From the NCBI RefSeq assembly GCF_900100695.1, contig NZ_FNCF01000001.1, forward strand, positions 62,001 through 126,000: a stretch of 64,000 nucleotides of DNA. The letters are read 5' to 3'. Shown in pieces: positions 1 to 64,000 of the stretch. A model generated the notes under the pieces. That model was not told the DNA's origin and did not search any database. It was given only the letters and a program-made list of their open reading frames with translations. The stretch comes from Klenkia brasiliensis (GTDB lineage: Bacteria; Actinomycetota; Actinomycetes; Mycobacteriales; Geodermatophilaceae). How positions within the stretch are numbered: the stretch's first letter is position 1; each line of letters begins with the position of its first letter. The position numbers were made by a program, and so were the translations under genes.

Positions 1-509
1 TTGTCGTCGTCGCCGGCCTCGACCGAGGCGATCTGCTCGTAGCCGGTCGTGCCCAGGAGCGAAGCGCAGCCGCCGTCGGCCGGGTCGCTGGAGCGGTTGG
101 CCCGCCAGGTGAACTCGAAGTCCTCGGCGGTGATCGGGGTGCCGTCGCTCCACACCGCGTCGGGGTTGATGACGTAGGTGTTGACCTGGCCGCCGCCGGA
201 GGTGTCCAGCTCGGGCTCGGAGGCCAGCAGGTCCTGGTCCCACTTCACGCTGAAGTCGGGCTCGACGACGTAGGGGCCGGGGAGGACCCGGATGAGCAGG
301 TTGGCCACGGAGGTGGCGTTGCCCGCCGCGATGTAGGGGAAGAGGTTCTCCGGGAAGTCCGTGGACTCACCGAAGACGACGCGGCCCTGCCCGGAGGACC
401 CGGACTCACCGCCCCCACCGCTGCTGCTGCCGCCGCCGCAGGCCGACAGCACCATCGCGCCGGCGATGCCGGTCGCGAGGAGCGCTGCGCCGCGCTTGCT
501 GAACTTCAC
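1..509 (-). CDS. ABC transporter substrate-binding lipoprotein, family 5 (partial)
   Basis: N-terminal part of an oligopeptide/dipeptide-type solute-binding protein; the gene runs off the left edge. The GTG start has a GGGAGG ribosome site just upstream on the minus strand. Residues 1-22 form a lipoprotein signal peptide with lipobox VLSAC-G, followed by a Gly/Ser-rich linker and then a mature domain containing STDFPENLFPYIAAGN and DGTPITAEDFEFTWRAN, typical of SBP_bac_5 proteins. The protein should be lipid-anchored outside the membrane and deliver peptides or a similar ligand to an ABC permease, which would lie beyond the window. The substrate cannot be read from this fragment. Confidence 0.88.
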   Translation of the reverse strand, partial: MKFSKRGAALLATGIAGAMVLSACGGGSSSGGGGESGSSGQGRVVFGESTDFPENLFPYIAAGNATSVANLLIRVLPGPYVVEPDFSVKWDQDLLASEPELDTSGGGQVNTYVINPDAVWSDGTPITAEDFEFTWRANRSSDPADGGCASLLGTTGYEQIASVEAGDDD

Positions 510-619
510 GTTCGAATGCCTCCCTCGACCCGCCCGAGGCGGGGGGAACTGACCTGGTCTGCCCGTCCGGGCACGATCGGCACCCGGACCGGACTGTGGA
601 CGAGCCGCGCCGGACCTGG

Positions 620-633
620 CCGACAGCTGTCGG
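620..633. promoter_or_regulatory. 14-bp perfect palindrome, possible operator
   Basis: CCGACAGCTGTCGG is a perfect inverted repeat, nested in a wider CGGACC...GGTCCG repeat at 611-637. It lies just downstream of a TAGTGT hexamer at 653-658 read leftward, so it would overlap the start of the binding-protein transcript. That position suits a repressor operator; the regulator is unknown. Confidence 0.35.
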
Positions 634-652
634 TCCGGGTACGACCAGGAGG

Positions 653-658
653 ACACTA
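653..658 (-). promoter_or_regulatory. -10-like element for the ABC binding-protein gene
   Basis: TAGTGT on the minus strand, about 144 nt upstream of the GTG at 509. No good -35 was recognised. If used, the mRNA would have a leader containing the 620-633 palindrome and the GGGAGG ribosome site. Confidence 0.3.
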
Positions 659-863
659 GGCAGACCGTGGGGGGGCGTCCACGACCGTCACCGATTTGTG
701 ACCTGGGCTCACGACCTGCAGGAATTTCCCAGCATTCGCCCGGAACGACGACGTCACGGCGGCGTGACGGCTGGATTTCCTGCGGCCCCACGGACCCCTG
801 GCCGGATTCCTTGCAGCGCGGCCGGTGCCGGGGACGACGGGGAACCGGCGGCGGACGGGGCGC

Positions 864-875
864 GGGACCGGTCCC
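864..875. promoter_or_regulatory. 12-bp palindrome GGGACCGGTCCC
   Basis: Perfect palindrome in the csbD upstream region. An identical copy lies at 46186-46197 in front of another gene. The function is unknown; it may be a shared operator. Confidence 0.3.
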
Positions 876-919
876 ACCACACCGCCGGGGCCTGCCAGGG
901 AATCGGCAGGTGCGAGCAG

Positions 920-944
920 GTGTGACCGGTGGGGCCCCGGGTAG
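920..944 (+). promoter_or_regulatory. SigB-type promoter for csbD
   Basis: GTGT (920-923), a 15-nt spacer and GGGTAG (939-944) resemble the general-stress sigma consensus GTTT-N14/15-GGGTA. The next gene belongs to a classic SigB-controlled stress family, which supports the reading. It lies about 40 nt upstream of the csbD ATG. Confidence 0.5.
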
Positions 945-986
945 TGCCGAACTCGACCGCGTACGACGACCTCGAGGGAGAAGACC

Positions 987-1157
987 ATGAGCGCCGTGGA
1001 CAAGATCAAGAACAAGGCCGAGGAGCTGCTGGGTCAGGGCAAGGAGGCCGCGGGCAACGCGACCGACAACGACCGCCTCCGCGCCGAGGGCCAGGGCGAC
1101 CAGGCCAGCGCCAACACCAAGCAGGCCGGCGAGAAGGTCAAGGACATCTTCAAGTAG
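987..1157 (+). CDS. CsbD family stress-response protein
   Basis: Small, very hydrophilic protein of 56 residues starting MSAVDKIKNKAEELLGQGKE and ending in a lysine-rich KVKDIFK. The Lys/Glu/Ala-rich composition, the NKAEELLGQGKEAAG segment and the length are those of CsbD proteins, abundant in stationary-phase and stressed bacteria; their molecular role is unknown. The ATG follows a GAGGGAGAAG ribosome site. A SigB-like promoter lies upstream and a 17-bp hairpin terminator follows directly, so it is a single-gene transcript. Confidence 0.9.
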   Translation: MSAVDKIKNKAEELLGQGKEAAGNATDNDRLRAEGQGDQASANTKQAGEKVKDIFK

Positions 1158-1165
1158 GCCGCTCG

Positions 1166-1203
1166 ACGGAGGGCCGTCCCGCGACAGCGGGACGGCCCTC
1201 CGT
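1166..1203 (+). terminator. Hairpin terminator after csbD
   Basis: Perfect 17-bp inverted repeat (arms 1166-1182 and 1187-1203) with a 4-nt loop, 9 nt after the csbD stop. There is no long U-tract, as is usual in high-GC actinobacteria. Confidence 0.85.
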
Positions 1204-1250
1204 GCTGTCCGGGGGCTTGTGGTCGCCCCCCACCGGGGTCACGATGGCTG

Positions 1251-2732
1251 GTGATGATGAGCAAGGCTCACGATGTCCCCGTCCCGTCGGCCGCGTACGA
1301 CGCCGCCTCCGCGGCCGTCGAGGCCGCCCTGGCCGCCGGCGCCCGCTACGCCGACGCCCGGCTGGTCGACCGCCGCACCGAGTCCATGACGGCGCGCGAC
1401 GGCGACGTCCGCACGCTGGACCAGAGCACCACCGCAGGACTCGGCGTCCGCGCCCTGGTGGGGTCCTCCTGGGGTTTCGCCGCCCTGGGTGACCCCGACG
1501 GCGACGCCGCCTGCCGCGCCACCGGCGCGCGTGCCACCGCCATCGCGCAGGCCTCCGCCGCCGTCGCCGGGCCCGACGTCGACCTGCTGCCGGCGCAGGC
1601 GCACGTCGACACCTGGGCCAGCGGGTGCACCGAGGACCCGTTCGCGGTGTCGCTGGCCGAGAAGGGCGACCTGCTCACCGGGGTCACCGCGACGATGCGT
1701 GCCGCCGGGGTCGCCGTCGCCGAGGCGCTGTACCAGGCGTGGGACACCCGGACCGCGTTCGTCTCCAGCGAGGGCGCCCGCATCGGCCAGCACGTCCGCG
1801 AGTGCGGCGCCGGCATGCACTGCCTGACCGTCGGCGAGGACGAGACCCAGCGCCGCTCCTACCCCGCCTTCCGCGGCCAGTACGGCACCCGCGGCTTCGA
1901 GCTGGTGCGCGAGCTGGACCTGCCCGCCCACGCCGAGCGGATCGCCGCCGAGGCCACCGCGCTGCTCACCGCACCGCCCTGCCCGTCCGGGCGCACCACG
2001 CTGGTGCTCGGCGGTGAGCAGCTCTCGCTGCAGATCCACGAGTCGGTGGGCCACGCGGTCGAGCTGGACCGCATCCTCGGCTGGGAGGCCGCCTACGCCG
2101 GCACCTCGTGGCTGGACCTGGACCGGCTCGGCTCGCTGCGCTACGGCTCGGAGCTCATGACCATCACCATCGACCCCACGATCCCCGGGGCGCTGGGCTC
2201 CTTCGGCTACGACGACGAGGGCACCCCCGCGCAGCGGCGGTACGCCGTCCGCGACGGCGTGTGGGTCGGCGTGCTGGGCGGGCGGGACTCCGCCGCCGTC
2301 GCCGGGCTCACCGACACCGGGTCCGTGCGGGCCGACGGCTACGCCCGGATGCCGATGGTCCGGATGACCAACGTCGGCTTCGAGCCCGGCCCGCACTCCC
2401 TCGAGGAGATCGTGGCCGCCACCGACGACGGCGTCCTCATGGAGCACAACCGCTCCTGGTCCATCGACGACCGCCGGCTCAACTTCCAGTTCGGGTGCGA
2501 GATCGGCTACGAGATCAAGGACGGCCGCCGCGGCCGCATGCTGCGCAACCCGACCTACACCGGGATCGGCCCGCAGTTCTGGGCGTCGCTGGACATGCTC
2601 GCCGGCGGCGACGAGTGGCGGGCGTGGGGCACCCCGAACTGCGGCAAGGGCCAGCCCGGCCAGGTCGGCCACACCGGCCACGGCGCCGCGCCCGCCCGGT
2701 TCACCGACGTCCGGGTGGGGGTGCGCGGGTGA
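1251..2732 (+). CDS. TldD/PmbA family metalloprotease, first of pair
   Basis: Product of 493 residues of the TldD/PmbA (peptidase U62) family. The zinc motif HESVGH lies at residues 263-268, as in catalytic TldD subunits, which with PmbA/TldE form a heteromeric protease acting on unfolded or modified peptides. The C-terminal part has the family's VRMTNVGFEPG and GCEIGYEIKDG segments. The start could be GTG 1251, ATG 1254 or ATG 1257; a CACGAT hexamer 5 nt upstream and no ribosome site suggest leaderless translation. Its stop overlaps the start of the partner gene by 4 nt, so the two are coupled. Calling this the catalytic subunit is an inference from the intact motif. Confidence 0.9.
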   Translation: MMMSKAHDVPVPSAAYDAASAAVEAALAAGARYADARLVDRRTESMTARDGDVRTLDQSTTAGLGVRALVGSSWGFAALGDPDGDAACRATGARATAIAQASAAVAGPDVDLLPAQAHVDTWASGCTEDPFAVSLAEKGDLLTGVTATMRAAGVAVAEALYQAWDTRTAFVSSEGARIGQHVRECGAGMHCLTVGEDETQRRSYPAFRGQYGTRGFELVRELDLPAHAERIAAEATALLTAPPCPSGRTTLVLGGEQLSLQIHESVGHAVELDRILGWEAAYAGTSWLDLDRLGSLRYGSELMTITIDPTIPGALGSFGYDDEGTPAQRRYAVRDGVWVGVLGGRDSAAVAGLTDTGSVRADGYARMPMVRMTNVGFEPGPHSLEEIVAATDDGVLMEHNRSWSIDDRRLNFQFGCEIGYEIKDGRRGRMLRNPTYTGIGPQFWASLDMLAGGDEWRAWGTPNCGKGQPGQVGHTGHGAAPARFTDVRVGVRG

Positions 2733-4069
2733 CCGCCGACGACGTCGTCGCCGAGTTGCTGGAGCAGGTCCGGCGGCAGGCCGGCCCGGGTGCCGAGGCC
2801 GTCATCCGGGTGGAGGACGCCGACCTGGCGCTCACCCGGTTCGCCGGCTCGGCAATCCACCAGAACACCGCCGAGAGCCGCCGGACGCTGCACCTGCAGC
2901 TGGGCGTGGACGGCGGCCGCACCGCCGCGGCGTCGACCACCCGTGCCCGCGACGTGGCCGGTCTCGTCGAGGCCACCCTCGCCGCGGCGCGGCTGCGCCC
3001 GCGGGACCCCGCCTGGCCCGGGCCGGCCGGCCCGGCCCCGCTGGTGCTGCCGGACGTGGCCGACCGGGCGACCGCCGACGCCGACCCCGCGCTGCGCGCC
3101 CGCCTGGTGGGCGAGTTCGTCGCCGCGGCCGAGGGCCTGGAGACCGCGGGCTACGTGCAGACGTCGGTGGTGCACGCCGTGCTCGCCACCACCGCCGGCC
3201 AGCACGTCGCCGGGTCCTCGACCGCGGCCGCCTGCGACGGCGTCGCCCGGCTCCCCGGTGCCGACGGCACGGCCCGCCAGGTGGCCGCCGCGGTCGGCGA
3301 GCTGGACTGCGCGGCACTGGGCGCCCGGGCGGCGGCCAAGGCGCGGGCCGGCACCGACCCCTCCCCCGTCGACCCCGGCCGCTGGCCGGTGGTCCTCGAG
3401 CCCACCGCGGTGGCCGACGTGGTCGCCGGCCTGCTCACCGGGCAGTTCCAGGCCCGCGCCGTGCTCGACGGCACCGGCGGGCTGCGGACCGGGGAGCAGC
3501 AGTTCGACCCGGCGGTGTCGCTGACCGACCCGGCCGGCCTGGGCCTGCCCTTCGACACCGAGGGCACCCCGAAGCGGTCGGTCGAGCTGGTGCGCGACGG
3601 GGTGCCGGTCGGGGTGACCTCGGACCGGCGGACCGCGGCGGCCACCGGCGGGGCCTCCACCGGCCACGGCGGGCCGGCGTCGGCGACCTGGGGCCCGGTG
3701 GCCACCGACGCCGCGCTGGCGCCCGGGACCGGCGGCGGCGTCGAGGACCTCGTCGCCGGGCTCGACCGCGGGCTGCTGGTCACCGATGTCTGGTACACCC
3801 GCGTGCTGGACCAGAAGCGCTCGGTCTGGACCGGCCTGACCCGCAACGGCGTCTGGCTGGTCGAGGGCGGCCGGGTGGTGCGGCCGGTGTCCACGCTGCG
3901 GTTCACCCAGTCCTACCTGGAGGCGCTCGCCCCCGGCGCGGTCACCGTGGGCTCGCAGGTGCAGGCGGTCCCCCGCACGCTGACGTCGACCGCGTGGGGC
4001 ACCCACCGGGTCGCCGTCCCCGCGCTGGCCCTGGCGTCCTGGAACATCACCGGCAACGCGACCGGCTGA
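2729..4069 (+). CDS. TldD/PmbA family protein, second of pair (TldE-like)
   Basis: Product of 446 residues homologous along its length to the PmbA/TldE half of TldD/E proteases. It has no HExxxH motif, as expected for the non-catalytic partner, but keeps FDTEGTPKRSVELVRDGVPVG and a C-terminal VQAVPRTLTSTAWGTH-type ending that forms the active-site tunnel in the family. GTG 2729 overlaps the preceding stop, so translation is coupled and the two subunits are probably made together. The gene ends 2 nt from the convergent Nudix gene. Confidence 0.88.
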   Translation: MTADDVVAELLEQVRRQAGPGAEAVIRVEDADLALTRFAGSAIHQNTAESRRTLHLQLGVDGGRTAAASTTRARDVAGLVEATLAAARLRPRDPAWPGPAGPAPLVLPDVADRATADADPALRARLVGEFVAAAEGLETAGYVQTSVVHAVLATTAGQHVAGSSTAAACDGVARLPGADGTARQVAAAVGELDCAALGARAAAKARAGTDPSPVDPGRWPVVLEPTAVADVVAGLLTGQFQARAVLDGTGGLRTGEQQFDPAVSLTDPAGLGLPFDTEGTPKRSVELVRDGVPVGVTSDRRTAAATGGASTGHGGPASATWGPVATDAALAPGTGGGVEDLVAGLDRGLLVTDVWYTRVLDQKRSVWTGLTRNGVWLVEGGRVVRPVSTLRFTQSYLEALAPGAVTVGSQVQAVPRTLTSTAWGTHRVAVPALALASWNITGNATG

Positions 4070-4071
4070 GG

Positions 4072-4833
4072 TCAGAGCCGGGCCAGCAGCGCCCGGACGG
4101 CGGGCAGCAGCGGCCGGTCGGCCGGGATCCAGTCCAGGTCCTCCAGCTCGTCGGCGGTCACCCAGCGCACCTCGGAGTGCTCGTGGGCCACCAGCTCGCC
4201 GCCGGTGACCCGGCCCCACCACACCCGCAGCGTGGAGGCACCGGGTGCGCCGCCGGCGACGACGCCGGGCAGCGGCACCTCGCCGAGGAAGGCCTGCGGG
4301 GCGATGTCCACCGCCAGCTCCTCCTGGCACTCCCGGACCAGCGCCGCCAGCTCGGACTCCCCGCGCTCGACCTTGCCGCCGGGGAACTCCCACCTGCCGG
4401 CCAGCTGCCCGCTCCCGCGGCGGGCCACCAGCACCCGGTCGCCGTCCACCAGCGCGGCACCGACGACCTGCACGACGTCCTCGGCCCGGCGCTGCGCGGC
4501 CGCGGCGAACAGGTCCAGGTGGGCCTGCATGGCGGCCAGCACGTGCCGCCGGACGACCGTCTGGTCCAGCAGGCGCCCCAGCACCCCGGGCACCCGGTTG
4601 TCCCACTCGACCTGCTCGTCGACCAGCGTGCCGGCGCCGGTCGGGTGGAACCGGCGGGTGTGCCGCACCTGCGCCATCAGCCCGCCCGACCCGTGGAACT
4701 CGTCGGCGAAGGGGCGCTCGGAGGAGACCTCGGTCAGCGCCCACGGCCAGGGCCGGCCGAGCACCCGGGCCACGTCGTGGGCCACCGTCAGCGGCGCCTC
4801 CACCAGCGTGGTGAATCGCAGCTGGAACACCAC
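4072..4833 (-). CDS. Nudix hydrolase with N-terminal START/SRPBCC-like domain
   Basis: Product of 253 residues in two parts. Residues ~1-110 resemble the DUF2505/SRPBCC fold seen in actinobacteria (LRFTTLVEAPLTVAHDVARV at the start). Residues ~120-250 form a MutT-like Nudix domain whose Nudix box reads GKVERGESELAALVRECQEE, followed by LAV; the usual glycine near the end is alanine. The C-terminal half resembles 8-oxo-dGTP or small-nucleotide diphosphatases. The GTG start lies back to back with the Rrf2 gene. No frameshift separates the halves, so this is a true fusion. The substrate is unknown. Confidence 0.82.
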   Translation of the reverse strand: MVFQLRFTTLVEAPLTVAHDVARVLGRPWPWALTEVSSERPFADEFHGSGGLMAQVRHTRRFHPTGAGTLVDEQVEWDNRVPGVLGRLLDQTVVRRHVLAAMQAHLDLFAAAAQRRAEDVVQVVGAALVDGDRVLVARRGSGQLAGRWEFPGGKVERGESELAALVRECQEELAVDIAPQAFLGEVPLPGVVAGGAPGASTLRVWWGRVTGGELVAHEHSEVRWVTADELEDLDWIPADRPLLPAVRALLARL

Positions 4834-4865
4834 CGCAGCTTCCCAGACGGGGCAGGATGGCGGTC

Positions 4866-5339
4866 GTGCGCATCTCCGCCCGGGTCGACTACGCCGTACG
4901 GGCCACCCTCGAACTGGCCAAGGCGAGCCCGGACGCCCTGACCTGCGACCGCATCGCCACCGCCCAGGGCATCCCCTCCCGCTTCCTGCAGGCGATCCTC
5001 GGCGACCTGCAGCACGCCCGGCTGGTGACCAGCCAGCGCGGCCGGGACGGCGGCTACCGCCTGGCGCTGCCGCCGTCGGAGGTGTCGATCGCCCGGGTCA
5101 TGCGGGTCGAGCAGGGCTTCCTCGCCGAGGTCCACGGCCAGCGGCCGGAGGACGCGCTCTACCCCGGCGCCGCGGAGGCGCTGACCAGCGTGTGGGTGGC
5201 CGCGCGGGACTCCTACCGGCGGGTGCTCGAGCAGGTCACCCTGGCCGACGTGGTCTCGGGCAAGCTGCCCGACGCGGTGGCCGAGCTGGCCGAGGTGGAG
5301 AGCGCCTGGCGCTCCTTCGGCGCGGTGCCGGTCGACTGA
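4866..5339 (+). CDS. Rrf2 family transcriptional regulator
   Basis: Winged-helix regulator of 157 residues starting MRISARVDYAVRATLELA, the classic Rrf2 N-terminus, with recognition region SRFLQAILGDLQHARLVTSQ and the wing GRDGGYRLALPPSEVSI. It has no cysteines, so it is not an iron-sulfur sensor of the IscR/NsrR kind; it is closer to CymR-type members that control cysteine metabolism. It lies 14 nt upstream of cysC, so regulation of the sulfur operon is a reasonable inference. An in-frame ATG exists at 4857, but GTG 4866 has a CAGGAT hexamer 7 nt upstream, the leaderless pattern seen throughout the window. Confidence 0.88.
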   Translation: MRISARVDYAVRATLELAKASPDALTCDRIATAQGIPSRFLQAILGDLQHARLVTSQRGRDGGYRLALPPSEVSIARVMRVEQGFLAEVHGQRPEDALYPGAAEALTSVWVAARDSYRRVLEQVTLADVVSGKLPDAVAELAEVESAWRSFGAVPVD

Positions 5340-5353
5340 TTGACTCACCGCCC

Positions 5354-5886
<533 letters not shown>

Positions 5887-5890
<4 letters not shown>

Positions 5891-5973
5891 CTGGCCGCGG
5901 CACGCCCCTGGTCGCGCGCCTGCACATCGACCTGGGCCGCGTCGTGAGCGCCGCCTGTCGCCGCTCGCTCTGA
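5887..5973 (+). CDS. Cysteine-containing leader peptide (putative attenuator)
   Basis: Short ORF of 28 residues starting with a GTG that overlaps the cysC stop. It begins MTGRGTPLVARLHIDLGR and ends SAACRRSL. The layout RLHxDLxRV followed by a near-terminal cysteine and arginines matches the short leader peptides found before sulfur-assimilation genes in many Actinobacteria. Ribosome stalling at the Cys codon under cysteine limitation would alter the RNA downstream and raise sulfite reductase expression. The mechanism is inferred from related leaders. A 7-bp stem-loop lies between this ORF and the sir start. Confidence 0.75.
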
Positions 5974-6000
5974 GCCGCGCCACCCCAGTCCCCGCAACGC

Positions 6001-6023
6001 CGCGCCGCCCCGACCCCGGCGCG
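6001..6023 (+). promoter_or_regulatory. Stem-loop between leader peptide and sir
   Basis: CGCGCCG (6001-6007) pairs with CGGCGCG (6017-6023) around a 9-nt loop. It lies between the leader stop and the ribosome site of sir, where an attenuator or ribosome-site sequestering structure would be expected. Confidence 0.4.
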
Positions 6024-6039
6024 AAGATGGAGCCCACCC

Positions 6040-7698
6040 GTGTCCTCCCCCACCCGCACCAGCCGCACGGCCCAGAAGGGCCAGGGCCAGTGGGCCCTCG
6101 GCTACCGCGAGCCGCTCAACCCCAACGAGCGGATGAAGAAGGACTCCGACGGCCTCGACGTCCGCCAGCGGATCCTCGACATCTACCGGCACACCGGCTT
6201 CGACGGCATCGACCCCGGTGACCTGCGCGGGCGGATGCGCTGGATGGGCCTCTACACCCAGCGCGCCCAGGGCATCCCCGGCGGGAAGACCGCCGTGCTG
6301 GAGCCCGAGGAGCTCGAGGACTCCTACTTCATGCTGCGCATCCGCATCGACGGCGGGCAGCTGTCGGCCGACCAGCTGCGGGTGGTCGCCGGTATCTCGA
6401 CCGAGTTCGGCCGCGGCGTCGCCGACGTCACCGACCGGCAGAACGTGCAGCTGCACTGGATCCGGATCGAGGACGTCCCCGAGATCTGGGAGCGGCTGGA
6501 GGCCGTGGGCCTGTCGACCACCGAGGCCTGCGGCGACACCCCGCGCGTCATCCTCGGCTGCCCGCTGGCCGGGGTGCTCGACGACGAGGTCCTCGACGCC
6601 ACCCCCGCGGTCGCCGAGGTGGTGGAGAAGTACCTGGGCGACCGGGAGTTCTCCAACCTGCCCCGCAAGTTCAAGTCCTCCATCTCCGGGTGCGCCCACC
6701 ACTGCACCAACCACGAGATCAACGACGTCGCCTTCGTCGGCGTGCGCAACGCCGACGGCGAGGCCGGCTACGACCTGTGGGTGGGCGGCGGGCTGTCGAC
6801 CAACCCGCGCTTCGCCGAGCGGCTGGGCGTCTTCGTCCGGCCCGACCAGGTCTCGGACGTGTGGGCCGGCGTGTGCGCGGTCTTCCGGGACTACGGCTAC
6901 CGCCGCTCGCGCACCCACGCCCGGATCAAGTTCCTGATGGCCGACTGGGGGCCCGAGAAGTTCCGCCAGGTGCTGCAGGACGAGTACCTGCACGAGGCGC
7001 TGCCCGACGGCCCGGCCCCCGACCGGCCGGCCACCGACCAGCGCGACCACGTCGGCGTGATGAGGCAGGTCGACGGCACCAACGCGCTGGGCTTCGCGCT
7101 GCACACTGGCCGCATCGGCGGCGAGCTGCTGGCCCAGGTCGCCGACATCGCCGAGCGGTTCGGCCAGGGCCGCATCCGGACCACGGCCGACCAGAAGCTG
7201 GTGGTCCTCGACGTCCCGGACGACCAGGTCGAGGACGCCGTCGCCGCGCTCGCCGAGCACGACCTGCTGGTCCGCCCCAGCGTGTTCCGCCGGCAGACGA
7301 TGGCCTGCACCGGCATCGAGTTCTGCAAGCTGGCCATCGTCGAGACCAAGGGCCGGGCCAAGGAACTGACCGCCGAGCTCGAGCGCCGGCTGCCCGACTT
7401 CGACACCCCGCTGACCATCAACGTCAACGGCTGCCCGAACTCCTGCGCCCGGTTCCAGACCGCCGACATCGGCTTCAAGGGCATGGTCGTCGGCGGCGAG
7501 GAGGGCTTCCAGGTGCACCTGGGCGGCCACCTCGGGTTCGAGTCCTCGATCGGCCGCAAGCTGCGCGGGCACAAGGTCGCCGCCACCGAGACCGCGGACT
7601 ACGTCGAGCGGGTGCTGCGGGGCTACCTCGAGCACCGCACCGAGGGCGAGACCTTCGCCGCCTACGCCGGCCGCGCCGACGAGGAGTGGCTGCGCTGA
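6040..7698 (+). CDS. sir: Ferredoxin-dependent sulfite (nitrite) reductase
   Basis: Siroheme/[4Fe-4S] reductase of 552 residues that reduces sulfite to sulfide with six electrons, probably from ferredoxin. The cofactor cysteines have the canonical C-x5-C...C-x3-C layout: C423 and C429 (MACTGIEFCKLAI), C465 and C469 (NGCPNSCARF). The first half-repeat ends with SISGCAHHCTNHEI. By sequence it could also be called NirA; the flanking cysH and cysC favour sulfite. Start GTG 6040 has a GGAG 8 nt upstream. The stop overlaps the zinc-ribbon gene. Confidence 0.92.
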   Translation: MSSPTRTSRTAQKGQGQWALGYREPLNPNERMKKDSDGLDVRQRILDIYRHTGFDGIDPGDLRGRMRWMGLYTQRAQGIPGGKTAVLEPEELEDSYFMLRIRIDGGQLSADQLRVVAGISTEFGRGVADVTDRQNVQLHWIRIEDVPEIWERLEAVGLSTTEACGDTPRVILGCPLAGVLDDEVLDATPAVAEVVEKYLGDREFSNLPRKFKSSISGCAHHCTNHEINDVAFVGVRNADGEAGYDLWVGGGLSTNPRFAERLGVFVRPDQVSDVWAGVCAVFRDYGYRRSRTHARIKFLMADWGPEKFRQVLQDEYLHEALPDGPAPDRPATDQRDHVGVMRQVDGTNALGFALHTGRIGGELLAQVADIAERFGQGRIRTTADQKLVVLDVPDDQVEDAVAALAEHDLLVRPSVFRRQTMACTGIEFCKLAIVETKGRAKELTAELERRLPDFDTPLTINVNGCPNSCARFQTADIGFKGMVVGGEEGFQVHLGGHLGFESSIGRKLRGHKVAATETADYVERVLRGYLEHRTEGETFAAYAGRADEEWLR

Positions 7699-7856
7699 GC
7701 GGCGAGGGAAGGGTCCGGCAGCTCCCGCCGTTCTACTGCCCGTACTGCGGCGAGGAGACCCTCCGGCCGCGCGCGACCGAGGGAGAATGGCACTGCGGGT
7801 CCTGCCTGCGGACCTTCACCCTCGCGACGACGGGAACGGGAGTGCAGCAGCCGTGA
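7686..7856 (+). CDS. Small zinc-ribbon protein in the sulfur operon
   Basis: Product of 56 residues with two CxxC knuckles, CPYCGEE and WHCGSCLRTF, 17-18 residues apart, forming a one-zinc ribbon. The GTG start lies inside the end of sir (13-nt overlap) and the stop overlaps the cysH start, so it is translated as part of the operon. A small protein at this place between sulfite reductase and cysH is, as I recall, also present in Streptomyces. Role unknown; it could help electron transfer or iron-sulfur handling. Confidence 0.72.
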   Translation: MAALSGEGRVRQLPPFYCPYCGEETLRPRATEGEWHCGSCLRTFTLATTGTGVQQP

Positions 7857-8566
7857 GCTCGACCCTGGTGGAACCGACACCCGAACTGGCCGCCGAGGCC
7901 GACGCCCGCTTCGAGGGCGTCGCCGACCCGGAGGAGCAGGCGCTGGCGGTGCTCCGCTGGGCCGGGGAGACCTTCGGCGACTCGTTCGCGCTGACCTCCT
8001 CGATGGCCGACGGCCTGCTGGCGCACCTGGCCGGCCGCGCCCACCCCGGCGTCCAGGTGGTCTTCCTCGACACCGGCTACCACTTCGCCGAGACCACCGG
8101 CACCCGTGACTGGATCGCCTCGGTCACCGACATCCGGGTGCTCTCGGTGCAGCCCGAGCAGACCGTCGCGCAGCAGGACGCCGAGTTCGGCCCGCAGCTG
8201 CACGACCGCGACCCCGACCTGTGCTGCGCGATGCGCAAGGTGCAGCCGCTGGCCCGCGCGCTGGCCGGCTTCTCCGCGTGGGGGTCCGGGGTGCGCCGCG
8301 ACGAGGCCGAGACCCGGCGCGGCACCAAGGTCGTCGACTGGGACGCCAAGCGCGGCATGGTGAAGGTCAACCCGCTCGCCGCCTGGACCCAGGACGACGT
8401 CGACCGCTACACCGCCGAGCACCAGGTGCCGGTGAACCCGCTGGTCGAGGTGGGCTACGCCTCGATCGGCTGCGCGCCGTGCACCCGGCCGGTCGCCCCC
8501 GGCGAGGACCCGCGCGCCGGGCGCTGGGCCGGTCGCAACAAGGTGGAGTGCGGCCTGCACACCTGA
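7853..8566 (+). CDS. cysH: Phosphoadenylyl/adenylyl-sulfate reductase, iron-sulfur type
   Basis: Product of 237 residues that reduces activated sulfate to sulfite. C124-C125 (LCCAMRKV) and C207/C210 (GCAPCTRPV) are the [4Fe-4S] ligands of assimilatory APS reductases; the catalytic cysteine C233 lies in the C-terminal ECGLHT. The PP-loop fold shows as LTSSMADG and FLDTGYHF. The four ligands indicate APS as the likely substrate. GTG 7853 overlaps the stop of the zinc-ribbon gene. Confidence 0.92.
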   Translation: MSSTLVEPTPELAAEADARFEGVADPEEQALAVLRWAGETFGDSFALTSSMADGLLAHLAGRAHPGVQVVFLDTGYHFAETTGTRDWIASVTDIRVLSVQPEQTVAQQDAEFGPQLHDRDPDLCCAMRKVQPLARALAGFSAWGSGVRRDEAETRRGTKVVDWDAKRGMVKVNPLAAWTQDDVDRYTAEHQVPVNPLVEVGYASIGCAPCTRPVAPGEDPRAGRWAGRNKVECGLHT

Positions 8567-8590
8567 GCGCCCTGGCCCACACTGCTGGGC

Positions 8591-8896
8591 ATGGGACGAC
8601 CCGAACCGCTGTCCGCCGAGCAGGTGGCCACCGCGGTGGCCGAGCTGACCCACTGGGACGGCGACACCCAGGGCATCTACCGCCGGGTCGAGACCGGGTC
8701 CTTCCGGGCCGCCGTCGAGCTGGTCGACCGGATCGCCGACGTCGCCGAGGAGATGGACCACCACCCCGACCTCGACATCCGCTACAGCTGCGTGCGGGTC
8801 GCGGTGGTCACCCACTCCGCCGGCGGCGTCACCGACCTGGACGTCGAGCTGGCGCGCCGGGTCGACGCCCTCGCCGAGGCCGCCGACCCGGCCTGA
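8591..8896 (+). CDS. phhB: 4a-hydroxytetrahydrobiopterin dehydratase
   Basis: Pterin-4a-carbinolamine dehydratase of 101 residues. The signature EEMDHHPDLDIRY with the following THSAGGVTDLD contains the catalytic histidines of this family, which dehydrates the hydroxypterin product of aromatic amino acid hydroxylases. No hydroxylase is nearby, so in this organism it may serve another pterin, for example molybdopterin; that is speculation. ATG 8591 has a CACACT hexamer 7 nt upstream, consistent with a leaderless mRNA. Confidence 0.9.
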   Translation: MGRPEPLSAEQVATAVAELTHWDGDTQGIYRRVETGSFRAAVELVDRIADVAEEMDHHPDLDIRYSCVRVAVVTHSAGGVTDLDVELARRVDALAEAADPA

Positions 8897-8956
8897 CCGA
8901 CCGGTCCGCTGCCCGCTGTTCACCGGGGCGTCGTCCGCCCGCCCCCTCCCCCTCGC

Positions 8957-8988
8957 CGTGCTCGACCAGGGTCGGGTGGTCGAGCACG
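8957..8988 (+). terminator. 12-bp stem-loop, probable terminator
   Basis: Inverted repeat with 12-nt arms 8957-8968 and 8977-8988 and an 8-nt loop, 60 nt after phhB and 27 nt before the PHP-domain gene. It may end the phhB transcript or shape the leader of the next gene. Confidence 0.5.
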
Positions 8989-9014
8989 CATGCGATCCGG
9001 GAGGACCGAACGGG

Positions 9015-10766
9015 ATGGGCCACGACCACGGGCACCCGCACGACCACGACCACGAGCACGACCACGAGCACCCGCACGACCACACCCACGACCACGGCCC
9101 GGTGGAGGGCAGCTGGCGCGACGAGCGCGCCGACGACCCGCTGTCGGTGTCGCGCCGGCAGTTCCTGACCCGCGCCGCCCTCGTCGCCGGGGCCACCGCC
9201 GGCGCCGGGGTGCTGGGCACCGGCCTGGCCGCGGCGGCGCCCGGCGGCACCCCCGGCCGCCCGGGCCCGCGCCCGCAGCCGGTCAACCCGTGGAGCGGCG
9301 GTGCCCGCTTCTACGCCGGCGACCACCACATCCACACCCAGTACTCCCCCGACGCGCAGTACACGGTGGAGACCCAGGTCGCCAAGGGCCGGGAGTACGG
9401 CCTGTCCTGGGTGGTCATCACCGACCACGGCAGCGTGGCGCACCAGAAGTTCTCGATCGACCAGGTCACGCCGAACATCGAGGCCTCGCGCAACGCCTAC
9501 CGGGACATGCTGGTCTACCAGGGCCTGGAGTGGAACATCCCCGGCGCCGAGCACGCCACCCTGTTCCTGCCCCCGGGCCGCAACACCGTCGACATCCTGC
9601 GCGCCTTCGAGCTGGCCTACGACGGGTCGGTGCTCGCCGCCAACGGCGTCATCCCCGGCGCCAACGCGGTGCAGGGCGAGCCCTACGCCATCCAGGCCCT
9701 GCAGTACCTGGACCAGCAGGTGCGCAGCGGCCGCACCGACATCGCGCTGATGTTCGCCAACCACCCCTCCCGCCAGGGCATCGACAGCCCGCACGAGCTG
9801 CGCAACTGGCGCGACACCGCCCCCGGCGTCGCCGTGGGCATGGAGGGCGCTCCCGGGCACCAGGCCGCCGGCATCCCGACCGCCGCGGGCGGCCCGGGCT
9901 CGGCCCGCGGCTACTACGACCGCAGCCCCAACCCCAACAGCTTCCCGGGCTACGCCCCCACCGCCACGGAGAACCCGTACCGCACCTACGGCGGGTTCGA
10001 CTGGATGACGGCGAAGGTCGGCGGCGTGTGGGACTCCCTGCTGGCCGAGGGCAAGCCGTGGTGGGTCACCTCCACCTCGGACTCCCACCAGGTCTGGCGG
10101 GACACCCGCACCCCCGGCACCCAGGACTACGCCACCACCGGCAGCCGTGGCGCGCCGGTCGACACCGGCTCCCCCATCACCACCTACGGCGACTTCTGGC
10201 CCGGCCAGTACTCCTCCACCCTGGTGGCGGCCCGGACGAAGAACTACCTCGACGTCATGCGCGGCCTGCAGTCCGGCCAGGTCGTGGCCGTGCACGGCCG
10301 GCTGATCGACGGCCTGGACGTGCGGGTGCGCGCCACCCGCGGGGACGGCGACGCGCGTGGGGTGACCCTCGGCGGGCGCACCTTCGTGGCCCGGGGCGGG
10401 GACGTCCGCCTCGACGTCACCATCGACCTGGCGGCCGGCCCGAACTCCAGCGGGCAGATCCCCAAGCTGGCGAAGGTGGACGTCATCTCCGGACCGGTCA
10501 CCGGGGCCGCGACCGACCGCGACACCCTGGCCGCACCGCAGACCCGGGTGGTGAAGACCTTCGACGTCAGCTCGGCCGGTGGCCGGCGGGTGCGGCTGGA
10601 CCACACCTTCACCAACGTCCAGCAGTCGTTCTACCTGCGGCTGCGCGGCAGCGACGGCAAGCAGCTCGACGCCGCGGGCAACCCGCCGATGGACACGATC
10701 GCCAACGAGGACCCCTTCGCCGACCTCTGGTTCTACGCGAACCCGGTCTTCGTCGACGTGGTGTGA
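9015..10766 (+). CDS. Tat-exported PHP-domain phosphoesterase-like protein with His-rich N-terminus
   Basis: Product of 583 residues. Residues 2-26 are nearly all His and Asp (HDHGHPHDHDHEHDHEHPHD); a twin-arginine signal SRRQFLTRAALVAGATAG follows at ~45-62 with a cleavage-like AAAAPGG. The mature part begins with a PHP metal-site pattern, YAGDHHIHTQYS, and VVITDHGS, so it is probably a metal-dependent phosphoesterase outside the membrane. ATG 9015 was chosen for the GGGAGG about 10 nt upstream. The His-rich segment precedes the Tat motif and would be removed on export, which is odd; it may help metal loading before export. Stop overlaps the next gene. Confidence 0.78.
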   Translation: MGHDHGHPHDHDHEHDHEHPHDHTHDHGPVEGSWRDERADDPLSVSRRQFLTRAALVAGATAGAGVLGTGLAAAAPGGTPGRPGPRPQPVNPWSGGARFYAGDHHIHTQYSPDAQYTVETQVAKGREYGLSWVVITDHGSVAHQKFSIDQVTPNIEASRNAYRDMLVYQGLEWNIPGAEHATLFLPPGRNTVDILRAFELAYDGSVLAANGVIPGANAVQGEPYAIQALQYLDQQVRSGRTDIALMFANHPSRQGIDSPHELRNWRDTAPGVAVGMEGAPGHQAAGIPTAAGGPGSARGYYDRSPNPNSFPGYAPTATENPYRTYGGFDWMTAKVGGVWDSLLAEGKPWWVTSTSDSHQVWRDTRTPGTQDYATTGSRGAPVDTGSPITTYGDFWPGQYSSTLVAARTKNYLDVMRGLQSGQVVAVHGRLIDGLDVRVRATRGDGDARGVTLGGRTFVARGGDVRLDVTIDLAAGPNSSGQIPKLAKVDVISGPVTGAATDRDTLAAPQTRVVKTFDVSSAGGRRVRLDHTFTNVQQSFYLRLRGSDGKQLDAAGNPPMDTIANEDPFADLWFYANPVFVDVV

Positions 10767-11281
10767 CCGGCTCCGACCACTGGTGGGTGGGCGTCCCGGC
10801 GCAGGCCGCGGACGCCCACCTGCTGGCCGACCTCGACGCGGCGCTGACCGGGTCGGGCCGGCGGGCGGTGTGGGTGCAGACCCACGTCGACCGCACCGGC
10901 CCGGCCCCGGTGGTGACCGCGAGCTGGCAGCTGGACGACGGGCCGGCGGTCCCCGCCGCGCGGTTCGCCGGCCCGTTCGGCGACACCGCCCGGCCGGTCG
11001 ACGGCGCACCCGTCGACGGCCGGGCGGTGCGCTTCCCCGGCAGCGATGCGGTCTCCGCACGGCTCACCGTCGCCGAGCTGCTGGCCTCGACGGCCGTGGA
11101 CCGGGTGGTGGGCATCGGCGCCCCGGCCGGGCCGGGCGACGTCCTGGACACCGTCGACGGGTACCTGCGCCCGGTCCGCCACCCCGACGGCGTCGAGCTG
11201 CTGGTCGACCCCGCCGGCCCCGGCACGTGGCGGCCGGTGGAGATCAGCTCGCCGCACGAGTGCTGCGGAGGCCACGGCTGA
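10763..11281 (+). CDS. Uncharacterised protein with C-terminal HECCGGHG
   Basis: Product of 172 residues, family not recognised. It has no signal peptide or membrane segment and ends SSPHECCGGHG, a Cys/His cluster that could bind metal. The GTG start overlaps the stop of the PHP gene by 4 nt, so it is coupled to an exported protein with its own His-rich end. A role in metal delivery or maturation of that protein is conceivable but unproven. Confidence 0.7.
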   Translation: MTGSDHWWVGVPAQAADAHLLADLDAALTGSGRRAVWVQTHVDRTGPAPVVTASWQLDDGPAVPAARFAGPFGDTARPVDGAPVDGRAVRFPGSDAVSARLTVAELLASTAVDRVVGIGAPAGPGDVLDTVDGYLRPVRHPDGVELLVDPAGPGTWRPVEISSPHECCGGHG

Positions 11282-11343
11282 GCGCTGCCCGGTGTTCACC
11301 CGCCGGCCCCGTGGCGGTCGCCGGGACCGGTCAGCATGTCGAC

Positions 11344-13062
11344 ATGTCGACGACGACGCACGTCTCCCGCCGCACCGTCCTGCAGGGCGGGGCCGCCGGC
11401 CTGGCCGCCCTGGCGCTGGGCGCGCTGACCCCCGAGCAGGCCCGCGCCACCGTCGAGGACGGCGCCCGCGCCGGCGTCTTCGGGTTCGGCGTGGCCAGCG
11501 GGGACCCCACGGCGACCTCGCTGCTGCTCTGGACCCGCGTCACCCCGGTCCCGGGCGCGGTGCCCGGCAGCGGCACCGGGCCGGGCTCCCGGGTGGACTG
11601 GGAGGTCGCCGCCGACGCCGGGTTCCGGCGCGTGGTGCGCCGCGGCACGGCGCGCACCGACGCCTCCCGCGACCACACGGTCAAGGTGGTGGCCGACGGG
11701 CTGACCCCCTACACCCGCTACTGGTACCGCTTCCGCACCCGCGGGGCGACGTCCCCGGTCGGGCGCACGCAGACCTCGCCCGACGAGCCGGGCCGCACGC
11801 ACGCCCTGCGGCTGGCGTTCGTCTCCTGCTCGAACTACACCGGCGGCTACTTCACCGCCTACCGCGGGATCGCCGCCCGGGACGACCTGGACGCCGTGCT
11901 GCACCTGGGCGACTACCTCTACGAGTACGGCAACGCCGAGGACCGCTACGGCCCCGACTCCCTGGCGGGCACCCGCGACCACCAGCCGCCCACCGAGATG
12001 GTGACCCTGGCCGACTACCGGCTGCGGCACGCCCTCTACAAGACCGACCCCGACCTGCAGGCCGCGCACCGGCAGCACCCGTGGATCACGATCTTCGACG
12101 ACCACGAGGTCACCAACGACACCTACGCCACGGGCGCGGAGAACCACCAGCCGCAGGAGGGTGACTTCTTCGTCCGGCGCGCCGCCGCCTACCAGGCCTA
12201 CCTGGAGTGGATGCCGATCCGGGAGCCCGGCTGGCAGCCCGCCCCGCACCGCGGCACGCAGTTCTTCCGCCGGTTCTCCTTCGGCGACCTGGCCGACCTG
12301 TCGGTGGTCGAGACCCGGCAGAACCGCAGCCAGCAGGTGCCCACCACGGTCGGTGGCCAGGTGAACCCGGCGCTGGCCGACCCTGCGCGGCACCTGCCCG
12401 AGCCCGAGCAGCTGCGGTGGCTCACCGACGGCATCCGGCGCAGCCGCAAGCCCTGGCACCTGGTCGGCAACCAGACCGTGTTCGCCCGGCTGTTCGCCGT
12501 GCCCCGCGCCGGGGTGGTCGGTGGCCAGGTCTTCAACGCCGACCAGTGGGACGGCTACCAGGCCGACCAGGCGACGCTGCTGCAGGCGATGGCCGCCGGG
12601 AGCACGCACCCCGTCGTGCTGACCGGCGACATCCACTCGTCGTGGGCCAACGACCTGCCGCTGGCGCCCGACGCGGTCGGCTACCTGGCGCGGCGGTCGT
12701 CGGTCGGCGTGGAGTTCGTCTGCCCGTCGGTGACCAGCGACGGGTTCAAGGAGTCCCTCGGCGGGTCGGCCGCCGCCGCGGTGGCCGCGACCACCGCCTT
12801 CCAGACCACCAACCCCTGGATCCGGTACCTGGAGGGCATCGGGCACGGGTTCGCCGTCGTCGACGTCACCCGCGAGCGGGTGCAGACCGACTTCTGGTTC
12901 ATCCGCTCCGGCGGTGACAAGGGCCTGGCGGTCGACCCCCGCACCGACCCCGCCGCCGTGGTCGGGTTCGAGTCGGCGTGGCAGTCGGTGCAGGGCTCCC
13001 GGCAGGTGTCCGGCCCGGTCGGCCAGCTGGGCCCGCGCAGCGACCGGCCGCGCGGCGCCTGA
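11344..13062 (+). CDS. PhoD-like alkaline phosphatase, Tat-exported
   Basis: Product of 572 residues beginning MSTTTHVSRRTVLQGGAAG, a twin-arginine signal with a hydrophobic run to about residue 30. The N-terminal Fn3-like PhoD domain (FGVASGDPTATSLLLWTRV) and the metallophosphatase domain (LHLGDYLYEYGN, IFDDHEVTNDTY, VLTGDIHSSWAND) are clear. PhoD enzymes are Ca/Fe-dependent extracellular phosphomono- or diesterases. With the upstream PHP protein it suggests phosphate scavenging outside the cell. No Pho box was recognised. Confidence 0.9.
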   Translation: MSTTTHVSRRTVLQGGAAGLAALALGALTPEQARATVEDGARAGVFGFGVASGDPTATSLLLWTRVTPVPGAVPGSGTGPGSRVDWEVAADAGFRRVVRRGTARTDASRDHTVKVVADGLTPYTRYWYRFRTRGATSPVGRTQTSPDEPGRTHALRLAFVSCSNYTGGYFTAYRGIAARDDLDAVLHLGDYLYEYGNAEDRYGPDSLAGTRDHQPPTEMVTLADYRLRHALYKTDPDLQAAHRQHPWITIFDDHEVTNDTYATGAENHQPQEGDFFVRRAAAYQAYLEWMPIREPGWQPAPHRGTQFFRRFSFGDLADLSVVETRQNRSQQVPTTVGGQVNPALADPARHLPEPEQLRWLTDGIRRSRKPWHLVGNQTVFARLFAVPRAGVVGGQVFNADQWDGYQADQATLLQAMAAGSTHPVVLTGDIHSSWANDLPLAPDAVGYLARRSSVGVEFVCPSVTSDGFKESLGGSAAAAVAATTAFQTTNPWIRYLEGIGHGFAVVDVTRERVQTDFWFIRSGGDKGLAVDPRTDPAAVVGFESAWQSVQGSRQVSGPVGQLGPRSDRPRGA

Positions 13063-13066
13063 TCGC

Positions 13067-13447
13067 TCAGACCGGCAGGACCAGCAGGGCCAGCAGGCGG
13101 TCGGCCTCGGCGTCGGGGTCGGCGGTCAGCCCGGTGTGCACGGCCCCGGGCTGGACGACGGTCGAGCGGGGCGCGGTGAGCCAGCGGAACCGCGACCCCA
13201 GCACCTCCCGCCCGGCCGCCCCGGCACCGGGCACCGCGGCGCAGACGTCGGCGGCGGCCTGCAGGGCCCAGGCGATCGCCACCGGGTCGGCCGTGGGGTC
13301 CAGGGCGCGCAGCCGGTCGAGGTCCAGGTGCACGCGGGAGCCCAGGTAGTCGCGCTGCCGGCAGTAGACCAGCACCCCGGCGTTGAACTGCTCGCCGCGG
13401 TCGACCCGCGGGACGACCCGCAGCACGGCGTACTCGTAGGTGTTCAC
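13067..13447 (-). CDS. DUF3037 family protein
   Basis: Product of 126 residues starting MNTYEYAVLRVVPRVDRGEQ with GVLVYCRQRDYLGSRV, the core of DUF3037. No catalytic function is known. Its GTG start overlaps the stop of the HipA-like gene by 4 nt; the two families commonly occur as a pair, and the order kinase then DUF3037 is seen here. The gene converges on phoD with a 4-nt gap. Confidence 0.85.
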   Translation of the reverse strand: MNTYEYAVLRVVPRVDRGEQFNAGVLVYCRQRDYLGSRVHLDLDRLRALDPTADPVAIAWALQAAADVCAAVPGAGAAGREVLGSRFRWLTAPRSTVVQPGAVHTGLTADPDAEADRLLALLVLPV

Positions 13448-14298
13448 CGCTGGGAGACCCCCGGCGGGGGCGGCGGGCCCAGCCAGCCGGGCCGGTTCTG
13501 CCCGCGCGGCGCCGGCGCGCGGCCCCGGGAGCCCTCGGCGGCGGCCTGCACCAGCGCGGGCAGCCAGGCCGGGCGGGCCTCCAGCCGGGCGAGCAGCTGC
13601 GCGACGTACCGCTCCCGGGTGGTGGCCGGCGGCTCCTCCTCCGGCCCGCGCAGCCAGGCGTCGGGCACCAGGTCGAGCACCCGCTGCAGCAGTGGCCGGG
13701 TCACCAGCGGGCCGAGCGCGGCGTCGGCCGCGGCGACGTCGGGGTGCGACTCCACGAGGGCGTGCTGGGCGGCGTCGTAGGGCCGGGCGACGGCGGCCGG
13801 CGCGCCGGGCCAGTGGTGGTGGAAGGTGAGCGCCGCGCCGTGGTCGATCAGCTGCAGCCGACCGTGCCAGAACAGCATGTTCGGGTTGCGCCAGGAGCGG
13901 TCGACGTTGCCCACCAGCGCGTCGAACCACAGCACCCGGCCGGCCAGCTCGGGGTCGACGTCGGCGGCGTGCGCGGAGAAGTCCAGCGCCCCGGGCAGGT
14001 AGTCCATGCCCAGGTTGGTGCCGGCGGAGTGCCGCAGCAGCTCCTGCACCTCCTGGTCGGGCTCCCCCACCGCGAGGTCGGGCGCCACGTCGACGGTGAC
14101 CAGCGCGGGCACCGGCAGCGACAGGGCCCGGGCCAGCTCCCCGCAGACCACCTCGGCGGCCAGCACCGGCACACCCTGGCCGGCCGAGCGCCACTTGACC
14201 ACGTAGGTGCCCAGGTCGTCGGCCTCGACCAGACCGGGGAGCGAGCCGCCCTCGCGCAGCGGGAGGACGTAGCGGATGGCGGTGACGGCGGCGAGCAC
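13444..14298 (-). CDS. HipA-like kinase family protein
   Basis: Product of 284 residues related to the HipA/PI3-4-kinase-like fold. YVVKWRSAGQG supplies the nucleotide-binding lysine, WFDALVGNVDRSWRNPNML the catalytic loop, and LQLIDHGAAL the metal-binding DHG that replaces DFG. It lacks the full HipA length and a HipB antitoxin; the partner is the DUF3037 gene. The target of the kinase is unknown. The GTG start diverges from the M1 peptidase gene, with a TAGCCT hexamer 9 nt upstream. Confidence 0.8.
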   Translation of the reverse strand: MLAAVTAIRYVLPLREGGSLPGLVEADDLGTYVVKWRSAGQGVPVLAAEVVCGELARALSLPVPALVTVDVAPDLAVGEPDQEVQELLRHSAGTNLGMDYLPGALDFSAHAADVDPELAGRVLWFDALVGNVDRSWRNPNMLFWHGRLQLIDHGAALTFHHHWPGAPAAVARPYDAAQHALVESHPDVAAADAALGPLVTRPLLQRVLDLVPDAWLRGPEEEPPATTRERYVAQLLARLEARPAWLPALVQAAAEGSRGRAPAPRGQNRPGWLGPPPPPGVSQR

Positions 14299-14335
14299 AG
14301 TGCCGCGAGGCTACCGCCGCACCTACGGTGCAGCC

Positions 14336-15748
14336 ATGCCCCGCCGCCGACGTCCGCTGCTGCTCGCCGGCGCGCTGCTGCTGGTGGCCGGCTGCGCCGC
14401 GGACACCGGCATCCGGACCCTGCCCGTCGTCGGCGCGACCGGCATCGGCGACGACTACTTCCCCGGCGACGGCAACGGCGGCTACGACGTACAGCGCTAC
14501 GACCTCGACGTCGGCTACGACCCCGCCACCGACGAGCTCACCGGCACCGCGCTGGTCACCGCCGACACCACCGGCGCGCCGCTGCGCGGGTTCTCTATGG
14601 ACCTGATCGGCCTGGACGTCGCCTCCGTGCAGGTCGACGGCACCGAGGTGAGCACGACCCGGGACGGCGACGAGCTGGTGGTCGAGCCCGGTCAGGTGGT
14701 CGTCGACGGCCGGTTCACCGTGCAGGTCGAGTACTCCGGCGTCCCCGAGCCGGTGCGCGACGGGCCGGGCACCTCGGGCGTGGTGCCGACCGCGGACGGC
14801 GTGCTGGTGGTCGGCCAGCCCGACGTCGCGGCCACCTGGTTCCCGGTCAACGACCACCCGCGCGACGCCGCCGCCGTCCAGCTGTCGGTGACCGTCCCCG
14901 AGGACCTGGTCGCGGTCTCCAACGGCACCCTGGTCGACCGCGGCGAGCCGGTCGACGGCCGGCGCACCTGGGTGTGGCGCACCGACGAGCCGATGGCGCC
15001 CTACCTGCTCACCCTGGCCGTCGGCGACTACGACCTGACCGAGCGGGAGGTCGACGGGATCACCTACCGGGACGCGGTCGCCACCGGGCTGACCGACCGG
15101 CGGGCGGAGAACGCGCGCGCCGCCCTGGACCGCCAGCCGCAGGTCGTGGACTTCCTGGCCGGGATGTTCGGCTCGCCCTACCCCTTCACCGAGTGCGGCG
15201 CGATCGTCACCGACTCCTCGCTCGGGTTCGCCCTGGAGACCCAGACCCGGCCGATCTACGCCCGCGACTTCTTCGGCACGGCGGAGGGCGCCGAGCTCGT
15301 CGTGGTGCACGAGCTGGCCCACCAGTGGACCGGTGACGACCTGCGGCTGGACCGGTGGTCCGACATCTGGCTCAACGAGGGCTTCGCCACCTACGCCGAG
15401 TGGGCCTGGACCGAGGCGCAGGGCGGGGAGACCGTCGCCGACCAGCTCGCCGCGGTGCTCGACCAGCCGGCCGACGACCCGTTCTGGGCGCAGGCCATCG
15501 GCGACCCGGGCCCGGCCACCGACGAGCTGTTCAGCGGTGCGGTGTACGTCCGCGGCGCGGCCACCCTGGCGGCGCTGCGCGCCGAGGTCGGCGACGACGC
15601 CTTCGACGAGCTGCTCTCCCGGTGGACCACCGACCGCGCCGGGCAGGCGGTGACGACGTCGGAGTTCACCGACCTGGCCTCCGAGGTCGCCGGCTCCGAC
15701 CTGTCCGGGTTCTTCGACACCTGGCTGGGCGCGGGCAGGCCGTCCTGA
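14336..15748 (+). CDS. M1 family metallopeptidase lipoprotein
   Basis: Gluzincin aminopeptidase of 470 residues. The N-terminus MPRRRRPLLLAGALLLVAGC is a lipoprotein signal. The zinc site is intact: H325, E326, H329 (HELAHQW) and E348 (LNEGFATY), the HEXXH-x18-E spacing of M1. It is shorter than full-length PepN and lacks the long helical C-terminal domain, as in other secreted actinobacterial M1 proteins. TACGGT 6 nt before the ATG indicates a leaderless mRNA. Confidence 0.9.
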   Translation: MPRRRRPLLLAGALLLVAGCAADTGIRTLPVVGATGIGDDYFPGDGNGGYDVQRYDLDVGYDPATDELTGTALVTADTTGAPLRGFSMDLIGLDVASVQVDGTEVSTTRDGDELVVEPGQVVVDGRFTVQVEYSGVPEPVRDGPGTSGVVPTADGVLVVGQPDVAATWFPVNDHPRDAAAVQLSVTVPEDLVAVSNGTLVDRGEPVDGRRTWVWRTDEPMAPYLLTLAVGDYDLTEREVDGITYRDAVATGLTDRRAENARAALDRQPQVVDFLAGMFGSPYPFTECGAIVTDSSLGFALETQTRPIYARDFFGTAEGAELVVVHELAHQWTGDDLRLDRWSDIWLNEGFATYAEWAWTEAQGGETVADQLAAVLDQPADDPFWAQAIGDPGPATDELFSGAVYVRGAATLAALRAEVGDDAFDELLSRWTTDRAGQAVTTSEFTDLASEVAGSDLSGFFDTWLGAGRPS

Positions 15749-15764
15749 TGCGGACACTGGGCGG

Positions 15765-16295
15765 GTGCACCCCGCCCTCGCCGCGCTGACCGACGCCCCC
15801 TTCACCTACCCCGAGGTCGGCGCCACCCGCACCGGCGACCTGCCGGCCGGGGTCCACGTCGTCCGCCGCCGGGCCGTGGTCGGGCAGGGGGACGACGCCT
15901 TCGACCGGGCGGTGGCCGCGGTCTTCGACTGGGCGCCGCAGCGGCACGCCGGCCTGCGGGTCCGGGCCAGCGGGCCGGCCAGCACCGAGGGCGCCGTCGT
16001 GCTCATGACCGCCGGGCTGCCGCCGCTGGGCCTGCGGATCCCCTGCCGGGTCGTCTGGTCGGCCACCGACGGCGACCGGCAGGGCTACGCCTACGGCACG
16101 CTGCCCGGCCACCCGGAGAGCGGCGAGGAGTCCTTCGTCGTCTCCCGCGACGGCGCGGACGTGGTGTTCGAGATGGTGGCCTTCTCCCGGCTGGCCACCC
16201 GGGCCGCCCGGCTCGGCGGGCCGGTCAGCCGGGTGCTGCAGTCGATCGCGCTGACCCGCTACACCGGCGCGGTGCGGCGGGCCGCCCGCGGCTGA
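15765..16295 (+). CDS. DUF1990 family protein
   Basis: Product of 176 residues with the DUF1990 arrangement: FTYPEVGATRTGDLPAGVHV near the start, then YAYGTLPGHPESGEESFVV and a closing helix ending QSIALTRYTGAVRR. The family is common in actinobacteria and has no assigned activity; a START-like fold has been suggested. GTG 15765 has GACACT 6 nt upstream. The gene ends 3 nt from the convergent reductase gene. Confidence 0.82.
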   Translation: MHPALAALTDAPFTYPEVGATRTGDLPAGVHVVRRRAVVGQGDDAFDRAVAAVFDWAPQRHAGLRVRASGPASTEGAVVLMTAGLPPLGLRIPCRVVWSATDGDRQGYAYGTLPGHPESGEESFVVSRDGADVVFEMVAFSRLATRAARLGGPVSRVLQSIALTRYTGAVRRAARG

Positions 16296-16298
16296 CCC

Positions 16299-17006
16299 TC
16301 AGCTGCCGCTGGGCCCGAACTGCTCCACCCGCACCGACGACGGCGCGAACCCCAGCCCCACGAGCAGGTCCGACGCCGTCCGGGCGAACCCGGCCGAGCC
16401 GCAGACGAACGCCGTCTGCCCCGGCTCCCACAGCGGGAGCAGGTCGGCCGCGGTCAGCCGGCCGGCCGGCCGGATGCCGTGCGCCTCCCGGGTGGTGACG
16501 ACGACGGCGCCGGCGGCCCGCAGCTCGTCGGCGTAGGGCAGCTCGGCCAGCGTGCGGGCCGAGACCGCCACCCGCAGCAGGTCCTGCCGCCCCGTCGCGA
16601 CGGCGTGCCGGACCATCGCCACCAGCGGCACCACGCCGGTGCCGCCGCCGACCAGCAGCGCGGGCTCCTCGCCGTCCCAGGCGAACCAGCCACCGACCGG
16701 GCCGCGCACCTCGAAGGTGTCCCCGGGCTCGACGACGTCGGCCAGGTAGGTGGAGACCTCGCCGTCGTCCAGCCGCTCGACGAACAGCTCGAGCAGCGGG
16801 TCCGAGGGGGGCGAGGCCACCGAGTAGGAGCGCTGCGCGGTGTAGCCGTCCTCGGCGGTCAGCCGGACGACGTAGTGCTGGCCGGGCAGGTGGTCGACGC
16901 GGTCGGCGACGTCCAGGCGCAGCTGCACCGTGCGCGGCAGCGGGCGCCGCACCCCCGACACCGTGGCCGTGGTCCACGGGCCGGGGGCGACGATGCGTGC
17001 GGGCAT
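16299..17006 (-). CDS. FAD/NAD(P)-binding ferredoxin reductase-type oxidoreductase
   Basis: Product of 235 residues of the ferredoxin-NADP reductase superfamily. The FAD motif RSYSVASPPSD lies near residue 60; the nucleotide-binding GGGTGVVPLVAMV at ~115 and CGSAGFARTASDLLVGLGF near the C-terminus are typical. There is no 2Fe-2S domain. Its ATG overlaps the stop of the molybdoenzyme gene by 1 nt, so it probably passes electrons from NAD(P)H to or from that enzyme. Confidence 0.88.
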   Translation of the reverse strand: MPARIVAPGPWTTATVSGVRRPLPRTVQLRLDVADRVDHLPGQHYVVRLTAEDGYTAQRSYSVASPPSDPLLELFVERLDDGEVSTYLADVVEPGDTFEVRGPVGGWFAWDGEEPALLVGGGTGVVPLVAMVRHAVATGRQDLLRVAVSARTLAELPYADELRAAGAVVVTTREAHGIRPAGRLTAADLLPLWEPGQTAFVCGSAGFARTASDLLVGLGFAPSSVRVEQFGPSGS

Positions 17007-17617
17007 CAGTCGCCCTGGTAGCGCTGCTGGCGCCACGGGTCGCCGCGGTCGTGGTAGCCGTTGCGCTCCCAGAAGCCCTGCTGGTCCCGCTTCAGGACGT
17101 CGAGCTTGGTGACCCACTTGGCCGACTTCCAGAAGTACAGGTGCGGCACCAGCAGCCGGACCGGCCCGCCGTGCTCGACGGTGAGCGGCTTGCCGTCGAA
17201 CTCCCACACCAGCCAGGCCTTGCCGCCGGTGAGGTCCTCCAGCGGCAGGTTGGTCGTGTAGCCCGACTTCGAGGTGGCCATGACGTACTGGCCCTCCGGG
17301 GTCGGGCGGGCCACCTCCCACAGCGCGTCGAGGGAGACCCCGGCGAACTGGGTGTCGAACTTCGACCAGGTGGTGACGCAGTGGATGTCGCCGCGGTACT
17401 CGCTGCGCGGCAGGGCGTGCACGCCGTCCCAGTCCCAGGTGGTGGGGGCCTCGACGTGGCCGGCGACGGTGATGCTCCACGTCTCCGGGCTGATCCGCGG
17501 GGTCGGCTCGGCGGTCAGCACGGGCCAGTCGGCGCCCACGTCGTACTGGCCCGGGGGCAGCCTCGGGTCACGGGCGGGGCGGGTGCGGCCGAGGAATCCT
17601 CGGGTCGGTCCGGGCAT
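17006..17617 (-). CDS. Sulfite oxidase-like molybdopterin oxidoreductase
   Basis: Cytoplasmic protein of 203 residues with the sulfite oxidase molybdopterin fold. C80 in GDIHCVTTWSKFD is the molybdenum-ligating cysteine. It has no Tat signal and no haem or dimerisation domain, like YedY-type minimal enzymes, but the coupled FAD reductase suggests a two-component soluble system. The substrate is unknown. The ATG has a strong GGGAGG 6 nt upstream and is divergent from sdhC. Confidence 0.87.
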   Translation of the reverse strand: MPGPTRGFLGRTRPARDPRLPPGQYDVGADWPVLTAEPTPRISPETWSITVAGHVEAPTTWDWDGVHALPRSEYRGDIHCVTTWSKFDTQFAGVSLDALWEVARPTPEGQYVMATSKSGYTTNLPLEDLTGGKAWLVWEFDGKPLTVEHGGPVRLLVPHLYFWKSAKWVTKLDVLKRDQQGFWERNGYHDRGDPWRQQRYQGD

Positions 17618-17641
17618 GGTTGCCTCCCATTCGGGTTCGGT

Positions 17642-17677
17642 CGGGGGAACACGGGTAGGGGGTCGTTCGTTCCCCCG
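17642..17677. promoter_or_regulatory. 9-bp inverted repeat between divergent genes
   Basis: CGGGGGAAC (17642-17650) and GTTCCCCCG (17669-17677) are perfectly complementary, separated by 18 nt, between the molybdoenzyme gene and sdhC. It could be a spaced operator or a hairpin in the leader. Confidence 0.35.
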
Positions 17678-17693
17678 GGTAAGGCTGCCCTTC
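17675..17693. promoter_or_regulatory. Possible DtxR/IdeR iron box upstream of sdhC
   Basis: The 19 bp with core GGGTAAGGCTGCCCT match about 12 of 19 positions of the actinobacterial DtxR/IdeR consensus TTAGGTTAGGCTAACCTAA. It lies about 60 nt upstream of sdhC, whose products need much iron. Recognition by eye only. Confidence 0.3.
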
Positions 17694-17755
17694 CATGAGA
17701 CGTGTCACGCGGCGTTCACATGGGTCTCACCTGTGCATCGTCGTACCGTGTGCTC

Positions 17756-18493
17756 GTGGCGACAGTGACGACGCAGCAGGCAGGGCAGTCGGCGGGGGCG
17801 AACCCCGGTCCGAAGCGGGACCCCAAGACCGGCCGGTTCGGCTCCTCGGTCTTCAAGAAGGCCGTCATGGCGGTCACCGGGATCATCATGATCCTCTTCC
17901 TGATCGCGCACATGATCGGGAACCTGCACGTGTTCCAGGGCGCGGCCTCGTTCAACGACTACTCCGAGTGGCTGCGCCAGGTCGGTGAGCCGGCGCTGCC
18001 GCCGCGCACCCTGCTGACGGTCATCGAGATCGTGCTGCTCGTCTCGGTGCTCGCCCACGGCTGGGCCGCGGTGTCGCTGTGGCGCCAGGCCAAGCGAGCC
18101 CGGCCGATCGCCTACCAGACCAAGAAGCGCGTCCAGCAGAGCTACGCCTCGCGGACGATGCGCTGGGGCGGCGTGATCGTCGGGCTGTTCATCATCTACC
18201 ACCTGCTCGACCTCACCTTCGGCGTGGCCAACATCGACGGGCCCGACGCCACCCCCTACGACCGGCTGATCGCCAGCATGTCCAACCCGGTCGTCGTGTT
18301 CTTCTACGTGCTGTCCCTGCTGGCCCTGGGCTTCCACCTCCGCCACGGGGTGTGGAGCGCCACCCAGACGCTGGGGCAGAGCAACAAGCGTCGTGAGCGC
18401 GCGGTCAACGTGTTCGCCACCGCCTTCGCCGTCGTCCTCATCGGCGGCTACCTGGTGATCCCGTTCGTCGTCCTCACCGGCATCGTGGCCTGA
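17756..18493 (+). CDS. sdhC: Succinate dehydrogenase cytochrome b subunit
   Basis: Membrane anchor of 245 residues of the b558 type (five membrane helices, two haems, no separate SdhD). Helices are visible at [78 protein letters not shown] and the final [18 protein letters not shown]; histidines in HMIGNLH, IIYHLLD and GFHLRHG are haem ligands. GTG 17756 was chosen for TACCGT 6 nt upstream; a longer in-frame start at 17702 lacks support. First gene of sdhCAB. Confidence 0.9.
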
Positions 18494-18510
18494 GACAGGA
18501 GAGATCCGAC

Positions 18511-20457
<1,947 letters not shown>

Positions 20458-20479
20458 CGATCAACGGAGCTGAGAACCG

Positions 20480-21235
20480 ATGCAGCTGACCCTCCGGGTC
20501 TGGCGCCAGCCCTCCCCCCAGGTCAAGGGGAAGATGGCCAACTACCACCTCACCGACGTGTCCGAGGACATGTCCTTCCTCGAGATGCTCGACGTGCTCA
20601 ACGAGCAGCTCATCCTCGACGGCGAGGACCCCATCGCCTTCGACCACGACTGCCGTGAGGGCATCTGCGGCAGCTGCGGGCTGATGATCAACGGGATCGC
20701 GCACGGTCCCGAGCAGACCACCACCTGCCAGCTGCACATGCGGTCCTTCTCCGACGGCGACACCATCGACATCGAGCCGTGGCGCTCGGGTGGCTTCCCG
20801 GTCGTCAAGGACCTCGTCGTCGACCGGTCGGCCTTCGACCGGATCATCTCCGCCGGCGGGTTCATCTCCGCGCCCACCGGCACCGCGCCCGACGCGCACG
20901 CCACCCCCGTGCCCAAGGTCGACGCCGACGCCGCCTTCGACGCGGCGACCTGCATCGGCTGCGGCGCCTGCGTGGCGGCCTGCCCGAACGGGTCGGCGAT
21001 GCTGTTCACCGCGGCCAAGGTGACCCACCTGGGCCTGCTGCCGCAGGGCCAGCCCGAGCGCGACTCGCGCGTGGTCCGGATGATCGCCCAGCAGGACGCC
21101 GAGGACTTCGGCGGCTGCACCAACATCGGCGAGTGCTCCGCGGTGTGCCCGAAGGGCATCTCCATGGAGACCATCTCCCGGCTCAACCACGACCTGCTCG
21201 GCGCCCTCCGCGCCGGCGCGGTGCCCGCGAGCTGA
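20480..21235 (+). CDS. sdhB: Succinate dehydrogenase iron-sulfur subunit
   Basis: Product of 251 residues carrying three clusters: the [2Fe-2S] plant-type motif [15 protein letters not shown], the [4Fe-4S]/[3Fe-4S] ferredoxin motif [15 protein letters not shown], and [15 protein letters not shown]. It passes electrons from the SdhA flavin to the haem/quinone site of SdhC. The gene lies 22 nt after sdhA with GGAGCTGAGAACC upstream, and a strong terminator closes the operon. Confidence 0.95.
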
Positions 21236-21248
21236 GCTGACCCACCCC

Positions 21249-21292
21249 ACGGAAAGGGGCGGTCGACCTCCGGGTCGACCGCCCCTTTCCGT
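21249..21292 (+). terminator. Terminator after sdhCAB
   Basis: Perfect 20-bp stem (arms 21249-21268 and 21273-21292) with a TCCG loop, 13 nt after the sdhB stop. Confidence 0.9.
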
Positions 21293-21380
21293 CGTCGCGG
21301 GACTCGTCCACGACGGATTCCCCGTTCGGGCCCGATCGGTGACACCATGGCGGTGACCGACCGCCTGTGAGGAGACACCC

Positions 21381-22727
21381 ATGACCGACGTGCTGGACCA
21401 GACCGGCCTGCAGCAGCGCCGCCACCTGGTCACCGAGATCCCCGGCCCCCGGTCGCAGGAGCTCATGGCCCGCCGGCAGGCCACCGTCTCGGCCGGCGTG
21501 GGCACCACCCTGCCGGTCTTCATCACCCGGGCCGGCGGCGGCGTGCTCGAGGACGTCGACGGCAACACCCTCATCGACCTCGGCTCCGGCATCGCCGTCA
21601 CCAGCGTCGGCAACGCGGCGCCCCGGGTGGTCGAGGCCGTGCAGGCGCAGGTCGCCGACTTCACCCACACCTGCTTCATGGTCACCCCCTACGAGGGCTA
21701 CGTCGCCGTCTGCGAGGCGCTCGCCGAGCTGACCCCGGGCGACCACGCGAAGAAGAGCGCGCTGTTCAACTCCGGCTCCGAGGCCGTGGAGAACGCCGTG
21801 AAGATCGCCCGGCACGCCACGGGCCGGCAGGCCGTCGTCGTCTTCGACCACGCCTACCACGGCCGCACCAACCTCACGATGGCGCTGACCGCGAAGAACA
21901 TGCCCTACAAGCACCGCTTCGGGCCCTTCGCCGGCGAGGTCTACCGGGTGCCGATGAGCTACCCGTTCCGCGACGGCCTGTCCGGCCCCGACGCGGCCGT
22001 CCGCGCGATCTCCCAGATCGAGGTGCAGGTGGGCGCGGGCAACACCGCGGCGGTGCTCATCGAGCCGCTGCAGGGCGAGGGCGGGTTCATCGAGCCCGCG
22101 CCCGGCTTCCTCACCGCGATCAGCGAGTGGTGCACCGCCAACGGCGTGGTGTTCATCGCCGACGAGATCCAGTCCGGGTTCTGCCGGACCGGCGCCTGGT
22201 TCGGCGTCGACGCCGAGGGCGTCGTCCCCGACCTGGTCACCACCGCCAAGGGCATGGCCGGTGGGCTGCCGCTGGCCGCGGTCACCGGCCGCGCGGAGAT
22301 CATGGACGCCGTCCACCCCGGCGGGCTGGGTGGCACCTACGGTGGCAACCCCGTCGCCTGCGCCGCCGCGCTGGGCGCCATCGAGACCATGCGGGCCGAG
22401 GACCTCGTCGGCGCCGCTCGCGGCATCGGCGAGGTGATGCTGCCCCGGCTGCGCACCCTGGCCGAGCGGTTCCCGGCCATCGGCGACGTGCGCGGCCGCG
22501 GCGCGATGATCGCCGTCGAGCTGGTGCGCCCGGGCACCACCGAGCCCGACGCCGCGCTGACCGGCGCGGTGGCCAAGGCCTGCCACGCCCGAGGCGTCGT
22601 CGTCCTCACCGCCGGGTCCTACGGCAACGTGCTGCGCTTCCTGCCGCCGCTGGTCATCGGGCGGGACCTGCTCGAGGAGGCCCTCGACGTGATCGAGGAG
22701 GCCTTCGCCGAGGTGACCGGCTCCTGA
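21381..22727 (+). CDS. gabT: 4-aminobutyrate transaminase
   Basis: Class III PLP aminotransferase of 448 residues. K290 in TTAKGMAGGLP binds PLP; ALFNSGSEAVENAVKIAR and FIADEIQSGFCRTG are cofactor-site motifs. The N-terminal EIPGPRSQELMARRQATVSAG is typical of actinobacterial GabT, which moves the amino group from GABA to 2-oxoglutarate to give succinic semialdehyde. No gabD lies nearby. The ATG has GAGGAG 8 nt upstream. Confidence 0.9.
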   Translation: MTDVLDQTGLQQRRHLVTEIPGPRSQELMARRQATVSAGVGTTLPVFITRAGGGVLEDVDGNTLIDLGSGIAVTSVGNAAPRVVEAVQAQVADFTHTCFMVTPYEGYVAVCEALAELTPGDHAKKSALFNSGSEAVENAVKIARHATGRQAVVVFDHAYHGRTNLTMALTAKNMPYKHRFGPFAGEVYRVPMSYPFRDGLSGPDAAVRAISQIEVQVGAGNTAAVLIEPLQGEGGFIEPAPGFLTAISEWCTANGVVFIADEIQSGFCRTGAWFGVDAEGVVPDLVTTAKGMAGGLPLAAVTGRAEIMDAVHPGGLGGTYGGNPVACAAALGAIETMRAEDLVGAARGIGEVMLPRLRTLAERFPAIGDVRGRGAMIAVELVRPGTTEPDAALTGAVAKACHARGVVVLTAGSYGNVLRFLPPLVIGRDLLEEALDVIEEAFAEVTGS

Positions 22728-23197
22728 TCCGCCGGCTCGACGCCGCCGACTGGGCGCTGCTGCGCGACGTCCGGCTCCGCGCCCTGGCCGCGGACCCGGA
22801 CGCGTTCGGGCCCACCCTGGACGGTGAACGCGACCTGGCCGCCGACCGGTGGCGCGAGCGCGTCACCGGCGCGGCCTGGTTCCTGTCCCACCCGCTCGGG
22901 CTGGTCGGCGCCACGCGGGAGGACGACGACGCGGTGCTGTCGGGCATGTGGGTCTCCCCCACCGCCCGCGGCCAGGGCGTCGGCCGGCTGCTGGTCGGCG
23001 CGGTCGACGCGTGGGCCGCCGGGCAGGGGGCCACCCGGCTGGTGGCCCGGGTGTTCGACGACAACGCCCCGGCGCTGGGGCTCTGGGCCGCGCTGGGGTT
23101 CGCCGTGGACGGGCCGGTCGTGGTCAGCCGACGCGACCCGTCCCGGACCTGGCGCACCTGGGTGCGACCCGTTGTGGCGGCGACCACAGGGTCCTAG
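22724..23197 (+). CDS. GNAT family N-acetyltransferase, probable CTG start
   Basis: Acetyltransferase of 157 residues. LIRRLDAADWALLRDVRLRA is the usual GNAT beginning and MWVSPTARGQGVGRLLV the acetyl-CoA binding motif (R/Q-x-x-G-x-G). No ATG, GTG or TTG lies in frame before the domain starts. The CTG at 22724 overlaps the gabT stop as CTGA, mirroring the GTGA and ATGA overlaps elsewhere here, so it is the likely start. The substrate is unknown. Its TAG stop lies inside the dhaK promoter. Confidence 0.78.
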   Translation: MIRRLDAADWALLRDVRLRALAADPDAFGPTLDGERDLAADRWRERVTGAAWFLSHPLGLVGATREDDDAVLSGMWVSPTARGQGVGRLLVGAVDAWAAGQGATRLVARVFDDNAPALGLWAALGFAVDGPVVVSRRDPSRTWRTWVRPVVAATTGS

Positions 23198-23200
23198 CGT
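23172..23200 (+). promoter_or_regulatory. Promoter of the leaderless dhaKLM operon
   Basis: TTGTGG (23172-23177), a 17-nt spacer and TAGCGT (23195-23200), 6 nt before the dhaK ATG. Transcription would begin at or next to the ATG. The first three bases of the -10 are the stop codon of the preceding gene. Confidence 0.6.
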
Positions 23201-23206
23201 CGGGTC

Positions 23207-24208
23207 ATGAAGAAGCTGATCAACGACCCCGCCGACGTCGTCGCCGACGCCCTGCGCGGGATGGCGCTGGCCCACCCCGAGCTGCGGGTCGACCACGAGA
23301 ACCGGGTGGTGTTCCGCGGCGAGGGACCCCGGCAGGGCAAGGTCGGGCTGGTCTCCGGCGGCGGGTCGGGGCACGAGCCCATGCACGGCGGGTTCGTCGG
23401 CCGCGGCATGCTCGACGCCGCCTGCGCCGGGGAGGTGTTCACCTCCCCCGTGCCCGACCAGATGGTGGCGGCCACCCAGGGCGTGGACGGCGGCGCCGGC
23501 GTCCTGCACATCGTGAAGAACTACACCGGCGACGTGATGAACTTCGAGATGGCCGCGGAGCTCGTCGCCGCCGAGAGCGGCGCCGAGGTGGTCACCGTGG
23601 TCGTCGACGACGACGTCGCGGTCACCGACAGCCTCTACACCGCCGGCCGGCGCGGGGTGGGCACCACCGTGCTGCTGGAGAAGATCGTGGGTGCCGCCGC
23701 CGAGGAGGGCCGGCCGCTCGCCGAGGTCGCCGACCTCGCCCGCCGGGTCGACGACGCCGGCCGCAGCATGGGCATGGCGCTGACCTCCTGCACGGTGCCC
23801 GCCGCCGGCAAGCCGACGTTCGACCTGCCCGAGGACCAGATGGAGATCGGGATCGGCATCCACGGCGAGCCCGGCCGCCGCCGGGTCCCGCTGGCCCCGG
23901 CCCGCGAGGTCGCCGAGATGCTGGTCGAGCCCATCCTGTCCGACCTCGCCTTCACCGGCGGCGAGGGCGTCATCTGCTTCGTCAACGGCCTGGGTGCCAC
24001 CCCGCTGCTGGAGCTCTACGTGCTCCACGCCGAGGTGGCCGCGCTGCTGGACAAGGCCGGCGTCGGCATCGCCCGCTCCCTGGTCGGGCCCTACATGACC
24101 AGCCTGGACATGGCCGGCGCCACCGTCACCCTCCTCCGGTGCGACGACGAGCTGCTCCGGCTCTGGGACGCCCCCGTCGTCACCCCCGGGCTGCGGTGGG
24201 GCGCGTGA
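23207..24208 (+). CDS. dhaK: Dihydroxyacetone kinase subunit K
   Basis: Product of 333 residues that binds dihydroxyacetone covalently through H219 (GIGIHGEPG). The N-terminal motifs [21 protein letters not shown] and [14 protein letters not shown] are diagnostic. With DhaL and DhaM it phosphorylates dihydroxyacetone using PEP through the PTS. The gene overlaps dhaL by 4 nt. No dhaR regulator is adjacent. Confidence 0.94.
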
Positions 24209-24777
24209 GCACCGAGGAGCTGCAGGCCTGGCTGCGCCGGTTCGCCGAGCTGGTCCACGAGCACAAGGACGAGCTGACCGCGCTGGACTCCGCAATCGGG
24301 GACGCCGACCACGGCGCCAACCTCGACCGCGGCATGACCGCGGTGCTCGCCGCGCTGGAGGAGGCACCCCCCGCCGACGCCGCGGCGCTGCTGAAGAAGA
24401 CCGGCGCCACCCTGGTCTCCAAGGTGGGCGGGGCGAGCGGGCCGCTGTACGGCACCCTGTTCTTGCGGATGGCGGGCGCCGACACCTTCCCGGCGGCGCT
24501 GCGGGCCGGGTACGAGGGCGTGCTGGCCCGCGGCAAGGCCGAGCCGGGCGACAAGACGATGGTCGACGCCCTGGGCCCGGCCTGCGACGCCCTCGACGCG
24601 GGCAGGTCGGTGGCCGAGGCCGCGCAGGCCGCCGCCGAGGGCCGCGACGCCACGGTGCCGCTGGTCGCCCGCAAGGGCCGGGCCAGCTACCTCGGCGAGC
24701 GCAGCGCGGGGCACGCCGACCCGGGCGCCACCTCGACCGCGCTGCTGCTGCAGGCCGCGGCGGAGACCCTCTCGTGA
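24205..24777 (+). CDS. dhaL: Dihydroxyacetone kinase subunit L
   Basis: ADP-binding subunit of 190 residues. [17 protein letters not shown] carries the magnesium-binding aspartates; [15 protein letters not shown] and GDKTMVDAL are nucleotide-site motifs. ADP stays bound and is rephosphorylated by DhaM. GTG 24205 overlaps dhaK, and the stop overlaps dhaM. Confidence 0.94.
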
Positions 24778-25181
24778 CGGTCGGCATCGTCGTCGTCTCG
24801 CACAGCCGGGCGCTGGCCGACGCGGCCGTCGAGCTGGCCCGGCAGATGCTCCCCGGCCGGGAGCTGGTGGTCGAGGTGGCGGCGGGCACCGAGGACGGCG
24901 GGCTGGGCACCGACGCGATGGCGGTGTCGGCGGCGATCGAGGCGGCCGACGGCGGCGAGGGCACCGTCGTCCTCATGGACCTGGGCAGCGCGGTGCTGTC
25001 GGCGGAGACGGCGCTGGAGTTCCTGCCCGACGACGTCCGGGAGCGGACGACGCTCTCGGCGGCGCCGCTGGTCGAGGGCCTGGTCGGCGCGGTGGTCGTG
25101 GCGGCCGGCGGCGCGACCCGCGAGCAGGTGGCCGCCGAGGCCGGTCGCGGGCTCGCGCCGAAGGAGGCCCAGCTGCGCTGA
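24774..25181 (+). CDS. dhaM: PTS-dependent dihydroxyacetone kinase phosphotransferase subunit DhaM
   Basis: Product of 135 residues consisting of the EIIA-Man-like domain only; H10 (VVVSHSRALADA) is the phosphorylation site and MDLGSAVLSAE a conserved loop. It lacks the HPr and EI-like extensions of the E. coli protein, so it must receive phosphate from free HPr encoded elsewhere. It is coupled to dhaL by a 4-nt overlap and ends the operon. Confidence 0.92.
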   Translation: MTVGIVVVSHSRALADAAVELARQMLPGRELVVEVAAGTEDGGLGTDAMAVSAAIEAADGGEGTVVLMDLGSAVLSAETALEFLPDDVRERTTLSAAPLVEGLVGAVVVAAGGATREQVAAEAGRGLAPKEAQLR

Positions 25182-25200
25182 GATGACCTAGCCTGCTGCT

Positions 25201-25227
25201 GTGACCCACCTGAGCGGCGCCCTCTGA
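25201..25227 (+). CDS. Leaderless 8-codon upstream ORF
   Basis: GTG 25201 is preceded by TAGCCT at exactly 6 nt, the same spacing as at many annotated starts here. It encodes MTHLSGAL, and its TGA overlaps the ATG of the DUF808 gene by one base. Translation would begin on the leaderless mRNA end and pass by termination-reinitiation to the membrane protein. Prediction only; the peptide itself may have no function. Confidence 0.4.
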   Translation: MTHLSGAL

Positions 25228-26183
25228 TGGCCAGCGGTCTGTTCGCCCTCTTCGACGACGTCGCCGCGATGGTGCGCCTGTCGGCGGCCTCGCTCGACGA
25301 CATCGGCGCGGCCGCCGGGCGGGCCGGGGTCAAGGCCGCCGGTGTCGTCGTCGACGACGCCGCGGTCACCCCGCGCTACGTGCAGGGGCTCAAGCCCGAG
25401 CGCGAGCTGTCGATCATCTGGCGGATCGCGAAGGGGTCGATCCGCAACAAGCTGCTGATCATCCTGCCGGCGATCCTGCTGCTGTCGCAGTTCCTGCCCT
25501 TCCTGCTCACGCCCATCCTCATGGTCGGCGGCGCCTACCTCTGCTACGAGGGCGCCGAGAAGCTCTGGGAGAAGGTCTCGGGCCACCACCCGGAGGAGAC
25601 CGCGGCCGCCGAGGACACCACCACCGACCCCGCCGAGCACGAGAAGACGGTCGTGTCGGGGGCGGTGCGCACCGACTTCATCCTGAGCGCGGAGATCATG
25701 GTGATCGCGCTCAACGAGGTGGACACCGAGCCGTTCCTGTCGCGGGCGATCATCCTGGTCGTCGTCGCCGTGCTGATCACCGCGCTGGTCTACGGCGTCG
25801 TCGGGCTGATCGTGAAGATGGACGACGCCGGGGTGGCGCTGGCCGCGAAGCCGTCGAGGGGCGTCGCCGCGCTCGGCCGCGGCCTGGTGAAGGCCATGCC
25901 GGTCGTGCTCGCCACGCTGGCCACCGTCGGTGTGGCCGCGATGCTCTGGGTCGGCGGGCACATCCTGCTGGTCGGCGCCGAGGAGCTGGGCTGGGCCTGG
26001 CCCTACGACCTGGTGCACCACGTCGAGGTGGCCGTGCACGACGCCACCGGTGCGCTGGGCGGGGTGCTGGGCTGGCTGACCAACACCGCGCTGTCCGCCG
26101 TCGTCGGCGTCGTGGTGGGTGCCGTCGTCGTGGCGGTGCTGCACCTGGTGCCGAGGCGCGGCGGCAAGGCCGCCGCGCACTGA
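25227..26183 (+). CDS. DUF808 family integral membrane protein
   Basis: Product of 318 residues starting MASGLFALFDDVAAMVRLSA, the conserved N-terminus of the DUF808 (YedI) family. About five membrane segments are visible, including LLIILPAILLLSQFLPFLL, AIILVVVAVLITALVYGVVG and LSAVVGVVVGAVVVAVLHL. The function of the family is unknown. The start overlaps the stop of an 8-codon upstream ORF and no separate ribosome site is evident. Confidence 0.88.
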   Translation: MASGLFALFDDVAAMVRLSAASLDDIGAAAGRAGVKAAGVVVDDAAVTPRYVQGLKPERELSIIWRIAKGSIRNKLLIILPAILLLSQFLPFLLTPILMVGGAYLCYEGAEKLWEKVSGHHPEETAAAEDTTTDPAEHEKTVVSGAVRTDFILSAEIMVIALNEVDTEPFLSRAIILVVVAVLITALVYGVVGLIVKMDDAGVALAAKPSRGVAALGRGLVKAMPVVLATLATVGVAAMLWVGGHILLVGAEELGWAWPYDLVHHVEVAVHDATGALGGVLGWLTNTALSAVVGVVVGAVVVAVLHLVPRRGGKAAAH

Positions 26184-26185
26184 CC

Positions 26186-26386
26186 TCACCCGCCGCGGGC
26201 GAACAGCTCCGCGGCCTGGGCGTCGTCCACGAAGGGGTACTTCACCTTGAACTGGGCAAGTGCGTCGGCGACCGACAGCACGTGGGTCTCCCGCCGGCCG
26301 GCCGCGTCGACGGTCTGCACGGTGACCATGTCGTCGTTGATCGGGACCCAGTGGGTCTGCGCGTAGTCGGTGAACACGTTCGGCAC
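26186..26386 (-). CDS. Small hypothetical protein, 66 residues
   Basis: Product starting MPNVFTDYAQTHWVPINDDM and ending AAELFARGG. The family is not recognised. The minus-strand GTG has TAGGGT 7 nt upstream, the leaderless pattern, and codon third positions are strongly G/C. It converges on the DUF808 gene with a 2-nt gap. Confidence 0.65.
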   Translation of the reverse strand: MPNVFTDYAQTHWVPINDDMVTVQTVDAAGRRETHVLSVADALAQFKVKYPFVDDAQAAELFARGG

Positions 26387-26406
26387 GGCCCCGACCCTAC
26401 GACCGG

Positions 26407-26571
26407 TCAGAGCGGCGCCAGCACCGCCAGGTCGGGGGCCTCGAGCGCCTCGGTCACCGCGGTGGACAGCCAGCCGGCCGCCGAGAACAGGTCGTCGCCG
26501 CGGGTGTCGGCGGACAGGGTGGCCGCCGAGGTGCCGGCCTGGTGCAGCGCGTCGCACACCGTCGTCGTCAT
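26407..26571 (-). CDS. Small hypothetical protein, 54 residues
   Basis: ORF from ATG 26571 encoding a protein starting MTTTVCDALHQAGTSAATLS and ending LAVLAPL. No motif was recognised. G/C-biased third positions and a fit between two genes support it, but no ribosome site is seen. Confidence 0.4.
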   Translation of the reverse strand: MTTTVCDALHQAGTSAATLSADTRGDDLFSAAGWLSTAVTEALEAPDLAVLAPL

Positions 26572-26645
26572 GCCCCAGGTATCGGCAGCCCGACACCCGC
26601 ACCTGAGCCCCGGCGTCCCCGCGACCGCGACGTAGCCTCCCCGCC

Positions 26646-27455
26646 GTGGACCGTCGACGCTTCCTCGCCACCGCGCTCGCCGGTGGTGCCGCGGTGCTCG
26701 CCGGCTGCAGCACCGGGGCCGGCACCGCCCCGCAGGCCGCGCCCACCACCACGCCGCCGCGCCCGACCACCACCGCGCCCACCACGACGCCGTCCCCCAC
26801 CTTCCCGGCGCCGCAGCTGACCCGGGTGCCCGTGCCGCCGGGGAAGCTCACCGGGCTGCCCGGCGAGGGGTCGCTGCTGGCCTGGACCGTCGACGACGGC
26901 GACGACAGCTCCGTGGTGCGCGCCTACACCGAGTTCGGCCGCGACACCGGCACCCGGCTGACGTTCTTCCTCAACGGCTCCAAGCCCGCGTGGACCGAGA
27001 ACGCCGACCTGCTGCGCCCGCTGGTCGCCGACGGGCGCATCCAGCTGGGCAACCACACCTGGAGCCACGCCGACCTCACCTCGCTGTCGACCGCCGGCAT
27101 CCAGGACGAGCTGCAGCGCAACCACGACTTCGTGCAGGCCACCTACGGCGTCGACATGCGGCCGTACTACCGGCCGCCGTACGGCTACCGCAACGCCGCC
27201 ACCGACGCCGCGGCCGCCGCGATCGGCTACACGTGCCCGGTCCTCTGGTACGGGTCGCTGTCGGACTCCGCGCTCATCACGCCCGAGGCGCTGCTCGGCT
27301 TCGCCGACCAGTGGTTCCTGCCCCAGCACATCGTCATCGGGCACCTGAACTTCACCCCGGTGACGACGGTCTTCCCGCAGCTGCACCAGCTCGTGGTCTC
27401 CCGCGGCCTGACCACGGTCACGCTGGACGACGTCTTCCTCCCCCCGACCTCCTGA
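26646..27455 (+). CDS. Polysaccharide deacetylase family lipoprotein
   Basis: Product of 269 residues. MDRRRFLATALAGGAAVLAGC combines a twin-arginine-like start with a lipobox, followed by a Pro/Thr-rich spacer of ~35 residues. The NodB domain has a metal site WTVDDGDD, GNHTWSHADLTSL (HxxxH) and RPPYGYRN. Such enzymes remove acetyl groups from peptidoglycan or other surface sugars. GTG 26646 has TAGCCT 7 nt upstream. The next gene follows after 9 nt. Confidence 0.87.
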   Translation: MDRRRFLATALAGGAAVLAGCSTGAGTAPQAAPTTTPPRPTTTAPTTTPSPTFPAPQLTRVPVPPGKLTGLPGEGSLLAWTVDDGDDSSVVRAYTEFGRDTGTRLTFFLNGSKPAWTENADLLRPLVADGRIQLGNHTWSHADLTSLSTAGIQDELQRNHDFVQATYGVDMRPYYRPPYGYRNAATDAAAAAIGYTCPVLWYGSLSDSALITPEALLGFADQWFLPQHIVIGHLNFTPVTTVFPQLHQLVVSRGLTTVTLDDVFLPPTS

Positions 27456-27464
27456 GAGGGAGCC

Positions 27465-28238
27465 ATGCGCTACTTCAGCGTCGCCTACCGCCCGCTGGCC
27501 TGGCCGCTGCCGCGGTTCGTCGAGGCGGTCTCGATCTCCCCCGTCGACGAGGGCGTGCAGGACCTCGGTGCGCACGCCCCCCAGTGGGTGGGGACCGACC
27601 CCCAGCTCGGTGAGTACGCGACCCTGTTCGCCCTGCGCCGGGTGCTGGAGGAGGAGCCGGCGGCGAGCCCCGACGAGATGGTGGGCATCTCGCACTACCG
27701 GCGGTTCGCGGTGACCCTCCCGGCGCGGGTCTCCTCCCGGCGGGGCGAGGCGATCAAGCCGGCGGACTTCGCGAAGCTGTCCCGCGACCGCTTCCTGCCA
27801 CCGCCCGGCACGATCCTGCACCCCGAGCCCTTCCCGGTCCCGCCGTCGCTGGTCGCGCAGTACGGCCGCTTCCACCCGGTCCGCGACCTGCTGCGGTTCA
27901 TGGCCCTCGCCATCGAGCTGCAGGTGGTCGAGGACCACGAGGTCGCGGCCTGGCTCGGCGGGGACGTCCTGGTCCCGGCGGCGTCGGTCGGGGTCTTCCC
28001 CCGGTCGTGGTGGATCGCCACCATGACCGACCTGGAGCGGGTGGCGAGCGCGTTCCTGGAGACCGCCGCCGAGCCGCGGGAGGGGTACAACCGCCGGGCC
28101 CCCGCGTTCTGCCTCGAGCGGCTGCACTCGCTCCTGCTCGTCAAGCTCGTGCAGGGCTGGCCGCCCGACCGCGTGCTGGCGCACCCGGAGCTGGTCGTCG
28201 ACCCGACGGGGCGCTACCAGGGCAACAGCGGGGCCTGA
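27465..28238 (+). CDS. Uncharacterised protein, DUF4422-like glycosyltransferase candidate
   Basis: Product of 257 residues, not firmly recognised. The segment EMVGISHYRRFAV recalls the GLxHYRRYF region of DUF4422-type glycosyltransferases, and GGDVLVPAA further on fits weakly. There are no membrane segments or signal. It has GAGAGGGAGCC before the ATG, 9 nt after the deacetylase, so a shared role in surface glycans is possible. Confidence 0.6.
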   Translation: MRYFSVAYRPLAWPLPRFVEAVSISPVDEGVQDLGAHAPQWVGTDPQLGEYATLFALRRVLEEEPAASPDEMVGISHYRRFAVTLPARVSSRRGEAIKPADFAKLSRDRFLPPPGTILHPEPFPVPPSLVAQYGRFHPVRDLLRFMALAIELQVVEDHEVAAWLGGDVLVPAASVGVFPRSWWIATMTDLERVASAFLETAAEPREGYNRRAPAFCLERLHSLLLVKLVQGWPPDRVLAHPELVVDPTGRYQGNSGA

Positions 28239-28245
28239 GCCGGGG

Positions 28246-28815
28246 TCAGCGGGACCGCAGCCACCACCGCCGGGCGGCCTCGAGCGTCGCGCCGAACAGG
28301 AGGTGGCTGCCGCCCTCCCACACCCACCAGGCGGCTGGCAACCGGGTGGGTGGGGTCTGCACCCCCGCGGCGGGCAGCGTCGAGGCGTGGGTGGCCAGGA
28401 AGGCGACCGCCCCCGCGGCCGTGCCGAACCCGGCTGCGGCCCGGTCGCTGCGCCGGGTGGCCAGCGCGTACCCGACCCCGAGGGCCGTGCCCATCGCGTA
28501 GTGCAGCACGGGCGTCAGCGCGGTCTTCTGCTCCAGGCTCGCGGGGGTGCCGGTCAGGGCCTTCTCGGCGCGGTCGACGACGAGGGCCGGGGGCATGACC
28601 GCGGTGTTGCCGGGGTCCGCGGCCGGGCGCCCCTTCTCCGCCGGGGTCGGTGGCACGACCGCCTCGGCCAGGCGCTGGAGCACGGGCTCGGCCTGCGACT
28701 TGACCCAGGAGGCGGCGAGACCGGCGGCGGCACCGTAGGTGAGGGCGGCACGGAGGGACGGTGACGGGGGCACGACGGTCCACGTGCCCCTGATCCGGCC
28801 GACCAACCGCGGCAT
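28246..28815 (-). CDS. DUF1440 (YagU-like) membrane protein
   Basis: Product of 189 residues with hydrophobic stretches at ALTYGAAAGLAASWVKSQAE, VLHYAMGTALGVGYALA and AAGAVAFLATHASTL, the pattern of DUF1440/YagU inner-membrane proteins. Function unknown. ATG 28815 was chosen because the domain begins soon after; a GTG at 28887 would add 24 Cys/Arg-rich residues and overlap the ctaG start region. Confidence 0.7.
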   Translation of the reverse strand: MPRLVGRIRGTWTVVPPSPSLRAALTYGAAAGLAASWVKSQAEPVLQRLAEAVVPPTPAEKGRPAADPGNTAVMPPALVVDRAEKALTGTPASLEQKTALTPVLHYAMGTALGVGYALATRRSDRAAAGFGTAAGAVAFLATHASTLPAAGVQTPPTRLPAAWWVWEGGSHLLFGATLEAARRWWLRSR

Positions 28816-28879
28816 CGGCAGATCTGCCCACGGCGGGCGGGGGCAGCCGACGCACAGGTGGTCGCGGCACCATCGGCGG

Positions 28880-29713
28880 GTGCTCACCCTGTGGCGACCG
28901 GACTGGCTGGTCCTCGGCGTCCTCGCCGTCCTCGTCGTGGCGGTCGTGCGGGCGCGGCTGCGGGTGCGGTCGGCCGGGCAGACCTGGCCGGTGCTGCGGG
29001 ACGTGTCGTTCGCGGCGGGGGTGCTGCTGGCGGCGTGGGTGACGTCGGGCTGGCTGCAGGTGGAGGGCCGGCAGGTGGAGTGGGTGTGGACCGCGCAGGA
29101 GCTGCTCCTGCTGCTGGTCGTACCGGTGCTGCTGGTCGCCGGGCAGCCGGTCGCGCTGCTCCGGGGACACCGGCGCTGGCCGCGGGCGCTGCGCGTGGTC
29201 GGGCACCCCGCGCTGTCACCGCTGTACGTGCCGGTGGCGGCCGGGCTGCTGTTCTTCGGCGGGGTCGGCCAGCTGGCGCTGTCGTCGGAGCCGGCCGGCT
29301 GGGCGGTGCACCTGGTGCTGCTCGGGCTGGGGGCGCTGATCGCGCTGCCGCTGGTGGACCGGGACGACGCGCGCTCGTCGCTGGCGGTGGGCGCGGCGCT
29401 GGCCGTCGGGGTGGTCGAGCTGCTGCTGGACGCGGTGCCGGGGATCGTGCTGCGGCTGGAGACGCACCTGACCGTCCCGTGGTTCGACGCACCCGGGTGG
29501 CTGGCCGGGCAGCAGGCGGCCGGGGGCCTGCTGTGGACGGTGGCCGAGGTGCTGGACCTGCCCTTCCTGGTGCTGACCGTGCTGCAGTGGATTCGGGTGG
29601 AACGCCGGGAGGCCGTGCGGGTGGACGCCGAGCTGGACGAGGCGGCGCCGTCCGCGGAGCCCTGGTGGCTGGCCGACCCGGCACTGCGGGCCCGCTACGG
29701 ACCGCGCGCCTAG
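28880..29713 (+). CDS. CtaG-type cytochrome c oxidase assembly protein
   Basis: Polytopic membrane protein of 277 residues with about seven helices, including VLGVLAVLVVAVVRARLRV, ELLLLLVVPVLLVAGQPVAL and VAAGLLFFGGVGQLALSS. The pattern fits the Caa3-type CtaG/DUF1404 family linked to copper insertion into cytochrome oxidase. GTG 28880 has CACCAT 6 nt upstream. The TAG stop (29711-29713) is also the start of the next gene's -10 hexamer. Confidence 0.72.
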   Translation: MLTLWRPDWLVLGVLAVLVVAVVRARLRVRSAGQTWPVLRDVSFAAGVLLAAWVTSGWLQVEGRQVEWVWTAQELLLLLVVPVLLVAGQPVALLRGHRRWPRALRVVGHPALSPLYVPVAAGLLFFGGVGQLALSSEPAGWAVHLVLLGLGALIALPLVDRDDARSSLAVGAALAVGVVELLLDAVPGIVLRLETHLTVPWFDAPGWLAGQQAAGGLLWTVAEVLDLPFLVLTVLQWIRVERREAVRVDAELDEAAPSAEPWWLADPALRARYGPRA

Positions 29714-29722
29714 CCTGCGTCG

Positions 29723-30421
29723 GTGAGCATCCACCTGGTCGGCGGGGGTCCGGACACCACGCCGGCCGGGGCGGTGGCGCCGTTCCGGGCCGAGCTGCCC
29801 GGGCGGCCGCGGGTGGGGGTCGCACTGGCCGGGTCACCGGTCGTCGGGCGGTGCTGGCTCCCGGCCTACGCGCGGGTGGTCGGCGGGGACTGCGTGCTGC
29901 TGCCGCTGCGCCCCGGCCGGCCGTTCGACGTCCGGGGGCTGGCCGGGCTGGACGCGCTGGTCGTCGGGGGCGGCCGCACCCCGCGCTACCTGGACGGTCT
30001 GGCCGGCGCGGCCGGGCCGGTGGGTGAGCTGGTGCGGGCCGGGCTGCCCTACCTCGGCTTCTCCGCCGGCGCCATGGTCACCCCGGTGGACGCGCTGGCC
30101 GGCGGCTGGCGCCAGCAGGGCCGCGCGGTGTGCCCCGAGGAGTGGTCGGAGGGGCTGGAGGAGCTGACCACCCGGCCCGGGCTCGGGCTGCTGCCGTTCC
30201 CGGTGGACGTGCACACCGCCCAGGCGGGGACCCTGGGCCGCACGGTCGCGGTGGTCCCGGCCGACCGGGCCGTGGCCGTGGGGATCGACGAGGGCACCTG
30301 CCTGTCGCTCCCGGTGGACGCCGCCGACCCCGACGCCGGCGCGGTCAGCGGGACCGGTGCCGTGTGGACCGCCCGCGGCGGTGACGGTGGGCCCCTGGTG
30401 AGCCGCCGGACGGCGGACTGA
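29723..30421 (+). CDS. Peptidase S51/cyanophycinase-like protein
   Basis: Product of 232 residues beginning MSIHLVGGGPDTTPAGAVAP, like class I amidotransferase-fold S51 peptidases. GFSAGAMV holds the nucleophilic serine elbow (GxSAG) and GIDEGTCL matches the DE.T region of the family. It probably cleaves small dipeptides; no cyanophycin synthetase is nearby. TAGCCT lies 6 nt before the GTG start. Confidence 0.75.
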   Translation: MSIHLVGGGPDTTPAGAVAPFRAELPGRPRVGVALAGSPVVGRCWLPAYARVVGGDCVLLPLRPGRPFDVRGLAGLDALVVGGGRTPRYLDGLAGAAGPVGELVRAGLPYLGFSAGAMVTPVDALAGGWRQQGRAVCPEEWSEGLEELTTRPGLGLLPFPVDVHTAQAGTLGRTVAVVPADRAVAVGIDEGTCLSLPVDAADPDAGAVSGTGAVWTARGGDGGPLVSRRTAD

Positions 30422-30490
30422 CCCGCCGGCTCCTCACCCGCGCGGGTCGGGTCCCCGCCGCAGCGCCCGTCGGCAGCCCATCATGGCGCC

Positions 30491-31051
30491 GTGCTGACCT
30501 ACCGCCTCGGCTTCGGGCCGCCGTCCCGGCTGGTCCGGGTCTCGGTCGTCGTGGGCGTGACGGTGATGAGCGGCGTCCAGCTGGTGGGCTGGGCGGCCTT
30601 CGCGCCGCCCGGGCAGGCGCCGTGGGCGAGCCTGCTCGGGGGCGTCCTGTTCGGTTTGCCTTTCGGTGTGCTCATCGGGCTGCTGGAGCACCGTCGGCTC
30701 GGTGCGCTGCGGTCGGCGCTGCAGGACCGCATGCCCAACCGCGAGGCCGTGCGGGCGGCGAACCGCGGCCCGGTCCCGGTGGACCCGGACACCCGGGGGG
30801 TCGCCCGCGCGCTGATCGAGTACGCACTCGCGGAGCGGGGACGCCAACGGCTCGGACAGGTGCTCACGGCGTCCATCGCTGCCGTGTCGGGCACCCTGTT
30901 CGCGCTCGACGGGAGCGCCTGGGGCCTGGTGCTGGTCGTGCTCGGCGCGGCGACCGTCGCGTGGGACCGCCTCCGGACGGCCCGCCTGCAGCGCCGTCGG
31001 GCGCTGCTGGCGGACGACCCGGCCGGCCGGGCGGACGGCGTCAGACGTTGA
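30491..31051 (+). CDS. Hypothetical four-helix membrane protein
   Basis: Product of 186 residues, family not recognised. Hydrophobic pairs at VRVSVVVGVTVMSGVQLVGW with LLGGVLFGLPFGVLIGLL, and QVLTASIAAVSGTLFAL with GLVLVVLGAATVAW, flank a central soluble region. CATCAT 6 nt before GTG 30491 fits a leaderless start. The 3' end overlaps the convergent ychF by 11 nt. Confidence 0.7.
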   Translation: MLTYRLGFGPPSRLVRVSVVVGVTVMSGVQLVGWAAFAPPGQAPWASLLGGVLFGLPFGVLIGLLEHRRLGALRSALQDRMPNREAVRAANRGPVPVDPDTRGVARALIEYALAERGRQRLGQVLTASIAAVSGTLFALDGSAWGLVLVVLGAATVAWDRLRTARLQRRRALLADDPAGRADGVRR

Positions 31052-32114
31052 AGCGGAACTCGACCACGTCGCCGTCGGCCATCACGTACTCCTTGCCCTC
31101 GATGCGCACCTGGCCGCGGGACTTGGCCTCGGCCATCGAGCCGGCGGCGACCAGGTCGTCGAAGGAGACGACCTCGGCCTTGATGAAGCCGCGCTGGAAG
31201 TCGGTGTGGATGACCCCGGCGGCCTGGGGCGCGGTGGCCCCGACCGGGATGGTCCACGCGCGCGACTCCTTCGGACCGGCGGTCAGGTAGGTCTGCAGGC
31301 CCAGGGTGGCGAAGCCGACCCGGGCGAGCTGGTGCAGGCCCGGCTCCTCCTGGCCGACCGCGGCCAGCAGCTCGGCGGCCTCCTCGTCGGGCAGCTCGGC
31401 CAGCTCGGCCTCGGTCTGCGCGTCGAGCACGATCGCCTCGGCGGGGGCGACCAGCGCGCGGAGCTCGTCGAGCAGCTCGGTGTTGCCCAGCTCGTCGGAG
31501 TCGACGTTGAACACGTACAGGAACGGCTTGGTGGTCATCAGGCCCAGCTCGCGCAGCGGCTCGGTGTCCACCCCCGCGGCGAACAGGGTCTGCCCGCCGT
31601 CCAGCACCTTCTGCGCGGCGACCGCGGCGTCGTACAACGCCTTGCGGTCCTTGTCCTTGCGCATCTCCTTCTCCAGCCGCGGGACCGCCTTCTCCAGCGT
31701 CTGCAGGTCGGCGAGCAGGAGCTCGGTGTTGATCGTCTCGATGTCGTCCCTCGGCGAGACCTTGCCGTCGACGTGCACGACGTCGGGGTCGGCGAACACC
31801 CGGATGACCTGGCAGATGGCGTCGGACTCGCGGATGTTGGCCAGGAACTTGTTGCCCAGGCCCTGCCCCTCGCTCGCCCCCCGCACGATGCCGGCGATGT
31901 CGACGAAGGACACCGTCGCCGGGATCGTCTTCGCGCTGCCGAACAGCTCGGCCAGCACACCCAGCCGCGCGTCGGGGACGCCGACGACGCCCACGTTGGG
32001 CTCGATGGTCGCGAACGGGTAGTTCGCCGCCAGCACGTCGTTCTTGGTCAGCGCGTTGAACAGGGTCGACTTGCCGACGTTGGGCAGGCCGACGATCCCG
32101 ATGGTGAGACTCAC
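31041..32114 (-). CDS. ychF: Redox-regulated P-loop ATPase YchF
   Basis: OBG-family NTPase of 357 residues that binds ATP and ribosomes. MSLTIGIVGLPNVGKSTLFN includes the P-loop; VDIAGIVRGASEGQGLGNKF is switch II; the G4 position reads FNVDSDE (NxxE type, as in YchF) and the C-terminal TGS-like domain ends GKEYVMADGDVVEFRFNV. The GTG at 32114 was preferred to longer in-frame starts because the domain begins there and TAGGCT lies 8 nt upstream. Confidence 0.94.
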   Translation of the reverse strand: MSLTIGIVGLPNVGKSTLFNALTKNDVLAANYPFATIEPNVGVVGVPDARLGVLAELFGSAKTIPATVSFVDIAGIVRGASEGQGLGNKFLANIRESDAICQVIRVFADPDVVHVDGKVSPRDDIETINTELLLADLQTLEKAVPRLEKEMRKDKDRKALYDAAVAAQKVLDGGQTLFAAGVDTEPLRELGLMTTKPFLYVFNVDSDELGNTELLDELRALVAPAEAIVLDAQTEAELAELPDEEAAELLAAVGQEEPGLHQLARVGFATLGLQTYLTAGPKESRAWTIPVGATAPQAAGVIHTDFQRGFIKAEVVSFDDLVAAGSMAEAKSRGQVRIEGKEYVMADGDVVEFRFNV

Positions 32115-32142
32115 GAGGAGCCAGCCTACGGCCCCGGGCGGG

Positions 32143-33216
32143 TCAGCCGATCGTGACCGCGGCCTTGCCCCGTGCCTCGGCGCGGTGCGCGGCGGCCTGC
32201 TCCCACGCACCCACCCACTGCGGCACCCGGTGCTCCACCAGGTGCTGCTCCAGCACGACCTCGCGCGCCGCGCGGGCCTGCTCGACCCGCCACCCCGGGT
32301 CCTGCACGGCCCGGGTGAGCGCCTTGGCCCAGTCCCGCGCGGCCCGCGCCCGGTAGCCCAGCCCCAGCCGGTCGTACTCCGTGATCGGCGACCGGACGGC
32401 GAACACCCCGCGGGCGGCGTACTCCAGCACCTTCAGCCAGCTCTTCGCGGTGTTGAACCGGTCCACCCGCAGCGGGGCCAGCCCGATGTCCAGGGTGTCC
32501 CCGACCAGCGCGAGGTAGTCGTCGACGGCGTTCTCCCACGGCACCTCCCGCGGCTCGGCCCGCAGCCCGAGCCGCTCGGCGGCGTCCCACCGCTGGCCCA
32601 GGACGACGAACTCGCTGCCCCCCGCGGTGGCGTCCAGCGCCTGCTGCAGGCCCGAGCCCATCTCCTGCAGGTCGTAGGGGTGCCCGAGCACGTTCCCGGT
32701 CCACCCCAGGACCACCCGGTCGGGCTGCCGCTCGTAGGCCGGGGTCAGCTCCGCGACCCGGCGCGGGACGGCGTTGGGCACCACGGCGCCCCGGCCGTGG
32801 CGGGCGTACTCCTTGAGCAGCACCGGCGTGGTGACGGTGACCAGGTCGGCCTCGCGGGCGCACTCCAGGACCCGCTGGGAGGCCCCGACCTGGGCCATCA
32901 GGTGGCCGACGAGCCCGTAGGACGCCCCGTGCAGCAGGTCGTCGACCTCGACCACCACGGCGGTCCCCCGGGCCTGCAGGATCCGCAGGCACTGCAGCAT
33001 CTCGACGGTCTTGGGCAGCTGCATGACCACGACGTCGGCGCCCTGGTCGTCGACGTCGAGCACGACCGGGTCGGGCCCGGTGCTCATCGTCGTCGCCAGG
33101 CCCGGCACGACCACCACCTCCACCCCGATGCCGGCCTCGACCACCGCACGGGCCGGCTCCTCCGCCCGGTAGTAGCTCAGGCCGTTGAAGAAGGTCTTGC
33201 AGACGACGACGCGCAT
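32143..33216 (-). CDS. Glycosyltransferase, GT4/GT-B type
   Basis: Product of 357 residues starting MRVVVCKTFFNGLSYYRAEE. The GT-B pattern includes a central hinge VVPNAVPRRVAEL, LGWTGNVLGHPYDLQ and the donor-site region DIGLAPLRVDRFNTAKSWLK-VLEYAA, where a lysine/glutamate pair is expected. No membrane segments. The ATG has AGGA 6 nt upstream. Acceptor and donor sugars are unknown; the gene stands alone, divergent from the ada-alkA gene. Confidence 0.82.
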   Translation of the reverse strand: MRVVVCKTFFNGLSYYRAEEPARAVVEAGIGVEVVVVPGLATTMSTGPDPVVLDVDDQGADVVVMQLPKTVEMLQCLRILQARGTAVVVEVDDLLHGASYGLVGHLMAQVGASQRVLECAREADLVTVTTPVLLKEYARHGRGAVVPNAVPRRVAELTPAYERQPDRVVLGWTGNVLGHPYDLQEMGSGLQQALDATAGGSEFVVLGQRWDAAERLGLRAEPREVPWENAVDDYLALVGDTLDIGLAPLRVDRFNTAKSWLKVLEYAARGVFAVRSPITEYDRLGLGYRARAARDWAKALTRAVQDPGWRVEQARAAREVVLEQHLVEHRVPQWVGAWEQAAAHRAEARGKAAVTIG

Positions 33217-33334
33217 GGGTCCTGCTTCCGGGAGGGGCTGCTCGTGCCCGGTATCGGCAGCGTCGTCCGGCCCGCGCACCGTCGTGTCCGATTCCCGCCA
33301 GAACCTGTCCTCCCCCGCTGGCATGCTCGCAGCC

Positions 33335-34849
33335 GTGACCGAACTGCTGGAGGGCCGCGACCAGGGCCGCGACCAGGGTCGGGGCCTGGACCCTGAACGC
33401 TGCTACCGCGCCGTGGCCAGCCGTGATGCCCGCTTCGACGGGTGGTTCTTCACCGCTGTGCACACCACCGGGATCTACTGCCGGCCCTCGTGCCCGGCCC
33501 GCACCCCGCTGCCGGGCAACGTCGAGTTCCACCCGACCGCGGCCGGGGCGCAGGCCGCGGGGTTCCGGGCCTGCCGTCGCTGCCGTCCGGAGGCCGTCCC
33601 CGGGTCGCCCGAGTGGGATGTCCGCGCCGATGTCGTCGCCCGCGCCGTCCGGCTGGTCGCCGACGGCGAGGTCGAGCGCAGCGGGGTCTCCGGGCTGGCC
33701 GCAGCGCTGGGCTACAGCGAGCGCCAGCTGCACCGGCTCGTCGTCGGCGAGCTCGGCGTCGGCCCACTGGCCCTGGCCCGGGCGCAGCGCGCGCAGACCG
33801 CCCGGGTGCTGCTGGAGACCACCGACCTGCCCGTCGCCGACATCGCCTTCGCCGCCGGCTTCACCAGCGTCCGGCAGTTCAACGACACCGTCCGCGAGGT
33901 GTTCGCCACCACCCCGACCGACCTGCGCGGCTCCCGCTCCCGCGCCGGCCGCGGCCCCTCGGGCTGGCTGACCCTGCGGCTGGCCGCCCGGGCCCCGTTC
34001 AGCGCCGAGGAGGTGCTGCTGTTCCTCGGCGGCCACGCCGTCCCGGGTCTGGAGGAGTGGCACGGCACGACCTTCTCCCGGGTGCTCGACCTGCCCCACG
34101 GCCCCGCCGTCGTGCGGCTGTCCCCCGGTGCCGACGGCACCTCGGTCACCGCCCGGCTGCACCTGACCGAGCTGCGCGACCTGGGGACGGCGGTCGCCCG
34201 CTGCCGGCACCTGCTCGACCTGGACGCCGACCCGACCGCGGTGGACGACGTCCTGGCCGCCGACCCCGCCCTCACCCGCCTGGTGCGTGCCGCGCCCGGC
34301 CGGCGGGTGCCCACCCACCCCGACGCCGCCGAGGCCGCCGTCCGTGCCGTGCTCGGTCAGCACGTCTCCCTCGCCGGCGCCCGCACCTTCACCGCCCGGG
34401 TGCTCACCGCGGCCGGCACCCCCCTGCCCGAGCCGGTCGGCACCCTCACCCACGCCTTCCCCCGCCCCGCGGCGCTGGTCGAGGCCGACCTCGCTGCCGT
34501 CGGCCTGACCGGCAAGCGCCGCGCCACCGTGCACGCCCTGGCCGCCGCGCTGGGCACCGGCGCCGTCGACCTCGGCCCCGGTGCCGACCGCGCCGAGGCC
34601 GGCCGCGCCCTGCTCGCCCTGCCGGGCATCGGCCCCTGGACCGTCGCGCTCGTGGCGCTGCGCGGGCTCGGCGACCCCGATGTCTGGCTCCCCGGCGACC
34701 TGGCCCTGCGCCGCGCGCTGGCCGCGCTCGGCAGCTCCGACGCCGACGCCGCCACCCGCTGGCGGCCCTGGCGCTCCTACGCCGTGCTGCACCTGTGGGC
34801 GATGTCCGCCCCCGCCCTGTTCACCCGCCACCCGGAGGACTCGCCATGA
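33335..34849 (+). CDS. Ada-AlkA fusion: methylation-response regulator and DNA-3-methyladenine glycosylase
   Basis: Product of 504 residues with four parts: the Ada zinc domain (cysteines in YCRPSCPARTP and FRACRRCRP, residues ~45-85), an AraC-type helix-turn-helix (~100-200), an AlkA N-terminal domain and a HhH-GPD glycosylase domain (~290-490) with LPGIGPWTVALVALRGLG and the catalytic aspartate in LPGDLALRRAL. It senses methylphosphotriesters, activates repair genes and removes alkylated bases. GTG 33335 has CATGCT 7 nt upstream; an ATG at 33323 is also in frame. It overlaps ogt by 4 nt. Confidence 0.9.
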   Translation: MTELLEGRDQGRDQGRGLDPERCYRAVASRDARFDGWFFTAVHTTGIYCRPSCPARTPLPGNVEFHPTAAGAQAAGFRACRRCRPEAVPGSPEWDVRADVVARAVRLVADGEVERSGVSGLAAALGYSERQLHRLVVGELGVGPLALARAQRAQTARVLLETTDLPVADIAFAAGFTSVRQFNDTVREVFATTPTDLRGSRSRAGRGPSGWLTLRLAARAPFSAEEVLLFLGGHAVPGLEEWHGTTFSRVLDLPHGPAVVRLSPGADGTSVTARLHLTELRDLGTAVARCRHLLDLDADPTAVDDVLAADPALTRLVRAAPGRRVPTHPDAAEAAVRAVLGQHVSLAGARTFTARVLTAAGTPLPEPVGTLTHAFPRPAALVEADLAAVGLTGKRRATVHALAAALGTGAVDLGPGADRAEAGRALLALPGIGPWTVALVALRGLGDPDVWLPGDLALRRALAALGSSDADAATRWRPWRSYAVLHLWAMSAPALFTRHPEDSP

Positions 34850-35367
34850 CCGCGCTGCACGCCACCACCGGCACACCCGTCGGCCCGTTCACCGTCCTCG
34901 TGCAGGACGACGCCGTGCTGGCCAGCGGCTGGACCGCCGACATCGGCGACCTGCTCCCCGTGGTGCACCGCTCGCTGCGCCCGGCCGAGGTCACCGCCGT
35001 CCACCGGCTGCCCGTGCTCGACGTCGTGGACGCCTTCCACGCCGGCGACGTGGCCGCGGTCGACGCCGTCGTGGTCCGCCAGCGGTCCGGCCCGTTCCTG
35101 CAGGAGGCCTGGGACGTGCTGCGCACCGTGCCGGCCGGGCAGCCGGACAGCTACGCGGCGTTCGCCGCGCGGTGCGGCCGGCCGGCCGCCGTCCGCGCCG
35201 CCGCGGGGGCCTGCGCCCGCAACGCCGCCGCCCTGTTCGTGCCCTGCCACCGGGTGCTGGCCACCGGCGGCGGCCTCGGCGGGTTCCGCTGGGGGACGCC
35301 GGTCAAGCGCTGGCTGCTGGACCACGAGGCCGCGCACGCCCCCGCGCCCGCCCCCGCGCCCGCCTGA
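34846..35367 (+). CDS. ogt: Methylated-DNA-[protein]-cysteine S-methyltransferase
   Basis: Suicide repair protein of 173 residues that removes O6-methylguanine. C134 in VPCHRVLATGG is the acceptor and FRWGTPVKRWLLDHE follows as in the family. The N-terminal domain is present. The tail is Ala-Pro repeats. The ATG overlaps the Ada-AlkA stop, so the two repair proteins are co-induced. Confidence 0.93.
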   Translation: MTALHATTGTPVGPFTVLVQDDAVLASGWTADIGDLLPVVHRSLRPAEVTAVHRLPVLDVVDAFHAGDVAAVDAVVVRQRSGPFLQEAWDVLRTVPAGQPDSYAAFAARCGRPAAVRAAAGACARNAAALFVPCHRVLATGGGLGGFRWGTPVKRWLLDHEAAHAPAPAPAPA

Positions 35368-35403
35368 CCGGTTCTGTCGTACCCCTCGGGCACCCTCCCG
35401 GGC

Positions 35404-36453
35404 ATGGACGCCGCCTCCCTGCTGCTGGGCCTGCTCGTCGGTGCGCTGCTGGCCACCGCGGTCACCCTCGGCGTCGTCGCCGTGGTGCGCCGCCGCACCC
35501 CGCAGCCCGACGGCCTGGAGCCGGTGCACGAGTCGCTGGACCACCTGCACCGGCTGCTGGCCGGCATCGAGCGCGACCGGGCCACCGCGCACGGCGAGCT
35601 GCGCGAGCAGGTCGGCACGGTCGGGCAGACCTCGGCGCTGCTGCGGCAGGAGACCGCCGCCCTGGTCACCGCCCTGCGCACCCCGCACGTGCGCGGGCGG
35701 TGGGGCGAGGTGCAGCTGCGCCGGCTGGTCGAGGTGGCCGGGCTGCTCGAGCACGCCGACTTCGTGCAGCAGCCCTCCTCGGTGAACGACCTGGGCGCGG
35801 GTGTCCGGCCCGACCTGGTGGTCACCCTGGCCGACGGCAAGCACGTGGTCGTCGACGCCAAGGTGCCCTTCGCCGGCTGGATCGAGGCCGTGCAGGCCAC
35901 CGACGAGGCGGTCCGGGTCACCCGGGTCGCCGAGCACGCCCGCCAGCTGCGGGCCCACGTCGACGCCCTGGCCGCCCGGCGCTACCCCACCGCCTTCGAC
36001 CCCGCCGCCCCCTTCACCGTCCTGTTCGTCCCCTCCGACGGCTTCCTGACCACCGCGCTGGAGGCCGAGCCGGGTCTGCTCGAGCACGCCTTCGGCCGCG
36101 ACGTGGTCATCGCCACCCCCAGCACCCTGCTCGCGCTGCTGCGCACCGTGGCCTACTCCTGGCGCACCGAGCGGCTGGCCCGCGACGCCGGCGCGGTGCT
36201 CGAGGTCGGCCGCCTGCTGCACACCCGGTTGGGCACGCTGTCGGGCCACCTCGGCAAGCTCGGCGCCGCCCTCGGCTCGGCCGTCGGCCGGTTCAACGAC
36301 ACCGTCGGCAGCTACGAGCGCTCGGTGCTCACCACCGCCCGCCGGTTCGACGACCTGGGGGTGTCCGCCACCCCCGTGCCCACCCCGGCGCCGGTCAGCG
36401 CCCAGGTGCGCGAGCTGCACCCCGCCCCCGACCCGGAGCTGCGCACCGGGTGA
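35404..36453 (+). CDS. rmuC: DNA recombination protein RmuC
   Basis: Product of 349 residues. An N-terminal membrane helix (LLLGLLVGALLATAVTLGVV) precedes a short coiled region and the RmuC nuclease-like core: RGRWGEVQLRRLVEVAGL, PDLVVTLADGKHVVVDAKVP and FVPSDGFLTTALE. RmuC limits inversions at short repeats in E. coli. The protein is on the short side because the coiled coil is reduced. CACCCT 7 nt before the ATG fits a leaderless start. Confidence 0.92.
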   Translation: MDAASLLLGLLVGALLATAVTLGVVAVVRRRTPQPDGLEPVHESLDHLHRLLAGIERDRATAHGELREQVGTVGQTSALLRQETAALVTALRTPHVRGRWGEVQLRRLVEVAGLLEHADFVQQPSSVNDLGAGVRPDLVVTLADGKHVVVDAKVPFAGWIEAVQATDEAVRVTRVAEHARQLRAHVDALAARRYPTAFDPAAPFTVLFVPSDGFLTTALEAEPGLLEHAFGRDVVIATPSTLLALLRTVAYSWRTERLARDAGAVLEVGRLLHTRLGTLSGHLGKLGAALGSAVGRFNDTVGSYERSVLTTARRFDDLGVSATPVPTPAPVSAQVRELHPAPDPELRTG

Positions 36454-36622
36454 GCCGGCCCACCGCGACGCGCCCGGGCGCACTGTGCTCACCTCCAGCT
36501 CCCCGACAGGGACGGCCGTTACCGTGACGTGATCGATCATCGGCCGCACAGGGGTGCTGCCAGGAGCGAGGAGGTGCACCATCGCACCGATCAGTGCAGT
36601 CGGATCCAGGCGGGAGGGTGCC

Positions 36623-37186
36623 GTGCGTCCCGAGCGCAGCTACCCCGGGGACGTCCCCCGCCCCCGCTCCGGCGCCCCGCGGAGCAGGCCCGTGCCGCAG
36701 GACGAGTGGTCCTTCGACGGCCCGGTCCCCGGCTCCCCGCGCGCCCAGCGGCCCGCTGCGCGCGACCCGCGCCGCGAGGGACGCGACCCCGCCGGTGACC
36801 CCCGCCGCACGCCGCGCCGGTCCGCCGCCCCCCAGCGCGGGGTCGTCGGTGCCCTCGCCGTCCTGGGTGTGTTCCTGGTGACCCTGGCCGCCGCGGCCGC
36901 GGACTCCTACCTCGGCGTGGGGTTGGGCACCATCACCACGATCGGCCTGGCCGGCTCCACCGTCGCCGCGGCCCTGCTGGTCCGCCGCCGCGACCTGGCC
37001 ACCGTCGTCGTCGCCCCGCCGCTGGTGTTCGTCGGCGTCGCGCTGGCCAACATCGTGCTGGCGCCCTCGGCCACCCTGTCGCTGCCGACGATCGCCACGC
37101 TGCTCATCCGCGGCTTCCCGGCCATGGCCATCGCGGTCGCCGCCGCCCTGGTCATCGGCCTGGTCCGCGCGGTCGCCCGCCGCTGA
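36623..37186 (+). CDS. DUF6542-type membrane protein
   Basis: Product of 187 residues. The first ~85 are Arg/Pro-rich and disordered; four membrane segments follow (GVVGALAVLGVFLVTLAAAA, TITTIGLAGSTVAAALLV, LATVVVAPPLVFVGVALANI, AMAIAVAAALVIGLVRAV). The position beside ispH matches the mycobacterial arrangement. GTG 36623 has a GGGAGG ribosome site; a TACCGT hexamer at 36520-36525 would give a ~90-nt leader. Function unknown. Confidence 0.75.
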   Translation: MRPERSYPGDVPRPRSGAPRSRPVPQDEWSFDGPVPGSPRAQRPAARDPRREGRDPAGDPRRTPRRSAAPQRGVVGALAVLGVFLVTLAAAAADSYLGVGLGTITTIGLAGSTVAAALLVRRRDLATVVVAPPLVFVGVALANIVLAPSATLSLPTIATLLIRGFPAMAIAVAAALVIGLVRAVARR

Positions 37187-37192
37187 CCCCGA

Positions 37193-37220
37193 CGGTCCCG
37201 CGCCACCCGGCGCGGGACCG
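37193..37220. terminator. Bidirectional terminator
   Basis: Perfect 12-bp stem (37193-37204 and 37209-37220) with a 4-nt loop between the convergent DUF6542 and ispH genes. Confidence 0.8.
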
Positions 37221-37225
37221 CGCGC

Positions 37226-38209
37226 TCAGTCCGTCGCCGCGGTGTCGACGACCAGGGCCTCCCGGCGCTGCTTGAGCTCGTGCGGCAGCGCGAACACCAG
37301 CCGCTCCTCGGCCGCCTTCACCGTCTCCACGTCCGGGTAGCCACGCCGACCCAGCCAGTCCAGCAGCTCCGACACCAGCACCTCGGGAACCGACGCCCCG
37401 CTGGTCACCCCGACGGTCGACACGCCCTCGAGCCAGGCCTCGTCGACCTCGGCGGCGTAGTCGACCAGGTGCGCGTCGCGGGCCCCGGCCTCCAGGGCGA
37501 CCTCGACCAGCCGCACCGAGTTCGACGAGTTCGTCGAGCCGACCACCAGCACCAGGTCGCACTCGGCGGCCATCTGCTTGACGGCCTGCTGCCGGTTCTG
37601 CGTCGCGTAGCAGATGTCGTCGCTGGGGGGCGCCTGCAGACCCGGGAACCGGCCCTTGAGCTGGTCCACCGTCGCCAGCGTCTCGTCGACCGACAGCGTC
37701 GTCTGCGAGAGCCAGACGACCTTCTCGGGGTCGCGGACCTGGACGTTGGCCACGTCGTCGGCACCGTCGACGAGCTGGGTGCGCTCGGGCGCCTCGCCCA
37801 TCGTGCCCTCGACCTCCTCGTGCCCCCGGTGGCCGATCAGCAGGATGTCGTAGTCGTCGGCGGCGAAGCGCTTGGCCTCCTTGTGCACCTTGGTGACCAG
37901 GGGGCAGGTCGCGTCGATGGTGCGCAGCTGGCGTGCCGCGGCCTGCTCGTGCACCGCCGGGGAGACGCCGTGCGCGCTGAAGACCACCACCGCACCCTCG
38001 GGCACCTCGTCGGTCTCCTCGACGAAGACCGCACCGCGGCGCTCCAGGGTGGCGACCACGTGCTTGTTGTGCACGATCTGCTTCCGGACGTAGACCGGGG
38101 CGCCGTGGATCTCCAGGGCCTTCTCCACCGCGATGACCGCGCGGTCGACACCGGCGCAGTAGCCACGGGGGTCGGCGAGCAGGACGCGACCGCGCTGATC
38201 AGCAGGCAT
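37226..38209 (-). CDS. ispH: 4-hydroxy-3-methylbut-2-enyl diphosphate reductase
   Basis: Last enzyme of the MEP isoprenoid pathway, 327 residues. The three iron-sulfur cysteines lie in [12 protein letters not shown] (C18), [11 protein letters not shown] and [20 protein letters not shown] and SSNSVRLVE are substrate-site motifs. The ATG has both a GGAGG and a TACCGT hexamer 6 nt upstream. It is divergent from the lipid-droplet-type protein gene. Confidence 0.95.
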
Positions 38210-38269
38210 GCCTCCACGGTACGTGGGCCTGGGGGCGCGCCGCAGCGCTCACTGGGGCAGGCTTCCCCC

Positions 38270-39142
38270 ATGGCCCGTGAGATCCCCGAACCCGTCCGCG
38301 CCGTCGCCGGGCTGGCCGCCACGCTGCTGGACGAGGCCCGCAAGCTGCCCGAGACCCTGCCCGGCCTCCCCGTCCGCGCCGTCGGGCTGGCGATGCAGAC
38401 GGCGTTGAAGGTGCAGCAGGAGTACTCCGGGCTGGTCGCCCGCGGCGACGAGCTGCTCACCGGCCTGCGCGGGGACGACGAGCCGGGCCTGGCCACCTTC
38501 GACGACGACGAGGACGACCTGCCCCCGGCCGCGCCCGCCGCGACCGGCGGCCTGGGCTCGCGCACCTCCTCCTTCGACCGCGTCCCGGTCGACCCCGAGG
38601 ACGCCTTCGCCCCCGACGGCTACCTGGTCGAGGACGAACCCGTCGAGGACGAGCCCCTCGACGACGAGCCCGTCGAGGAGCCGGTGCTGGTGGTCGACGA
38701 GGCCGCCGCGGTCGGCGACGACGACCTCACCGACGAGACGCTGGCCACCGAGGAGCTGCTGGCCACCGGCCTGACCGCCGACCTCGGCGGGGCCGTGCTC
38801 ACCGACGCCGACGTCGCCACGCTGCCCGACGACCCCCAGGCCGACGAGATCACCGCCGCCGTCGACGAGCTCGCCGTCGGGATGAGCGACTCCGCCGCCG
38901 AGGACGACGCGGTCATCGCGGCGTCGGAGAAGGCGATCGACGCCGCCCACGAGGTCGCCGCCGAGGCGCCGGTCTCCGGCTACGAGGGCTTCACCATCGC
39001 CCAGCTGCGCGGTCGCCTCCGCGGTTACCAGCCGGTGACCGTGGACGAGCTGCTCGCCTGGGAGGAGGCGCACCAGGCCCGGCCGCCGTTCCTGACGCTG
39101 CTGCGCAACCGCAAGGAGAAGCTGGCCCGCGAGCAGGGCTGA
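38270..39142 (+). CDS. Lipid droplet-associated protein family, acidic insert
   Basis: Product of 290 residues. The N-terminal ~60 residues (VRAVAGLAATLLDEARKLPE and LPVRAVGLAMQTALKVQQEY) match a conserved actinobacterial family named for lipid-droplet association and found beside ispH. A long acidic region follows (EDEPVEDEPLDDEPVEE and similar). The C-terminus YEGFTIAQLRGRLRGYQPVT resembles a short helical binding domain ending in basic residues. CAGGCT lies 6 nt before the ATG. Confidence 0.75.
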   Translation: MAREIPEPVRAVAGLAATLLDEARKLPETLPGLPVRAVGLAMQTALKVQQEYSGLVARGDELLTGLRGDDEPGLATFDDDEDDLPPAAPAATGGLGSRTSSFDRVPVDPEDAFAPDGYLVEDEPVEDEPLDDEPVEEPVLVVDEAAAVGDDDLTDETLATEELLATGLTADLGGAVLTDADVATLPDDPQADEITAAVDELAVGMSDSAAEDDAVIAASEKAIDAAHEVAAEAPVSGYEGFTIAQLRGRLRGYQPVTVDELLAWEEAHQARPPFLTLLRNRKEKLAREQG

Positions 39143-39149
39143 GCGCCGG

Positions 39150-41225
39150 TCAGCAGACCAGCACCAGGTTGCCCTCGGTGAACGGGCAGTCCCCGCCGTC
39201 GGGGACACCCAGCACCTGGCGGTCGGCGGCCGGGAAGTCCGCGGTCGGTCCGGCGGCGAGCACCGGCGCCATGGCGTCGTGCCAGATCCGCGCGCCCTTG
39301 TCGCCGCCGTAGCCACCCACGCTCACGTTCCGGTCCGGGTTGAACACCATGACGCCGGCGGTGTACTCGGGTGTCGAGCCGACGAAGGCGACCGAGATGT
39401 TGCCCTGCGCGGTGCCGGTCTTGCCGGCGATGTCGTGGCCCGCGATCCGGGCCCGGCTCGCGGTGCCGATGTCGGACTCCACGTCGCCCCGCATGACCTG
39501 CGCCAGGGTGTGCGCCACCGGCGCGGGCAGCGCCCCGGCCGTGCAGTGGTCGCCGGTGTCCAGCGCCGAGCCGTCGGGCCCGGTCAGCGGTGACCCGTCG
39601 GCGGCCAGGACGGCGGTCACCGGCGTGGGGTCGCACCGGGTGCCGCCGGAGAACACCGTCGCGTAGGCGTCGGTGAGGTCCAGCGGGCTGGTCGCGTCGG
39701 GACCCAGGGTGAACGAGCCCTCCTCGCCGTCGATGATCTGCTGCGCGTCGTCGTCGGTGAGCGACGCCAGCCCGAGCTGCTGTGCCTCCCGGACCGGGCC
39801 CTCCACGCTGCCCAGGTGGTCCTCCAGGCCGACGAAGTACGTGTTGGACGACATCACCAGCGCGTCGGCCAGGTCGAGGGTCTCCGGGTAGTTCGGACTG
39901 GCGTTGGAGATGGTGTACGGCGCCCCGCGCGTGCCGCCGTTCTTCTTGTAGACCGTCGAGGTGTAGGGGCTCGACGTGGTCTGGGTGAACGACGCGGTGT
40001 AGCCGTGCTGCAGCGCGTAGGCCGCGGTGAACAGCTTGTACGTCGACCCCGACCCGCGGGCCGCCACGGTGGGCAGGTCGACCGACGTGCAGCCGGTGCC
40101 GGTGCAGCCGTAGGTGCGGTTGACGCTCAGGCCCAGCACGTGGCCGGTGCCCGGCTGCACCACGTCGTAGACCGCGGCCAGCTCGCTGTCCGGCGACACC
40201 ACCCCGGCGGTCGCGGCGTCGCCGCTGCGCTGCACGGTCGGGTCCAGCGTCGTGCGGACCACCAGGCCACCCTCGTCCAGCTGCTGGTCGGTCAGGCCGA
40301 GCGTGCCGGTGAGGTACCCCCTCAGGTAGCTGCAGAAGAAGCCGCCGACCAGCGCCTGCGCGCACCCCTGCGGTGGCGTCCCGCCCGGCACGGTCGCCAC
40401 CGGGGTCGCCAGGTCGGCGGCCAGGTCGGCGTCGGAGAGGTCGCCCAGGTCGTGCATCCGGTGCAGCACGACGTCGCGGCGGGCCTGCGCCACGTCGGGG
40501 TGCGCGATCGGGTCGTCGGCCGACGGGTTCTGCACCAGCCCGGCCAGCGTCGCCGCCTGCAGCGGGGTCAGCGCCGAGGCGTCGACGGAGAAGTAGGTGC
40601 GCGCCGCGGCCTGCACGCCGTAGGCGCCGTGGCCGAAGTACACGGTGTTCAGGTAGCGGGTGAGGATCTCGGTCTTGCTCAGCCGGGCGTCCACGGCCAG
40701 GGCGAGCCGTGCCTCGGTGAGCTTGCGGGCCAGCGTGTCGGCGGTGGCCTCCTGCTGCCCCTGGGTCGAGGTGGCGCGCTGCACCAGGGTCTGCTTGACC
40801 AGCTGCTGGGTGATCGTCGACCCGCCCTGCGCGGCGCCGCCGCTGGACACGTCGGTCACCAGCGCGCGCAGCGTGCCGATCGGGTCGACGCCGCCGTGGC
40901 TGTAGAAGCGGGAATCCTCGATGTCGACCAGCGCCGTCCCCATGACCGGGGCGACCTGGCCGGCGGTGACCGGCACCCGGTACTGGTCGTAGAAGTCGGT
41001 GACCAGCGACCCGTCGGCGGCCAGCACCGAGGTGATGCCCGGCAGGGGCGCGGTGGTGACCTCGTCGACGGCGGTGGTCGACACCGCGCCCTGGCTGTCG
41101 GCGGCGGCCCGGCCGGCCAGGTCGAGCCCGACCAGCCACGGCCCGGCCACCGCGGCGACGAGCACGCCGGCGACCACGACGGCTCCCAGAAGCTTCCCCA
41201 CGACCACCCAGCGCACGCACCGCAC
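39150..41225 (-). CDS. Class A penicillin-binding protein (transglycosylase/transpeptidase)
   Basis: Bifunctional peptidoglycan synthase of about 691 residues. A membrane anchor lies at ~10-30. The GT51 domain shows [32 protein letters not shown] and [15 protein letters not shown]. The transpeptidase has the catalytic serine in GSGSTYKLF, then SSN and KTGTAQ. A short Cys-containing tail ends the protein. GTG 41225 or 41216 could be the start. It diverges from xseA. Confidence 0.92.
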
Positions 41226-41290
41226 CCTGCCCCCGCCGCCTGGGCACCGGCTGGCAGCTCCCCGCACGAGCACCTGGCAGGCTCGCACCC

Positions 41291-42511
41291 GTGACCGCAC
41301 CGTCGTCCCCGGACCAGCCGTGGCCGGTGCGCACCGTGGCCCGCAAGGTCGCCGACTGGATCGGCCGCCTCGGCGAGGTGTGGGTCGAGGGCCAGGTCGC
41401 CCAGCTGTCCCGCCGGGGCTCGGCGACGGTGTTCCTCACCCTCCGCGACACCGCCGCCGACCTGTCGGTGCCGGTCACCTGCCCGCGGGACGTCGCCGAC
41501 CGGCCGGGCGCGGCGCTGACCGAGGGCGCGCGGGTCCTCGTCCGGGCCCGGCCCGACTACTACGTGGCGCGCGGGTCGTTCTCCCTGCGCGCGACCGAGA
41601 TCCGGGCGGTCGGGCTGGGCGAGCTGCTGGCCCGGATCGAGCGGATCCGCACGCTGCTGGCCGCCGAGGGCCTGTTCGACGCCCACCGCAAGCGGCCGCT
41701 GCCCTTCGCCCCCGCCGTCGTCGGGCTGGTCACCGGCAAGGGCAGCGCCGCCGAGCGCGACGTGCTGGTCACCGCGCGGCGGCGCTGGCCCGCCGTCCGC
41801 TTCGCCGTGCGGCACTGCGTCGTGCAGGGCCCCTCCGCCGCCGAGGAGGTCGTCGAGGCGCTGCAGCGGCTGGACCGGGACCCGGAGGTCGAGGTCATCG
41901 TGCTGGCCCGCGGCGGCGGCTCGGTCGAGGACCTGCTGCCCTTCTCCGACGAGGGCCTGGTCCGGGCCGTCGCCGCCTGCCGCACCCCGGTGGTCACCGG
42001 GGTCGGCCACGAGACCGACACCACCCTGGTCGACCACGCCGCCGACGTCCGGGCCGCCACGCCCACCGACGCCGCCCACCGGGTGGTGCCCGAGATCGGC
42101 GAGCAGCGCCGGCTGGTCGACGGGCTGCGCGCCCGCGCCCGCGCCCTGGTCACCGCCCGGGTCGAGCAGCAGGAACGCTGGCTGGAGTCGGTGCGCAGCC
42201 GCCCGTCCCTGGCCGAGCCCGAGCGGCTGCTGGCCGGCCGCGGGGAGGAGGTCGCCGCGCTGCGCACCCGGGCCACCCGCACGCTCACGCACCGGGTGGA
42301 CCTCGCCGTCCGCGACCTCGAGCACGCCCGCGCCCGCGTCGCCGCGCTGTCCCCCCAGGCCACCCTGGACCGCGGCTACGCCCTGGTGCAGACCGCCGAC
42401 GGTGCGCTGGTGCGCGCCCCCGACGAGGTCGCCGACGGGCAGTCCCTGCTGGTGCGGGTGGCCGGCGGTCGCATCCCCGTGCGCGTGGACCGGCAGGATG
42501 GTCAGCCGTGA
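41291..42511 (+). CDS. xseA: Exodeoxyribonuclease VII large subunit
   Basis: Product of 406 residues. The OB-fold domain ([20 protein letters not shown]) is followed by the catalytic core [36 protein letters not shown] and [20 protein letters not shown]. The enzyme degrades single-stranded DNA from both ends. CAGGCT lies 7 nt before the GTG start. It overlaps xseB by 4 nt. Confidence 0.95.
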
Positions 42512-42720
42512 GCACCCCGGAGCCGGCCCCGACGCAGAGCTACGAGCAGGCCCGCGAGGAGCTGGCCGACGTCGTGCGCAAGCTGGAGGGCGGCGGGCTG
42601 ACGCTCGAGGAGTCCCTCGCGCTGTGGGAGCGCGGCGAGGAGCTCGCCGGGGTCTGCCAGCACTGGCTCGACGAGGCCCGCGAGCGGCTGCAGCAGGCGG
42701 CCCCCGCCGAGGAGCGCTGA
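42508..42720 (+). CDS. xseB: Exodeoxyribonuclease VII small subunit
   Basis: Product of 70 residues with the family pattern [20 protein letters not shown] and [16 protein letters not shown]. It binds several copies to the C-terminal helices of XseA. GTG 42508 overlaps the xseA stop. The gene ends 4 nt from the convergent DUF4245 gene. Confidence 0.93.
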
Positions 42721-42724
42721 GCGG

Positions 42725-43342
42725 TCACCCCGCCTGGTAGGGCTGCACGGACGCCGCGAGGGTGCGCAGCTCGTCGTCGGTCGCCGACCCGGTGACGGCG
42801 ACCGTCGCACCGTCGGCCTCGAGCAGGTAGGCGGTCTCGCCCCGGGCGGTGGTCGTCTCCGTCCACTGCCGGCCGTCGATCTCCACCGGGGTGTCGCCCG
42901 ACCGGCCGTCCAGCACCCGGGCCAGGTCCTCGGCGCGGGGCTCGTCGCCGACCACGAAGCCGGCGTACTCCTCGCTCGGGGTGACGTACCCGATGGCCAG
43001 CGTCACCGGGTCGCCGGTCTCGGTGGCGTCGCCGGCGTCGGTGGAGATGCTGGTGGCCCGCCAGTCGTCGGGCAGGCCCTGCGGCACCAGCAGCGGGTAG
43101 CTCGCCCGGGCCGCCGCGAGCTGGGTGCCCGTGGTCGTCTCCACCGTGCGCACCGGGTCGACGTCGTTCTGCCGCAGCGCGGTCAGGCCGACCAGCGCGA
43201 GCACGATGACGGTCAGCGGGAGCAGCGACCGCACCATGTTGGCGGCGGTGAACTTCGCGGCCCGCTCCTGCGAGGAACTGGCGACCATCTGCGCCTCGAC
43301 GTCCTTCGAGCGCTCCTGACCCTGAGGTGCGGTGTCGGCCAT
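42725..43342 (-). CDS. DUF4245 membrane-anchored protein
   Basis: Product of 205 residues with one N-terminal membrane helix ([18 protein letters not shown]) and an extracytoplasmic DUF4245 domain starting [17 protein letters not shown]. The family lies between xseB and glpX in many actinobacteria; function unknown. GATCCT lies 6 nt upstream of the ATG on the minus strand. Confidence 0.85.
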
Positions 43343-43426
43343 GGACCTAGGATCGCAGCAGCGCTCCCCCATCCCGTCGACCGGCGGTGCACCGGCGGTC
43401 CGGCGGCCCCCCGAGGAGGTCCTCCG

Positions 43427-44482
43427 TTGTCCCTGCCCGTCCCCGACGGCCCGGTCCCGACCTACCACTCCGCCTTCCACGAGCAGACCCCTCCGACGGG
43501 CATCCGCCCCGACCGGAACCTCGCGCTGGAGCTGGTCCGGGTCACCGAGGCCGGGGCGATGGCAGCGGGCCGGTGGGTCGGCCGGGGTGACAAGAACGGC
43601 GGCGACGGCGCGGCGGTCGACGCCATGCGGGCGCTGATCCAGACCGTGAGCATGCGCGGCACCGTCGTCATCGGGGAGGGCGAGAAGGACGAGGCCCCGA
43701 TGCTGTTCAACGGCGAGGAGGTCGGCGACGGCACCGGCGCCGAGTGCGACGTCGCGGTCGACCCGGTCGACGGCACCACCCTGATGGCCAAGGGCATGCC
43801 CAACGCCGTCTCCGTGCTCGCGGTGGCCGACCGGGGCGCGATGTACGACCCGTCCGCGGTCTTCTACATGGACAAGATCGCCACCGGGCCCATCGCCGCC
43901 GACGTGGTCGACATCCGGCTGCCGGTGAAGGAGAACATCCGCCGGGTGGCCAAGGCGAAGAAGGCGTGGCCCGCCGACGTCACCGTGGTCATCCTGGACC
44001 GCCCGCGCCACCAGGCGCTGGCGCAGGAGGTCCGGGACGCCGGGGCGCGGATCAAGTTCATCACCGACGGCGACGTCGCCGGCGCGATCGCCGCGGCCCG
44101 CGAGGGCACCGGCGTGGACCTGCTGCTGGGCATCGGCGGCACGCCCGAGGGGATCATCACCGCCTGCGCGCTCAAGTGCATGGGTGGTGCACTCCAGGGC
44201 CGGCTGTGGCCCAAGGACGACGACGAGAAGCAGAAGGCCATCGACGCCGGCCACGACCTCGACCGGGTGCTGGACATCGACGACCTGGTCCGCGGCGACG
44301 TCTTCTTCGTCGCCACCGGCATCACCGACGGCGAGCTGCTGCGCGGCGTGCAGTACCGGGCCGGCGGGTGCACCACGCAGTCGCTGGTCATGCGTTCGCG
44401 GTCGGGCACGATCCGGGCCATCGAGAGCCTGCACTCGCTGGAGAAGCTGAACCAGTACTCCGCGGCCGGCTCCGACTACTGA
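43427..44482 (+). CDS. glpX: Class II fructose-1,6-bisphosphatase
   Basis: Gluconeogenic enzyme of 351 residues converting fructose 1,6-bisphosphate to fructose 6-phosphate. Metal-site motifs are [15 protein letters not shown] and [37 protein letters not shown] is conserved in GlpX. The TTG start at 43427 is supported by GAGGAGG about 8 nt upstream and by alignment of the N-terminus. A terminator follows. Confidence 0.94.
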
Positions 44483-44490
44483 CCTCCCGC

Positions 44491-44534
44491 ACGACGACGG
44501 CCGGGTCCCCCGCGGGGGGCCCGGCCGTCGTCGT
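44491..44534. terminator. Terminator between glpX and convergent gene
   Basis: Inverted repeat of ~20 bp (acgacgacggccggg pairing with cccggccgtcgtcgt, extended by C/G pairs) between glpX and the convergent gene ending at 44540. Confidence 0.85.
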
Positions 44535-44539
44535 GGTGG

Positions 44540-45136
44540 TCAGGAGGTGAAGCAGTCGAAGACCGTCGACTCCTCGGTCCACGGCACCCGGCCGCCGCAG
44601 CTCTCCGCGTACCGCTCGTACTCCGAGTCGACCGGCGACGACGCGTACAGGTCCAGGCACCCCTCGACCGAGCCGTCGAAGCAGTCCTGCGCGTAGCCGT
44701 CGAGCTCGGCGTCGTCGCCTAGCCCGTCGGGCGAGGTGGGCGTGCCCTCGATGATCGACCCGTACAGGCTGCCGTCCGAGGGCAGCGACGGCAGGGAGAT
44801 CGACGGCAGCGAGGGCAGCGGCGGGAGGCTGAGCGTGACCGTCGGCGGGGCGGCCACCGGCACGTCGTCGTCCCCTCCGCCGAGGAACACCACGAGCGCG
44901 ACGACCACCGCCGTCACCACGACGACGGCGCCGATGGCCAGCCCGATCACGGTGTTCTTGTTGTCCTTCTGCGGCGGGTGGCCCCAGGGCTGCTGACCGT
45001 AGGGCGGCTGACCGTACGGAGGCTGACCCCAGGGCGGCTGGCTCCACGGCTGCTGACCGTGGGGACCCTGCGGCCCGTACGGGTCGGCGCCCCAGGGCTG
45101 CTGCCCACCCGGGGGTGGGACGGGGGGCTGGGCCAT
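44540..45136 (-). CDS. Gln/Pro-rich membrane protein with C-terminal four-cysteine domain
   Basis: Product of 198 residues. The first ~55 are a Gln/Pro/Gly/Tyr low-complexity cytoplasmic tail ([17 protein letters not shown]); a membrane helix follows (TVIGLAIGAVVVVTAVVVAL), then a Pro/Ser/Leu linker and one copy of a domain starting DGLGDDAELDGYAQDCFDGS with cysteines spaced C-x7-C...C...C. The ATG overlaps the stop of a paralogous gene. Function unknown; the low-complexity tail resembles those of actinobacterial membrane proteins near secretion or kinase substrates. Confidence 0.75.
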   Translation of the reverse strand: MAQPPVPPPGGQQPWGADPYGPQGPHGQQPWSQPPWGQPPYGQPPYGQQPWGHPPQKDNKNTVIGLAIGAVVVVTAVVVALVVFLGGGDDDVPVAAPPTVTLSLPPLPSLPSISLPSLPSDGSLYGSIIEGTPTSPDGLGDDAELDGYAQDCFDGSVEGCLDLYASSPVDSEYERYAESCGGRVPWTEESTVFDCFTS

Positions 45137-46143
45137 CAGTCGAAGGCCGAGGTGCAGGGCGTGCCCGTACCGGTCGGCTGGCGGCCGGCGCACGAGTCGC
45201 CGTAGGCGTTGTAGGCCTCCAGGCCCTGGCCGAGCGACTGGAAGAACAGCGAGTCGCAGTCGTCCATGTTGCCGTCGTAGCAGCTCTGCGCCAGCTGGTT
45301 GAGGTTCGCGTCGGAGCCGAGCCCGTCGGGGGTCGCACCCGGCGGGGGCACGGGGCCGCCGCCGGAGCTGCCCCCGGAGCCGTCGCCGTAGAGCGAGTCG
45401 CACTCGCCGTAGGTCTCGTCGGTCCGCTGGCCGCAGGTCGAGCCGTACTCCTCGTAGTCCGACCCGACGTCGGAGGTCAGCCAGAGCTCGTCGCAGGCGG
45501 CCCAGTCCTCGGCGTAGCACCGGTCGGCGAGCTGGTCGAGGGAGGAGTCGTCGCCCAGGCCCGAGGGTGACTCGCCGGCCGGCACCGAGCCGCCGCCCCC
45601 GGAGGAGCTGGACGACGCACCCGAGGAGGTGGTGCGCGAGGCCGAGGTGGACTCACCCGCGGAGGTGCTGGTCGGGCTCGTGGTGGTGTCGCTGTTGCCC
45701 TTGTCCAGGAACAGCACGAGGCCCACCACGATCGCCGCGACGAGCACGACACCGCCGATGGCCAGGGCGATGACCTTGTTCTTGTTGCCCGACGGGGGCT
45801 GCCCGTAGGGCGGCTGGCCGTACTGGCCCGGCTGCCCGTACTGGCCCGGCTGTCCGTACTGCCCCGGCTGCCCGTACTGGCCCGGCTGCCCGTACTGGCC
45901 CTGCTGCCCGTACTGGTCCTGCCCGTAGGGCGGCTGGCCGTACTGGCCCTGTTGGCCGTAAGGCGGCTGCTGGCCGTACTGACCCTGCTGGCCGTAGGGG
46001 GGCTGCTGGCCGTAGGGCGGCTGCTGGCCGTGCTGACCCGACTGCCCCTGCTGGCCACCCCAGGGCTGCCCGGACTGGCCCGGCTGCTCGCCGCCGCCCC
46101 AGGGCTGCTGGCCGTCGTGGGGCGGGTTGGGGGGTTGGGACAT
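45136..46143 (-). CDS. YGQ-repeat membrane protein with two four-cysteine domains
   Basis: Product of 335 residues, paralogue of the following gene. Residues ~1-125 are [11 protein letters not shown] repeats, encoded partly by an 18-bp tandem repeat. A membrane helix ([20 protein letters not shown]) and a Ser/Thr/Gly linker follow, then two copies of the domain [25 protein letters not shown], the second starting [18 protein letters not shown]. Each copy has four cysteines and a Y-x-x-YGxxC core. The ATG has GAGGAG upstream and TACGAT as a likely -10. Function unknown. Confidence 0.75.
45821..45910. repeat. 18-bp tandem repeat, five units
   Basis: Five consecutive 18-bp units of TACTGGCCCGGCTGCCCG with 0-3 mismatches, inside the membrane-protein gene on the minus strand. 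They encode GQYGQP-type hexapeptides. Related, less regular copies extend to about 46040. Copy number may vary by slippage. Confidence 0.85.
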
Positions 46144-46185
46144 GTTCTGGACTCCTCGGTTCCGGACCCTGGCGTGCGGATCGTA

Positions 46186-46197
46186 GGGACCGGTCCC
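46186..46197. promoter_or_regulatory. 12-bp palindrome GGGACCGGTCCC, second copy
   Basis: Perfect palindrome next to the TACGAT -10-like hexamer of the leftward YGQ-repeat gene. It is identical to the copy at 864-875. Candidate operator. Confidence 0.35.
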
Positions 46198-46315
46198 ACG
46201 CAGGGCCACCCTTCGTGATCCTCCGGTGACCTGGCCGGGCCGCGGCTGCCGGGCCGCCGGTGTCTAGGGTCTGCCTTGCGTCTCGCACGACAGTCGACAC
46301 CACCGGGAGAGCAGC

Positions 46316-47710
46316 GTGGCCACCGAGCAGGACTTCCGCATCGAGCACGACTCCATGGGCGAGGTCCGGGTGCCCGCGCACGCCAAGTGGCGGGCGCAGA
46401 CCCAGCGGGCCGTGGAGAACTTCCCGATCAGCGGCACGCCCATCGAGCGCGAGCTCATCGGCGCGCTGGCCGCCATCAAGGGTGCCGCGGCCACGGTCAA
46501 CGCCGAGCTCGGCGTGCTGGACGGCGACGTCGCGCAGGCCATCCACGCCGCCGCCCAGGAGGTCGCCCGGGGCGACTGGGACGAGCACTTCCCGATCGAC
46601 GTGTTCCAGACCGGGTCGGGCACCTCGTCGAACATGAACACCAACGAGGTCATCGCCACCCTGGCGTCGGACGCCTCCGGCCTGGCCGTGCACCCCAACG
46701 ACCACGTGAACGCGTCGCAGTCCTCCAACGACGTGTTCCCCTCGGCCATCCACATCGCCACCACGCGCGCCGTCGTCGCCGTCCTGGTGCCGGCCCTGGA
46801 GCACCTGGCCGCCAGCCTCGAGCGCAAGGCGACCGAGTTCGCCACCGTGGTCAAGAGCGGCCGCACCCACCTGATGGACGCCACCCCGGTCACCCTCGGG
46901 CAGGAGTTCGGCGGGTACGCCGCCGCGATCCGCTACGGCGTCGAGCGGCTGCAGGCCTCGCTCCCCCGCATCGGCGAGCTGCCCCTGGGCGGCACCGCGG
47001 TCGGCACCGGCATCAACACCCCGCCCGGGTTCGCCGCCACGATCATCGAGAAGCTCGCCGCGGACATGGAGCTGCCGCTCACCGAGGCACGCGACCACTT
47101 CGAGGCGCAGAGCTCCCGCGACGGCCTGGTCGAGGCCTCCGGCCAGCTCAAGACCATCGCGGTCGGCCTGGTCAAGATCTGCAACGACCTGCGCTGGATG
47201 GGCTCGGGCCCGCGCACCGGCCTCGGCGAGATCGCCCTCCCCGACCTGCAGCCGGGCTCGTCGATCATGCCCGGCAAGGTGAACCCGGTGCTGCCCGAGG
47301 CCGCCATCCAGGTCGCCGCCCAGGTCATCGGCAACGACGCCGCCGTCACCTTCGCCGGCACCACCGGCTCCTTCGAGCTCAACGTGACCCTGCCGCTGAT
47401 GGCGCGCAACGTGCTGGAGTCGATCCGGCTGCTGGCCAACGTGTCGCGGCTGCTGGCCGACCGCTGCGTCGACGGCATCACGGCCAACGAGGAGCAGTGC
47501 CGCACCTACGCCGAGAGCTCCCCCTCCATCGTCACGCCGCTGAACAAGTACATCGGCTACGAGGAGGCGGCGGTCGTGGCCAAGACCTCCCTCAAGGAGC
47601 GGAAGACGATCCGCCAGGTGGTCGTGGAGCGCGGCTTCGTGGCCCAGGGCAAGCTCACCGAGGCGCAGCTGGACGCCGCTCTCGACGTGCTGTCCATGAC
47701 CCACCCGTGA
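46316..47710 (+). CDS. fumC: Class II fumarate hydratase
   Basis: Product of 464 residues converting fumarate to malate. Motifs are [42 protein letters not shown] and the fumarase signature [12 protein letters not shown]. The GTG start has GGGAGAG upstream; TAGGGT at 46262-46267 is a probable -10 giving a ~45-nt leader. It overlaps the NeuD-like gene by 4 nt. Confidence 0.95.
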
Positions 47711-48366
47711 CCACGACCCGTCTGGCCATCATCGGCGCCGGCGGGTTCGGGCGGGAGGTCCACGACGTCGTCGAGGCCATCGAGGACTCCGGTCGACCCG
47801 ACCGGTTGGTCGTCGTCGGCTTCCTCGCCGACGGCGACGGCGACGTGTCCCTCGTCGAGGAGCGGGGCGTGCCCTTCCTGGGCCCGGTCGCCGAGCTGGA
47901 GGGACTGCCGGACGACGTCGGCTACGTCGTGGCGATCGGCAGCGGAGCCGCCCGGCGCGCGATCGACACGTGGGCGTCCGGTCTGGGCCGGCCCGCGGTG
48001 ACCCTGGTGCACCCGGCGGCGTCGGTCGGCCGGCACCGCGTGGAGCTCGGCCCGGGCACCGTCGTGCTGAGCGGCGCCACGATCACCACGAACGTCCGCA
48101 CCGGGCGGTCGGCGCAGGTCCACGCCGGGGTGGTCGTGGGCCACGACGCCACGATCGGCGACTACGCCACCCTGTGCCCGAACGTCTCCGTGACGGGCAA
48201 CGTGACCGTGGGCGACGGGGCGTTCCTGGGCTCGGGCTGCTCGGTCGTCCCGGGGGTGACCATCGGTGCGAACGCGGTCGTGGGTGCCGGTGCCGCCGTC
48301 GTCTCCGACATCCCGGCCGACGCCCTGGCCCTCGGTGTCCCCGCCCGGGTGCGCCCCCCTCGCTGA
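47707..48366 (+). CDS. NeuD/PglD-like sugar O/N-acyltransferase
   Basis: Product of 219 residues. The N-terminal Rossmann-like part ([20 protein letters not shown]) binds the nucleotide sugar; the C-terminal left-handed beta-helix consists of hexapeptide repeats ([39 protein letters not shown]). Such enzymes acetylate UDP-amino sugars used in glycans. The GTG overlaps fumC by 4 nt. It begins a run of four glycan-type genes. Confidence 0.87.
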
Positions 48367-48470
48367 GCCCGCCGCGCGGTCCGGTGCCGTTGCGGAACCG
48401 GACTGCCGATGACGGACCTGCGCCGCCGCGCAGTGCGCGCGTGCAGGGCTGGGCAGAGGAGCGCACGCAG

Positions 48471-49502
48471 ATGGACACCCCGTTGGTCACCGTGCTCGTC
48501 CCGACCTGGAACGGCGCGGTCCACCTACGGGCCACCCTGAGGTCCATCCTCACCCAGTCCTACAAGAACCTGCAGGTGGTGGTCGGGGACGACGCCTCGA
48601 CCGACGACACGCCCAGCATCCTCGCGGCGGTGGCCGAGGCCGACCCCCGCGTGGAGGTCGTGACCCACCCGGTCAACGGCGGCCAGTTCGTGAACCAGCT
48701 CGCCCTCCTCGAGCGCGTCCGTGGCGAGTTCGTCAAGTTCGTCATGCACGACGACGTCCTGGCCACCGACCACGTCCGCGTGCTCGTCCGCGGTCTGCAG
48801 GCGCACCCCGAGGCCCGGATGGCCTTCTCCCGCAGGCTGCACGTGGACGCGTCCGGGAAGGAGATCCCGGGCTCCGCGGAACGTCCCCTCGCCGACCGTT
48901 CCGGGCTGCTGGACGGGTCCGACCTGGTGGTCCGCTGCCTCCGCGCCGGGGCCAACCTCGTCGGCGAGCCGACCACGGTGCTGATGCGCAGCGCGGACCT
49001 GGCCGCTGCCACCGAGGACCTGGGCTTCCTGGACGGCGAGACGCTGTGGACCCTCACCGACTTCACCATGTGGCTGCGCCTCCTCGCCCGCGGTCCGGCG
49101 TTCTACAGCCCCGACGCGCTCAGCAGGTTCCGCCACCACGCGACCCAGGACTCCGCGGACGCCCGCCTGATCTCCCGCGGTCTGCTCGACTGGCCGCGGG
49201 TCGTCGACTGGGCGCACCGCTCGGGGCTCCTCGCGGACCCGGGCGACCGGCGAGCTGCCTACGCCCAGGTGCTCGGCCGGTGCGCCGCCTGGCTGATCGG
49301 GCCGGCCGGCGCCGACCTCGGGGGTCCTGCCGCCCGCGCCGCCCTGCTCTGCCTGGTGGGGATGCACGAGGTCGACGCGGGCGTGGTCGGCGGCGACCCC
49401 GACGTGCCCCTGGCGCTGCGCGCCGGCGCGGCTCCCGTCGGCGCACTCCTCGGGACGTCGGTGCCCGCGCACGTCGACAGCGGTCTCGAGCTGGTCTCGT
49501 GA
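48471..49502 (+). CDS. Glycosyltransferase family 2 protein
   Basis: Product of 343 residues beginning LVTVLVPTWNGAVHLRATL, with GDDASTDDTPSILAAVAE and the DxD-like MHDDVLA at ~95. The GT-A fold is clear; the C-terminal ~130 residues are not recognised. No membrane segments. GAGGAG about 9 nt upstream supports ATG 48471. The stop overlaps the aminotransferase start, so the two act in one operon. Confidence 0.88.
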   Translation: MDTPLVTVLVPTWNGAVHLRATLRSILTQSYKNLQVVVGDDASTDDTPSILAAVAEADPRVEVVTHPVNGGQFVNQLALLERVRGEFVKFVMHDDVLATDHVRVLVRGLQAHPEARMAFSRRLHVDASGKEIPGSAERPLADRSGLLDGSDLVVRCLRAGANLVGEPTTVLMRSADLAAATEDLGFLDGETLWTLTDFTMWLRLLARGPAFYSPDALSRFRHHATQDSADARLISRGLLDWPRVVDWAHRSGLLADPGDRRAAYAQVLGRCAAWLIGPAGADLGGPAARAALLCLVGMHEVDAGVVGGDPDVPLALRAGAAPVGALLGTSVPAHVDSGLELVS

Positions 49503-50650
49503 CGGGTAGCCGGCCGCAGGCCCTCGCCGAGCCGCTGTACGTCAGCCGGCCGGTCCTCCCCCCGCTGGCCGACTACGTCGCCGACCTCGAGGAGATCTGG
49601 GCGTCGGGGATCCTCACCAACATGGGGGCGTTCCACGAGCGCCTCCAGGCCGCGGTGCAGCGCAGGGTCGGGGTCGGCGAGGTGACGCTGTGGAACAACG
49701 GCACCACGGCCCTCGTCGCCGCCCTCGCCGCGCTCGACCTGCGCGGCGAGGTCGTCGTCACCCCCTTCACCTTCCCGGCGACGGTGCAGGCGATCGCCGC
49801 GCTGGGGCTGACGCCGGTCTTCGCCGACGTGGACCCGCGCACGGGCACGCTGTCCCCGAGGGCGGTCGCCGAGCGCATCACGGCCGCGACGTCGGCGATC
49901 GTCGGCACCCACGTCTACGGGGCCTTCTGCGACACCGAGGCCCTCGGCCAGCTGGCCCACGAGCACGGCCTGAAGGTGGTGTACGACGGCGCGCACTCCT
50001 TCGCCCGCCGCACTCCGGTGTTCCCGGCCGGCCCCAGGTCGCTGGGCGACGTCACCATGCTGAGCTTCCACGCGACGAAGCTGTTCCACGCGGTCGAGGG
50101 CGGCGCGCTCGTCACCGACGACCCCGGGCTGCACGAGCGCCTGACGCACTACCGGAACTTCGGCATCCGCTCCGAGGACGTCGTCGCCGGTACCGGGCTG
50201 AACGGCAAGATGAGCGAGCTGCACGCGGCGATGGGGCTGCGCGTGCTCGACATGGTGGACGACGAGATCGACCGCCGGTCCGCGCTCGCCCGGCGGTACG
50301 TGCGCGGACTCGAGGACGTGCCCGGCGTGTCCGTCATCGCGGGGGACGGCGCCTCGGTCCAGTACCTCGTCGTCCGGGTGGATGCGCGCTCGGCCGGGAT
50401 CGACCGGGACGGGCTGCACCGCGAGCTCCGCGGGCTCAACATCATCAGCCGCCGGTACTTCCACCCGCTGTGCAGCGACATCGAGCCCTTCTCCGGTCAC
50501 CCGTCGGCCGAGCACCTGCCCGTGGCCCGGCGGTTCTCGGCCGAGTGCCTGGCCCTCCCGCTGCACGGCAGCATGGACAGCGAGGTCGTCGACCGCATCT
50601 GCGCCGCGATCGCCTGGCACGCCGCGCCCGCGGTCCGGGGAGCGGCCTGA
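49499..50650 (+). CDS. DegT/DnrJ/EryC1/StrS family sugar aminotransferase
   Basis: PLP enzyme of 383 residues that aminates keto sugars on nucleotide carriers. K194 in SFHATKLFHAVEGG holds PLP; NNGTTALVAALAALDLRG and TPFTFPATVQAIAALG are family motifs. Its product is a plausible substrate of the NeuD-like acyltransferase upstream. GTG 49499 overlaps the GT2 stop. Confidence 0.9.
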   Translation: MTGSRPQALAEPLYVSRPVLPPLADYVADLEEIWASGILTNMGAFHERLQAAVQRRVGVGEVTLWNNGTTALVAALAALDLRGEVVVTPFTFPATVQAIAALGLTPVFADVDPRTGTLSPRAVAERITAATSAIVGTHVYGAFCDTEALGQLAHEHGLKVVYDGAHSFARRTPVFPAGPRSLGDVTMLSFHATKLFHAVEGGALVTDDPGLHERLTHYRNFGIRSEDVVAGTGLNGKMSELHAAMGLRVLDMVDDEIDRRSALARRYVRGLEDVPGVSVIAGDGASVQYLVVRVDARSAGIDRDGLHRELRGLNIISRRYFHPLCSDIEPFSGHPSAEHLPVARRFSAECLALPLHGSMDSEVVDRICAAIAWHAAPAVRGAA

Positions 50651-50660
50651 CCGGTTCGGC

Positions 50661-51326
50661 TCACCGCCGCTGGAGCACGTAGCTGTTCTCGAAGCCGTGG
50701 GCGCACCCGACCACGTGGAAGTCGTCGAAGAAGCCGCCGGCACGCAGCAGGTCCACCGCCGGGCCGACCTCGGGTGAGTACTCCCAGTCGGCGTAGTCGT
50801 CGAAGACCACGAACCCACCGGGGACGACCGCCGGGGCGTAGATCAGGTAGTCCAGCAGCACGTTGCGCTTGGTGTGCCCGCCGTCGATGTGCAGCAACGC
50901 CACCCGCGGCTCGAGGGCGTAGAAGTGCTCGGCGCTCAGCTCGGAGAAGCCGTGGATGATCTCCGCATCGGGGAGCAGCCTGCGCTGGTAGTGGCTGAAC
51001 TCCTCGAACTGCTTCGGCAGGACGAAGGGGTCGATGCCGATCACGCGGCGGTGGCGCCCGACCTCGTTCATCAGGGCCAGGGACTTGCCCTTCCAGACCC
51101 CGATCTCGACGAGGTCGCCGGGCGCGTCCCCCAGCAGCGCGCAGAGGTACCCGAGGAGCCTGACGTGGTCGTGGAAGGACACCTCGCGGCGCTGCATCGC
51201 GGACTCGCGGGGCAGGTCTGCGCGGGCCTGCTCGAACTGCTCGCCGAGCCGCTCCCAGACCCGCTGGACGTCGCCCTCCGCCGACTGCTCCTCGATGAAG
51301 CGGTTCAGTTCCTGCACGGTCAGCAT
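50661..51326 (-). CDS. Class I SAM-dependent methyltransferase
   Basis: Product of 221 residues. The SAM-binding motif I reads DLVEIGVWKGKSLALMNEV; VIGIDPFVLP, LLHIDGGHTKRNVLLD and GGFVVFDDYADWEYSP match Methyltransf_24-type enzymes, often found in glycan clusters. It converges on the aminotransferase gene. The substrate is unknown. GGGGAC precedes the ATG. Confidence 0.85.
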   Translation of the reverse strand: MLTVQELNRFIEEQSAEGDVQRVWERLGEQFEQARADLPRESAMQRREVSFHDHVRLLGYLCALLGDAPGDLVEIGVWKGKSLALMNEVGRHRRVIGIDPFVLPKQFEEFSHYQRRLLPDAEIIHGFSELSAEHFYALEPRVALLHIDGGHTKRNVLLDYLIYAPAVVPGGFVVFDDYADWEYSPEVGPAVDLLRAGGFFDDFHVVGCAHGFENSYVLQRR

Positions 51327-51476
51327 GGGGTCCCCCGGGGAAGGCGCCGACGTCTCCTGCCGGCCTGCAGCCGGACCCTATCCACTCCCGCTGCCCCGAC
51401 GCGGCGACCACCCGGCACGGCGCCGGACCGTTCCACCGACGCATCCGGCCCGCCCACCCAGTAGCGTGACTGCCTG

Positions 51477-52787
<1,311 letters not shown>

Positions 52788-52791
52788 CCGC

Positions 52792-52980
52792 GTGCCCGAC
52801 GGCGACACCTTCCGCCTGCCGCCGGTCCCCCTCGCCTCGGGGGACCGGCTGGCGGACCCGGACGGGCGGACCGTCGTCGGCGTCGAGCTGGTGCTGACCA
52901 CCGCGGACGGCGGCAGCACCCGCATCCCGCTGCGCGCCGAGCACGGCGCCTGGTGGGCCCCGCGTCACCCGGAGGGGTGA
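52792..52980 (+). CDS. Small hypothetical protein, 62 residues
   Basis: ORF beginning GTG 4 nt after gltA, encoding MPDGDTFRLPPVPLASGDRL and ending WWAPRHPEG. No family was recognised. The codon bias is that of real genes and the spacing suggests co-transcription with gltA. Confidence 0.55.
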   Translation: MPDGDTFRLPPVPLASGDRLADPDGRTVVGVELVLTTADGGSTRIPLRAEHGAWWAPRHPEG

Positions 52981-53106
52981 GCCGGCCACCCCGTCCGGGT
53001 CGGCTCCCTCAACCGGCTCCCCCGGTGGCCCGATGCCCTCGGTGGACACCGGTCGACCCCCGGCCCGCCACCGGCGCGGGCGCGACCCGGTGCCGGGGGG
53101 AGCACC

Positions 53107-54978
53107 GTGCCGCCGCGCTCCGCCGCGACCCTCCCCCGGTCCACCTCCCCGGCCACCCGACCGGTCCCCCGGACCCCGCAGGAGCTCGCGCGCGCGCGGG
53201 CGGCCACCCGCCGCCGGGCGCTGACCGCGCGCGCGGAGGCGGCTGCGGCGCGCAAGGCCGCCGCCCGGGCCCGCCGCCGGGCCGCCCTGACCCGCTGGAC
53301 CCACCGGGCCGGCGCGGTGACCAGCGTGCTGCTCGTCGTCCTCGTGGGCGCCGTCGTCGTGTCGGGCGTGCAGCCGGCCACCCCCGCAGCCGCCTCCGCC
53401 CCGCTCGACCTGGCCGCACAGGCCGCCCAGCTCCGTGACCAGCTGACCGCCACCACCACGGACCTGCAGGCCGCCCGCGCCGGCGTCACCGCCGCCATCA
53501 CCGACCTGACGACCGCGCAGGCCGACCTCGCCACCGCCCAGGCCGCACTGGCCGCCGCCCGCGCCGCGGTGGGGTCCGGCGCCGGCGACCTGTACCGGGG
53601 CACCCCCGCCGACCGCGCCGTCGCCGCCGGCTTCCCCGCCGGCACCGACCTGGCCGTCGCGGGGTCGGTCGCCGTGCTGGCCGAGCGGGCGGACCAGCGG
53701 CTGGCCGGGCTGACCCGCACCGCCCAGGACGCGCAACGGTCGCTCGAGCACGCGCAGCGCCGGGTCACCGCCGCCCAGGCCGTCCTGGACGCCGCGCACG
53801 GCCGGATCACCGACGTCACCGACGCCGCCCGCGCCCGGGCCGAGCAGGTGCCCCCGGTGGTCACCGCGGCGCTGGCCGGGCTGCCCGCCGCACCGACCTC
53901 GGCCGACCAGCAGGCCACCGCCGACGCCGCCCGCACCGCGTGGCAGGCGCGGCTGGGCGCGCTGGCGGCCGCGGGGATCACCCTGCCGACGGCGGCGCAG
54001 CTGCGCGACGGCGACCTGCCCGGGGGCCTGAGCCCGGCCCGCGACGCCGCCGGGGCACCGGTCCCCGGTGCCGCGGTCGGGGTCGTCGACGGGGCCGTGG
54101 TGCCCGTGCCGTCGGCCGAGGCGGCCGCCGCCGTCAGCTTCGCGTTCGCCCAGCTGGGCACCCCCTACTCCCCCGGCGGCAGCACCGCCGCCGGGATGGA
54201 CTGCGGCGGCCTGACCGCGGCCGTGTGGACCTCCGCCGGCACCGCGCTGGGCACGGGCCTGGTCGACCAGTGGTCGGCCGGCACCGTCGTCCCGACCGGG
54301 CAGCTGCAGGCCGGCGACCTCGTCTTCGGCATCGACCCCCTGCTGGGCCTCGACGACGTCGGCGTCTACGTCGGCGACGGCCAGGTGGTCACCGCCTCGG
54401 CCCGGCAGGCGCAGGTCATCGTGGCCGGGCTGCCCGAGGGCGCGACCGCCGTCCGCACGTCCCTGCCCGTCGACGCGCCCAACGCAGCCCCTCCCGGGAC
54501 CGGCTCGCTGGTGGCCACCTGCGGGGCGCTGCCGACCGCGGCCACCGTGGCCGGGGCACCGGTCGACCCGGCCTGGGGTGGCTGGTCCAACGGCCGCATC
54601 CCGGTGTCGGTGCTGTGCCCGGTGGGCGGCGGGCAGCTGCTGCGCTGCGACGCGGCCGCGGCCTACACCGCGCTGGACCGGGCCTTCCAGCAGGCGTTCG
54701 GGACGCCACTGTGCATCACCGACTCCTACCGCTCCTACGCCGCGCAGCTCGACGCGCACACCCGCAAGCCGCGGATCACCGCGGTGCCCGGCACGTCCAA
54801 CCACGGGTGGGGCCTGGCCGTGGACCTGTGCGGCGGGGTGAACGTGTTCGGCACCCCGCAGCACGACTGGATGGTCACCTACGCCGGCCACCTGGGCTGG
54901 GTGCACCCCGACTGGGCACAGGCCACGGGCAGCAACCCCGAGCCCTGGCACTGGGAGTTCGGCCACCTGGCCGACTGA
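53107..54978 (+). CDS. Exported NlpC/P60-like plus VanY-type D,D-carboxypeptidase
   Basis: Product of 623 residues. A basic N-terminus, a membrane/signal segment (VTSVLLVVLVGAVVVSGV, ~75-92) and a coiled coil (~100-260) lead to an NlpC/P60-like domain (~340-450) and a C-terminal VanY domain (~520-623). VanY residues are intact: SYRSYAAQ, SNHGWGLAVDL (H566) and WHWEFGH. The NlpC/P60 cysteine C366 is present (MDCGGL), but the usual catalytic histidine is D417 (LDDVGVYVG), so that domain may bind without cutting. It should trim peptidoglycan stem peptides. Confidence 0.85.
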   Translation: MPPRSAATLPRSTSPATRPVPRTPQELARARAATRRRALTARAEAAAARKAAARARRRAALTRWTHRAGAVTSVLLVVLVGAVVVSGVQPATPAAASAPLDLAAQAAQLRDQLTATTTDLQAARAGVTAAITDLTTAQADLATAQAALAAARAAVGSGAGDLYRGTPADRAVAAGFPAGTDLAVAGSVAVLAERADQRLAGLTRTAQDAQRSLEHAQRRVTAAQAVLDAAHGRITDVTDAARARAEQVPPVVTAALAGLPAAPTSADQQATADAARTAWQARLGALAAAGITLPTAAQLRDGDLPGGLSPARDAAGAPVPGAAVGVVDGAVVPVPSAEAAAAVSFAFAQLGTPYSPGGSTAAGMDCGGLTAAVWTSAGTALGTGLVDQWSAGTVVPTGQLQAGDLVFGIDPLLGLDDVGVYVGDGQVVTASARQAQVIVAGLPEGATAVRTSLPVDAPNAAPPGTGSLVATCGALPTAATVAGAPVDPAWGGWSNGRIPVSVLCPVGGGQLLRCDAAAAYTALDRAFQQAFGTPLCITDSYRSYAAQLDAHTRKPRITAVPGTSNHGWGLAVDLCGGVNVFGTPQHDWMVTYAGHLGWVHPDWAQATGSNPEPWHWEFGHLAD

Positions 54979-55003
54979 CCCTCCCGGCGGTCCGCAGCGG
55001 GGA

Positions 55004-55777
55004 TCAGACCCAGGGGAGGTCGGCGAGCTCCCGCCACGGCAGCAGGACGCAGGGCTCCACGCCCTCGCCGGCCAGGCGGGCGGCCACGGCGCGGGGCGCC
55101 CAGGCGACGGGCCGGCCGGGGGTCACCACGACGCTGCCGTCGGCCAGCAGCAGGCCGAGCTCGGCGGAGCGGGCCACGACCTGCTCGGGCGCGGCGAGGG
55201 CCGCGGTGGCCAGCAGCGGCGCGTCGGCGTCCAGCAGGAGCACCGGCCCCTCGACGGTGCAGCGGACCACGACGTCGGCCGCGCGGGCGCGGGCGGCCTC
55301 GCGGACGGCGAGCACGTCCAGGGCGGAGGTGAAGGGGTGCGGTGCCCAGCCGACGAGCCGGTCACCGCGGGCGACGGCGACCTGCCAGGCGAGGTCGTCG
55401 CCGGCGGGGCCGGCCCAGGCGAGGACGGCGACGCCGCGGCGGGCGGCCTCGGCATCGGTGGCCGGTCGCCGGGTCAGGTGCTCGCGCAGGGCCCGGTCCA
55501 GACCGGCGGGCCCGAGGTCGGCCCCGGTCGAGGGCAGCTCGTCGGCCAGGTCGGCGAGGTCGACGCGCCAGAGGCGCTCGTCCTCCTCGACGAGCAGGGC
55601 CGGACGGCGGACGTCGTCCTCGACCTGCAGGCACAGGCCGGGCACGCCGGTCGCGGCGAGCCGGGTGGCCGCGGCGACCAGGTCGTCGAGGTCGCAGGTG
55701 CGGCGGTCCAGCCGGGTCAGCAGGCGCAGCGGTGAGCCGAGGGCGGGCACGGCGGACGGGTCAGAGGGAGCGGCCAC
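55004..55777 (-). CDS. Uncharacterised protein in flagellar locus, 257 residues
   Basis: Not recognised. It is soluble and Ala/Leu/Asp-rich, with segments such as VPGLCLQVEDDVRRPALLVE and a final LLPWRELADLPWV. The GTG start overlaps the end of the upstream small gene by 17 nt, so it belongs to the leftward sigma-like operon. A regulatory or sensory role is possible only by association. Confidence 0.65.
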   Translation of the reverse strand: MAAPSDPSAVPALGSPLRLLTRLDRRTCDLDDLVAAATRLAATGVPGLCLQVEDDVRRPALLVEEDERLWRVDLADLADELPSTGADLGPAGLDRALREHLTRRPATDAEAARRGVAVLAWAGPAGDDLAWQVAVARGDRLVGWAPHPFTSALDVLAVREAARARAADVVVRCTVEGPVLLLDADAPLLATAALAAPEQVVARSAELGLLLADGSVVVTPGRPVAWAPRAVAARLAGEGVEPCVLLPWRELADLPWV

Positions 55778-56105
55778 CGGTGAGCGCGGCGCGCACCGGG
55801 GGCGTGAGCTCGGGCAGGCTGAGGGTGCAGGCCAGCTCCATGGCCGACAGCCGCACCGGCAGGGTGTCGGGGTCCCACCCGGTGACCAGGCGGACCCGGG
55901 CGGTCGAGGACGGCCAGACCACGTCGCGGGCGCGGGCCACGTGCAGCTCGGTGAGCACGTCGACCAGCCGGTCGGCGGTGGTCGCGGGCAGGTCGGCGCG
56001 GGTCAGCGCCTCCTCGAGGCTGGTCGCCAGCGCGTCGCGATCGGCGGCCGAGAGCCAGTGCGGCACGAGGACCACACGGGTCGACTGCTCGTAGACCATC
56101 GACAT
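55761..56105 (-). CDS. Uncharacterised protein in flagellar locus, 114 residues
   Basis: Product starting MSMVYEQSTRVVLVPHWLSA, with a helical middle (DRLVDVLTELHVARARDVVW). The family is not recognised. ATG 56105 is preferred over an in-frame ATG at 56198 because the codons between them have clearly lower third-position G/C and GGGGAG lies about 10 nt before 56105. It follows the sigma-like gene after 98 nt and overlaps the next gene. Confidence 0.6.
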   Translation of the reverse strand: MSMVYEQSTRVVLVPHWLSAADRDALATSLEEALTRADLPATTADRLVDVLTELHVARARDVVWPSSTARVRLVTGWDPDTLPVRLSAMELACTLSLPELTPPVRAALTGGRSL

Positions 56106-56203
56106 CGCCGACACGCTCCCCTTGCGTCCCAGGACGGTCCCGTACGGCTCTCCCGTCCCACTGACCTCATCTATCGGCAGGAGTGCGCACTCATCCATCC
56201 GAG

Positions 56204-57274
56204 TCAGCCGGCCAGTTCGAGCAGGCGGTCCTTGAGCACCCGCTCGGCCCGGTCGGCGTGCACGTTCATGTTGCGCACGGAGGTGCCGAGGTCGGCCGAC
56301 AGCTGGGTCTTGGTCTGCCCGCCCCAGGTGGTCAGGTACCAGGTCACCCAGCCCAGCACGTTGGGCTGGCCCGCGCGCTGGTCGGGCCGGGCGGTGACGT
56401 CGGGTGCGCAGGCCGCGGTCAGGGCGTGCGAGAGCAGCGTCTGCTCGGCCTCGCCGAGGATCTCGTCGGGGGCCTGCGCGGTGTCGGGCAGCAGGTGGTC
56501 CGCGCCGTCGGGGACGCCGTCGAGGGACTGCAGGTTGCGTAGCCCGTTGAGCGTGGCGACCGACTGGGCGTTCTTGCGCAGCACCGCGACGCTCTGGCCC
56601 AGCAGCTCGGCGAGCTCGCGCTCGGTCGGACGGCGCCGGTGCTCGGCGACGAACGCCGCGATCGCCTTCTGCTGCTTGTTCTCGGTGTCGGTCGCGGTGC
56701 GCCCGAAGGCGGCCCGCCCGAGGTCGTGCACCCACTTGGACAGCTGGGTCGCCAGGAACGCGCCGAAGGGGACGCCCTTGGTCTCGTCGTACTGCGCGAC
56801 GGCCTTGAGCACCCACTCGCTGACCTGCTGCACGACGTCGTCGTTGTCGGGGATGTGCAGCCGGATCGTGCTCATGTTCCGCTGCAGCCGCTTGAGGCTG
56901 ACCGGCCCGTAGTGCCGGCACAGGTCGGCCAGGAACTGCGGGGGCAGGTCGCGGGGCGCCCTCCGCCGCACCCCGCTCTCGGCCCGCAGGCCGACGGTGC
57001 GGTAGCCGTGGACGGCGCACCAGGTCTTCACCAGCGCCGACAGCTCGGCGGCCTGGCCGGCGTCGCCGTCGACCCGGTAGAGCCCCTCGCCCTCGTCGAG
57101 GGTCACGGTGACCGCCTCGGGCAGGGCGGCCCGGAACTCGGCCATGGGCAGCTCGCGCTCGGTGCGGAAGTGCACCCGGTCGCGCAGCGTGATGGGCGTG
57201 CTCGCCCAGGCCTCGTCCTCGGTGATGCCCCCGAAGACGAGCGGGGCGGTGGACCTGCGGAGCGGCTCGGACAC
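56204..57274 (-). CDS. Divergent sigma-70-like factor
   Basis: Product of 356 residues. Residues ~130-190 resemble sigma region 2 (DDVVQQVSEWVLKAVAQYDE, KGVPFGAFLATQLSKWVHDL); ~215-235 resemble region 3 (RRRPTERELAELLGQS); the C-terminus has a region-4-like helix-turn-helix (KTQLSADLGTSVRNMNVHAD). The first ~110 residues are an extension I do not recognise. GTG 57274 has AGGAG 8 nt upstream; a TTG at 57316 is less likely. It lies in the flagellar locus but is not FliA, which is at 61416. Confidence 0.7.
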   Translation of the reverse strand: MSEPLRRSTAPLVFGGITEDEAWASTPITLRDRVHFRTERELPMAEFRAALPEAVTVTLDEGEGLYRVDGDAGQAAELSALVKTWCAVHGYRTVGLRAESGVRRRAPRDLPPQFLADLCRHYGPVSLKRLQRNMSTIRLHIPDNDDVVQQVSEWVLKAVAQYDETKGVPFGAFLATQLSKWVHDLGRAAFGRTATDTENKQQKAIAAFVAEHRRRPTERELAELLGQSVAVLRKNAQSVATLNGLRNLQSLDGVPDGADHLLPDTAQAPDEILGEAEQTLLSHALTAACAPDVTARPDQRAGQPNVLGWVTWYLTTWGGQTKTQLSADLGTSVRNMNVHADRAERVLKDRLLELAG

Positions 57275-57399
57275 CGGGTGACTCCTGTCGTCGGGTCGGA
57301 TCTCGGGGGAAGACAACCCACGGGTGGACCGGCGGGCTGCGGGATCGCGTCTCGGTCGAGGACGAGCTGCGAGGTCGTGCTGGGACGTGCGGGTGGCGC

Positions 57400-57927
57400 T
57401 CAGGCGCTGACGGCGCCCAGCACCTCGGACTGCCAGACCGGCTCGGCGGTCAGCGGTCGGTCACCGGCCCGCAGGAACGGCGCGACGACGGCGCTCTCCT
57501 CGGCGGTGGGCTCGGTCGCGTAGACCGGCATGTGGTCGTAGAGGACCGTGAACAGGTCCGAGACGAAGCCGTAGGCGGCCTGGGCGGCCGGGCTGAACCG
57601 GGCGACCTCCAGGCGCGGGCCGAGGTCGACGGCGACGGTGATGCGCAGGACGCGGTCGTCCTTGCTCAGCCCGGCGAGGCTGACCGGCACGCCGGTGTGC
57701 TCGGTGGCGAGCTGGGCCAGCGCGGTCAGGCACTTGCGCGCAGCCGCCCGGCGGGGGCGCAGCTGCACGTGGACCACGAGGTGGTCGGCCGCCTCGTCGG
57801 TCAGGCCGCGGTCGGCGTCGCGGTCGGCCGCAGCCGGTGCCGCGAGCAGGACCGGGCCGGTCGAGGTCGAGCCGGCGGTCCGGTCGAGGTCGACGGTGTC
57901 CGTGGTGTCGGTCGCGCTGTGTCGCAT
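57400..57927 (-). CDS. Uncharacterised protein upstream of the sigma-like gene
   Basis: Product of 175 residues, family not recognised. The N-terminal ~40 are Asp/Thr-rich; the rest looks globular (VVHVQLRPRRAAARKCLTAL, FVSDLFTVLYDHMPVYATEP). GGGGGC lies upstream of the ATG. A motif TCAAGTCG, 11 nt, GCGCAATC at 57962-57988 resembles the FliA-type promoters of this locus, so it may be expressed with flagellar genes. Confidence 0.62.
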   Translation of the reverse strand: MRHSATDTTDTVDLDRTAGSTSTGPVLLAAPAAADRDADRGLTDEAADHLVVHVQLRPRRAAARKCLTALAQLATEHTGVPVSLAGLSKDDRVLRITVAVDLGPRLEVARFSPAAQAAYGFVSDLFTVLYDHMPVYATEPTAEESAVVAPFLRAGDRPLTAEPVWQSEVLGAVSA

Positions 57928-57961
57928 CTTGATTGCCCCCTGTCACGTGCTTGGGGGAAAG

Positions 57962-57988
57962 GATTGCGCACCGGGGGGTCCGACTTGA
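57962..57988 (-). promoter_or_regulatory. Possible FliA-type promoter (weak)
   Basis: On the minus strand TCAAGTCG, 11 nt and GCGCAATC. The -35 part is identical to the fliC promoter at 7 of 8 bases; the -10 is a poor match. Confidence 0.35.
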
Positions 57989-58037
57989 GCCGAAACGAGG
58001 TTCGTGTCGCCCAACTACCGACGGATTCGTGGGCAGA

Positions 58038-58334
58038 TCATGCCGAGGAACGAGCCGCCGTGTCGCCGGCCGCCACGGCGGGCTGTGTGCCAGCTGCGGA
58101 CCCCCTCGTCCCACCCAGGGCAGCGGTCAGCGCGCCCACCGCGTCGGCGGCCACGCGGACGGCCAGCCGGCGGGCGGCAGCGATCTGCTCGTAGACCTCC
58201 TCGCGGTGGATGGACACCTCGCGGGGGGCCTTGAAGCCGAGCCGGACGGTGTTGCCGCGGACCTCGACGACGTGCACCTCGATGTCGTCGCCGATGCGGA
58301 TGGTCTCGCCGATCGTGCGGGTGAGCGTGAGCAC
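58038..58334 (-). CDS. csrA: Carbon storage regulator CsrA
   Basis: RNA-binding regulator of 98 residues. MLTLTRTIGETIRIGDDIEV, VVEVRGNTVRLGFKAPREVS and IHREEVYEQI form the CsrA dimer strands. It binds GGA motifs and in Gram-positives represses flagellin translation until FliW sequesters it. The ~35-residue Ala/Thr-rich tail is longer than usual. GGAGGGG lies 6 nt before the GTG start. No fliW gene is in the window. Confidence 0.93.
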   Translation of the reverse strand: MLTLTRTIGETIRIGDDIEVHVVEVRGNTVRLGFKAPREVSIHREEVYEQIAAARRLAVRVAADAVGALTAALGGTRGSAAGTQPAVAAGDTAARSSA

Positions 58335-58470
58335 CAGTACCCCTCCATGGGTGTCGGTGGGTGCGGCGGCGTCCTGCCGTCGCGGGCCGGGGACCCGGCA
58401 TCATGATCGGCAGTCGCGCAACCCGACACGCACCGGCCGTGGTGCGGGTGGGGCAGGCGTGCCCGGTGGG

Positions 58471-59358
58471 TCAGCGGATGAAGTCCACCAGCGAGTTCTG
58501 GATCGACTGCGAGCTGACCGTGAGCGCCGCGTCGTAGGCGTTCTGCCGGAGCTTGAGCTCGAGGTAGGCCTTCGCCGTGTCGATGTTCTCCACGTCGCCG
58601 AGCTGCGAGCCCAGGGACAGGGCCACGTCGGCGTTCACCGACTTGACCGTGTCCAGCCGGTTCACCCGCACACCGACCTCGGTGCGCGCGGCCGTCATCC
58701 GGCGCAGCGCCGTGTCGACGTCGCCGATCGAGGCGGTCAGGTCACCCGTGGGGGTCGCGGTCATCTCGCCGGCGATCCGCTGCACGAGCGCGAAGACGTC
58801 GTCCCCCGCGGGGCCGAAGGCCGACGGGCCGTCGACGTCGGTGCGGACGGTCTCGGTCGAGGACACCCGCACGTCCAGGGCGACACCGGACCGGCCGGTG
58901 AACGCGCCGGTCGTGGTGTCGTAGGCCTGGGACGTCGAGGTCGCCCCGCCGAAGACCGGCCGGCCGTCGACGGTCCGGTTGGCCATGGCCAGCAGGCCGT
59001 CGCGCAGGCCGGCCACCTCGATGGACAGGGCCTTGAGCGACTCGGGGCTCTGCGACCCGGTGCTCGCGGCCTGGGTGGTCAGGTCGCGCACCCGGCGCAG
59101 CATGTCGCCCATCGAGGACAGCGCGCCGTCGGCGGCGGCCAGCGTGGTGCCGGCCTGCGTGATGTTGGCGCTGTACTGGTCGTTGGCGGCCAGGTCGGTC
59201 CGGGTCCGCATCGCGGTGGCGGTGCCGCTGGGGTTGTCCGACGGCTTGGTGATGGCCTTGCCGGAGGTGATCTGGTCGTTGAGCTTGGCGACGGCGGCGA
59301 GGTTGGTCCCCATGTTGCGGATGTTGTTGTCCGCGAGGGTCCGCTGGGTGATGCGCAT
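58471..59358 (-). CDS. flgL: Flagellar hook-associated protein FlgL
   Basis: Hook-filament junction protein of 295 residues (HAP3). The N-terminus MRITQRTLADNNIRNMGTNL and C-terminus YLELKLRQNAYDAALTVSSQ carry the flagellin-like coiled-coil halves. It follows flgK after 4 nt and is exported through the flagellar type III apparatus. Confidence 0.94.
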   Translation of the reverse strand: MRITQRTLADNNIRNMGTNLAAVAKLNDQITSGKAITKPSDNPSGTATAMRTRTDLAANDQYSANITQAGTTLAAADGALSSMGDMLRRVRDLTTQAASTGSQSPESLKALSIEVAGLRDGLLAMANRTVDGRPVFGGATSTSQAYDTTTGAFTGRSGVALDVRVSSTETVRTDVDGPSAFGPAGDDVFALVQRIAGEMTATPTGDLTASIGDVDTALRRMTAARTEVGVRVNRLDTVKSVNADVALSLGSQLGDVENIDTAKAYLELKLRQNAYDAALTVSSQSIQNSLVDFIR

Positions 59359-59362
59359 CAGG

Positions 59363-60760
59363 TCACCTTCCGACCAGGCCGGTCTTGTTGATCAGGACGT
59401 CGAGCATCTCGTCGAGGGCGGTCACCACACGGGCGGCCGCGGCGTAGGACTGCTTGAACACCAGCAGGTTGGTCATCTCCTCGTCGAGGGAGACGCCGCT
59501 GACCGACAGCCGGGCCTGGTCGACCTGGCCGAGGACGGTGCTGGCGGTGGCAGCCGCACCGGTGGCGCCGCGCGAGGCGATGCCGAGGGCGGTGATCATG
59601 TCCCGGTAGGTGGCGTCGGGGCCGCCGGGCTGCTTGCCCAGGTCGGCGATCGCGTCGGCGACCCCGCCGTCGGCGGAGGCGTCGGTGCCCTGCGGGCCGT
59701 TGGCGGCCGCGGCGAGCTTGGCCGGGTCGGTCAGGACGACGCCGATGGTCCGCGCGGAGGACCCGCTGTACAGCGGCGACGTGGCCCCGGACTGGCCGTT
59801 CTGGTCGTAGCCGGTCGCCAGCACGCCGTTGACCGCGAGCAGCTTCGACGCGACGGCGTCGAGCTTGGTCTGGTAGCCCGGCAGGACCGTGTTGAGGGCG
59901 TCGAGCTGACCGCCGACGGAGCCGCCGGGCTGCAGGACCGAGCCACCCGGGGCGACGGCCAGCCGGACCGGGCTGGTGCCCATGGTCAACGGGTCGGTGC
60001 CGCCGGTCAGCGCGAGCTTCGACGCGCCGGCGCCGCTGACCAGGACGTTGCCGTCGACGACGACGTCGACCATGCCGTTGTCGGACTCCACGGCGGTGGC
60101 GCCCAGGCTCTTGGACAGCAGGGCCACCAGGCCGTCGCGCTGGTCCTGCAGCTCGTTGGCCGGGTTCCCGTTGCCCTGGGACTCCTGGATGGTCCTGTTC
60201 AGCTGCGCGATCGAGGCCAGCGTGGCGTTGGCCTCGTCCACCACGTCGGTGGCCTCGAGCCGGGTGTTGGTCCACTGCGCGTCGATGGCCGCGCTCGCCG
60301 TCCGCAGGCCCTTGGTCAGCGCGTCGGCGGAGGCGAGGACGGCGATGCGGGAGGACGTGTCGGTGGGTCGGGTGGACAACTGGCTCCACGCCGCCGAGGT
60401 CTTGGTGAGCAGGCTCTGGATGCCGGTGTCGCCCGGCTCGCCGAACGTGGTCTCCAGCTGGTCGTAGGTCGCGGCCGTGGTGGCGGCCTGGCTGCTCAGG
60501 CCGGCCTGCTGCTGGGCGCGCCGCTCGAGGAAGGCGTCGCGGACCCGGATGACCCTGTCCGCGGTGACGCCGTTGCCCGGGCTGTCCTCGCGGGACTGCA
60601 GGCCGTAGGCCGACGCGCTGGCCAGCGACTGCATCTCCACCCGCTGCCGGGTGTAGCCGACGGTGTTGGCGTTGGCGACGTTCTGGCCGGTGACGTCGAT
60701 GGCCCGCTGCTGGGCGGCGAGCGCCCGCGAGGCCACGGTGAGGGAGGAGAAGCCGCTCAC
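59363..60760 (-). CDS. flgK: Flagellar hook-associated protein FlgK
   Basis: HAP1 of 465 residues connecting hook and filament. The N-terminal rod/hook motif AIDVTGQNVANANTVGYTRQ and the C-terminal VSLDEEMTNLLVFKQSYAAA are conserved. GTG 60760 (MSGFSSLTVASRALAAQQRA) overlaps the flgN stop and has GGGAGGAG-like bases nearby on the complementary reading; longer in-frame starts run through flgN. Confidence 0.94.
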   Translation of the reverse strand: MSGFSSLTVASRALAAQQRAIDVTGQNVANANTVGYTRQRVEMQSLASASAYGLQSREDSPGNGVTADRVIRVRDAFLERRAQQQAGLSSQAATTAATYDQLETTFGEPGDTGIQSLLTKTSAAWSQLSTRPTDTSSRIAVLASADALTKGLRTASAAIDAQWTNTRLEATDVVDEANATLASIAQLNRTIQESQGNGNPANELQDQRDGLVALLSKSLGATAVESDNGMVDVVVDGNVLVSGAGASKLALTGGTDPLTMGTSPVRLAVAPGGSVLQPGGSVGGQLDALNTVLPGYQTKLDAVASKLLAVNGVLATGYDQNGQSGATSPLYSGSSARTIGVVLTDPAKLAAAANGPQGTDASADGGVADAIADLGKQPGGPDATYRDMITALGIASRGATGAAATASTVLGQVDQARLSVSGVSLDEEMTNLLVFKQSYAAAARVVTALDEMLDVLINKTGLVGR

Positions 60761-61242
60761 AGCGCACCGTCCAGGCTGACCGAGCGGGACGCGCCGGCCT
60801 GGGCGCGACCGGTGGCCGAGTAGGTGCGGACCTGGTCGGGGCGCACGGACAGCAGCGCCTCGTCGATGGCGGCCAGGCCGCTGGCGATCAGCTCGCGGTT
60901 GGCGTCGGAGAGCCCGCGCAGCTCGCTCACGAGGACCAGCAGGGTCTCGTGGTGCTTGAGCAGCAGGTCGTCCCACGGCGCGCCGGCCGCCTCGGCCAGG
61001 GTGCGCAGCGACGGGTTGGCCGGCAGGCCCAGCTGGGAGGCGATGGTCTCGGCGACCGCGGCCCGCTCGACCTCGAGGGTGCGCAGCTGGTCCAGCACCA
61101 CCTCGATCTCGTGGGCGATCCGCGGCAGCCACCGGTTCTTGCCCGAGACGATGAGGTACTGCTTCTCCTCCGCCTTGAACAGCAGCAGGTCCAGGAGCTC
61201 CTGCTCGCGCCAGAGCAGGGTCGACAGGTGCTGGAAGTCCAC
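60757..61242 (-). CDS. flgN: Flagellar export chaperone FlgN
   Basis: Helical chaperone of 161 residues for FlgK and FlgL, starting MDFQHLSTLLWREQELLDLL with a long amphipathic region and a flexible C-terminus. GTG 61242 has GAGAGGAG about 8 nt upstream. First gene of the leftward flgN-flgK-flgL operon, transcribed divergently from fliA. Confidence 0.85.
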   Translation of the reverse strand: MDFQHLSTLLWREQELLDLLLFKAEEKQYLIVSGKNRWLPRIAHEIEVVLDQLRTLEVERAAVAETIASQLGLPANPSLRTLAEAAGAPWDDLLLKHHETLLVLVSELRGLSDANRELIASGLAAIDEALLSVRPDQVRTYSATGRAQAGASRSVSLDGAL

Positions 61243-61313
61243 CGTGGCTCCTCTCGTCGTCGGTTCCGTGCAGTGCGGTGCCGGCGGTGCGTGCCCACCG
61301 GTCTCGGGGGCTG

Positions 61314-61340
61314 TCTTCGGCACATCCCGACGACGGTCAA
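61314..61340 (-). promoter_or_regulatory. FliA-type promoter of flgN-flgK-flgL
   Basis: On the minus strand TTGACCGT (61340-61333), 11 nt, GCCGAAGA (61321-61314), close to the sigma-28 layout. The flgN start lies ~70 nt downstream. Confidence 0.5.
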
Positions 61341-61349
61341 GCCGAGTGC

Positions 61350-61377
61350 TCAAGTTCGGTGCAGGAGTTGCCGAGGG
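61350..61377 (+). promoter_or_regulatory. FliA-type promoter of fliA
   Basis: TCAAGTTC (61350-61357), 12 nt, GCCGAGGG (61370-61377), about 38 nt before the fliA GTG. It would give autoregulation. Confidence 0.5.
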
Positions 61378-61415
61378 GGGTCAGATGTGACTCGTGGTGC
61401 GCCGAGATAGGGGTC

Positions 61416-62348
61416 GTGAACCCGTCTCGCCCGTCGCCTCCCCAGGCGGGCCCGTCCCGGCCGGCCCGGACGACGTCGACCTCCTCGGTCGACGCGCTGG
61501 TGACCGAGCACCTCGCGCTCGCGCAGTACGCGGTGAACGCGGTCGCGGCCCGGATCTCGCTGCCCGCGCACGTCAGCAGGGAGGACCTCCTCTCCTGCGC
61601 CCAGGTCGCCCTCGTGGAGGTGGCCCGCCGGTTCGACGCCGGCGCCGGCGCCACGTTCGCGACCTACGCCCTCCCCCGCCTCCAGGGGGCCGTGCTCGAC
61701 GAGCTGCGCTCGGGCGACTGGGCCAGCAGGTCGGTGCGCGCCGCCGCCCGCCGGTCCGACGCCGCCGCCGACGCCCTCGCCGCACGGCTGGGCCGTCCGC
61801 CCACGCGGGCCGAGCTCGCCGCCGAGCTCGACGTCTCCCCCACCGAGCTGTCGGCCCTGCAGGTCGACGTGCACCGCGCGGTGATGGTCAGCATCGACGC
61901 CACCACGGGCGACGACGGCGGGACCTTCGACGTCCCGGCCACCGGCGACTCCCCCGAGCGGGCGATGGTCAAGCGCGAGCGGGCCCGTCACCTGCACGAG
62001 GCGATGGCTGCGCTGCCCGACCGCCTCGGCGAGGTGGTCGAGCGCAGTTTCTTCGGTGATGAATCCCTGACCGACATCGCGGTCGACCTCGGGGTCACCC
62101 TCTCCCGGGTCTCGCAGATGCGTGCGCGGGCCCTGGTGCTGCTGCACGCCGCGATGAGCGAGGCGTGGGAGGAGCGGCCGGTGGTCGCCGCGGGCGGCGT
62201 CCGGGCGCGGACCCAGCAGGCCGGCTACGTCGCCCAGGTGCTGCAGCGCACCGGCGAGCGAGCGCGCCCGGTCGCCTCCCGGGCGCTGTACCCGCCGCCC
62301 CCGCGCACCCCCGCGGCGGTCCGCCGGGCCTTCGGCCAGCCGGCCTGA
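61416..62348 (+). CDS. fliA: FliA/WhiG-family sigma factor (sigma-28)
   Basis: Product of 310 residues. Region 2 is EDLLSCAQVALVEVARRFDA with GATFATYALPRLQGAVLDEL, then the FliA/WhiG hallmark DWASRSVRAAARR; region 3 is ARLGRPPTRAELAAELDVSP; region 4 is ERSFFGDESLTDIAVDLGVT with SRVSQMRARAL. A basic C-terminal tail of ~60 residues is extra. GTG 61416 starts shortly before the conserved part. It lies between the divergent flgN operon and fliC and probably directs both. Confidence 0.88.
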   Translation: MNPSRPSPPQAGPSRPARTTSTSSVDALVTEHLALAQYAVNAVAARISLPAHVSREDLLSCAQVALVEVARRFDAGAGATFATYALPRLQGAVLDELRSGDWASRSVRAAARRSDAAADALAARLGRPPTRAELAAELDVSPTELSALQVDVHRAVMVSIDATTGDDGGTFDVPATGDSPERAMVKRERARHLHEAMAALPDRLGEVVERSFFGDESLTDIAVDLGVTLSRVSQMRARALVLLHAAMSEAWEERPVVAAGGVRARTQQAGYVAQVLQRTGERARPVASRALYPPPPRTPAAVRRAFGQPA

Positions 62349-62378
62349 CCCCTTCGGCGAATTCCTCGCCGGTTCGGC

Positions 62379-62406
62379 TCAAGTCCGACCCCCGAGCAGC
62401 CGTAGA
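62379..62406 (+). promoter_or_regulatory. FliA-type promoter of fliC
   Basis: TCAAGTCC (62379-62386), 12 nt, GCCGTAGA (62399-62406). Transcription would start near 62413, leaving a leader of ~65 nt with several GGA triplets, including those in the ribosome site AGGAGGA, that could bind CsrA. Confidence 0.6.
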
Positions 62407-62477
62407 CACCCCCGTACCACCCGCAGCACGGATGCAGCGGGGAACCCCAGCACCGCCCCACATCCAGGAGGATCACC

Positions 62478-63617
62478 ATGGGCATGCGCATCAACACCAA
62501 CACCGCGGCGATGAACGCCTACCGCAACCTGTCGGTCAACGACTCGGCGATGAGCAAGTCGCTCGAGAAGCTGTCCTCCGGTTTCCGCATCAACCGCGCT
62601 GCGGACGACGCTGCGGGTCTGGCCATCTCCGAGGGCATGAAGTCCCAGATCGGTGGCCTCAAGGTCGCCGTCCGCAACACCCAGGACGGCGTCAGCGTCG
62701 TGCAGACCGCTGAAGGCGCGCTGGCCACCACGACCAGCATCCTGCAGCGCATGCGCGACCTGTCCGTGCAGGCCGCCAACACCGGTGGTCTGTCGAGCGA
62801 CGCCAAGGGCAACATCCAGTCCGAGGTGACCCAGCTGAAGGCCGAGCTGGACCGCATCGCCAACACCACGAAGTTCAACGGCAAGGCCCTGCTGGACGGC
62901 AGCTACAGCGGCCAGTTCCAGGTCGGCGCCAACGCCACCGCCTCGGACAAGATCACCGTCACCATCGGCACCGCGATGAGCGCTGCCGGCCTGGGCGTGA
63001 ACGGCGTCGACGTCACCACCGGTGGCGCCAGCTACTCCGACGGCCCGGGCACGGTGGACCTCGCCGCGTCCGCCGCCACGGCGTCGACGATCACCTACGG
63101 CGGCAACACCTACACCCTGGACCTGACCGGCTGGTCCACCGGCGGCAAGTCGACCGACGCCGCCAAGAACCAGTCGCTCATCCAGAGCCAGCTGGACAAG
63201 CAGCTGAACGGCTCGCCGATCAGCGGCAAGATCGACTCCTTCGGTGGCGTCACCATCGCGGGGCCGACCGGCATGACCACCGTCGGCGGCACCGGCTACT
63301 TCGGCGGTCTCACCGCCGACGCCACCCCCGGCAGCGACGGCGGCACCGCTGCGCTGGCCACGATCGACGCGGCCATCAAGACGGTGTCCACCACGCGGGC
63401 CAACCTGGGTGCCATCCAGAACCGGCTCGAGCAGACCACGGCCAACCTGAACATCGCCGTGGAGAACCTGACCGCCTCGAACTCGCGCATCGTCGACGTC
63501 GACATGGCCTCGGAGATGACCGAGTTCAGCAAGAACCAGATCCTGGTCCAGGCCGGCACCTCCATGCTGGCCCAGGCCAACCAGTCCGCCCAGTCGGTCC
63601 TCAAGCTCCTCCAGTGA
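62478..63617 (+). CDS. fliC: Flagellin
   Basis: Filament protein of 379 residues. N-terminal D0/D1 (MGMRINTNTAAMNAYRNLSV, KLSSGFRINRAADDAAGLAI) and C-terminal D1/D0 (NLTASNSRIVDVDMASEMTE, ending SAQSVLKLLQ) are well conserved; residues ~150-280 are a short variable domain rich in Gly, Thr and Ser. AGGAGG lies 7 nt before the ATG. A FliA-type promoter precedes and a terminator follows, so it is a single-gene unit. Confidence 0.96.
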   Translation: MGMRINTNTAAMNAYRNLSVNDSAMSKSLEKLSSGFRINRAADDAAGLAISEGMKSQIGGLKVAVRNTQDGVSVVQTAEGALATTTSILQRMRDLSVQAANTGGLSSDAKGNIQSEVTQLKAELDRIANTTKFNGKALLDGSYSGQFQVGANATASDKITVTIGTAMSAAGLGVNGVDVTTGGASYSDGPGTVDLAASAATASTITYGGNTYTLDLTGWSTGGKSTDAAKNQSLIQSQLDKQLNGSPISGKIDSFGGVTIAGPTGMTTVGGTGYFGGLTADATPGSDGGTAALATIDAAIKTVSTTRANLGAIQNRLEQTTANLNIAVENLTASNSRIVDVDMASEMTEFSKNQILVQAGTSMLAQANQSAQSVLKLLQ

Positions 63618-63653
63618 GCTGAGGCGGGGTAGACCCGCACCACTGCACTCCCG

Positions 63654-63687
63654 GTGAGGGGGGTGGCCACCCGGCCACCCCCCTCAC
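63654..63687 (+). terminator. Terminator after fliC
   Basis: Perfect 15-bp stem (63654-63668 and 63673-63687) with a 4-nt loop, 36 nt after the flagellin stop. Confidence 0.88.
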
Positions 63688-63731
63688 TGCTGTTCCCGGG
63701 TCACCCGCACGGGTGGGAACCGGCCGTCGGC

Positions 63732-63758
63732 TCAACACGGCGCCGCGGCAGCCGATGT
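63732..63758 (+). promoter_or_regulatory. FliA-type promoter of fliD
   Basis: TCAACACG (63732-63739), 11 nt, GCCGATGT (63751-63758), the closest match in the window to the sigma-28 consensus. The fliD ATG is 49 nt downstream. Confidence 0.6.
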
Positions 63759-63807
63759 AGAGGGAGCAGCACCCGACCACGACCCGTTCAAGAGGAGGAC
63801 CGGCGCG

Positions 63808-64000
63808 ATGGTGACCATGGGGATCGACGGGCTGGCCTCCGGCCTGGACACGACATCGATCATCAGCAACCTGATGAAGATCGAGGCCAAGCCGCAGGAC
63901 CTGCTGAAGACGCAGCTGTCCGCGGCGCAGGCCAAGGGCACCGCCTACCGGGCGGTCAACACCCGCTTCGACGCGATCCGCAGCGCGGCCGAGGCCCTGA
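63808..64000 (+). CDS. fliD: Flagellar cap protein FliD (partial)
   Basis: First 64 residues of HAP2, cut by the window edge. MVTMGIDGLASGLDTTSIIS and LMKIEAKPQDLLKTQL form the conserved FliD N-terminus. AGAGGAGG lies 8 nt before the ATG. Downstream fliS and further flagellar genes would be expected beyond 64000. Confidence 0.92.
   Translation, partial: MVTMGIDGLASGLDTTSIISNLMKIEAKPQDLLKTQLSAAQAKGTAYRAVNTRFDAIRSAAEAL

Follow-up and report, generated by a model that had tools for sequence, protein, structure and literature searches.

The flagellar locus in the 64,000-nucleotide stretch of Klenkia brasiliensis DNA that we analysed (the window) poses a question: what is a second sigma-like gene doing in a locus that has a separate, conventional FliA gene lying apart from it? 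The FliA-type gene, for the flagellar sigma, is on the plus strand at 61428..62348 (its start codon is not fixed, and the open reading frame opens at 61278), as is the flagellin gene fliC (62478..63617). The sigma-like gene, here called SIG, is on the minus strand, in a group of four genes with P175, P114 and P257.

Gene layout and conservation

Gene order on the minus strand is flgN-flgK-flgL-csrA, then P175, SIG, P114 and P257. flgL (58471..59358) matches TIGR02550, and csrA (58038..58334) encodes 98 residues. P175 (57400-57927, 175 residues), a conserved gene, lies directly upstream of SIG (56204-57274, 356 residues), which is followed by the genes for two unknown proteins, P114 (55761-56105, 114 residues) and P257 (55004-55777, 257 residues). 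SIG starts at a GTG with AGGAG upstream; an alternative TTG start lacking AGGAG would give 370 residues. P114 is the first gene after a FliA-like promoter motif at 56171..56200 on the same strand, made up of GGATGGA (-35-like) and GCCGATAG (-10-like). A sequence-only reading of this DNA had described a sigma-like gene with ORFs of 257, 114 and 175 residues in one direction, and all four are where it placed them. It erred in setting SIG beside csrA, whose immediate neighbour is P175, and its picture of genes that overlap or sit close together applies as to overlap only to P114 and P257 (17 nt, at the end of P114); the remaining gaps in the module are about 100-125 nt.

The four ORFs are real genes, because they are conserved across Geodermatophilaceae loci, keep their order and strand, and have dN/dS values below 1. 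Both P175 and SIG, like csrA, were found in 19/19 loci of this family, and P114 and P257 in 18/19, a contig end truncating the remaining locus. In 79 of 80 named loci, the genes found are arranged in the order and on the strand seen in the window. When the window was compared with three congeners, dN/dS was below 1 for all four genes, and the values for SIG (0.070, 0.094 and 0.101) were the lowest among eight genes in each comparison.

Homology of the sigma-like protein

Searched alone against Pfam, SIG matched Sigma70_r2 (E 0.0056) and Sigma70_r3 (E 0.019), both below the Pfam cut-offs, and this search gave no region 4 match. Against the FliA_WhiG model (TIGR02479) it reached E 7.7e-7 and 29.1 bits, far under the curated cut-off of 189.6, which the FliA of the same locus also fails to reach (146 bits). 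Searches with 36 members of the SIG family, at E up to 1, found Sigma70_r3 in 26 (best 3.5e-8), Sigma70_r4_2 in 20 (best 7.9e-6) and Sigma70_r2, the weakest-matching region, in 10 (best 0.0049). An hhalign comparison of the SIG family with FliA-type sigmas covered regions 2-4 with a probability of 97.9% (E 3.3e-13). The earlier call of a divergent sigma-70-like protein is borne out by these profile searches, but its claim that segments like regions 2, 3 and 4 are visible holds differently: judged from sequence, the three regions are recognisable at the family level, the window protein alone staying below the Pfam cut-offs, and the sigma assignment is solid only once relatives are included. On the best reading of these matches, SIG belongs to the sigma-70 superfamily as a divergent protein nearest to the FliA/WhiG (flagellar) branch.

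Structural comparison pointed to the same family. The top seven Foldseek matches of the AlphaFold model of SIG were all sigma factors, including sigma-28 and WhiG. Normalised to query length, their TM-scores are low (0.21-0.29), a consequence of the model's poor confidence beyond the N-terminal domain, also where any core-binding surface would lie (mean pLDDT 65, with residues 238-307 below 50).

The weakness of region 2, together with a region 2.4 that by eye is unlike that of FliA, would fit a different explanation, in which SIG is a degenerate sigma that has lost promoter binding and regulates through contacts with other proteins, for instance by titrating away a partner of FliA or WhiG. 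We consider this unlikely. The lowest dN/dS among the eight genes argues against degeneration, as do significant matches to the region 4 HTH in relatives and the invariance of W181, G191 and R192 in all 36 sequences of alignment A3 (the window, 11 of the 19 other A1 members, L193, and 23 of 25 homologues from a second family described below).

Members of the FliA/WhiG family are not known to carry a further domain in front of their sigma regions. In SIG, the sigma regions 2-3-4 (residues ~110-353) are preceded at ~12-106 by a domain of about 95 residues, conserved throughout the SIG family, which AlphaFold predicts to be ferredoxin-like (pLDDT mostly 80-95) with a beta-alpha-beta-beta-alpha-beta arrangement. 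Residues ~30-98 match the C-terminal domain of ABC transporter ATPases, presumably of the DrrA type, from six genomes (E 1e-4 to 1e-6); there the domain comes after an ABC ATPase, whereas in SIG it precedes the sigma regions. In the one such protein scanned, Pfam gave no model for the matching stretch, so the likeness is no guide to the function of SIG.

The P175 protein

P175 is predicted to be an alpha/beta protein whose core (residues ~48-140, pLDDT >90) has a ferredoxin-like or ACT-like beta-alpha-beta-beta-alpha arrangement. The best structural alignment of the model was to a designed protein (Z 9.4, 81 residues, rmsd 2.4), and Foldseek gave no match under E 0.001. A fold of this predicted kind is common and uninformative on function, and the structural matches, being generic ferredoxin-like folds, were not taken as a clue to it. 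Pfam and NCBIfam gave no match to P175 below E 0.01, and no anti-sigma family was matched over the 40 members of its family (alignment A4: the window, 15 of 19 other P175 sequences, and 24/24 from the second family). FlgM has a helical/coiled-coil fold. We discarded P175 as an anti-sigma of the FlgM or RsiG type, there being no sequence match and the predicted structure being alpha/beta, not helical or coiled-coil. FliW (PF02623) was matched neither by P175, P114 or P257 nor anywhere else in the genome that contains the window, and searches of PHROGs gave no useful match.

Flagellar and pilus loci

Across 106 Geodermatophilaceae genomes, SIG occurs in 98 and flagellin in 95: both were found in 95, SIG alone in 3, flagellin alone in 0 and neither in 8 (Fisher p 5e-10, for genomes that are not independent). 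The three genomes with SIG and without detected flagellin are 72-84% complete. The conserved link to flagellar loci that had been proposed is thus near perfect across the family, flagellin never occurring without SIG.

Full-length SIG homologues (SIGh) also occur among the type IV pilus genes of a second actinobacterial family, f49. They are present in 26 of its 85 genomes; pilA or pilD lies in all 26 loci, and a P175 homologue (P175h) is directly upstream of SIGh in 24. pilC (E up to 1e-60) and SIGh occur together in 24 f49 genomes and each alone in two, and the only genomes with pilC and without SIGh, G740 and G757, are 65% and 61% complete. No flagellin was found in the six f49 genomes tested. 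By hhalign, SIG and SIGh are homologous and colinear (99.9%), and P175 and P175h align at 98.1%. Among the 166 genomes of the order that includes f49, SIG homologues (E up to 1e-15) turned up in those 26 f49 genomes and nowhere else. When 396 genomes of the phylum were searched, 119 had SIG matches; among at most five candidates scored for each, none beyond the window's own genome covered the N-terminal domain as well as the sigma regions. Weak SIG matches in genomes of the same order outside the family (two in G036, and others in G037 and G040) fall within FliA-query matches in the loci fetched and were not counted.

The occurrence of SIG and P175 at both flagellar and pilus loci suggests one control module for two motility machines. 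The sequence-only reading of a lineage-specific regulatory module is right in part: P114 and P257 are lineage-specific as far as searched, whereas SIG and P175 recur in f49, and their regulatory action is something we infer. In hhalign comparisons, for which ORFs 0.6-1.8 times as long as the query were kept, P114 gave no profile match (probability <1%) to U143, U239 or U134, and P257 none (probability <1%) to U239, U143, U606, U134, PilD or a protein bearing what we take to be a DUF4388 label, which in Pfam has a weak DUF2802 match only. Because of this lack of f49 profile matches, we take P114 and P257 as confined to Geodermatophilaceae within the range searched.

That the module genes are mere bystanders at motility loci, with some unrelated function, seems to us very improbable: two organelles in two families are involved, with near perfect co-occurrence in both, and the Geodermatophilaceae genome G774 presents a third arrangement. 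In this genome, where no flagellin was detected, all four module genes adjoin pilin genes. SIG is not WhiG, and a WhiG-type gene lies next to the module there.

Promoter motif and proposed mechanism

One reading joins the sigma-family homology, the gene neighbourhood, the co-occurrence with organelle genes and the common motif that we observed: SIG may be a divergent FliA/WhiG-type sigma that carries a new N-terminal domain, has a partner protein dedicated to it and is coupled to the motility organelle that the cell has, of either kind. We favour it tentatively, as having somewhat less than an even chance of being correct. SIG would bind the RNA polymerase core, P175 would most likely dock on its N-terminal domain and so control it, and the holoenzyme would most likely read FliA-like promoters of the form GG-N20/21-CCGAWA. 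Candidate targets are the P114-P257 operon in Geodermatophilaceae and, in f49, the pilin gene pilA and the gene U143; as its putative biological output, the module would couple a small gene set to the organelle built, flagellum or type IV pilus.

Within 150 nt upstream, CCGAWA precedes P114 in 18/18 cases (0.9 expected), pilA of f49 in 21/21 (1.5 expected) and U143 of f49 in 19/22 (0.9 expected), genes less than 150 nt from a contig end being skipped. GG stands at one offset (+/-1 base), 22-23 nt before CCGA, at 13/16, 11/15, 9/9 and 16/18 sites, the offset having been picked for its highest count; the sites are from related genomes. P114 is not alone in having the motif: in 8 of 19 loci, all from genera that have fliW, CCGATA also stands upstream of csrA. 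The genes csrA, P175 and SIG lie downstream of this CCGATA. The stricter CCGAWAY gives 0/19 for csrA and 14/18 for P114, its last letter excluding the csrA sites and four Klenkia P114 sites. CCGAWA was found upstream of SIG in 0/19 loci, P175 in 1/19, flgN in 0/19 and fliC in 0/15 (the 15 of 19 loci in which the best flagellin match starts at residue 1-3 with identity of at least 40%). These counts give no sign that promoters of this kind drive flagellin directly.

These promoters could instead be read by another sigma. Under this explanation, to which we assign a lesser but appreciable probability, the promoters of P114, and of csrA in some genera, are ordinary FliA (sigma-28) targets, and SIG co-regulates or acts on other genes. 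The FliA-type promoters of fliC and flgN have GG and CCG at about the spacing of the P114 motif (GGCTCAAG...GCCG, by eye), which suggests that FliA may read that motif; FliA is encoded beside flagellin, and the csrA sites described above also fit. The -35 of P114, however, is GGGTCCA in most genera and unlike the FliA-type -35 of the same genomes (CTCAAG or CTTGAG). The f49 loci can be read both ways. There the strict bipartite pattern is confined to loci of six genomes in which a FliA/WhiG-type gene was found as well, with a match above the curated cut-off in five and two split fragments in G739, and WhiG-type sigmas are reported to drive pilus genes in Rubrobacter and, in Actinoplanes, both pilus and flagellar genes (PMC8325347). 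Against this, CCGAWAY precedes pilA in 16/16 f49 loci of genomes not assigned FliA/WhiG, though one of these, G718, has a 173.7-bit FliA/WhiG match that outscores the window's own FliA (146 bits). The other 19 of the 20 remaining f49 genomes with SIGh score up to 123 bits, and these 20 genomes may have a FliA/WhiG as well. The FliA/WhiG-positive group was set by hand as the five genomes above the cut-off plus G739, G718 being left in the other group.

Relation to known systems

A SIG-P175 module was not found described in the available text of the literature searched. The Kineococcus genome paper (PMC2587704) records no known master regulator in the motility island and suggests that regulation of FliA there and in related Actinobacteria may be novel. 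SIG provides a concrete, deletable candidate: a conserved sigma-like gene that accompanies the flagellum in Geodermatophilaceae and type IV pili in f49. If the SIG-based reading is true, a single cassette of regulators can work with two motility machines that are unrelated to each other; the promoter motif makes this testable. A bolder possibility, which we hold with slightly less confidence, is that SIG founds a new sigma subfamily, defined by a ferredoxin-like control domain and a dedicated ferredoxin-like partner, and that this organelle-independent module was passed between pilus and flagellar loci in actinobacterial evolution together with its promoter class; the module may be the missing motility regulator of Geodermatophilaceae.

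SIG resembles the FliA/WhiG sigmas (TIGR02479; sigma-28, WhiG) in the alignment of regions 2-3-4, in its association with flagella or pili and in the FliA-like -10 nearby, but differs in its score (29 bits against a cut-off of 189.6) and in its additional domain of ~95 residues, predicted to be ferredoxin-like. The WhiG-RsiG-(c-di-GMP) switch (PMC8325347) acts on type IV pili in Rubrobacter and governs sporulation in Streptomyces; like the SIG module, it has a FliA-type sigma serving different surface or developmental programmes among actinobacteria, whereas RsiG is a coiled coil and P175 is predicted to be alpha/beta. Sigma-SsdA of Actinoplanes missouriensis (PMC10733313) is like SIG, as proposed here, in joining a sigma to a control domain of another type and in having a partner protein dedicated to it; its extra domain is an anti-sigma antagonist, whereas that of SIG is N-terminal and predicted to be ferredoxin-like.

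Organization of the module

The module is conserved and genuine: it joins a divergent FliA/WhiG-like sigma factor, which has a new N-terminal domain, to a constant partner gene. One family (Geodermatophilaceae) has it tied to flagella, another (f49, also actinobacterial) to type IV pili. On the (-) strand of the window, P175 (the partner gene), the sigma-like gene SIG (56204-57274) and the neighbouring genes P114 and P257 come after flgN, flgK, flgL and csrA. A conventional FliA-type sigma gene and a flagellin gene lie divergently upstream; beyond P257 the genes are convergent (+), and by sequence we take one to be VanY-like and the next to be citrate synthase-like. The likeliest start of SIG is a GTG at 57274, preceded by AGGAG, which agrees with the length of 356 residues assigned to it in the sequence-only reading. 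The csrA product (58038-58334), of 98 aa, extends in a long C-terminal tail past a conserved part of about 60 residues; CsrA lengths among relatives, with start codons as taken and unchecked, are 82-123 aa.

Conservation and the link to flagella

The run csrA-P175-SIG is present in all 19 Geodermatophilaceae loci examined, and P114-P257 in 18, the remaining locus being cut by a contig end. The order and strand of the genes found are kept in 79 of 80 named loci (79 titled Geodermatophilaceae or their genera, one titled unverified Bacillus). In these, csrA had no match in three, flgL in five, P175 in two, and P114 and P257 in three. Wherever a gene is missing, the sequence available on that side is short, the one exception being L075, from a named Modestobacter MAG, where P114 and P257 are absent downstream of SIG despite 5.6 kb of sequence. 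Among 106 genomes of the family, SIG was found in 98 and flagellin in 95, with both in 95 and neither in 8; SIG occurs without flagellin in three genomes (72-84% complete), and flagellin without SIG in none. Together with the named loci, this bears out the suggested link between the module and flagellar loci. In all three within-genus comparisons SIG had the lowest dN/dS among the eight genes. SIG was not found in 16 genomes of the same order outside the family, including those with csrA in a flagellar locus.

The genes fliA and csrA are noted for Geodermatophilaceae genomes in one report (PMC8602919), and FliA, FlgM, CsrA and FliW were among the regulators sought in a survey of actinobacterial flagella (PMC10746217), whose available text contains no SIG-like regulator that we could see. 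The usual CsrA antagonist gene, fliW, was not found in any of nine genomes of the window's genus, its own included, nor in genera g6 (two of two genomes) and g9 (one of one), all of which keep csrA; the remaining flagellated genera of the set (g2, g3, g4, g7, g11 and g12) do have it. Two loci (L033, 8142-9638; L035, 9032-10402) carry an opposite-strand ORF between SIG and P114 that, judged by eye, looks like a secreted beta-propeller protein.

Sigma homology of SIG

Judged from its own sequence, the sigma identity of SIG is marginal. Its matches to Sigma70_r2 (E 0.0056) and Sigma70_r3 (E 0.019) fall under the Pfam cut-offs, that to FliA_WhiG (E 7.7e-7) reaches 29 bits where the cut-off is 189.6, and a PDB sequence search gave nothing significant, the best match being WhiG (E 0.015). 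Sigma homology is clear once relatives are included. Among 36 members of the family, counting E up to 1, Sigma70_r3 is matched by 26 (best 3.5e-8), Sigma70_r4_2 by 20 (best 7.9e-6) and Sigma70_r2 by 10 (best 0.0049). The family profile and a profile of 22 FliA-type sigmas align across regions 2 to 4 (97.9%, E 3.3e-13). The earlier description of SIG as a divergent sigma-70-like protein is upheld by these comparisons.

In the AlphaFold model of SIG only the N-terminal domain, a beta-alpha-beta-beta-alpha-beta arrangement, is well predicted (residues 12-106, pLDDT mostly 80-95); the C-terminal half is weak. Foldseek matches to the model include sigma-28/FlgM and WhiG, at low TM-scores; VIA-align pairs it with WhiG (6pfj_A) over 147 residues (Z 7.8, rmsd 4.8), a Z that alone may reflect a common arrangement only. 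In six genomes (loci L141-L146) ABC ATPases end in a domain that resembles the N-terminal one by sequence and that carried no Pfam label in the one protein scanned.

P175 is modelled as a ferredoxin-like fold whose core (about residues 50-145) has pLDDT above 90; its structural matches are generic. Because the N-terminal domain of SIG has the same broad fold, we propose, purely as a hypothesis from the models, that P175 might pair with it. The proposed mechanism of the module as a whole we hold tentatively, at slightly less than an even chance.

Homologues in type IV pilus loci

A class-wide search of 296 genomes revealed SIG homologues, aligned over nearly their full length, in six genomes of f49, a family of the same class. 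Such homologues (SIGh) occur in 26 of 85 f49 genomes, each locus having pilA or pilD. Read as far as contigs reach, and with some pilT assignments being cross-matches of pilT2, the order is pilT, pilB, pilT2, pilC, pilA, P175h (the P175 homologue), SIGh, U239, a DUF4388-labelled gene, pilD, U143, a ParA-like gene and U134, the U numbers being our handles. PilB, PilC, pilin and prepilin peptidase were checked by profile in one locus each. P175h is present in 24 of the 26 loci, at a gap of -16 to 43 nt from SIGh, and the other two have SIGh at a contig end. PilC (E up to 1e-60) was found in 26 f49 genomes, 24 of which also have SIGh; a search of six f49 genomes for flagellin gave no match. Profile comparison indicates homology over the full length for SIG and SIGh (99.9%, E 6e-36) and for P175 and P175h (98.1%, E 7e-14); none of the pilus-locus proteins compared corresponds to P114 or P257. 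The sequence-only reading had raised the possibility of a lineage-specific motility module: conservation at flagellar loci stands, but the pilus loci of f49 take SIG and P175 beyond that lineage and setting.

Within Geodermatophilaceae, one genome (G774, 74% complete; locus L193) has P175, SIG (56% identity), P114 and P257, with pilin-like genes and a sigma gene of WhiG type alongside, and flagellin was not detected in it. Flagellar and pilus genes are known from genomes of the family (PMC9686282). PMC8325347 reports that WhiG-RsiG controls type IV pili in Rubrobacter, that in Actinoplanes pilus genes and flagellar genes alike are directed by WhiG-like sigmas, and that RsiG is present in all 16 of the Geodermatophilaceae species it examined.

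A shared promoter-like motif

In most genera of the family P114 is preceded by GGGTCCAT and, at fixed spacing, GCCGATA; Klenkia has GGATGGAT or similar, with GCCGATAG. A similar element precedes pilA and U143 in f49. Counted within 150 nt upstream, with expectations from shuffles, the FliA-like, -10-like motif CCGAWA stands before pilA in 21 of 21 cases (expected 1.5), U143 in 19 of 22 (0.9), P114 in 18 of 18 (0.9), csrA in 8 of 19 (0.7), the DUF4388-labelled gene in 6 of 20 (1.0) and pilT in 5 of 14 (0.8). Counts are lower for U134 (3/18), P175h (3/22), pilT2 (2/18), P175 (1/19) and FliA (1/17), and zero in that interval for pilB, pilC, pilD, SIGh, U239, U606 (another f49 pilus-locus gene), flgL, SIG, P257, flgN and fliC. 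A GG lies 22-23 nt before CCGA, at the same offset within one base, in 13/16, 11/15, 9/9 and 16/18 sites of four groups, the offset having been picked as the maximum and the sites coming from related genomes.

The strict bipartite pattern occurs at 8 distinct sites in 329 kb of f49 loci (five before pilA, three before U143) and at 6 sites in 278 kb of Geodermatophilaceae loci, all before P114. Genome-wide, GGGTCCA-N15/17-CCGATA has one site each in 25 of 57 Geodermatophilaceae genomes. Set against the SIG positions, 22 of these sites lie downstream of SIG, on its strand and at 34 to 2,699 nt from it, and three lie elsewhere; the reversed control pattern gave one match. None was found in nine of nine genomes of the window's genus, which have the variant instead.

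SIG is the best shared candidate reader of this motif. FliA could also read P114, because the FliA-type promoters of fliC and flgN (CTCAAG or CTTGAG, then GCCG) are similarly spaced overall. Only six f49 genomes show the strict pattern, and each of them has a FliA/WhiG-type gene; the other 20 keep the CCGAWA part and the GG. A FliA/WhiG protein is possible in those 20 too, with scores of 173.7 bits in one (G718) and up to 123 in the rest, the window's own FliA scoring 146. For these reasons SIG is put forward as a candidate only. The genera with csrA sites are ones that retain fliW, and the sites may feed csrA-P175-SIG itself. In L030 and L032-L038 the CCGATA before csrA lies, by eye, apparently at the end of fliW; it could serve csrA-P175-SIG as a FliA-type promoter, or it could be there by coincidence of coding.
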